Assembly: GCF_029255125.1 (NCBI RefSeq)
Contig: NZ_JAPUVR010000066.1
Coordinates: forward strand, 1-34,537
Length of the DNA: 34,537 nucleotides
DNA from: Accumulibacter sp.
Lineage (GTDB): Bacteria; Pseudomonadota; Gammaproteobacteria; Burkholderiales; Rhodocyclaceae
Direction: 5' to 3'
How positions within the stretch are numbered: the stretch's first letter is position 1; each line of letters opens with the position of its first letter. Under the pieces are notes generated by a model. The model was not told the DNA's origin. It was given only the letters and a program-made list of their open reading frames with translations, and made no database searches. The position numbers were made by a program, and so were the translations under genes. Of the stretch, positions 1-34,537 are shown piece after piece.

Positions 1-18
1 GCGGCCCAAATGCCCTGC

Positions 19-24
19 TACAAT
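19..24 (+). promoter_or_regulatory. Possible -10 box before the SPOR-domain gene
   Basis: TACAAT lies about 45 bases upstream of the first start codon and matches the sigma-70 -10 consensus at five of six positions. The matching -35 would fall at or before the first base of the window, so it cannot be assessed. A strong ribosome binding site, AGAGGAGA at 55-62, precedes the ATG at 69. Confidence 0.3.
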
Positions 25-68
25 CCGCTGGCGGTCTTGTACAACCATAACAGTAGAGGAGACGAACC

Positions 69-1523
69 ATGACCAATACCGCTCAACTGACTGTTGCGCA
101 GGATGTCCAGCCAGAGCATGCCGCCGTTCTCGCGGCGCCCGAACCATCCGACTCAGCGGTGGGTGAGATTCCCGCCATTCAGCCCAGAATGGCCGAGCTG
201 CTGGAACTGACCCGGTCCACCGACGGCAGCTTGACGCCAAAGGAGATCAACGCACAGCTTGATCGGGTGCTGCGCGACTACGATGAACTGACGGCCCTGT
301 ACGCGGACAATAATCGCCGTATCGACGCTGCGCTGAGCGAACTCCGCCAGGCGGGCGGCGAGGTGTCGAGCCAGGTGCACCGACTAGCGGCCGACCTGCA
401 ACAGCAAAGCCTCTCGCTCAGTTCGCATGCCACGGCCAGCGAACGGCAGATCGCCACCTTGCGCGGCGAAACGCAGAACTGGCTGGCTGACACCGCGCAC
501 GGCTGGGAAGCTCGCTTCACCAGCAGCAATGCGCGCGTCAGCCACGAGGTCGAGCGCCTCGATAGCGACATCGCCGCGCTCGCCGGACTGTTCAAAGCAC
601 AAGAGCAGATCATCGCCGAGCAGCGTCGGCGCCTCGACCAGTTCGACGTCACGTGCGAACTCCTCGATACCGCAACGCGCGGCAACAAGAGCCGCATTGA
701 GGCGGTGCGCGAGCAGGCGGAGAAGCAGCACACGATCGTCGAAGCACGGATCGATGGCCTCGGCGCACTGCAGCGTGAGCACTACACCGAATTCCAGTCG
801 CTACAGGGCCTGGTCGGCGTCCTACGCGCGGAAACGCAACGCCTGGATTCGGCCATCGGCGAGGTAGCGACCGCACTCGCTAGCCACGCCGGGGAGACGC
901 GCGACGGTTTCAGGAAGACGCATCTGGCGATCGCCGGCCTGCTGCTGTTGACCCTGGCGGGTTTCGCGCTGGTCAAGTGGGCGCCTGCTTTCGCCCCGGC
1001 AAGCACAGAAGCGCTCGTAGCGAAGAGCGAGGCCCGGATGGCTGAAGTCGGAACTCATCTCGCGGCACTGGCGGCTGGCGAGGAAACCCGGCGACAAAAC
1101 GAGACCGAGCAACAGGCGCGGATCGCGTTGGTGGCCGACAAGGTTGCCGACCTCGAGAAGAGCCTTGGCGAGCTGCGTGCTGCACTGGCCAACGCACCTG
1201 CCCTGGGCAACGGGCCGCGCGTGCTGCACGATCGCCAATGGCTGCTCCAGCAATCGCCGAAAGCCTACACCGTACAGTTGGTGCTCTCGCCCAGTCAGGC
1301 CGACATGGCGCGTTTTGTCGACCGCAACATCAGGCATCTGGCGCGCAGTTCACTCGCTTTCGCGGCCACCGAGTACCAGCAACGTGAGCACTACAGTCTA
1401 TTCCTCGGCGCCTTCGATACGGTAGGCCAGGCACGCGCTGCGATTGCCGCTCTGCCCCCCGACCTACGTGCCAACCAGCCGTGGGTACGTCAGTTCCAGT
1501 CGATCCAAGCTTCACTACACTAA
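69..1523 (+). CDS. Membrane-anchored coiled-coil protein with C-terminal SPOR-like domain
   Basis: 484 residues. About 280 N-terminal residues are charged, heptad-like and rich in Ala, Glu, Gln and Arg, so probably coiled coil. One hydrophobic segment follows at about 285-304 (LAIAGLLLLTLAGFALV). A second short helical stretch (about 320-370) leads to a C-terminal region, about 396-478, that resembles a SPOR domain: SPKAYTVQL at its start and YSLFLGAFDTVGQA near its end, recalling DamX. SPOR domains bind denuded septal peptidoglycan, so the inferred topology is a cytoplasmic coiled coil, one membrane pass and a periplasmic SPOR domain, with a cell-envelope or division role. The start is supported by AGAGGAGA six bases upstream. 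It stands apart from the next gene, separated by an inverted repeat. The SPOR call is by motif memory and the exact function is unknown. Confidence 0.7.
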   Translation: MTNTAQLTVAQDVQPEHAAVLAAPEPSDSAVGEIPAIQPRMAELLELTRSTDGSLTPKEINAQLDRVLRDYDELTALYADNNRRIDAALSELRQAGGEVSSQVHRLAADLQQQSLSLSSHATASERQIATLRGETQNWLADTAHGWEARFTSSNARVSHEVERLDSDIAALAGLFKAQEQIIAEQRRRLDQFDVTCELLDTATRGNKSRIEAVREQAEKQHTIVEARIDGLGALQREHYTEFQSLQGLVGVLRAETQRLDSAIGEVATALASHAGETRDGFRKTHLAIAGLLLLTLAGFALVKWAPAFAPASTEALVAKSEARMAEVGTHLAALAAGEETRRQNETEQQARIALVADKVADLEKSLGELRAALANAPALGNGPRVLHDRQWLLQQSPKAYTVQLVLSPSQADMARFVDRNIRHLARSSLAFAATEYQQREHYSLFLGAFDTVGQARAAIAALPPDLRANQPWVRQFQSIQASLH

Positions 1524-1531
1524 AGGCCCGA

Positions 1532-1568
1532 CGCCGACTGCTCACCGGCACGCGGCGAGCAGTCGGCG
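1532..1568 (+). repeat. Inverted repeat between the SPOR gene and the CoA-transferase gene
   Basis: CGCCGACTGCTC at 1532-1543 and GAGCAGTCGGCG at 1557-1568 form a perfect 12-bp stem with a 13-base loop. It begins nine bases after the upstream stop codon and ends 39 bases before the next start. No T-run follows, so it is not a classical intrinsic terminator. It could be a Rho-assisted terminator, an mRNA-stabilising hairpin or a regulatory dyad. Confidence 0.55.
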
Positions 1569-1607
1569 AGCACGCAGAGTGAGACGAAGGGCTCGTAGGA
1601 AACACCG

Positions 1608-3560
1608 ATGCGCAGCAAGATTGTTACTGCCGATGAAGCGATTGCCCTGATTCGAGACGGCGATACGCTGGCGAGCACGGGCTTCGTCCAGACCGGCTTT
1701 GCCGAAGCCCTGCTGTCGGCACTCGAACGTCGCTTTCTCGCCACCGGCAGCCCAAGGAACCTGACCTTGTTCGCGGCGGCCGGCCAGGGCGACGGCAATA
1801 CGCTGGGGCTCAATCACCTGGGGCACGAAGGGCTGCTGCGCCGTGTGGTCGCCGGCCACTGGGGCCGCATGCCGAAGGTGGCCGAACTCGCCCTGGCCAA
1901 CCGAATCCAGGCGTATAACCTGCCGCAGGGGATCATCTGCCAATTGTTCCGCGATCTGGCTGGCGGCAAGCCCGGTTCATTCTCCAAGGTCGGACTGCAC
2001 ACCTTCGTCGATCCGCGCTACGGCGGCGGGCGAATCAATGCCGCGACGACCCGAGACATCGTCAAACTCGTCGAGGTCGATGGCGAGGAATGGCTCTTCT
2101 ACAAGGTTGGCCGGGTAAACGTCGCTTTTGTCCGCGGAACCACGGCGGACACCTTCGGCAACATCACGATGGAACGTGAAGCGCTGACGCTGAACAATCT
2201 CGCGATGGCCATGGCAGCCAAGAATAGCAACGGCATCGTCATGGCGCAGGTCGAGCGAATTGCCGAACGCAACGGACTGGCGCCGCGCCAGGTCAAGATC
2301 CCGGGAATCCTCGTCGACTGCGTAGTCGTCGCCGAAGCAGCGCAGCACATGCAAACCCTGGCCACGCCGTACAGCGCCGCCTACGCCGGAGAGTTTCGCG
2401 TGCCCGCAGCGAGTCTGGTGTCCACGCCACTGACCGAGCGCAAGATCATCGCCCGCCGTGCAGCCTTTGAACTGCCGCCGAATGGCATCATCAATCTCGG
2501 CGTCGGGATGCCTGAGGGCGTCTCGGCGGTGGCCAACGAGGAGCGTATTTCGCACCTGCTGACGCTGACCGTCGAATCCGGTCTGATCGGCGGAATCCCG
2601 GCTAGCGGCGGCAACTTCGGCACCGGGGTCAACATGGATGCGGTGATCGACGAAAATCAGCAGTTCGACTTCTACGACGGAGGAGGTCTCGACATGGCGT
2701 GCCTCGGCATGGCCCAATGCGATGCTGCCGGCAACGTCGATGTCAGCCGTTACGGCGGGCGACTCACCGGCGCCGGCGGCTTCATCAACATCAGCCAGAA
2801 CGCTCGGCGCGTCGTTTTCGTCGGCACCTTTACCGGCAAGGGCCTGCAAATCGCGGTCGATGACGGCAAGTTGCGAATAGTGCAGGAAGGCAGCCAGCGC
2901 AAGTTTCTCCGCCAGGTCGAACAGATCACTTTCAACGGCCAATACGCCTACGATCGCGGCAAGCCAGTGTATTACATCACCGAACGCTGCGTGTTTCGCC
3001 GCGTTCGCCGAGGCTTGGCGCTGATCGAGGTGGCGCCCGGCATCGATGTCGAGCGCGACATCCTGCAGCATATGGACTTCGCACCGGTCATCGGCGAGTA
3101 CGGCGAGATGGATGCACGCATCTTCAATCCCAATCCGATGGGTCTGGAAGCTGAACTGCTCAATCTATCGCTGCCGGAAAGGGTAATCTACGATCCGGAG
3201 CGCAACATCCTCTTCCTCAACTTCGAAGGGATGCACGTGCGCGTGCTGGAAGACGTCAAGGCAATCTGGGACATCTGCGAGCAGCGCTGTCGCGCAGCCG
3301 GCAAACGTGTCGGCGTGATCATCAACTACGACCGCTTCCGGATCAACCAGGACATGTACGACGCCTACGCCGAAATGGATCGCCACTTCCTGGCCAACTA
3401 CTTCAGCCAGATCACGCGCTACGCGACGAGCGCCTTTCTGCGCGCGAAACTGGGTGAGGCTTTCGCTGCGCGCAGCATCGCACCGCACGTCTTCGAGCGG
3501 CGCGAGGAAGCGCAAGCCTTCCTGGCTGCACGCAACGGCGAAGAAGGCCGCGCCAACTAA
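1608..3560 (+). CDS. Acyl-CoA:acetate/3-ketoacid CoA-transferase with C-terminal extension
   Basis: 650 residues. Residues 1 to about 515 align from memory along the whole length of E. coli YdiF-type family I CoA-transferases, which move CoA between acyl-CoA and a free acid through a glutamyl-CoA intermediate. Visible landmarks are GHWGRMPK (83-90), YNLPQG (103-108), FVDPRYGGG (133-141) and VESGLIGGIP (322-331), where E323 is the expected catalytic glutamate. YdiF-type enzymes are about 530 residues long. This one carries about 130 more (520-650) with alternating strands and helices (ILFLNFEGMHVRVLED, VGVIINYDRFRI, HVFERREEAQAFL) that recall a SpoIIAA/STAS-like fold. Substrate is not determinable; acetate, propionate or acetoacetate are plausible. 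ATG 1608 is preceded by AGGAAA. Confidence 0.85.
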   Translation: MRSKIVTADEAIALIRDGDTLASTGFVQTGFAEALLSALERRFLATGSPRNLTLFAAAGQGDGNTLGLNHLGHEGLLRRVVAGHWGRMPKVAELALANRIQAYNLPQGIICQLFRDLAGGKPGSFSKVGLHTFVDPRYGGGRINAATTRDIVKLVEVDGEEWLFYKVGRVNVAFVRGTTADTFGNITMEREALTLNNLAMAMAAKNSNGIVMAQVERIAERNGLAPRQVKIPGILVDCVVVAEAAQHMQTLATPYSAAYAGEFRVPAASLVSTPLTERKIIARRAAFELPPNGIINLGVGMPEGVSAVANEERISHLLTLTVESGLIGGIPASGGNFGTGVNMDAVIDENQQFDFYDGGGLDMACLGMAQCDAAGNVDVSRYGGRLTGAGGFINISQNARRVVFVGTFTGKGLQIAVDDGKLRIVQEGSQRKFLRQVEQITFNGQYAYDRGKPVYYITERCVFRRVRRGLALIEVAPGIDVERDILQHMDFAPVIGEYGEMDARIFNPNPMGLEAELLNLSLPERVIYDPERNILFLNFEGMHVRVLEDVKAIWDICEQRCRAAGKRVGVIINYDRFRINQDMYDAYAEMDRHFLANYFSQITRYATSAFLRAKLGEAFAARSIAPHVFERREEAQAFLAARNGEEGRAN

Positions 3561-3629
3561 GGCTGCTTGCCGTCCGACGCGGAGCGTTGCATCATGCGGC
3601 TTGGGCAACCACAACCAACGGGAGTAAAA

Positions 3630-4358
3630 ATGATGCTGGCGCAAAAACTTGCCATCGTGACGGGCGCCTCGCGCGGGATTGGTCTGGCGGTCGCGCGTGA
3701 TCTGGCGGCCGCCGGGTGCCGCGTGCTGATGATCGGGCGTGTCCCCGAGACGATCGACGAGGCTGCTCGGCAGCTCCGCGAGAGCGGTTCCGATGTCGTA
3801 CCGCACGTCGCCGACATCACCGAACCGAGCGCCGTAGCGGCCCTCGCCGCGCGCGTGCGGCGCGAGTTTGGGCGAGCCGACATCCTGGTCAACAACGCCG
3901 GCGTCTTCCTGGAAACCAAGGACTTTGCCCTGCCGCAAGCGGCGAGCGTCTTCGCCGTCGACCCGGAGATCGTGCAGGCGACGCTCGCCTGCAACGCGCT
4001 GGCTCCGCTGCGCCTGATCCAGGCGATCGTCCCGATCATGCGCGAAGGCGGCTGGGGCCGCATCGTCAATGTTTCTTCCGGCATGGGGCAACTCGCCGAG
4101 ATGGAAGGCTTCTGGCCGGGCTACCGGATGTCGAAGGCCGCCCTGAATGCATTGACGCGACTCACCGCCAGGGAGATCGAGGGCAGCCCAATCAAGATCA
4201 ACTCGGTTTGCCCGGGCTGGTGCCGAACCGACATGGGCGGTCCAAATGCCACGCGCAGCGCAGAAGAGGGCGCAGCCGGAATCGTCTGGGCCGCGCTGCT
4301 GCCCGACGACGGGCCGAATGGCGGTTTCTTTCGCGACGGCAAACCAATCCAGTGGTAG
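3630..4358 (+). CDS. Short-chain dehydrogenase/reductase, carbonyl-reductase-like
   Basis: 242 residues from ATG 3630. The Rossmann glycine motif TGASRGIG is at 11-18, NNAG at 88-91, the catalytic serine in NVSSGMG at about 149-150, and the YxxxK pair as YRMSK at 165-169. The C-terminal part (CPGWCRTDMGG, then SAEEGA and ALLPDDGPNG) resembles NADPH carbonyl reductases such as CBR1. It probably reduces a carbonyl or quinone with NAD(P)H in the cytoplasm; the substrate cannot be read. An in-frame ATG exists 63 bases upstream, but GGAG at 3621-3624 sits properly only for the tandem ATGATG at 3630/3633. It follows the CoA-transferase by 69 bases on the same strand and may be co-transcribed. Confidence 0.85.
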   Translation: MMLAQKLAIVTGASRGIGLAVARDLAAAGCRVLMIGRVPETIDEAARQLRESGSDVVPHVADITEPSAVAALAARVRREFGRADILVNNAGVFLETKDFALPQAASVFAVDPEIVQATLACNALAPLRLIQAIVPIMREGGWGRIVNVSSGMGQLAEMEGFWPGYRMSKAALNALTRLTAREIEGSPIKINSVCPGWCRTDMGGPNATRSAEEGAAGIVWAALLPDDGPNGGFFRDGKPIQW

Positions 4359-4376
4359 GTCGCGGCGCTGCGAAAG

Positions 4377-4406
4377 GGCACGTTTGACAAGCAAATGTGC
4401 CATAAT
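4377..4406 (+). promoter_or_regulatory. Dyad and possible -10 box upstream of the TRAP permease genes
   Basis: GGCACGTTTG (4377-4386) and CAAATGTGCC (4392-4401) form a 10-bp dyad with one G:T position and a 5-base loop. CATAAT follows at 4401-4406 and could be a -10 element. TTGACA occurs inside the dyad at 4384-4389, but is only 11 bases from CATAAT, so it is not a normal -35 partner. The dyad could be an operator for the dctQM genes or an end-of-transcript hairpin for the SDR gene. The rest of the 184-base gap holds no gene I can support. Confidence 0.35.
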
Positions 4407-4542
4407 CCGGCGGCCCTATCGGATCGCACCATCACGCTGTCAGGTTTGAGCAGCGCCCCAACGACCGCCCGGACAAGAGGCGGCATGGCGATTCCAGGGC
4501 TCTGGAGGAGTGAATGTCCGGCTGCCTGAGGAGGAATGCCCC

Positions 4543-5130
4543 GTGAATGGTTTGTTGAAGCTTTCCAAGCTGATCGATTGGCTCACCGAGCGCATCGGCA
4601 AGAGCATCATCTGGCTCGTACTCATCGTCACCCTGATTGGCGCCGGCAACGCCGTCATGCGCTACACGTTCAACTACAGTTCGAACGCCTTTCTTGAAAT
4701 CCAGTGGTACATGTTCTCGGCAATCTTTCTCTTCGGCGCCGGCTACACGCTGATGCGCAATGAGCATGTGCGTATCGACCTGATTGCCGGGCGCCTGTCG
4801 AAAAGGGCGCAGACCTGGATCGACATCTTCGGAATCATCGTCTTCCTGATGCCGATGGCGATCGCGGTAATGGTCATGTCCTGGCCGATTTTTCTCCTCG
4901 CGCTGCAAAACAACGAACAGTCGAGCAATGCTGGCGGCCTTGTCGTCTGGCCGGTTCGCCTGCTCGTTCCGATCGGATTTTTCCTGCTCGTCCTGCAGGG
5001 CATTTCAGAGCTGATCAAGCGCATCGGGTTCTTGCTCGGCCGTTGCCCGGATCCGACCGAGAAACCGCGCAAACCGACGCCTGAAGAGGAACTTGCGCTG
5101 GCCATCAAGGCCCAGAAGGGAGAACTGTGA
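4543..5130 (+). CDS. dctQ: TRAP transporter small membrane subunit (DctQ family)
   Basis: 195 residues from GTG 4543. Four hydrophobic segments are visible: IIWLVLIVTLIGAG, then MFSAIFLFGAGYTL, IFGIIVFLMPMAIAVMV, and LLVPIGFFLLVLQG. The first three are joined by the family-typical stretch FLEIQWYMF and NEHVRIDL. DctQ is the small integral membrane partner of DctM in sodium-driven TRAP uptake of organic acids. An upstream GTG at 4510 is in frame, but GAGGAGGA at 4528-4535 lies seven bases before 4543, and this start begins directly before the expected N-terminal helix (NGLLKLSKLIDWL). The gene overlaps dctM by one base. The hydrophilic tail after the last helix is lysine- and glutamate-rich. 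Confidence 0.88.
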   Translation: MNGLLKLSKLIDWLTERIGKSIIWLVLIVTLIGAGNAVMRYTFNYSSNAFLEIQWYMFSAIFLFGAGYTLMRNEHVRIDLIAGRLSKRAQTWIDIFGIIVFLMPMAIAVMVMSWPIFLLALQNNEQSSNAGGLVVWPVRLLVPIGFFLLVLQGISELIKRIGFLLGRCPDPTEKPRKPTPEEELALAIKAQKGEL

Positions 5131-6635
5131 TGAGCGAATTCCTGATCGCCAACATGGCGCCGATCATCTTCGCTTCGATGGTCGTCTTTCTCCTCGTCGG
5201 CTTCCCGGTGTCCTTTGCGTTGGCCGCCAATGGCATCTTTTTCGGCCTGATCGGCATCGAACTCGGCCTGCTCGGGCCACAACTGTTTCAGGCCTTACCT
5301 GATCGCATCTTCGGGATCATGAGCAACGATACGCTGCTCGCCATTCCCTTCTTCACGTTCATGGGCCTCATCCTTGAACGCTCGGGAATGGCCGAGGATC
5401 TGCTCGACACGATCGGCCAGTTGTTCGGCCCCTTGCGCGGCGGACTCGCTTTTGCCGTGATCCTGGTCGGCGCATTGCTGGCGGCAACGACCGGCGTCGT
5501 CGCCGCATCGGTGATTTCGATGGGCCTCATTTCGCTGCCGATCATGCTCCGCTACGGCTATGACAAGAAGCTGGCCAGCGGTGTCATTGCCGCTTCCGGG
5601 ACGCTGGCGCAGATCATTCCGCCGTCGCTGGTGCTGATCATCATGGCCGACCAGTTGGGCAAGTCGGTCGGCGACATGTATGCCGGTGCGTTCGTCCCCG
5701 GCCTCACGCTGACCTTGTTCTATGTCGGGTACGTCGTGCTGGTCGCCATCTTCCGGCCGCGCTGGGTTCCCGCCCTGCCCAGCGAAGCGCGTACGCTGCG
5801 TGGCGCCAAGCTCCTGCTGCGCGTGCTGACGACGCTCGTTCCGCCGCTGATGCTGATCTTTCTCGTCCTCGGAACGATTTTCCTGGGTATTGCGACGCCG
5901 ACCGAGGGCGGCGCGATGGGCGCGACCGGCGCTTTGATCATGGCCCTCGTGCGTCGGCGGCTGAGCTGGGGCCTGCTCAAGCAGGCAATGGAGACAACGG
6001 CGAAACTGACCACCTTCGTCGTCTTCATCCTGGTTGGCGCGCGCGTTTTTTCTCTGACCTTCTACGGCGTAGACGGCCACAAATGGGTCGAACATCTGCT
6101 CACCGGCTTGCCGGGAGGCGAAATCGGTTTCCTGATCGTAGTCAACGTACTGGTCTTCCTGCTCGCCTTCTTCCTCGATTTCTTCGAACTTTCATTCATC
6201 GTCGTGCCCTTGCTCGGACCGGTAGCACAAGCGCTCGGCATCGATCTCATCTGGTTCGGCGTCCTCTTGGCGGTCAACATGCAGACATCATTCATGCACC
6301 CGCCCTTTGGTTTTGCCCTCTTCTACCTACGCTCGGTTGCCCCGGCGTCGGTGAAGTCGACCGACATCTACTGGGGTGCGATTCCGTTCGTCTGCATCCA
6401 GATCATCATGGTCGGCATTCTCATCTTCTTCCCGCAGTTGGTCACCTTGGGCCTCGACAAGGAAGAGAAGGTCGATCTCGACGCGGTCAAGATCGAAATG
6501 CCGACCTCCGACTACGGCACCCCGACAGCCCCATCGTCCGCCGACCTGCAGGACAAACCGACGGGCAGCCCGGAGGGAACGGATGACGCTGGCAAGGCGG
6601 TGCTCGAGGCGTTGAAGAGGGATTCCGGAAAATAG
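5130..6635 (+). CDS. dctM: TRAP transporter large membrane subunit (DctM family)
   Basis: 501 residues from ATG 5130 (a GTG just before it is also in frame), with AGAAGGGAGA close upstream. A dozen or so hydrophobic segments cover residues 1 to about 440. Family signatures include IPFFTFMGLILERSGMA, the substrate/ion region VAASVISMGLISLP with GVIAASGTLAQIIPPS, and FLGIATPTEGGAMGA in the second half. DctM is the transporting subunit of TRAP systems, working with DctQ and the periplasmic DctP. After the last helix there is a charged, Pro/Ser/Thr-rich tail of about 60 residues, where standard DctM proteins (about 425 residues) stop. Substrate is likely a 2-oxo acid or similar carboxylate, inferred from the DctP encoded opposite. 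Confidence 0.92.
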   Translation: MSEFLIANMAPIIFASMVVFLLVGFPVSFALAANGIFFGLIGIELGLLGPQLFQALPDRIFGIMSNDTLLAIPFFTFMGLILERSGMAEDLLDTIGQLFGPLRGGLAFAVILVGALLAATTGVVAASVISMGLISLPIMLRYGYDKKLASGVIAASGTLAQIIPPSLVLIIMADQLGKSVGDMYAGAFVPGLTLTLFYVGYVVLVAIFRPRWVPALPSEARTLRGAKLLLRVLTTLVPPLMLIFLVLGTIFLGIATPTEGGAMGATGALIMALVRRRLSWGLLKQAMETTAKLTTFVVFILVGARVFSLTFYGVDGHKWVEHLLTGLPGGEIGFLIVVNVLVFLLAFFLDFFELSFIVVPLLGPVAQALGIDLIWFGVLLAVNMQTSFMHPPFGFALFYLRSVAPASVKSTDIYWGAIPFVCIQIIMVGILIFFPQLVTLGLDKEEKVDLDAVKIEMPTSDYGTPTAPSSADLQDKPTGSPEGTDDAGKAVLEALKRDSGK

Positions 6636-6757
6636 GCGGGCACCACGCGGCGCGCGACAGGTGCGGCTTGAAGTCGCACAGGCGAGCCGCGTGACCAGCG
6701 AGTTTGCCCCGGACTGTCTCCTCCCGCTGTGACTCAGGCAGGGAGGGGACGAGGGCA

Positions 6758-6791
6758 CGAAAAAACGGAGGCTGAGGCCTCCGTTTTTTCG
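6758..6791. terminator. Bidirectional intrinsic terminator between dctM and dctP
   Basis: A perfect 15-bp stem with the tetraloop TGAG (6773-6776). The GC part is CGGAGGC/GCCTCCG, flanked by A6 on the left and T6 on the right, so each strand has a stem followed by a T-run. It lies between the convergent ends of dctM (6635) and dctP (6857) and should stop transcription from both sides. The rest of the 220-base gap shows no gene. Confidence 0.93.
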
Positions 6792-6856
6792 TCGTTGCGG
6801 GCTTAGGCTTCGACGGGTGCAGCCGGGGGCTGCGCCCGCCCGGAACGCTGTGCGGG

Positions 6857-7936
6857 CTACTTGCGCGTATGCATGAAGTTGGCGTACGCGCCTTCGGCAA
6901 TGCGGAACCACAGGTTCTGATCGTCCATGAACTTCTTGTAGTCGTCATAGACTTTCTTGAACTCGGCGTTCTTCGCCGAGGTCTCGGCATAAAGCTCCAT
7001 CGCTGCCTTGTGGCACGCCTCCATCACTTCGCGCGGAAACTGTTTCAACTGCGTTCCCGAGCCAACGAGTTGCTTGAGCGCCGTCGGATTCTTCGCGTCA
7101 TACTTCGACATCATGTCGACGTGCGCGTCGGCGCAGGCGATCTGTATGATCGACTGATACTCCTTCGGCAGTTCAGCCCACTTCTTGGTGTTGACGTAGG
7201 CCGACACTTGTGGCCCGCCCTCCCACCACCCGGGATAGTAGTAGAACTTGGCAACCTTGTTGAAGCCCAGCTTCTGATCGTCGTAGGGGCCGATCCATTC
7301 GGCGGCATCGATGGTTCCCTTTTCGAGTGCCGGATAGATGTCGCCACCCGGAATCTGTTGCGGGACAGCACCCAGCTTGCTGAGGACAGCGCCGGCAAAG
7401 CCACCGATCCTGATCTTCAACCCCTTCAGGTCGGCCACCGTCTTGATTTCCTTGCGGTACCAGCCGCCCATCTGGGTTCCGGTGTTGCCACACGGAATGG
7501 TCAGAATGTTCGACTTGGCAAAGAACTCGCCGAGCAGCTTGGCGCCGTTGCCGTGCCGAATCCACGCATCCATCTGGCGGTTGGTCATCCCGAAGGGGAC
7601 GGCCGTCTCCAGCGCATAAGTCGGATCCTTGCCAAAGAAGTAGTAGGACACCGTATGACCCATCTCGACCGTACCGTCCTTGACCGCGTCGAAGACCGCC
7701 GGGCCGGGAACAATCTCGCCGCCCGCGAAGACCTGGATCTGGAATTTCCCGCCGGTCGCCTCGGCGACCCGCCGCGCCATGTGTTCAGCGCCGCCGTAGA
7801 TCGTGTCGAGGCTCTTCGGAAAGCTCGAAGCCAGGCGCCACTTGATCGTTGGCGCATTCTGGGCAATCGCCGGCATGGCCAAGCTTCCAGCCGCCAGACC
7901 GACGCCGGCATTTTTCAGGAACGAACGTCTTTCCAC
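6857..7936 (-). CDS. dctP: TRAP transporter periplasmic solute-binding protein, TakP-like
   Basis: 359 residues. The N-terminus ERRSFLKNAG followed by a weakly hydrophobic stretch and AIAQN is a twin-arginine (Tat) signal with likely cleavage after AIA or nearby. The mature part is a DctP-family binding protein. LKGLKIRIGG contains the family arginine (R176) that pairs with the ligand carboxylate. Q155 and the pair E213-W214 in AAEWIGPYDD match, as I recall, the sodium/2-oxo-acid site of Rhodobacter TakP. It probably delivers a 2-oxo or hydroxy carboxylate to DctQM. GTG 7936 is chosen because AGGAGA sits six bases upstream and the Tat motif starts at once. The gene is opposite to dctQM, which is unusual for TRAP loci. 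Confidence 0.9.
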   Translation of the reverse strand: MERRSFLKNAGVGLAAGSLAMPAIAQNAPTIKWRLASSFPKSLDTIYGGAEHMARRVAEATGGKFQIQVFAGGEIVPGPAVFDAVKDGTVEMGHTVSYYFFGKDPTYALETAVPFGMTNRQMDAWIRHGNGAKLLGEFFAKSNILTIPCGNTGTQMGGWYRKEIKTVADLKGLKIRIGGFAGAVLSKLGAVPQQIPGGDIYPALEKGTIDAAEWIGPYDDQKLGFNKVAKFYYYPGWWEGGPQVSAYVNTKKWAELPKEYQSIIQIACADAHVDMMSKYDAKNPTALKQLVGSGTQLKQFPREVMEACHKAAMELYAETSAKNAEFKKVYDDYKKFMDDQNLWFRIAEGAYANFMHTRK

Positions 7937-7978
7937 GATTTGTCTCCTATAAGGTTGTTGTAGACGAGTTGCGCGCAG

Positions 7979-7984
7979 ATTATA
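7979..7984 (-). promoter_or_regulatory. Probable -10 box of dctP
   Basis: On the minus strand a perfect TATAAT lies 43 bases upstream of the dctP GTG, in an AT-richer patch than its surroundings. The -35 region is weak (TTATCC at 18-base spacing). This suggests dctP has its own promoter rather than depending on pmbA upstream. An activator may be needed. Confidence 0.5.
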
Positions 7985-8030
7985 GCGAAATCAGTCGTGT
8001 ATGGATAATGGTCTTGCCCTGGTCGGGGGT

Positions 8031-8072
8031 GCGAGCAAGCCTCGCCACGCATCAAGCGGGGCGTTTGCTCGC
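8031..8072. repeat. Inverted repeat in the pmbA-dctP gap
   Basis: GCGAGCAA at 8031-8038 is repeated in inverted form as TTGCTCGC at 8065-8072, with 26 bases between. It sits downstream of pmbA and upstream of the dctP promoter. No T-run follows on either strand, so a terminator is not well supported. An operator or a weak Rho-type hairpin is possible. The rest of this 208-base gap shows only the dctP promoter. Confidence 0.35.
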
Positions 8073-8144
8073 CCGCTGCTGGGCGGATCGCGCAGAACCA
8101 ACGGGAAACTATCGGCAAGGCCGACCGATCGGGCCAGTATCGAG

Positions 8145-9518
8145 CTACTTGCCGGCAACCTTCATCTGTTCGATGAGGAGCGAGCCGACCTGTTTCGAGC
8201 CTCTGATCAGCACATCGTTGCCGACGGCCGCGACGTTCCGGAACATCTCGATCAGGTTCCCGGCAATGGTGATTTCTTCGACCGGGTAAGCGATCTCACC
8301 GTTCTCGACCCAGTAACCGGCGGCTCCGCGCGAATAGTCGCCGGTGACATAATTGACCCCATGGCCGAGCAGATCGGTGACCAGCAGGCCACGGTTCATC
8401 TTCTTGAGCAAGCCATTGAAATCGCGCTTACCGGGTCGTACGACGAGGTTATGGCAACCGCCGGCGTTGCCGGTCGTCGGCAGACCCAGCTTGCGCCCGG
8501 TATAAGCGCTCAGAAAGTACCCTTGCAAGCGCCCGCCCTCGACCACCTCGCGCGCGCGCGTTGCCACGCCATCACTATCGAAATAGGTGCTGGCCAGCGC
8601 TTTCGCCAGATGGGGCCGCTCGCTGATCTGTACCTTGCGCGAAAAGACGCGTTTGCCCAGCCGGTCGACGAGGAACGATGTCTTGCGATACAGGCTGCCG
8701 CCGCTGGCCGCATGTACGAAGTGGCCGATCAAGGACGAGGCCAGCGGCGCCTCGAAGAGCACCGGCACCCGACAGGTCTTGATCTTGCGTGCGCCGAGGC
8801 GGGCCACCGCGCGTCGCGCAGCTTGTTCGCCGATCGCCTCGGGCGATCCGATGGTCTGCGCGTCGCGCGCAATGGCAAACCACTCGTCCCGCTGCATCTG
8901 CTCGCTCTTGCCGGCAATGACCGAACACGCCAGATAATGGCGCGATGTCGGAAAGCCACCGATGAAGCCGAGACTGTTGGCCGAAACGAACTGGCCTTCC
9001 TGGATCGATACGGTTGCCCCTTCCGAATTGCTGATCTGCGGGCTGAATGCGAAAGCCGCCTGCTCGCAGCGCTGCGCCAGCTCAACCGCCCCTTCGACCG
9101 AAAGCGACCAGGGATGATAGAGGTCGAGCGACGGCAGGCGGGAGCAGTCGATGGCCAGCAGTTCCGGTTCGGGCAGACCGGCGCAAGCGTCGGATGCGGT
9201 GAAGCGGGCAATGTTGAGCGCCGCGTCTACCGTCTCGCGCAGCGCCGTCGTGGAAAACACCGAGGTGCTTGCCTGACCCTTGCGCTGCCCGAGATAGACG
9301 GTGAGCGAAATCGCTTTGTCGCGATTGAACTCGATGGTTTCGACCGCCCCGCAGCGGACGGTGACCGACTGTCCGAAACCATCCGAAACATCCACCTCGC
9401 AGGCGCTCGCCCCCTGCCGCTCGGCGTAGGCGAGAACCTCGCGGGCAAGTTCCTGCAGCGTGGCGAAAGGGTAGCTGAAACGAGACTGGCGGCCAGCGGC
9501 CGGAGTGGCATCGGACAT
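8145..9518 (-). CDS. pmbA: PmbA/TldE-family metalloprotease homologue
   Basis: 457 residues, the usual family length. PmbA (TldE) forms a heterodimer with TldD, a metalloprotease that in E. coli matures microcin B17 and degrades CcdA; only TldD carries the zinc motif, so none is expected here. Recognisable stretches are VLAYAERQGASACEV near the N-terminus, ARRAVARLGARKI, VLFEAPLASSLIGH, ERPHLAKALASTYFDSDG, and near the end GVNYVTGDYSRGAAGYWVE, a family hallmark. The gene is divergent from darP, as in many Proteobacteria. No clear Shine-Dalgarno precedes ATG 9518, but the start agrees with the expected N-terminal length. Confidence 0.93.
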   Translation of the reverse strand: MSDATPAAGRQSRFSYPFATLQELAREVLAYAERQGASACEVDVSDGFGQSVTVRCGAVETIEFNRDKAISLTVYLGQRKGQASTSVFSTTALRETVDAALNIARFTASDACAGLPEPELLAIDCSRLPSLDLYHPWSLSVEGAVELAQRCEQAAFAFSPQISNSEGATVSIQEGQFVSANSLGFIGGFPTSRHYLACSVIAGKSEQMQRDEWFAIARDAQTIGSPEAIGEQAARRAVARLGARKIKTCRVPVLFEAPLASSLIGHFVHAASGGSLYRKTSFLVDRLGKRVFSRKVQISERPHLAKALASTYFDSDGVATRAREVVEGGRLQGYFLSAYTGRKLGLPTTGNAGGCHNLVVRPGKRDFNGLLKKMNRGLLVTDLLGHGVNYVTGDYSRGAAGYWVENGEIAYPVEEITIAGNLIEMFRNVAAVGNDVLIRGSKQVGSLLIEQMKVAGK

Positions 9519-9544
9519 GAGATCGGTGGCCAGCGGAGAAAGCC

Positions 9545-9555
9545 GCTATCATAGC
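9545..9555. promoter_or_regulatory. Palindromic shared -10 region of pmbA and darP
   Basis: GCTATCATAGC is a perfect palindrome around a central C. It gives TATCAT (9547-9552) on the plus strand and TATGAT (9548-9553) on the minus strand, each one mismatch from TATAAT. It lies 27 bases from the pmbA start and about 75 from the darP start. The two divergent promoters may share this core and so compete. Confidence 0.4.
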
Positions 9556-9627
9556 AGTTCCCCCCGGAGCGCAACCGCCTCGCACGCAGCCGCCAGGCTC
9601 TCCTCCGGCCAGCCGGAAAAGACGCCG

Positions 9628-10167
9628 ATGAATTTACCCGAACAAGAATCAGTCCCGCTGTCCAAGACACGCCGCAAGCGGATGATGGAGGATCTGCAGG
9701 CGCTTGGCGAACAACTCGTCGAGTTGTCGGCTGAGCGCCTGCAGCGAATGCAACTGCCGGAAGACTTGCGCATTGCCGTCGACGCGGCACGCGGCATGCT
9801 GCGGCACAATGACGCCCGGCGAAGACAAATGCAGTTCATTGGTCGCCTGATGCGGCAGGTCGATGCCGAACCGCTGCGGCAGGCGCTGGCCGTTGTGCGC
9901 GGCGATGCGGCTTGCGAAGTGGCGCGTCAGCACCGGATCGAGCAACTGCGGGCCGATATTCTGGCCGACGAGCGGACGCTGCAACGCCTGGCCAACGAGT
10001 TCCCGGCACTCGACATCCAGCGTTTGCGTTCGCTGCGCCGCTCAGCCCTGCTCGAACAGGCACAGGACAAGCCGCCGCGCAGCTTCCGAGCCCTTTATCG
10101 TGAGTTGCGGGAACTGGCGCCCGCTGATCTGGAGACGGTCAATGACGAAAACGACGAGCACCGCTGA
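9628..10167 (+). CDS. darP: Ribosome-associated protein DarP (YjgA, DUF615)
   Basis: 179 residues, the usual size. DarP/YjgA is a 50S-subunit maturation factor in E. coli. Features seen are the basic, helical N-terminus KTRRKRMMEDLQALGEQLVEL, QLPEDLRIAVDAAR, the RRRQMQFIGRLMR segment typical of the family, and a C-terminal RSFRALYRELRELA. An in-frame ATG exists 123 bases upstream, but that extension runs into the pmbA promoter area and does not look like the family, so 9628 is preferred. The gene end overlaps mogA by 26 bases, suggesting joint translation. Confidence 0.9.
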   Translation: MNLPEQESVPLSKTRRKRMMEDLQALGEQLVELSAERLQRMQLPEDLRIAVDAARGMLRHNDARRRQMQFIGRLMRQVDAEPLRQALAVVRGDAACEVARQHRIEQLRADILADERTLQRLANEFPALDIQRLRSLRRSALLEQAQDKPPRSFRALYRELRELAPADLETVNDENDEHR

Positions 10168-10744
10168 GTTGCTGATCGGGCTGGTATCGATCAGCGACCG
10201 CGCATCACAGGGGGTATATGCGGACGAAGGGATTCCCGCCCTCGAAGCGTGGTTGAGCAGCGCGCTCGCCAGCCCGTGGCGCAGCGAGCAACGCCTGATC
10301 GCAGACGACCGCCCGTCGATCGAACGAGTCTTGGTCGAACTGGTCGATCACCTAGGCTGCCACCTCGTTCTGACCACCGGCGGCACCGGACCGACCAGGC
10401 GTGACGTCACACCGGAGGCGACCCTGGCCATTGCCGACAAGGTCTTGCCGGGTTTCGGCGAGGAAATGCGGCGGATCAGCCGTCACTTCGTGCCCACCGC
10501 GATCCTCTCGCGGCAAGTCGCAGTGGTTCGCGGTCAGACCCTGATCATCAACCTGCCGGGGCAACCCAAGGCAATCCGGGAAACGCTCGAAGGTGTGCGA
10601 GCGAACGATGGACGCATCATCGTGGATGGGATCTTTGCTGCGGTGCCCTACTGTCTCGATCTGATCGGCGGCCCCTTCGTCGAAACCCTGGAGCAGGTCG
10701 TCAAGGCATTCCGGCCAAAATCTGCCACGCGCGGCAAGAGTTGA
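10142..10744 (+). CDS. mogA: Molybdopterin adenylyltransferase MogA
   Basis: 200 residues, matching E. coli MogA (195) along its length by recall. MogA adenylates molybdopterin using ATP before molybdate insertion, in the cytoplasm. Visible signatures are IGLVSISDRASQGVY at the start, LVLTTGGTGPTRRDVTPEA (the MPT-binding glycine loop with its aspartate), RRISRHFVPTAILSRQ, LIINLPGQPKAIRETLEG and AVPYCLDLIGGPFVET. The same frame is open further upstream, but the family N-terminus begins at the ATG at 10142, inside the last codons of darP. A molybdoenzyme should therefore exist elsewhere in the genome. Confidence 0.95.
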   Translation: MTKTTSTAELLIGLVSISDRASQGVYADEGIPALEAWLSSALASPWRSEQRLIADDRPSIERVLVELVDHLGCHLVLTTGGTGPTRRDVTPEATLAIADKVLPGFGEEMRRISRHFVPTAILSRQVAVVRGQTLIINLPGQPKAIRETLEGVRANDGRIIVDGIFAAVPYCLDLIGGPFVETLEQVVKAFRPKSATRGKS

Positions 10745-10766
10745 CCTGACGCCAGGCGATCGCGAG

Positions 10767-12296
10767 CTAACTCGCCTCGTCGTTGAAGCGAGCAAGCTCG
10801 TAGTCCGCGCCGCTTTCCTCCAGTTCAACCGGAAGCAACCGGTGAACCTGCCCGCCGTGCGCAAACTCCAGGTTCTCGCGCACGTTGAAGCTGCCAAGGG
10901 GGAGGACAATGCGGAGCACCGCAGGCTCGCCCTGAGCCGGCAACCAGATGCCGGGGATCGCGGTAGCGGCCGAAAAGCCGCTGCGCCGCGGTTGCAGCCG
11001 GATACTCAGCGCCTGATTGGAGAGTAACTGGACGCCCAGACTGGCGCGTGCTCCAGGCAGTCGATTGAAGCGCCGGGCGACGCCGAGCAACCAAGTGCTG
11101 CTGCCGTCCGGGCGACCGACCAACAACCTGCCCAGTCTTTCCGGGCCACCGGGGTGGTCGGCAAAGCAAGCCTGAAAACCACCGACACTGACGTTCTCAA
11201 CCACCCAGCTCTCGACCGTTGCCGACTTCTCGGTCAACGCAGCGGCCGGCGCCAGACCCACCGCATAGCAGTCGTCAAAACCGGTAAACACCGACATCCG
11301 CGTCTTCACCGCATGCCGCTTGTGTCGCCGCCGTGGCGGCTGCGCGGCCCAGTAGATGTGCAGATGACGCAGGACGGCGAGAACGGCGCGCGCCGGGTAT
11401 TCGCCGCCCAGATCCAGATCGGTTGGCAGGTCGCCGCGCTCGACCTTGTGCATCAGCTCATCGAGCGACTTCAGGGCGGCCCCCGGCGCGAAGAAACGCA
11501 AGCCGGGCCGTGCATTCCCCGGGTGGCGAGCCAGGCGGGTTGGCAGCGAATCGGCCGCCGCGTCAAGCCAATACACGCTGTCCTTGCGGCAATCGGGCGA
11601 GAGAACGAAGTTCGGCAAGAAATGCGTAATCAGTCGATCGGCCAGTTCGATCTGGGCCGGTGCCAGACTGTCCATCGACGAGGCAAAGAAAACAATCGCG
11701 TGCAGATAAATCTGGCCAGTGCTGGTCAGCCCGCGTTGCGAAGGATAAAGCTGCAGCGGCTTTTGCGCGTGACCGCTCGCTTCGGCGTCGAGGTACGTCT
11801 GCCCAAGCCGTCGCCAGACCTCCTGGTCCACCGGGCCATAGCGGTAGGTCAGCCACTTTATTCGCATGTAGTAAGCCGCTTGCGCGCGCGCCATGACCAA
11901 CGGCAAGGAGGCCTTGAACGCGTCCGCGCCTTTGCTCTTGGCGTCGATGCGGCTCTGTTCGACGCACCCCAAGTACAAGCCGGCAATCAGTTGCCAATAG
12001 CCGGAATTCATCACCCACAGGCGCTCCTCCTCCAGCTTGGACAGCGGCTGCTTCATCAGATAGTCACGCGCCAGCCGGCGCAGATGTGGTTGTGCCGCAT
12101 CGTCGAGCTGACGAAGGACATCGAAGTACTGGTCGAGACGGAACCCGGAACTCTTGCGCAGCGAATCGAACCAGTCCACGATCTCCTCGACCGCCTGCGC
12201 CGGCTTCGCCGTCAGCAACTCGGCGAGAGTCTGTTTCAGCTCCTTGGCATCGGCCAGCGGATGATCAGGACGTTGCGGAAAGAATCTTAGGATCAT
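10767..12296 (-). CDS. Uncharacterised protein with C-terminal PilZ-like motifs
   Basis: 509 residues, no signal peptide or clear membrane segment. The first 320 residues are mainly helical with many Trp, Tyr and Leu and no domain I recognise. Then RRRHKR (322-327) fits the PilZ RxxxR motif, and ENVSVGGF holds N368-x-S-x-x-G373, the second PilZ cyclic-di-GMP contact. The spacing of about 41 residues is longer than in minimal PilZ domains. The last 130 residues look beta-rich. If it binds cyclic-di-GMP it would be a soluble effector with an unknown helical partner domain. It converges on mogA with a 22-base gap, and its ATG overlaps the stop of a 35-codon ORF (ATGA). The protein is real by codon pattern and length; its function is not known. 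Confidence 0.7.
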   Translation of the reverse strand: MILRFFPQRPDHPLADAKELKQTLAELLTAKPAQAVEEIVDWFDSLRKSSGFRLDQYFDVLRQLDDAAQPHLRRLARDYLMKQPLSKLEEERLWVMNSGYWQLIAGLYLGCVEQSRIDAKSKGADAFKASLPLVMARAQAAYYMRIKWLTYRYGPVDQEVWRRLGQTYLDAEASGHAQKPLQLYPSQRGLTSTGQIYLHAIVFFASSMDSLAPAQIELADRLITHFLPNFVLSPDCRKDSVYWLDAAADSLPTRLARHPGNARPGLRFFAPGAALKSLDELMHKVERGDLPTDLDLGGEYPARAVLAVLRHLHIYWAAQPPRRRHKRHAVKTRMSVFTGFDDCYAVGLAPAAALTEKSATVESWVVENVSVGGFQACFADHPGGPERLGRLLVGRPDGSSTWLLGVARRFNRLPGARASLGVQLLSNQALSIRLQPRRSGFSAATAIPGIWLPAQGEPAVLRIVLPLGSFNVRENLEFAHGGQVHRLLPVELEESGADYELARFNDEAS

Positions 12297-12400
12297 TGAC
12301 AGCCAGCCTCTTGACAGATCGCGCGAGCCAGACGGACCACAGACGGATCATTGTAAACCAGGACGACCGCAAGTGCCGGTTCGTCTCCGGGCAAACGCAT
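12293..12400 (-). CDS. Possible 35-residue ORF overlapping the PilZ-like gene start
   Basis: From ATG 12400 a short frame encodes MRLPGDEPALAVVLVYNDPS and then VVRLARAICQEAGCQ. Its TGA shares bases with the start of the next gene (ATGA, four-base overlap), the arrangement used in translational coupling. No convincing ribosome binding site is seen before it and a stop codon sits two codons upstream. It may be a leader peptide, a small protein, or chance. I do not recognise it. Confidence 0.25.
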   Translation of the reverse strand: MRLPGDEPALAVVLVYNDPSVVRLARAICQEAGCQ

Positions 12401-12487
12401 GTCGAATCAGCGACGCACGCCTGGCGGAGAAGTGGCGCGAGCCATCCGAGCAGGTGGCAAGAGCAGCCAGTCGGCAAGCAGCGAGTC

Positions 12488-12512
12488 GCTGCCGCCTGTG
12501 CCAGGCAGCGGC
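12488..12512. repeat. Hairpin in the gap before gltX
   Basis: GCTGCCGCCTG and CAGGCAGCGGC can pair with a TGC loop, with one mismatch and one G:T pair. There is no T-run, and it lies between the divergent PilZ-like gene and gltX. Apart from this, a possible small ORF and a -10 box, the 331-base gap from 12297 to 12627 shows nothing I can support; no tRNA fold was found. Confidence 0.3.
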
Positions 12513-12592
12513 ACACCCGGGGATCGGCCCCCCGACGACGACCGGCCACATCGGCAACGCTTCGTCTGGCGGCCTGGACGACTCGCTTCAAC

Positions 12593-12598
12593 TAGAAT
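12593..12598 (+). promoter_or_regulatory. Possible -10 box of gltX
   Basis: TAGAAT lies 29 bases upstream of the gltX ATG and differs from TATAAT at one position. No good -35 hexamer occurs at 16-18 bases spacing. Transcription from here would give a leader of about 20 bases. Confidence 0.35.
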
Positions 12599-12627
12599 AG
12601 GCGCTTTTCTTTCTGCTGCGAGCTACC

Positions 12628-14034
12628 ATGATCCGTACCCGTTTTGCCCCGTCGCCGACCGGCTTCCTGCATGTCGGCGGAGCCCGTACGGCGCTTTTTT
12701 CGTGGGCGTTCGCCCGCCGGCATGGGGGCAGTTTCATCCTCCGCATCGAAGACACCGATCTTGCCCGCTCGACGCCTGAGGCGGTACAGGCGATCCTCGA
12801 TGGCATGCACTGGCTGGGTCTGAGCTACGACGAGGGTCCGTTCTACCAGACCCAGCGCATGGATCGCTATCGCCAGGTCATCCAGGAAATGCTTGCCGCG
12901 GGTACCGCCTACCTGTGTTACACCTCGGCCGAAGAGCTCGCTGAGCTGCGCGATACCCAGCGCGCGCACGGCCTGAAGCCCCGCTACGATGGTCGCTGGC
13001 GGCCCGACCCCGGGAAGGATTTGCCGACACCGCCCACCGATGTCCTGCCGGCCGTTCGTTTCCGCAACCCGACGACCGGCGTCGTCGCCTGGGATGACCT
13101 GGTCAAGGGTCGCATCGAAATTGCCAATTCCGAACTCGACGACTTGGTCATCGCACGCGCCGACGGAACGCCGACCTACAACTTCTGTGTCGTCGTCGAT
13201 GACTGGGACATGGCGATCACACACGTCATTCGTGGCGACGATCATGTGAACAATACGCCACGCCAGATCAACATCCTGCAGGCGCTTGGCGCACAGGTGC
13301 CGAGCTATGCGCATCTCTCGATGATTCTCGGCAGCGACGCTCAGAAGCTCTCGAAGCGTCACGGCGCGGTCAGCGTCATGCAATACGATCATGCCGGCTA
13401 CCTGCCGCAGGCCGTCGTGAACTACCTTGCCCGCCTCGGCTGGTCGCACGGCGACGACGAGATATTCTCGGCTCAGCAGTTCTGTCAGTGGTTCGACCTC
13501 GATCACATCACACCGTCCGCGGCGCAATTCAACCCCGAGAAACTGGACTGGCTGAATGCCCACTATCTGAAACAGGCTGACAATGGCTACCTGGCGGAGA
13601 AGGTGGCCGAACGACTGGCAGCGCGCGCGCTCGCGCTGGGTGACGCCGCACCGCTGACGACCATCGTCGGTGTTTACAAAGAGCGTGTGGTCACACTCAA
13701 TCAACTGACCGACGCGGTGGCCATTTTTCACGGCGCCCTGCAACCACCAGCAGACCTGGTGAACAAGTACCTGACCGAGGCAGCGCGGCCAGCCCTGCGC
13801 GAGTTCACCCGCCGCCTCGCCGACGTCGCTTGGGAGGCTGCGGCAATTGGTGCACTGATTAAGGACTGCGTCGCCAGAAGCGGCATCCGAATGCCGCAAC
13901 TGGCGATGCCCTTGCGCGTACTCCTCACCGGCCAGGAGCAAACCCCGTCGGTCGATGTCCTGTTGACGCTCTTTGCCCGGCAAACCGCACTCCAGCGCCT
14001 GGCAATAATCGCTTCCGGCGAAGGCTCCAGTTGA
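12628..14034 (+). CDS. gltX: Glutamyl-tRNA synthetase
   Basis: 468 residues, the normal size. It charges tRNA-Glu with glutamate using ATP. The class I motifs are clear: the HIGH-type signature lies in [13 protein letters not shown] (residues 6-18) and the KMSKS-type loop is KLSKR (240-244). Other family blocks are [12 protein letters not shown] (38-49) and [15 protein letters not shown] (199-213). The C-terminal anticodon-binding helices follow in full. The form with LSKRHGA is the discriminating or canonical bacterial GltX; whether this genome also needs GatCAB cannot be seen here. The Shine-Dalgarno is weak (GCGAG). Confidence 0.97.
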
Positions 14035-14061
14035 AATACCGTTGGCATCTTGCCCCTGGCG

Positions 14062-14076
14062 ACGCAGCGGCTGCGT
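14062..14076. repeat. Small hairpin after gltX
   Basis: ACGCAG and CTGCGT pair around CGG, 27 bases after the gltX stop, followed by GCGGCGATTTTCC. It is a weak candidate terminator because the stem is only 6 bp and the T-run is short and displaced. The remaining bases up to 14184 hold the Shine-Dalgarno of the next gene and no evident gene. Confidence 0.25.
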
Positions 14077-14184
14077 AGCGGCGATTTTCCTGCCGCCGAC
14101 CTAGCAGGAGTTCAATCAATCGTTTTATCATGCGTGCTGATGGTTTTTTCCAGGAACGCCCGCGCGCCGTGAAGGAGCAGTTCA

Positions 14185-15630
14185 ATGTCGATGAATGAAA
14201 ACATGCTGCTGGTCGCCGCCGCCGTGTTTGCGGTGTTTCTGGTCGTAAGCTTCTTCATCGCCCGGCGCTCGGCGCGCAAACGGCTGGATCAACGTAGCGA
14301 CTGGCGGCACATCGAGCCGAGCGAAGCCCGGCCACCAGCCGACGAGGCCCGCCCGACGCCAGGCGTCGCTCCCGAAGAAAGCCGGCCGGAGCCTGCGGCG
14401 CAGGAAGCGGCTGCTACGCGCGCGGCTGAAGACGCTGCCCACCGGGAAAGCGAGCGGCAAGCGGCTGAACGACAGGCAAGCGAAGCGCGCGCCGCTGAGG
14501 AAGCCGCACGGCGCGAAGCTCAGCGCTTGGCAACCGAGGAAGCCGCACGGCGCGAAGCTCAGCGCTTGGCAACCGAGGAAGCCGCTCGCCGCGAAAGTGA
14601 GCGACGTGCCGTGGAACAGGCAGCACGGCTCGCCGCCGAACGGCAGGCGGCCGAACAGCGTGCCGCCGAGGAAGCCGCGCAGCGTGAAGCGCAGCGGCTG
14701 GCAGCCGAGGAAGCCGCGCGCCGCGCAAGCGAGCGACGTGCGGCCGATGAGGCAGCACGACAGGCAGCCGAAAAGCGTGCCGCGGAAGAAGCCGCGCAGC
14801 GTGAAGCGCAGCGACTGGCCGCCGCTGAAACTGCCCGCCGCGCAAGCGAGCGACGTGCCGCCGAAGAGGCAGCGCGGCTGGCCGCCGAGCGGAAGGCAGC
14901 CGAAGCGCGCGCGGCTGAGGAAGCCGCGCAGCGCGAAGCCCGGCGCTTGGCGGCCGAAGAGGCTGCTCGCCGGGACGCTGCTCGACGTGCGGAAGACGAG
15001 GCGGCGCGCCGCCGGGCCGCCGAGCGTCAGGCGGCTGAGGAAGCGGCGAGCCGGGCTGCCGCAAGGCGCGCGGCGGATGACGCCGCGCAGCTCGAACGCG
15101 AGCGGCGTGCGGTCGCGGAAGCGCTGCGCCAGGAAGAGCAGGAACTGCGCATCATCGAGCAGGCGATCAACCGGGAAAACCAACGCCAGGCGGTGGAAGC
15201 CGCCCGACGCCAAGCCCCCGCGCCGCTCACCCACGCTCCCGTGAAGTCGCCGCAGCAAACCGTCGTGATGGTCGCCGACGATTCGCGTGTCGTCCGGGTG
15301 AAGACCGGCAGGTTGCTCTCAGCGCACGCCTATCAGGTGCTGACGGCAGAGGATGGCCTGGACGCAGCACGCCAGATCGAAGGCACCGTACCCGACATTC
15401 TCGTCACCGACGTCGACATGCCGGGACTGGACGGCTTCCAGCTCAGTCGGCAGGTTCGCGCCGACCCGCGCACCGCACATGTCCCGATCATCATGGTGAC
15501 CTCCGACAACGACGAGCTACGCAGCCAGGCAGCCGCGGTTGGGGTCAATGTCGTCCTCGGCAAACCGTATCCGGAAGAACTGCTGATCAACCACATCGAG
15601 CGCCTGATGATGGCGCAGGCCGGCCGCTAG
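14185..15630 (+). CDS. Membrane-anchored Ala/Glu/Arg helical-repeat protein with C-terminal receiver domain
   Basis: 481 residues in three parts. A hydrophobic segment (about 5-25, MLLVAAAVFAVFLVVSFFIA) followed by RRSARKR predicts one N-terminal anchor with a cytoplasmic body. Residues about 45-345 are a long low-complexity helix built from units like EEAAREAQRLA and RRASERRAA. Residues about 360-478 are a response-regulator receiver domain: acidic pocket D365-D366, phosphoacceptor D409 in TDVDMPGLDG, switch threonine T439 in IMVTSD, and K460 in GKPY. All residues needed for phosphorylation by a histidine kinase are present. No DNA-binding or enzymatic output domain follows. GAAGGAG seven bases upstream supports the start. 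No partner kinase lies in the window. Possible roles are a scaffold, polar-localisation or motility factor; unproven. Confidence 0.85.
   Translation: MSMNENMLLVAAAVFAVFLVVSFFIARRSARKRLDQRSDWRHIEPSEARPPADEARPTPGVAPEESRPEPAAQEAAATRAAEDAAHRESERQAAERQASEARAAEEAARREAQRLATEEAARREAQRLATEEAARRESERRAVEQAARLAAERQAAEQRAAEEAAQREAQRLAAEEAARRASERRAADEAARQAAEKRAAEEAAQREAQRLAAAETARRASERRAAEEAARLAAERKAAEARAAEEAAQREARRLAAEEAARRDAARRAEDEAARRRAAERQAAEEAASRAAARRAADDAAQLERERRAVAEALRQEEQELRIIEQAINRENQRQAVEAARRQAPAPLTHAPVKSPQQTVVMVADDSRVVRVKTGRLLSAHAYQVLTAEDGLDAARQIEGTVPDILVTDVDMPGLDGFQLSRQVRADPRTAHVPIIMVTSDNDELRSQAAAVGVNVVLGKPYPEELLINHIERLMMAQAGR
14497..14574 (+). repeat. Perfect 39-bp tandem duplication inside the helical-repeat gene
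   Basis: Bases 14497-14535 are repeated exactly at 14536-14574, and a third, diverging copy begins at 14575. The unit encodes 13 residues (EEAARREAQRLAT). Exact identity, including third codon positions, points to a recent duplication. More degenerate copies of the same theme run to about 15100. Confidence 0.9.
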
Positions 15631-15668
15631 CCGGCTGCTCAGCGCGTCGACTCGCGGGCGCAGCCGGC

Positions 15669-16169
15669 TCAGATCTCGCCACGCGCCAGGGCAGCGAGCA
15701 AGCCGCTCGCCGCCCGCTCGCACAAAGTGAGCACACGCTCAAAGCCCGATTCCGCGCCGTAATAGGGATCGGGCACCTCGTAGACGCCAAGTTCTGGTGC
15801 GTATGCCAGAAACAGGCCGAGGCGCGCTCGACTTTCTTCCGGGCAAATCGATTCAAGCACCGACAGATTGCTGTCGTCCATCGCCAGAACCCGGTCGTAA
15901 TAGGCGAAATCGGCTTCGACGACCGGCCGCGCACGAATTCCGGACAAATCGTAACCGCCCTTGGCGGCAACCCGTCGAGCACGCGGATCGGGTGGTTCGC
16001 CCTTGTGGTAATGGCCGTGTGTCCCGGCCGAAGCAAGCTCGAGGCGGGCGGCCAGGCCGGCGCGCTGCGCCATACCGCGCGTGACGCCCTCGGCGATTGG
16101 CGAACGGCAAATGTTGCCCATGCAGACAAAAAGGATGCGATAGCGCGTGTTGGCCGCGTTCATGTTCAT
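15669..16169 (-). CDS. Low-molecular-weight protein tyrosine phosphatase
   Basis: 166 residues. The phosphate-binding loop C16-MGNIC-R22 followed by SPIAEG gives the CX5R(S) signature, and D134 in VPDPYYG is the general acid. LMW-PTPs dephosphorylate tyrosine residues in the cytoplasm; in bacteria they often act on exopolysaccharide kinases, while stand-alone housekeeping copies like this one are of unclear role. It is the last gene of the minus-strand run from smc, 17 bases after def, and converges on the receiver-domain gene with a 38-base gap. Two ATG codons (16169 and 16163) are possible starts; ribosome binding is weak for both. Confidence 0.93.
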   Translation of the reverse strand: MNMNAANTRYRILFVCMGNICRSPIAEGVTRGMAQRAGLAARLELASAGTHGHYHKGEPPDPRARRVAAKGGYDLSGIRARPVVEADFAYYDRVLAMDDSNLSVLESICPEESRARLGLFLAYAPELGVYEVPDPYYGAESGFERVLTLCERAASGLLAALARGEI

Positions 16170-16186
16170 CTGGAATCCGTATTGGT

Positions 16187-16774
16187 CTAATCAGCGGTTG
16201 CCGATGCACTCGGCAAGATGGAAGGAGCGGCGGGCGCCGGCCGTCCGTCAGCCGCAAGCTGATCTCCCGGAAAAAGCGCCTCGACAAAGCCAAAGCGTGT
16301 GAAGTCGCGCATCCGCATCGGATAGAGCACACCGTCGAGGTGATCGCATTCGTGCTGGACGAGACGCGCGTGGAAACCACCGACCGTTCGCTCGACCGGC
16401 CGGCCGTCGGCGTCGAAGCCGGTGTAATGCAGACGGGCTGCGCGCGCGACCCAGCCACGCAAGCCGGGAACCGACAGACAGCCTTCCCAGCCCTCGTCCA
16501 CCTCGTCGCCAAGAGGGGTCAGCACAGGGTTGGCGAGGACGGTCCAAGGAACTGCCTCGGCGTCCGGATAGCGTGGGTTGTTGCTCACGCCGAAAACGAC
16601 CAGGCGCAAGTCAACGCCAATTTGCGGCGCCGCCAAGCCAGCTCCGTCAAGCTGCCGCATGGTTTCGCGCAGATCATCGACCAAGGCGTGCAGTTGCCGA
16701 GTGCCGAACTCTTCGACCGGCTTCGCCCGGCGCCAGAGGCGCGGATCGCCCATTTTCAGCACCGGCCTAATCAT
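16187..16774 (-). CDS. def: Peptide deformylase
   Basis: 195 residues from ATG 16774. It removes the N-formyl group from nascent proteins and uses a metal bound by C99 in EGCLS (97-101) and the two histidines of HECDH (141-145); motif [11 protein letters not shown], is at 44-53. All three motifs are intact. A second in-frame ATG at 16795 would lengthen the overlap with the preceding gene; the chosen start gives the usual N-terminus [12 protein letters not shown] and an 8-base overlap. The tail after about residue 170 is a low-complexity Ala/Pro/Ser stretch beyond the E. coli length of 169. It resembles the second def copy found in many beta- and gammaproteobacteria, separate from the def-fmt locus. 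Confidence 0.95.
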
Positions 16775-17513
16775 TGTCGGCGAGCATCCGTTCAATCAAC
16801 GCAAGCACCCGTTGCATGGCCCCATCGAGAACCGCGTTGATCTCGGCAAGACTGATTGCGCGCGGCGGCTGGCCACGCCCAGCCGCGTAGTTGGCGACGA
16901 CGTTGATCGCCGCATAGGGGACGCCAAGTTCACGCGCCAGCACCGCTTCCGGCATGGCCGTCATGCCCACCACATCGGCCCCATCGCGTTCGAGGCGATT
17001 GATCTCGGCCGCCGTTTCCAGACGCGGCCCTTGCGTCGCCGCATACACCGCCGATCCTGCGCAGGGCAGCGACAGAGCCTGCGCCGCCGAAAGCGCTTTC
17101 CGGCGGAGCTCTGCGTCATACGGCTGGCTGAAGTCTACGTGCGTGACGGTACTTCCTGGTCCCTCGTGATAGGTCGACGGACGACCCCAGGTATAGTCGA
17201 TGATCTGATCGGGAAGCACCAGATCGCCTGGGTGAAGATCCGCCCGGATGCCGCCGACTGCGGCAACCGCCAGGATCGCCCGCGCGGCGCCGACCTGACT
17301 CAAGGCCCAGACGTTCGCACGATAGTTGACGCGGTGCGGCGGGATATCATGGTCGCTCCCGTGGCGCGCCAGAAAAACGAGGTCACGACCGGCGAGCCGG
17401 CCGAAGACCAGCGGCCCCGAGGGATCGCCATAGGGCGTACCGCTTCGCTCACGACGTTCGACCTCGAGCCCAGCGAGTTGACCCAGACGGCTGCCACCGA
17501 TGATCGCCAGCAT
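16767..17513 (-). CDS. S-methyl-5'-thioadenosine/thioinosine phosphorylase
   Basis: 248 residues of the MTAP family. Landmarks: AIIGGSRL at the start, the phosphate-site RHG (50-52) with [11 protein letters not shown], then ATQGPRLET and [16 protein letters not shown], which line the nucleoside site. The family splits methylthioadenosine, methylthioinosine or related purine nucleosides with phosphate. Many beta- and gammaproteobacterial copies of this length (such as Pseudomonas PA3004) prefer methylthioinosine. Its position three bases after hpt fits purine salvage: hypoxanthine released from methylthioinosine would be used by the neighbouring phosphoribosyltransferase. Substrate preference is inference. 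Confidence 0.88.
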
Positions 17514-17516
17514 CTC

Positions 17517-18068
17517 TCACTCTCCACGCATGGCATAGATCGCCGGCAGGTTGCGCCAAGCGCCACGAACGTCCATGCCGAAACCGAAGACGAAGCGGTC
17601 GGGGACGGCCAGTGCGACGAAATCGGCTTGCGCCGCCTTCTTTCGCCCATTCATTTTCTCGGCGAGCACGGCGGTGTAACAAACCGCCGCGCCGAGCTGC
17701 CGCACGCGCTCCTGAATTGCCGCCAGCGTCATTCCCTCGTCCAGAATGTCGTCGATGATCAGTACCGTCCGCCCCAGCAAGGCAAGCGACGGGGCGGCGC
17801 GCCACGAGAGTGCGCCGCCCGTCGTCGCTGACCCATAGCGTGTCAGATGGACGTAGTCGAAGTCGAGCGGGAAGCTCAGTTGGGTCAGCAGGTGACCGGC
17901 AAAGGGTACGCCGCCGTTGAGGACGCAGAGGACGACCGGATAGCTCTCGGCGAGGCGGGTGCTGATTTCGCGCGCGACGCGATTGACCGCCGCGCTGATC
18001 GCGTCGCCATCGTGAATGAGGTCGGCCGTAGCCAGCAGGGCAAGTGCAGCTTGCCGATCCATCAGCAT
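17517..18068 (-). CDS. hpt: Hypoxanthine(-guanine) phosphoribosyltransferase
   Basis: 183 residues from ATG 18068. It converts hypoxanthine or guanine plus PRPP to IMP or GMP. The PRPP loop VLIIDDILDEGMTL is at 102-115, and LNGGVPFAGHL near residue 50 is the other phosphate-contact loop. The same frame is open for 45 more codons upstream into ligA, but AGGAGG nine bases before 18068 and the family length fix the start; a second ATG two codons later is less well spaced. It follows ligA by 64 bases and precedes the MTAP-family gene by three, so the two salvage enzymes are probably co-translated. Confidence 0.93.
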   Translation of the reverse strand: MLMDRQAALALLATADLIHDGDAISAAVNRVAREISTRLAESYPVVLCVLNGGVPFAGHLLTQLSFPLDFDYVHLTRYGSATTGGALSWRAAPSLALLGRTVLIIDDILDEGMTLAAIQERVRQLGAAVCYTAVLAEKMNGRKKAAQADFVALAVPDRFVFGFGMDVRGAWRNLPAIYAMRGE

Positions 18069-18132
18069 TTCGCCGGTCCTCCTGGCACTCCCGGAACGAT
18101 AGAACGACCTGCCCGCACCCAGCCCGCAGAAG

Positions 18133-21446
<3,314 letters not shown>

Positions 21447-21454
21447 GTCTCTTC

Positions 21455-24400
21455 CTAAACCAGTTGCTCGCGCAGGCGCAGCGCCTCTTCCATATCGACT
21501 TCGACGATCCGCGAAACGCCGGACTCCTGCATCGTGACGCCGACCAGCTGCTGTGCCATCTCCATCGTGATCTTGTTATGACTGATGAACAGAAACTGGG
21601 TGTGCGCCGACATCCGCCGCACCATAGCGCAAAATCGCTCAGTATTGGTATCGTCCAGCGGCGCATCCACTTCGTCAAGCAGGCAGAACGGCGCCGGATT
21701 CAATTGAAACATCGAGAAGACCAGCGCGATCGCGGTAAGCGCCTTCTCTCCACCGGAAAGCAGGTGAATCGTCGAGTTCTTCTTGCCCGGCGGCTGCGCC
21801 ATCACCTGCAGCCCGGAGTCCAGGATTTCTTCGCCGGTCATCACCAGACGCGCCTCGCCGCCGCCGAAGAGCGTCGGAAAAAGTTCGCCGAAGCTGCGGT
21901 TGACCGCATCATAGGTGGTTTGCAACAAGTCGCGTGTTTCACGATCGATCCGCCGGATCGCGTTCTCCAGCGTCTCCATCGCCTGCGTCAGGTCGGCCGC
22001 CTGCGCATCGAGATAGGCCTTCCGTTCGCGTGCCGCCTCCAGTTCGTCGAGCGCGGCCAGGTTAACCGCACCGAGCGCTTCAATCGATCGTTGCAAAGTG
22101 CCAATCGCCGCCTGCAGGGTGCTGGCGCGCACGCCGACGAGTTCGCCACGCAGTGAATCCTCGTCGGCGTTCGCTTCGCTCAACTGCGCGGCAAACTGAT
22201 CGCAACTCAAAGCCGCTGCCTGCTCCTTGAGCTTCAGTTCGCCAATCCGTGTCCGCAACGGGTCGAGACCCTGCTCGGTGCGCAGACGCTGCTCATCAAG
22301 CGCCCGCAGCCGATTGGTAGCGCTCTCCAGAGCCTCACGCGCGTCGGACAGCGCGTGCTCGCGCGCAACGCGATGGTCGAGCGCCTCCTGCAAAGCCGCT
22401 TCCAGATCCTCCGCACGCAGAGCCCCGGCGCTTTCCGTACAGCGCGCCAGCTCATCGCGCACGCGGGCGATCTGGCGCTGCGCGAGGTCGCGACTGGTGG
22501 CGAGCTCGCTCAGTTTGCTGCGGCACTCGCGCTGCGAAAATTCCGCTTCGCGCAGATCGCGCTCAGCCCGCGCCACCTGCTCGCGTTCGTCGCGCAGCGC
22601 CCGCTCGCTCGCTTCGAGCTGAATCTGGGCCGCCTGGATCATCGATTGCGCCTGATGAATTTCATGGCGCCGCTGCTCGATCGCCTCGTCGGCCAACAAC
22701 AACCGCTCGCGCTCGTTTTCCTCTTCGCTCGCCATTGCCGCAAAGCTCTCATCGACTTGCGCCTGGCGTTCGAGAAAGCGCTCGCGCGCCTGCGTCAGCT
22801 TCAACGTCTCGACCTGAATCGCATGGGCCCGGTCCTGTACGACATTAAGCTGCTGGCGCGAATCCTGCAGGGCGCGCTGGGCATCGGTCAGCCGCTGTTC
22901 GAGCTCGCCCAGTCGCGCTTGCGCTTGCGCCACCGCGTCTTCACGCTGGGCAATAAGGCTGCCCAGCGCGTCGATCTCGCGCTGCCGCTCGAGCAGGCCA
23001 TGCTCGGCGCTGTCCGGCGCGAAGAAAGTGACCGCATGCCGGGTAACGATGTCGCCCTGCGCCGTGACGCAACACGCGTTACCGGCCAGCGTCGCGCGTT
23101 GCGCCCAGGCTAGCGCCAAGCTGGGTGCCGTCGCTACGTCGCGCAGCCAATCGGCCAGCACGGCATGCAGATCCGGCCGAGCGCAGTCGATGCGCGCGAG
23201 GAGCCGGTCGGGCGCAGCAAAACTCGCGCTCGGCGCGCTCGCCGCCGTATCGGCCTGCGGCAGGAGCAAGGTGAGCCGCCCGACCGGCCGGTCCTTGCTC
23301 CAGGAAGAGTTGGCCGCGTCCGCCGGCAGCGCATTCAGGCGTTCGCGCAGCACCGCCTCGACTGCGTCTTCCCAGCCGGCCTCGACGCGCAGCGCCTGCC
23401 AAAGGGGCGCCTCGGAATGCACGCCATGCCGCCTTAGCCAGTCATCCAGCTTGCCGTTGGTGCGCAGCCGATTCTGCAGTTGCTGCAGCGCAGTCCGCCG
23501 GGCGTGCGCTTCAGCGCGCGTCTTTTGCGTTTCCTGCACTTCGGCAAACACCCGCCGACGCTCTTCTTCGCGCTGTGGAAGAGCCAGTTGCTGCGCTTGC
23601 TGCGCGGCTTGCAGTGCACCGATCCGCTGCCGTAGCTCGGCCAGTTCGCCCTCCCGACGCGCCAGCCCGCTTTCGTCCGGCGGCGGCAACGCGGCCCGCT
23701 CGGCAGCCAGCTTGTCGCGCCGAGCGGCAATGATCTGCAGCGAACGCTCGGCGTGCCCGCGATTCGCCAGCTCGACATGCAGAGCCCGCTCGACCTGCGC
23801 CAGATCGGCGCGCTGGCGACTGACTTCGGCAAGCCTGGCGGCTTGCCGCTCTTCCGCCAAGGGCAATCGCTCCTGGCAACTGTCGAGCACCAGCCGGCCC
23901 TGGTCGACGCGCGCTTCGGCCAAGCCGAGCAGGTTCTGCCAGCGTTCATCGTCGTGCGCCAGTCGCTCGCTTTCCGCCTGCCAGTGAAGCTGATCTTCCG
24001 CCAATTGCGCCAGGCGCGTCTCGTACTCGCGCTGCGCTTCGCGACGATGGCGGATTTCGGCTTCGATCCGTGCCACCTCGGCGTTGGCGGCAAAGAGCTC
24101 GGCCTGCGCCGAATGGACACCGTCGCTCGCCGCGAAGTGCGCCTCGCGCGCCGCCTCGAGCTGGGCTTCCAGATCGCGCAGCGCGGCGATGCGGGCTTCA
24201 AGGTCGAGGCTGGCCTGGCTGATTTCATTGATCAGCCGATCGCGCTCGCCTTGTGCCTCGTTGCGGCGCAAGAGCCAGAGCACTTGCTGCTTGCGGTTCA
24301 GTTCGTCACAGAGGGCGCGATACTGGCGGGCAACGCCGGCCTGGTCAGCCAGCCGTTCCATCTGCGTCGCGAGCTCGCAACGAATGTCTTCGACGCGGGT

Positions 24401-24973
24401 CAGATTTTCCCGCGTGTCGGCCAAGCGGCCTTCGCTTTCCTTGCGCCTTTCCTTGTACCGGGTGACGCCGGCCGCTTCTTCCAGAAAGACGCGCAACTCG
24501 TCAGGCTTGGCCTCGATGATGCGCGAAATCGTCCCCTGACCGATGATCGCGTAAGCGCGCGGACCCAGCCCGGTACCGAGGAAGAGGTCGGTCACGTCCT
24601 TGCGGCGTACGTGCAGGTTGTTGATGTAATACTCCGACTGACCGTTGCGCGTGAGCAGACGCTTGACCGACAGTTCGGCATACTGCGACCACTGACCGGC
24701 AAGCCGGCCGAGCGAATTGTCGAAGACCAGTTCGACCGCCGCCCGGGAGACCGGCTTGCGACTGCCGGAGCCGTTGAAGATGACATCCTGCATCGATTCG
24801 CCGCGCAATTCAGAGGCTTTCGATTCGCCGAGCACCCAACGTACGGAGTCGATGACGTTCGACTTGCCACAGCCATTCGGGCCGACCACGCCGACGAGCT
24901 GGCCGGGCAGGGCAAGCGTCGTCGGGTCGACGAAAGACTTGAAACCAGCAAGTTTGAGTCTGGTCAGGCGCAT
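21455..24973 (-). CDS. smc: Chromosome segregation protein SMC
   Basis: 1172 residues from ATG 24973. SMC dimers organise and help segregate the chromosome, powered by ATP-binding heads. Walker A GPNGCGKS is at 31-38; the ABC signature LSGGE starts at 1072 and Walker B with FCLLDEVDAPLDD spans about 1096-1108. Two long coiled coils flank a hinge near residues 520-670. The frame stays open 41 codons further upstream, but MRLTRLKLAGFKSF is the standard SMC N-terminus. No good Shine-Dalgarno is visible before it. It heads the seven-gene minus-strand run and is divergent from queF. Partners ScpA and ScpB are not in the window. Confidence 0.97.
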   Translation of the reverse strand: MRLTRLKLAGFKSFVDPTTLALPGQLVGVVGPNGCGKSNVIDSVRWVLGESKASELRGESMQDVIFNGSGSRKPVSRAAVELVFDNSLGRLAGQWSQYAELSVKRLLTRNGQSEYYINNLHVRRKDVTDLFLGTGLGPRAYAIIGQGTISRIIEAKPDELRVFLEEAAGVTRYKERRKESEGRLADTRENLTRVEDIRCELATQMERLADQAGVARQYRALCDELNRKQQVLWLLRRNEAQGERDRLINEISQASLDLEARIAALRDLEAQLEAAREAHFAASDGVHSAQAELFAANAEVARIEAEIRHRREAQREYETRLAQLAEDQLHWQAESERLAHDDERWQNLLGLAEARVDQGRLVLDSCQERLPLAEERQAARLAEVSRQRADLAQVERALHVELANRGHAERSLQIIAARRDKLAAERAALPPPDESGLARREGELAELRQRIGALQAAQQAQQLALPQREEERRRVFAEVQETQKTRAEAHARRTALQQLQNRLRTNGKLDDWLRRHGVHSEAPLWQALRVEAGWEDAVEAVLRERLNALPADAANSSWSKDRPVGRLTLLLPQADTAASAPSASFAAPDRLLARIDCARPDLHAVLADWLRDVATAPSLALAWAQRATLAGNACCVTAQGDIVTRHAVTFFAPDSAEHGLLERQREIDALGSLIAQREDAVAQAQARLGELEQRLTDAQRALQDSRQQLNVVQDRAHAIQVETLKLTQARERFLERQAQVDESFAAMASEEENERERLLLADEAIEQRRHEIHQAQSMIQAAQIQLEASERALRDEREQVARAERDLREAEFSQRECRSKLSELATSRDLAQRQIARVRDELARCTESAGALRAEDLEAALQEALDHRVAREHALSDAREALESATNRLRALDEQRLRTEQGLDPLRTRIGELKLKEQAAALSCDQFAAQLSEANADEDSLRGELVGVRASTLQAAIGTLQRSIEALGAVNLAALDELEAARERKAYLDAQAADLTQAMETLENAIRRIDRETRDLLQTTYDAVNRSFGELFPTLFGGGEARLVMTGEEILDSGLQVMAQPPGKKNSTIHLLSGGEKALTAIALVFSMFQLNPAPFCLLDEVDAPLDDTNTERFCAMVRRMSAHTQFLFISHNKITMEMAQQLVGVTMQESGVSRIVEVDMEEALRLREQLV

Positions 24974-25055
24974 GGGCTCGGGCCGGGCAGCTACTCGGGC
25001 ATGCCGGATGAGATCGGAAATGACTCGCTCGCAGGACACGCTCGCAAGGAAACGC

Positions 25056-25120
25056 TCTCCCCTTTCACCGCCGCGTTCGGCCGCGCGGATGGCCAACGAT
25101 ATTCCTGCGGAAAGGGGAGA
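25056..25120. promoter_or_regulatory. Long-arm inverted repeat between smc and queF, operator candidate
   Basis: TCTCCCCTTTC at 25056-25066 and GAAAGGGGAGA at 25110-25120 are perfect 11-bp inverted copies separated by 43 bases. The right copy ends eight bases before the queF -10 box, so it lies in that promoter's spacer; the left copy lies in the smc leader region. Two distant half-sites facing each other suggest a looping regulator or a long-loop RNA hairpin. The owner of the site is not known. Confidence 0.55.
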
Positions 25121-25128
25121 ATGCCGCC

Positions 25129-25134
25129 TATAAT
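25129..25134 (+). promoter_or_regulatory. Probable -10 box of queF, with a mirror -10 for smc
   Basis: TATAAT is a perfect -10 hexamer 51 bases upstream of the queF ATG, in CCTATAATATCACC. The overlapping minus-strand reading gives TATTAT, which could serve smc. No good -35 is seen at normal spacing for queF. No preQ1 riboswitch fold was recognised in the leader. Confidence 0.5.
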
Positions 25135-25185
25135 ATCACCCCGCCTGACCGAATCGTTTGCCCTCCGACGCCACGCGCAACCCGC

Positions 25186-25605
25186 ATGAGCACAAGCCCG
25201 GCCCAAACCCTCGAGACTTTCGCCAATCCGGCCCCCCAACGGGATTTTCACATTCATATGAAAATCCCCGAGTTTACCTGCCTTTGCCCGAAAACCGGCC
25301 AGCCGGATTTCGCGACGCTGATCCTCGACTACATCCCGGACGCCCTGTGCGTCGAACTGAAGAGCCTGAAGCTCTACGTCTGGTCGTTTCGCGATACGGG
25401 CTGCTTTCATGAAGACGTGACCAACCGCATTCTCAACGACCTGGTCGCCGTTACGCAGCCGCGTTACATGAAGCTGACCGCGCGCTTCAACGTGCGTGGC
25501 GGCATATACACCACGGTCGTCGCCGAACATCGCCAGCCGGGCTGGCGGCCAAACCCGGCGGTCGTGCTCAGCGACTTTGCCGGGCAGCCCGGTCGCCGCG
25601 ACTGA
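25186..25605 (+). CDS. queF: NADPH-dependent 7-cyano-7-deazaguanine reductase (type I QueF)
   Basis: 139 residues, the short unimodular form. It reduces preQ0 to preQ1 in queuosine synthesis. The catalytic cysteine C34 and aspartate D41 lie in [10 protein letters not shown] (33-42), and the QueF signature [14 protein letters not shown] is at 57-70, followed by CFHEDVTN. All key residues are present. Like Bacillus-type QueF it is a tunnel-fold enzyme expected to form oligomers. The start agrees with the family length although no Shine-Dalgarno is seen. It stands alone between smc (divergent) and dapC, 139 bases downstream. Confidence 0.96.
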
Positions 25606-25744
25606 GTGCTTGCGAAGAAGTTGCCACGAGCGGAGCACGATGGAAGGCGCGCGGCAACGACGGGAGCGAGCGAATGAGCCGGCGCGTGGGTCGGCTGCCC
25701 GGTCGCTCGATTGAAGCCTGTGCGCACGCGGACAAGGACCAACC

Positions 25745-26938
25745 GTGAATCCCCATCTCGCCAAATTGCAGCCCTACCCCTTCGAAAAGCTGCGCCAGCT
25801 CTTTGCCGGAGTCGCCCCCAACCCGGAATTGCGCGAAATCAGGTTGTCGATCGGCGAGCCGCAGCATCGCACACCGGATTTCATCAAGGCGGTACTGAGC
25901 GAGCGCCTGGCCGGGCTGGCGAACTATCCGACGACGCTGGGCAGCCCGGAGTTGCGGCACAGCATCGCCGCCTGGCTTGAGCGCCGTTACGGTCTTCCCG
26001 GAGTCGACCCGGAGACGCAGATCATTCCGGTCAATGGCTCGCGTGAAGCCTTGTTCGCCTTCGTCCAGGCGGTCGTCGATCCGACGCGCGACGAGCCACC
26101 GCTGGTCGTCTGCCCGAATCCGTTTTACCAGATCTATGAGGGCGCGGCGTATCTCGCCGGGGCGCAACCGCGCTTTCTCAACACGGTTCCCGAAAACGGC
26201 TACGCACTCGACTTCTCGTCGTTGAGCGAAGCCGAATGGCAACGCGTACAACTCGTCTTCGTCTGCTCGCCGGGCAATCCGACCGGCAAGATCCTGAGTC
26301 TCGACGACTGGCAGCAGCTCTTCTTGCTCGCCGACCGTTACGGCTTTGTCATTGCAGCCGACGAATGCTACTCGGAAATCTACTTTGACGAGGACCGCCC
26401 ACCACTTGGCGGGCTGCAGGCCGCCCGCCTGCTCGGCCACGATGGGCGACGACTGGTGGTGTTTTCCAGCCTGTCGAAACGTTCGAACGTACCTGGCATG
26501 CGCTCGGGCTTCGTCGCCGGCGATCCGGCCATCCTCGCCTCGTTTCTGCTCTATCGCACCTACCACGGCTGCGCGATGAACCCGGCCGTGCAGGCGGCGA
26601 GTGCAGCGGCCTGGAACGACGAGGCGCACGTCATTGAAAACCGACGCGCCTACCGCGAGAAGTTCGCTGCCGTTACCCCGCTGCTCGCCGATGCCCTCGG
26701 TGCCACCTGGCCGGAGGCCGGCTTCTACCTCTGGCTGCGAACCCCGATCGACGATACGGAATTCGCTCGCCGCCTGCTCGCCGCGTATAATGTGCTTGTC
26801 CTGCCGGGAAGCTATCTCGCTCGCTTGGCGCACGGCGTCAACCCGGGCGCAGGTTTCGTCCGCATCGCGCTCGTCGCCGCACGGGCAGAGTGCATCGAAG
26901 CCGCCGAGCGTATTCGTTCATTCACTGCAACACTCTAG
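25745..26938 (+). CDS. dapC: N-succinyl-diaminopimelate aminotransferase DapC
   Basis: 397 residues of the class I/II PLP aminotransferase fold. DapC makes N-succinyl-LL-diaminopimelate from the 6-oxopimelate in the lysine pathway. The PLP lysine is K245 in [11 protein letters not shown], with D206 in AADECYSE holding the pyridine nitrogen and SPGNPTGK at 175-182 as the usual loop. The call to DapC rather than another aminotransferase rests on the dapD gene ten bases downstream and on the N-terminus [16 protein letters not shown] typical of betaproteobacterial DapC. GTG 25745 has AAGGA six bases upstream. The preceding 139-base gap shows no gene. Confidence 0.93.
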
Positions 26939-26948
26939 GAAGACTGCC

Positions 26949-27770
26949 ATGTACGCCGTCCAGCAGATCATCGATGAGGCATGGGAAACGCGCAGCACGC
27001 TGCAGCCGGCGAACGCCCCGGTGCCGCTCTGCGAAGCGGTAAGCACCGTCCTCGACCAGCTCGACGAAGGCAGCCTGCGCGTCGCCGAGAAGGTCGACGG
27101 CGAGTGGGTGACGCATCAATGGGTGAAGAAAGCCGTTCTGCTGTCGTTTCGCCTGCAGGACAATCGCCTGATCGATGGCGGTCCGCTGCGCTATTTCGAC
27201 AAGGTGCCAAGCAAGTTTGCCGATTACGACGGCGAGCGCTTCGCGCGCGGCGGATTTCGCGTCGTCCCGCCGGCGACGGCCCGGCGCGGCGCGTTCATCG
27301 GCAAGAACGTCGTCCTCATGCCGTCATATGTCAACATCGGCGCGCACGTCGACGAGGGGACGATGGTCGACACCTGGGCAACGGTCGGCTCGTGTGCGCA
27401 GATCGGCCGCAATGTCCATCTCTCGGGCGGCGTGGGTATCGGCGGCGTGCTCGAACCGCTGCAGGCCAATCCAACGATCATTGAGGACGATTGCTTCATC
27501 GGCGCGCGCTCGGAGGTCGTCGAAGGCGTCATCGTCGGTGCCGGATCGGTCATTTCGATGGGCGTCTACATCGGTCAGTCGACGCGGATTTTCGACCGTG
27601 AAACCGGCCAGGTGAGTTATGGCCGAGTGCCGCCGGGATCGGTCGTCGTGTCCGGCAACCTGCCCGCCAAAGATGGCAGCCACAGCCTGTATTGCGCGGT
27701 CATCGTCAAGAAGGTGGACGCGGCAACGCGCGCCAAGACCAGTATCAACGACCTGCTGCGCGGCGACTGA
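26949..27770 (+). CDS. dapD: Tetrahydrodipicolinate N-succinyltransferase DapD
   Basis: 273 residues, the standard length. It transfers succinyl from succinyl-CoA to tetrahydrodipicolinate. After an alpha-helical N-terminal domain, hexapeptide repeats of a left-handed beta helix run from about residue 100 to 235 ([54 protein letters not shown]). The family blocks [14 protein letters not shown] and [13 protein letters not shown] are intact. The frame is open far upstream within dapC, but ATG 26949 with AGGAAG before it gives the true N-terminus [13 protein letters not shown]. It is ten bases after dapC. Confidence 0.96.
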
Positions 27771-27808
27771 GTAGCGCCCCTTTCGCAAACTGCGTCGCAA
27801 GCACTCAG

Positions 27809-28993
27809 ATGATCCTCGACAAGCTCTTCCAGGTCATGGCCGACCGACAGGCGTCGGACATCTTCATCACGGCCGGCGCGCCGATTCACATCAAGATCCA
27901 CGGCAATACGGTCGCGGTCAATCAGCAGGTGATGGAACCGGCGATGATCGAGAAGATCGCCGGCGAGTTGATGACCGCCGAACAGGCGCAGATCTTCGAG
28001 ACGACGAAGGAGATGAACCTCTCGGTTGGCGTCCCCAGTCTGGGCAACTTCCGCATCAACCTGTTCCGTCAGCGCGGTACGATATCGCTCGTCGTGCGCT
28101 ACATCCGGGGCAACATTCCGGCGCTGGATACGCTGATGCTGCCTGATGTCCTGGCCAGCCTGGTCATGGAAAGGCGCGGCCTGATCCTGATCGTCGGCTC
28201 GACGGGTTCCGGCAAGTCGACGACGATCGCTTCGATGCTCGACTACCGCAACGCCAACCGGGCGGGTCACATCCTGACCATCGAGGACCCGATCGAGTAT
28301 CTCTTCCGACACAAGAAGTCGATCGTCAATCAGCGTGAAATCGGCATGGACACGCTGGGCTGGAATCATGCCCTGAAGAACGCCATGCGACAGGCGCCCG
28401 ACTGCATCCTGATCGGCGAGATTCGTGACAAGGAAACGATGCAGGCAGCCATTGCGTATGCGCAAACGGGTCACCTGTGCCTGGGCACGCTGCACGCCAA
28501 CAACAGCTACCACGCGCTCAACCGGATGATCAACTTTTTCCCGGTCGAATCGCGCGGTACGCTGTACATGGATCTGTCGGTCAGTCTGAAGGCGATCGTT
28601 TCGCAACGCCTGATCAAGAACAAGGAAGGCCGCTTGATCCCGGCAGTCGAAGTTCTGCTGAACAGCTACCATGTGCAGGAGCTGATCGAACGAGGCGACA
28701 TCCCGGCGCTCAAGGAAGCGATGGAACAAAGTCTTGCCCCGGGTTCGCGCACCTTCGAGCAGGACATCTTCCGCCTCTATAGCAGCGGGCTGATCACCCT
28801 TGACGAGGCACTCAACAACGCCGACTCGCCGACCAACCTGTCGTGGCTGATCAACAACAATACGGAGAGCGGCGCCCGACCACGTAAGGAAGAAAAGCGT
28901 GTTGAAACACCCTACGACCTGTCGGCTACCGATCCCGGCGGACCATCTTACAAGGCGTTCACGCTCAGTCTGCACGATACTGAAGCGCCATAG
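27809..28993 (+). CDS. pilU: Type IV pilus retraction ATPase, PilU-like
   Basis: 394 residues of the PilT/PilU branch of secretion ATPases, which drive pilus retraction and twitching at the inner membrane. Walker [10 protein letters not shown] is at 130-138, the Asp box [10 protein letters not shown] at about 155-164, Walker B ILIGEIRD at 200-207 and the His box [12 protein letters not shown] at 221-232. It is longer than PilT (about 345) and has the extended charged C-terminal tail of PilU, so PilU is preferred. ATG 27809 begins the typical N-terminus. It lies between dapD and dapE, 38 bases after the former, with no pilin or pilT gene nearby. Confidence 0.88.
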
Positions 28994-29004
28994 CCACCCG
29001 CGTG

Positions 29005-30171
29005 ATGTCGCCCGAGGCAAACCTGACCTTGCATGACGAGCCGACGCTCAGACTCGCCGAGCAACTGATCGCCTGTCGCTCGGTGACGCCCGACGACGCT
29101 GGTTGCCTGCCGATCATCGTCGAACGTCTGAGCGCACTGGGTTTCGCGTGCGAGTTCATCAACCGCGGCGGCGTGAGCAATCTGTGGGCACGACGCGGCC
29201 AGGCGCGGCCGCTGCTCTGCCTGGCGGGGCACACCGATGTCGTCCCCAGCGGTCCGCGCGAAGCCTGGAACTCGGACCCGTTCATCCCGCAGCGAGTGGA
29301 CGGCAAGCTCTACGGGCGGGGTGCGGCAGACATGAAAGGTTCGCTCGCCGCCTTCGTCACGGCGGTGGAGGCTTTTCTTGCCGAGCGACCGGGGCACCTC
29401 GGATCACTCGCCTTCCTGCTCACTTCGGACGAGGAAGGCGACGCCGTCGACGGAACGGTCGTCGTCACCGACGCGCTGCGTGAGCGCGGTGAAACGATCG
29501 ACTACTGCATCGTCGGCGAACCCACGGCGGTCAGCGCGCTCGGCGATGTGATCAAGAATGGCCGCCGTGGTTCGCTCTCCGGCAAGCTCGTCGTCAAGGG
29601 CGTGCAAGGCCATATCGCCTATCCGCATCTGGCCAAGAACCCGATCCTCCTGGCGGCACCGGCAATTGCCGAACTGGCGGCGACCGTCTGGGACACCGGC
29701 AACGAGTTCTTTCCGCCCACCACCTGGCAGGTCTCGAACATCCACGGCGGCACCGGCGCCGGCAATGTCATCCCGGGCAGCGTGAGCATCGACTTCAACT
29801 TCCGTTTCGCCACCGCCAGCACGCCAGAGAGTCTGCAGGCCAGGCTGTGCGCGGTGCTCGAACGCCACGGGGTGGACTACGAAATCGCCTGGACGCTCGG
29901 TGCACGCCCCTTCCTCACCGGCAGCGGCGCGCTGATCGACGCGGCGCGGCACGCGATCCGTGCCGAAACCGGGCTGACGAGCGAACTATCGACCAGCGGC
30001 GGGACTTCCGACGGGCGTTTCATTGCCGAAATCTGTCCGCAGATCGTCGAGATCGGTCCGCTCGGAACGACCATTCATCAGGTGAACGAGTGCATCGACC
30101 TTGACGCTCTGCCGCGTCTGGCGGCCATCTACCGGCGAATCATCGAGCAACTCCTGCCGGCCGATGTCTGA
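29005..30171 (+). CDS. dapE: Succinyl-diaminopimelate desuccinylase DapE
   Basis: 388 residues from ATG 29005 (GTG one codon before is also possible). It hydrolyses N-succinyl-LL-diaminopimelate to LL-diaminopimelate and succinate using two zinc ions. Metal and catalytic residues: H76 and D78 in [11 protein letters not shown]109 in GRGAADMKG, and E143-E144 in TSDEEGDA; the later GTSDGRF and the histidine in TTIHQVNE complete the site. With dapC and dapD it covers three consecutive steps of the succinylase branch. It starts 11 bases after pilU and overlaps prmB by eight bases. Confidence 0.96.
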
Positions 30172-31057
30172 GGCAAGCCGCGAACTGCGCACGCTGCGCG
30201 ACCTGATGCGCTTTGCCGTCAGCCGCTTCAACGAGGCCGGTGTGTTCTTTGGACATGGCAGCGACAACGCCTGGGACGAAGCCGCCTACCTGCTGCTGCA
30301 TTGCCTGCACCTGCCGCTCGACCGCCTGGAGCCCTTTCTCGACGCCCGCCTGACGCGCAGCGAACGCACCCAATGCGTGCAACTGATCGCTCGCCGGATC
30401 GGCGAGCGGCTGCCCGCCGCGTACCTCACCAACGAAGCCTGGTTGGGCGAGTATCGCTTCTACGTGGACCGGCGTGTCATCGTTCCCCGCTCGTTCATCG
30501 GCGAACTGCTGCGCGAGCGCCTGACACCGTGGATCGCTGAACCCGATGAAATCACCAGCGTGCTCGACCTGTGCACCGGGTCGGCCTGCCTGGCGATCAT
30601 CGCCGCGCACGTCTTTCCGGCCGCACTGGTCGATGCCGTAGACGTTTCAGCCGACGCGCTCGCCGTCGCCCGGCGCAACGTCACCGATCACGCGCTGGAC
30701 GAGCGCGTCCGGCTGATCGAATCCGACCTCTTCGCTGGCCTGCGCGGCCGACGCTACGACCTGATCGTGAGCAATCCGCCCTACGTCGATGCCGCGACGA
30801 TGGCCACGCTGCCTGCTGAATACCGCTGCGAACCCGAACTGGCGCTGGCCAGCGGCGTCGACGGACTCGATCTGACGCGCGCCATCATCGCCCAGGCGCG
30901 CCGACACCTCGCACCGCACGGACTGCTCATCGTCGAGATTGGCCACAATCGCGACACGCTGGAAGCCGCCTTCCCCGACCTCCCATTCACCTGGCTGGAA
31001 ACGAGCGCGGGCGATCGCTACGTCTTCCTCCTGCAGCACGAGGATCTGCCCCAATGA
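30164..31057 (+). CDS. prmB: Ribosomal protein L3 N5-glutamine methyltransferase PrmB
   Basis: 297 residues. It methylates a glutamine of ribosomal protein L3 with S-adenosylmethionine. The SAM loop [13 protein letters not shown] is at 133-145 and the catalytic NPPY at 204-207. [10 protein letters not shown] near 107 distinguishes PrmB from the related PrmC, which has VPRPETE-type residues there. The start ATG lies inside the last codons of dapE (8-base overlap), and its stop overlaps the pepN start (ATGA), so dapE, prmB and pepN are probably translated in series. Confidence 0.95.
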
Positions 31058-33723
31058 CGACGCCAGCGATAAAGCGGGTCCGGCGCGAGGACTACGCTCC
31101 ACCGCCTTTCCTGGTCGACCAGGTCGCCCTGGAACTCGATTTCCGGTCCGGCGAAGTCATCGTCGACAGCCAACTGCACCTGCGGCGGAACCCGGCGGCG
31201 GCTCCCGGACAGGCGCTGCAGCTCGACGGGTATGGCCTGCAGACGATTTCGCTGACGCTCGACGGCGTGCCGCTGAGCGCGGACCGCTACACCTGTAGCG
31301 ACACGCTGCTGTGCATCGCCGAGGTTGCCGATCGCCTGACGCTGAGCACGCGCACGCGCATCGACGCCGATCACAACAGCAGTCTGTCGGGCCTCTACCG
31401 GTCGCAGAACGGCTACTTCACCCAGTGCGAGGCGCAAGGCTTTCGCCGCATCACCTGGTTTCCCGACCGCCCGGACGTCATGTCGACCTACAGCGTGACC
31501 TTGCATGCCGACCGGGAAAACCTGCCGGTCCTCCTGGCGAACGGCAACCCGGTCGGCAGCGGCGAACACGGCGATGGTCGGCACTGGGCAAAATGGCACG
31601 ACCCTTTCCCCAAGCCGTGCTACCTCTTCGCCGTCGTCGCCGCACGCCTCGATGTGCTGCGCGACGACTTCGTCACCGCCGACGGTCGCCGCGTGCAATT
31701 GGCGCTCTATGTCGAGCCGGGCAAGAGCGACCAGTGTGCGCACGCGCTCGACGCACTCAAGCGCGCGATGCGTTGGGATGAGCAGGTCTTCGGTCTCACC
31801 TGCGACCTCGACCACTACATGATCGTCGCCGTCAGCGACTTCAACATGGGCGCGATGGAGAACAAGGGGCTGAATATCTTCAACACAAAGTACGTCCTTG
31901 CCCGCCCGGATACGGCCACCGATGTGGACTATGAAAACGTCGACCGCGTCGTCGCGCACGAGTACTTTCACAACTGGACCGGCAACCGCGTCACCTGCCG
32001 CGACTGGTTCCAGTTGTCCCTCAAGGAAGGGCTGACCGTTTTCCGCGACCAGGAATTCACCGCCGACACGCACAATCGCGCACTCGCCCGCATCCGCGAC
32101 GTGCGCACGCTGCGCGCCGTACAGTTCCCCGAGGACGCTGGACCGATGGCACATCCGGTGCGACCCGAGGCCTACGTCGAGATCAACAACTTCTACACCA
32201 GCACCGTCTATGAAAAGGGTGCCGAGGTCGTGCGCATGATCCACACGCTGCTCGGCGAAGCGGGCTTTCGCCGTGGCATGGACCTGTATTTCGCGCGCCA
32301 CGACGGCCAGGCGGTGACCTGTGACGACTTCGTCGCCGCGATGGCCAATGCCAGCGGCGTAGACCTGCAGCAGTTCATGCGCTGGTACGACCACGCAGGT
32401 ACGCCGCGCATCCGGGTGCGCGGCGATTACGACGCCGAACAGCGGCGCTATGTGCTTGCCCTGACGCAGGAGCGCCCGAGCGCGCCAGCTACGGCGGCGT
32501 CCGACCTGCCCTTCCATATCCCGGTCGCCGTCGGCCTGTGCGGAAGCGATGGGCACGACCTGCCGCTCGTCCTTGCCGCCGAGCTGGCCGGCCACAGCGC
32601 GAACGGACAACCGGCCGCGGCGCCGACGACACGCGTCCTGTCGCTTACCGAACGCCACCAGGAATTCGTTTTCCTGGCCGTCGACGCGGCGCCCGTCCCT
32701 TCGCTGCTGCGCAACTTCTCGGCCCCAGTCATCGTCGAGTATGCCTGGCGTGATGAAGAGTTGACCCATTTGCTCGCCTACGACAGCGACCCCTTCAACC
32801 GTTGGGAAGCGGGTCAACGCCTGACCAGCCGACTGATCCTGGCCGCCACGGCCGAACTGACGCAAGGTCGACCGGTGCGCTGGCCAGAGAGCATCGCGCG
32901 CGCGCTGGCACGCGTCCTCGAACTCGCAGAATCCGACCCGGCGTTTGCCGCCGAAACGCTGACCCTGCCAGGCGAGGCTACGCTCGCCGAAGAAATGGCA
33001 GTTGTCGACCCGGCGGCACTGCACGCTGCGCGCAATGGATTGCGCTGCTTCCTTGCCGAGCAGATGGCCCGGCAACTGGAACAGTGTTACGCCAGCCTGA
33101 GCGCGACGGGCGGCTACCAAGCAACGCCCAGCGCCGCCGGCCGGCGAGCGCTGCGCAACGTCTGCCTGAGCTATCTCGGCGAACTGCGCACGCAGGAAAC
33201 CCGTACCCGCGCGTTCGCCCAATTCGTGTCGGCCGACAACATGACCGACCAGTTCGCTGCCCTGGCCGTCCTCGCCCAGGACGACTGCGCGGAGCGCGGA
33301 CGCGCGCTGACTGCTTTCTACGAGCGCTGGCAGAACGAAGCGCTGGTCGTCGACAAGTGGCTGGCGGTACAGGCGGCAAGCCGCCTACCCGAGACGCTGG
33401 CGGTGGTTCAGCGGCTGCTCGAGCACCCAGCCTTCGAGCGGCACAACCCGAACAAAGTCTATGCGCTGCTTAACACTTTCGGCAACAACCACGTCCGCTT
33501 CCACGCCGCCGACGGCAGCGCCTACCGCTTCCTGGCCGAGCAAATTGGCGAGATCGATCAGTTCAACCCACAGGTCGCCGCCCGCCTGGCACGCCGCTTC
33601 GACCGCTGGCGCCGGTTTACCGCGGAACATCAGCAGCACGCGCAAGACGCACTCACCGGGCTGCTGACCATGCGCAGGCTATCGCCCGACGTCGGCGAGG
33701 TCGTTGAGCGCGCGCTGGCCTAA
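31054..33723 (+). CDS. pepN: Aminopeptidase N (M1 family)
   Basis: 889 residues, full length. A cytoplasmic zinc aminopeptidase that removes N-terminal residues from peptides. The substrate-gripping GAMEN is at 266-270, the zinc motif HEYFH at 302-306 and the third ligand E325 in SLKEGLTVF. The N-terminal beta domain, catalytic domain, small beta domain and helical C-terminal domain are all covered, with no break. It is the E. coli PepN type rather than the animal or actinobacterial type, judged by length and the C-terminal FNPQVAARLARRFDRWRRF block. It starts with a four-base overlap after prmB and ends the gene cluster; what follows is non-coding and decayed. Confidence 0.97.
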   Translation: MTTPAIKRVRREDYAPPPFLVDQVALELDFRSGEVIVDSQLHLRRNPAAAPGQALQLDGYGLQTISLTLDGVPLSADRYTCSDTLLCIAEVADRLTLSTRTRIDADHNSSLSGLYRSQNGYFTQCEAQGFRRITWFPDRPDVMSTYSVTLHADRENLPVLLANGNPVGSGEHGDGRHWAKWHDPFPKPCYLFAVVAARLDVLRDDFVTADGRRVQLALYVEPGKSDQCAHALDALKRAMRWDEQVFGLTCDLDHYMIVAVSDFNMGAMENKGLNIFNTKYVLARPDTATDVDYENVDRVVAHEYFHNWTGNRVTCRDWFQLSLKEGLTVFRDQEFTADTHNRALARIRDVRTLRAVQFPEDAGPMAHPVRPEAYVEINNFYTSTVYEKGAEVVRMIHTLLGEAGFRRGMDLYFARHDGQAVTCDDFVAAMANASGVDLQQFMRWYDHAGTPRIRVRGDYDAEQRRYVLALTQERPSAPATAASDLPFHIPVAVGLCGSDGHDLPLVLAAELAGHSANGQPAAAPTTRVLSLTERHQEFVFLAVDAAPVPSLLRNFSAPVIVEYAWRDEELTHLLAYDSDPFNRWEAGQRLTSRLILAATAELTQGRPVRWPESIARALARVLELAESDPAFAAETLTLPGEATLAEEMAVVDPAALHAARNGLRCFLAEQMARQLEQCYASLSATGGYQATPSAAGRRALRNVCLSYLGELRTQETRTRAFAQFVSADNMTDQFAALAVLAQDDCAERGRALTAFYERWQNEALVVDKWLAVQAASRLPETLAVVQRLLEHPAFERHNPNKVYALLNTFGNNHVRFHAADGSAYRFLAEQIGEIDQFNPQVAARLARRFDRWRRFTAEHQQHAQDALTGLLTMRRLSPDVGEVVERALA

Positions 33724-34112
33724 CGGGCAGGGACCCCGCGCCGAGTACACCCGGGCCATGCACCCTGGCATCCATGGCCTGCACACAAACAACTGGCCTG
33801 GCGTCAGGGATGACATTAGCGCGATTCGACCGTCGCCCCGAGCCGGAAAAGGTGTTTGCGGTCTCTCGGGCACGCGCTTGACCTGCGGCCGATGTTTCGT
33901 CACCAGGAGCATGGCACGAACGCCCGCTCGTTCCTGAGCGTGCTTGCCAACCGGTAAGCGTGGATCCAGTGGGAAAAGCCCGAGCCCGCCTCTCACGCCA
34001 TCGTGACCGCGCCCTTGCTTACTGCATGGCGCACGTTCGGCTGGATGGCGGCGGCATGGAAGCCAAATGACGGGAAGGCCAGTTGCGAAAGTGAACTAGC
34101 CCCTTGGCTTCA
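33724..34112. other. Gene-poor, apparently decayed stretch after pepN
   Basis: About 390 bases without an intact gene. An open frame at 33704-33937 overlaps the pepN end and has no ribosome binding site or family resemblance. The only recognisable content is a short segment that reads like a transposase fragment (33844-33957). No terminator with a T-run is evident after pepN. Confidence 0.6.
33844..33957 (+). pseudogene. Possible remnant of an IS1634/IS4-type transposase
   Basis: One frame reads CLRSLGHALDLRPMF then RHQEHGTNARSFLSVLANR and a stop. This resembles the conserved RSLK-x-LGLRPVYH...HLFISVLAY block near the C-terminus of IS1634-group transposases. Neither the upstream catalytic part nor the downstream end is present, and no terminal inverted repeats were found. 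The fragment is short, so the resemblance could be coincidental. Confidence 0.35.
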
Positions 34113-34162
34113 TGGTGCCGCTGGACGGAATCGAACTGTCGACCTACGCATTACGAATGCGT
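34113..34162 (-). tRNA. 3' part of tRNA-Thr(CGT), displaced attachment-site fragment
   Basis: On the minus strand the sequence folds as the last 50 bases of a tRNA: anticodon stem ACGCA/TGCGT with loop TTCGTAA (anticodon CGT, threonine), variable loop AGGTC, T arm with loop TTCGATT, acceptor strand CAGCGGC, A and CCA. The 5' acceptor GCCGCTG, D arm and start are missing; homology stops at the anticodon stem. The T stem has one A-C mismatch (GACAG/CCGTC), as expected in a copy no longer under selection. An integrase gene follows 165 bases away, so this is best read as an attachment-site remnant left by integration. Confidence 0.85.
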
Positions 34163-34191
34163 GAGCAGGGGCAAACCTACGCATTAACGAA
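34142..34191. repeat. Direct repeat of the tRNA-Thr core at the element edge
   Basis: ACCTACGCATTACGAA (34142-34157), which is the anticodon loop, anticodon stem and part of the variable loop of the tRNA fragment, recurs as ACCTACGCATTAACGAA (34175-34191) with one extra A. The copies are 33 bases apart. The second copy is outside the tRNA fragment, on the element side. Confidence 0.8.
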
Positions 34192-34241
34192 CCTTAATAA
34201 TGATTGACGGAGCAGTATGTTAGCCCTACACTGACCTTAAC

Positions 34242-34297
34242 GGGGTTACACCAAAGTCGATCGTTTTTGACCCGAAACGTAACCCCGGCGTAACCCC
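34242..34297. repeat. GTAACCCC repeats upstream of the integrase gene
   Basis: GTAACCCCGG occurs at 34279-34288 and 34290-34299, one helical turn (11 bases) apart, and again inside the integrase gene at 34444-34453. GGGGTTAC at 34242-34249 is an inverted copy of the core. Repeats in such phase near an integrase are typical of arm-type integrase, excisionase or repressor binding sites. They also overlap the likely integrase promoter. Confidence 0.6.
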
Positions 34298-34326
34298 GGG
34301 GAAGACTAAATGCATAAGGTCACGTC

Positions 34327-34537
34327 ATGAGCGCTGCATCGAGGTTCCAGTTCAACAAAGAGCGAATCCTTGCCCTGCCTGCTTCTGCGGCTGGCACGCG
34401 GGCGACTTATCGCGACACGAAGACACCGGGCCTACAGCTTCGCGTAACCCCGGCAGGCGTGAAAACCTTTTCCATGTACCGGCGCACCAAGGGCGGCGGT
34501 CCGGAACGCGTGACCTTGGGTCGCTTCCCTGCCATGA
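34327..34537 (+). CDS. int: Tyrosine-type integrase, N-terminal part, cut by the window end
   Basis: The frame is open from ATG 34327 to the last base, giving 70 residues. After a short lead (SAASRFQFNKERILALP) comes the N-terminal arm DNA-binding domain (DUF4102 type) of P4-like tyrosine recombinases: YRDTKTPGLQLRVTPAG at about 27-43, then KTFSMYRRTKGGG and VTLGRFPAM. AAGG lies seven bases before the start. Such integrases insert phages and genomic islands into tRNA genes, matching the tRNA-Thr fragment alongside. The catalytic domain with its Arg-His-Arg-Tyr residues is outside the window, so intactness is unknown. Confidence 0.88.
   Translation, partial: MSAASRFQFNKERILALPASAAGTRATYRDTKTPGLQLRVTPAGVKTFSMYRRTKGGGPERVTLGRFPAM

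Follow-up and report, generated by a model that had tools for sequence, protein, structure and literature searches.

The right end of the stretch of Accumulibacter DNA analysed here (the window, 34,537 nucleotides, which is the entire contig C66 of genome G000, so that its right edge is the contig end) raises the question of what kind of element begins there, where its other end lies, and how its integrase would recognise the DNA on either side of the attachment site. The reading that we consider very probable as a whole is that an integrative element would have entered the 3' half of tRNA-Thr(CGT), with the right end of the window as its integrase-side (attR-type) junction and contig C140 as its other end, that its integrase would be lambda-Int-like, and that an arm module would be exchanged in the wider integrase family. 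The element itself is ordinary and of a known island type; the module exchange is the part that deserves follow-up.

The two probable ends of the element in the Accumulibacter genome

The features of the window that matter here are the following (int, integrase gene):
31054-33723, + strand: pepN-like aminopeptidase (M1) with Peptidase_M1 and DUF3458 domains, outside the element
34113-34162, - strand: displaced tRNA-Thr(CGT) 3' fragment (positions 27-76), 48/50 identical to the intact gene on C140
34142-34153, + strand: ACCTACGCATTA inside the core, an exact repeat with its second copy at 34175-34186
34191-34197 and 34234-34240: ACCTTAA, flanking the promoter-like site
34204-34232, + strand: TTGACG-17-TACACT, a promoter-like site for int lying between core and arm sites
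34242-34249, + strand: single inverted putative arm unit, GGGGTTAC
34279-34297, + strand: putative doubled arm site GTAACCCC-GGC-GTAACCCC, type A, the sole such pair in the window
34327-34537, + strand: start of the integrase gene (first 70 codons, encoding the arm domain), which runs into the contig end; PF13356, E 2.4e-5

The 50-base tRNA fragment reported in the first-pass annotation is real: it differs from the intact gene (C140:85866-85941, + strand) only at positions 27 and 43, and ARAGORN called no complete tRNA in the window. The P4-type integrase that the same annotation placed after the fragment, pointing away from it, was also confirmed, since it starts 164 bases past the fragment, reads away from it and carries a DUF4102 (P4/SXT-type) arm domain. 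This 70-residue piece, which is incomplete, scores 24.8 bits against PF13356 (Arm-DNA-bind_3; curated cut-off 27) and is 96% identical to residues 1-70 of the 410-residue integrase of the relative G003, which in turn lies above the cut-offs for PF00589, PF13356 (52.3 bits) and PF22022. Residues R242, K267, H335, R338, H361 and Y370, which we take to be the catalytic residues (RKHRH plus the tyrosine), are invariant in the integrases of 12 relatives. The remainder of the window integrase, that is its core-binding (CB) and catalytic (CAT) domains, was not found in the G000 assembly, from which the middle of the element with its cargo is missing as well. Contig C97, which opens (L027:1-120) with the C-terminal part of a tyrosine recombinase of integron-like appearance, was rejected as its continuation, given this appearance and the lack of any match between the G003 integrase and C97.

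A mismatch in the T stem of the fragment had been taken as an argument for a displaced copy. This argument was mistaken: A52-C62 is the sole T-stem mismatch in 18 of the 18 intact tRNA-Thr(CGT) genes examined, that of G000 included, and is therefore no sign of decay. When positions 33900-34537 were searched against their own genome, the only non-self matches were C140 (E 5.9e-17) and, weakly, the tRNA-Thr(GGT) of C100 (E 3.2e-4). The promoter-like site is the only such match in 33700-34537 (mean of 0.2 in shuffles). The ACCTACGCATTA repeat is perhaps a second core-type site, and repeats resembling it by eye also adjoin the fragment in relatives.

The proposal that the tRNA 3' end was displaced by an insertion and the tRNA restored at the far end is supported by the intact tRNA-Thr(CGT) matching the fragment, which is present on C140, another contig of the same genome. 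There, GGGGTTACGCCGGGGTTAC begins 45 bases past the last base of the tRNA, and the contig ends 2148 bases beyond the tRNA. Two small genes in this end are oriented towards the tRNA; two 98-residue products of the C140 end had no PHROG match and one of them, scanned with a longer start, had no Pfam match. C140 was also considered as an 85-kb element, a possibility that was discarded because its first 85.7 kb hold genes that look chromosomal by eye, an amidase-like gene (by eye) lying upstream of the tRNA, and only the 2148 bases after the tRNA remain.

G000 contains exactly two copies of GGGGTTAC-N3-GGGGTTAC, one before the window integrase and one 45 bases behind the intact tRNA-Thr(CGT), together with a single tRNA-Thr(CGT) fragment. 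Because they share the same tRNA and hold the only two copies of this doubled repeat in the genome, C66 and C140 would most simply, and probably, be the two ends of one element, which is presumably mobile. They could instead be the ends of two different type-A elements, left over from a tandem array or a chromosomal rearrangement, and relatives do offer such arrangements: a type-A tRNA-side repeat stands behind the fragment of a type-B element in G001:C64, a type-A repeat at the tRNA is combined with a GTAGGCA-type end at the fragment in G009:C11, and tRNA-Thr bears a type-A repeat in G016 and G009, yet the type-A integrases of these two genomes target other tRNAs. Moreover, of the 14 pepN loci read, only that of G000 has the fragment as its neighbour. 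Nevertheless, two type-A pairs and one fragment are just what a single element predicts, and we regard two separate elements as unlikely. No empty site was seen in the tRNA-Thr regions of 18 genus genomes, read for 150 bases.

In G000, the displaced fragment and the intact tRNA lie on separate contigs; in three relatives of the genus Candidatus Accumulibacter (G003, G021 and G022), the order fragment, int, element and tRNA is found on a single contig, so that the pairing of fragment and integrase to be sought in related genomes does occur there, as the far end of an element. The intact tRNA and the fragment enclose 20.7 kb in G021, 15.4 kb in G022 and only 2.2 kb in G003, where the stretch holds nothing but the integrase, DUF4160 and DUF2442 proteins and a 71-aa ORF. 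The DUF4160 and DUF2442 genes (L029:9353-9876) lie directly downstream of the G003 integrase and look like a small two-gene module linked to int, perhaps a toxin-antitoxin pair; the start of the DUF4160 protein is nearly identical in the type-A G003 and the type-B G021 and G001. Elements in tandem occur in G001:C64 and G015:C57, where the fragment belonging to one element is followed by a tRNA-side repeat of a different type. By eye, doubled GTGTACCC, GGGAACGAC, GTAGGCA and GGCTACA stand behind tRNA-Thr(CGT) or its fragment in L043, L015, L014, L040 and L029, and the tandem arrays at this tRNA mix doubled-motif types. More distant integrases were found in a Betaproteobacteria MAG, a Methylotenera MAG and Paraburkholderia solisilvae, and one scan of viral contigs gave no match to the G021 integrase.

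On the other side of the junction, pepN was found in 23 relatives and its end was read in 13, where it is followed by tRNA-Arg(ACG) in nine, by no tRNA in four and by tRNA-Thr in none. The idea of pepN as a former neighbour of tRNA-Thr is thus unsupported, and pepN may perhaps not be the ancestral neighbour of the element. The 389 bases between pepN and the fragment (33724-34112) have no similarity by eye to the pepN-downstream DNA of these 13 relatives, and include an imperfect hairpin immediately adjoining the fragment. Behind the tRNA-Arg(ACG) downstream of pepN (L045-L051, L053, L055 and L056), other doubled motifs are visible by eye in several relatives, for example pairs of GGTGACAC, TGTGCCCAA and GGGTACAAG, which apparently represent further arm types and a second island hotspot. 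In G009 (L055), this tRNA-Arg(ACG) has an internal partial duplication (by eye). In G010 (L082:8068-8364), a homolog of a C140-end gene (MNTEDL.../MRTEDL...) lies by eye just behind pepN and tRNA-Arg(ACG); similar islands would therefore have common end genes at different tRNAs.

Doubled repeats on both sides of the attachment site

The doubled repeats before the integrases can be grouped into types, initially called by eye (A, B and G), according to the unit that is repeated:
Type A: GTAACCCC, in pairs, period 11
Type B: GCTAGCCCG, in pairs, period 11
Type B': GTTAGCCC, in pairs, period 11
Type G: GGTAGCAA, in pairs, period 11; the unit of the pair is also given as GGTAGCAAT (L136)

Across 28 genus genomes, including G000, the type-A pattern GGGGTTAC-N3-GGGGTTAC occurs at 19 sites in 12 genomes (none with the reversed control), of which six lie before integrases of the family, ten behind intact tRNAs (four Thr, four Met, one Asn and one Cys, at a gap of 45-47 bases) and three behind tRNA 3' fragments, two of these three adjoining unrelated integrases. 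The B pattern gave seven sites in six of the 28 genomes (control 0), four before family integrases and three behind tRNAs; one tRNA-side B site is broken by Ns and was named by eye. In ten genomes of the order, GGGSTWRC-N3-GGGSTWRC gave 13 sites in six genomes (control 0): eight before family integrases (two of them overlapping), four behind the tRNA that the family integrase of that genome targets, and one unexplained. The latter (L172, G039:C1:62818-62836) is a type-A pair alongside which no tRNA was called; a weak tRNA-Thr-like match lies nearby at 62728-62773.

For 17 of the 24 integrases compared, the tRNA-side repeat was located at the target of the integrase itself, and its type equals that of the integrase side in all 17: type A in G000, G003, G015, G016, G017, G020, G043, L132, L141 and L144, type B in G001, G018, G021 and G022, type B' in L137 and L138, and type G in L136. 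The tRNA-side repeats of L144 and L136, each with one mismatch, were missed by the strict patterns and found by searching for the tRNA. Where measured, 44-48 bases separate the tRNA from the repeat. The other seven integrases of the set are those of G009, BetaRH, Methylotenera, Paraburkholderia, L134, L135 and L139. The two ends of the element lie on different contigs in G000, G001, G015, G020, G043 and G411, and the tRNA-side repeat of G411 may belong to another element, because an integrase remnant adjoins it.

Arm domains, tRNA targets and their exchange

The 24 integrases compared by domain comprise 15 from the genus search and a named collection and nine from a sample across the order, where 12 of the 399 genomes matched at E <= 1e-40. 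Partial homologs (L099, L100, L101, L113/L131 and L115), the distant L142 and L143, L140 (internal stop) and L145 (the same place as L141) were left out entirely, L133, with the same upstream sequence as L127, was counted once, and more distant integrases (about 24-32% identical) lie outside the analysis. The tRNA targets were read from the anticodon of the fragment; intact tRNAs called by ARAGORN bear out Thr(CGT), Thr(TGT), Met(CAT), Asn, Cys, Arg(CCT) and Arg(ACG), and Phe, Lys and the target of Methylotenera were assigned by eye.

Judging from these sequences, repeat type goes with the arm domain at the N-terminus, and the choice of tRNA goes mostly with the CB domain. Arm domains are 36-48% identical between types A and B, against 49-96% within A (the doubtful-A L139 aside) and 66-96% within B. 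Between A and G the identities (44-58%) overlap the within-A range, the two G arms being mutual nearest at 67%. CB domains are 81-91% identical among integrases targeting tRNA-Arg(CCT) and 26-43% identical between these and the rest. There are two exceptions on the target side, as two Thr(TGT) integrases share 40% CB identity, and G043 has the same target as G017, G015 and G009 at 57-58%. In G043 (C148, L124; tRNA-Met), the core half on the element side likewise differs by eye, and the CB domain and the core half-site may have changed together. The dissociation of the domains is most visible in single pairs:
G020 (A) and G018 (B), both tRNA-Asn: arm 46%, CB 94%, CAT 96%
G003 (A) and G021 (B), both tRNA-Thr: arm 46%, CB 86%, CAT 90%
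L144 (A) and L136 (G), both tRNA-Arg(CCT): arm 51%, CB 89%, CAT 80%
G020 (Asn) and G043 (Met): arm 96%, CB 51%, CAT 79%

Trees were built for the arm (22 integrases), CB (22) and CAT (21) domains, with G000 (70 residues) and L139 omitted from all of them and L141, which is split into two reading frames and was used for its first part only, omitted also from the CAT and CB+CAT trees. With B and B' pooled, arm type requires two changes on the arm tree (as few as three states allow), six on the CB tree and seven on the CAT tree, and the target requires 11, nine and nine changes, respectively. For AU tests, with groupings chosen after the identities were known, the arm data reject three of four target groupings (p 1e-6, 3.5e-5 and 0.0036) and do not reject that of G043 with G017, G015 and G009 (p 0.128), and the CB+CAT data reject all four arm-expected groupings (p 4e-25, 8e-5, 0.0004 and 0.0014).

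The Mantel and shuffle tests covered 22 integrases, without G000 and L139. The best pair of period 10-12 found de novo in each upstream region matches the type called by eye in 21 of 22, L138 being the one that disagrees, and beats shuffled upstream regions in 20 of 22 (matched or exceeded by no more than 7 of 300 shuffles), the pairs of G003 and L134 not being outstanding (67 and 68 of 300). If longer periods are allowed, period 21 is better than 11 in G021 and G001. In Mantel-type permutations, which remove shared ancestry only partly, the similarity of the arm units correlates with arm-domain identity when CAT and CB are held constant (r 0.53, p 5e-5), and not with CAT or CB when the arm is held constant (r -0.01, p 0.52; r -0.03, p 0.60). 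Sharing a target correlates with CB at constant CAT (r 0.34, p 5e-5), weakly with CAT at constant CB (r 0.13, p 0.03) and hardly with the arm at constant CB (r 0.11, p 0.06).

Such co-variation would also arise indirectly if the doubled repeats were bound by another protein of the element, such as an excision factor or a regulator; for the similar doubled motif of HE-PICI, the accessible text of PMC10111431 leaves binding by another protein open. However, the 2.2 kb of G003 offer only int, DUF4160, DUF2442 and the 71-aa ORF, repeat type follows the arm tree with two changes against six and seven on the others, and DUF4160 cannot set the repeat type, since its start is almost identical across types A and B. 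Binding by another protein is accordingly improbable.

How an exchange may have come about is seen in G018, which was compared with G020 and G021 over 373 informative DNA positions. It resembles G020 at the tRNA core (-230 to -171; 21 to 1), G021 from -110 to +249 (120 to 17) and again G020 from +310 to +1209 (156 to 33); the two intervening stretches (7 to 5 and 8 to 5) favour neither parent. By this pattern, the integrase of G018 clearly arose by recombination between two of the lineages sampled; the exchanged tract comprises the integrase-side arm sites together with the codons of the arm domain and stops close to codon 95, at the arm/core-binding boundary. Its tRNA-side repeat is of type B, that of G020 at the same tRNA species of type A. 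A less clean case is G043 compared with G017 and G020, with a G017-like core (21 to 3), a G020-like stretch from -50 to +129 (46 to 3) and a mixed, mostly G017-like remainder.

Arm sites and arm domain might change together merely as neighbours on the DNA, recombination carrying both without any functional need, and the integrase-side arm sites do lie within about 75 bases before the int start, inside the exchanged tract. This explanation is unlikely in view of the far arm sites, which are placed 44-48 bases behind the tRNA, at least 2.2 kb away when the element is integrated, and whose type agrees in 17 of 17 located cases, including G018, where it agrees although the core comes from the other lineage. 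Since CAT domains can be 96% identical with arm domains 46% identical and repeats that differ on both sides, and since G018 is a recombinant, the arm domain and the arm sites appear to behave as an exchangeable module. It is likely that two separately exchangeable modules exist, one formed by the arm domain and the arm sites of 11-bp period that flank attP, the other by the CB domain and the tRNA target, and that new integrases originate from the swap of a tract of about 400 bp (integrase-side arm sites plus arm codons up to the domain boundary) and a matching replacement of the far arm, with residues 37 and 49 as candidate specificity positions.

Proposed mechanism and relation to known systems

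In the proposed mechanism, the element would have carried its own tRNA 3' half into tRNA-Thr(CGT) and pushed the old 3' half to the integrase end; the tRNA gene would be intact at the far end, on C140, because the element brought this 3' half with it. The DUF4102 integrase would most likely act as lambda Int does, with the CB and CAT domains working on the core, which lies in the anticodon region; the doubled GTAACCCC on both sides would be bound by the N-terminal arm domain, which would so build the recombination complex. The arm domain may also repress its own promoter; negative autoregulation, as for KplE1 intS, is suggested by where the promoter-like site lies, namely between the core and the arm sites. 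In the wider family, the arm domain and arm sites would be exchanged as a module, apart from the core-binding/catalytic part.

Nine arm positions separate type A from type B (35, 37, 49, 60, 61, 63, 66, 83 and 86), and 37 and 49 carry a third residue in type G. In a model of the G003 integrase, which served only for residue placement (mean pLDDT 73, pTM 0.58, last 60 residues poor), strands 36-40 and 46-52 are predicted to contain positions 37 and 49, and strand 60-67 to contain 60-66. The nearest solved structures by sequence include chains that match over CB and CAT only, which we take to be lambda Int chains.

In lambda Int, HK022, phage 21 and e14, the arm domain serves the arm sites and the other domains serve the core, and relatives of lambda Int (HK022, 21/e14) are known that share one specificity and differ in the other. 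The present integrases differ from this group in belonging to another subgroup and in the several natural exchanges with matching changes on both sides of the core.

As far as the accessible part of PMC8138268 describes them, P4-type or IntSXT-subgroup (DUF4102) integrases and their tRNA islands are alike in the DUF4102 arm, CB and CAT domains and in insertion into the 3' part of a tRNA that is kept intact; here, in contrast, the integrase adjoins the displaced fragment, at the opposite end from the intact tRNA, and arm type varies among close relatives with the same target. HE-PICI attachment sites, in the accessible text of PMC10111431, likewise have a tandem motif with two copies in the same orientation on either side of the attP core, and binding by the arm domain is suggested there; they differ in integrase clade and motif, and in that text one motif and no exchange between integrase lineages is reported. 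In the KplE1 prophage, whose IntS acts at argW, the int promoter also overlaps the attachment region, with self-repression possible (PMC2951348, accessible part); autoregulation was measured there, whereas here it is suggested by a promoter-like match. Among the literature matches listed, none (e.g. the best 20 of 56 and the best 12 of 81) described an arm domain exchanged together with its arm sites, most subscription journals being outside the scope of the search, and none (e.g. the best 12 of 1,186) described Accumulibacter islands of the tRNA-Thr type.

The doubled sites may act as barcodes that pair island ends across broken assemblies. The natural integrase pairs G020/G018, G003/G021 and L144/L136 have most of the protein and the tRNA target in common and differ in arm domain and arm sites, and they therefore make it possible to ask which residues read the arm sites, how one tRNA hosts elements in tandem and how new specificities are gained. 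As a whole, this integrase family appears to resemble a natural mix-and-match kit, in which the parts that recognise DNA are exchanged separately.
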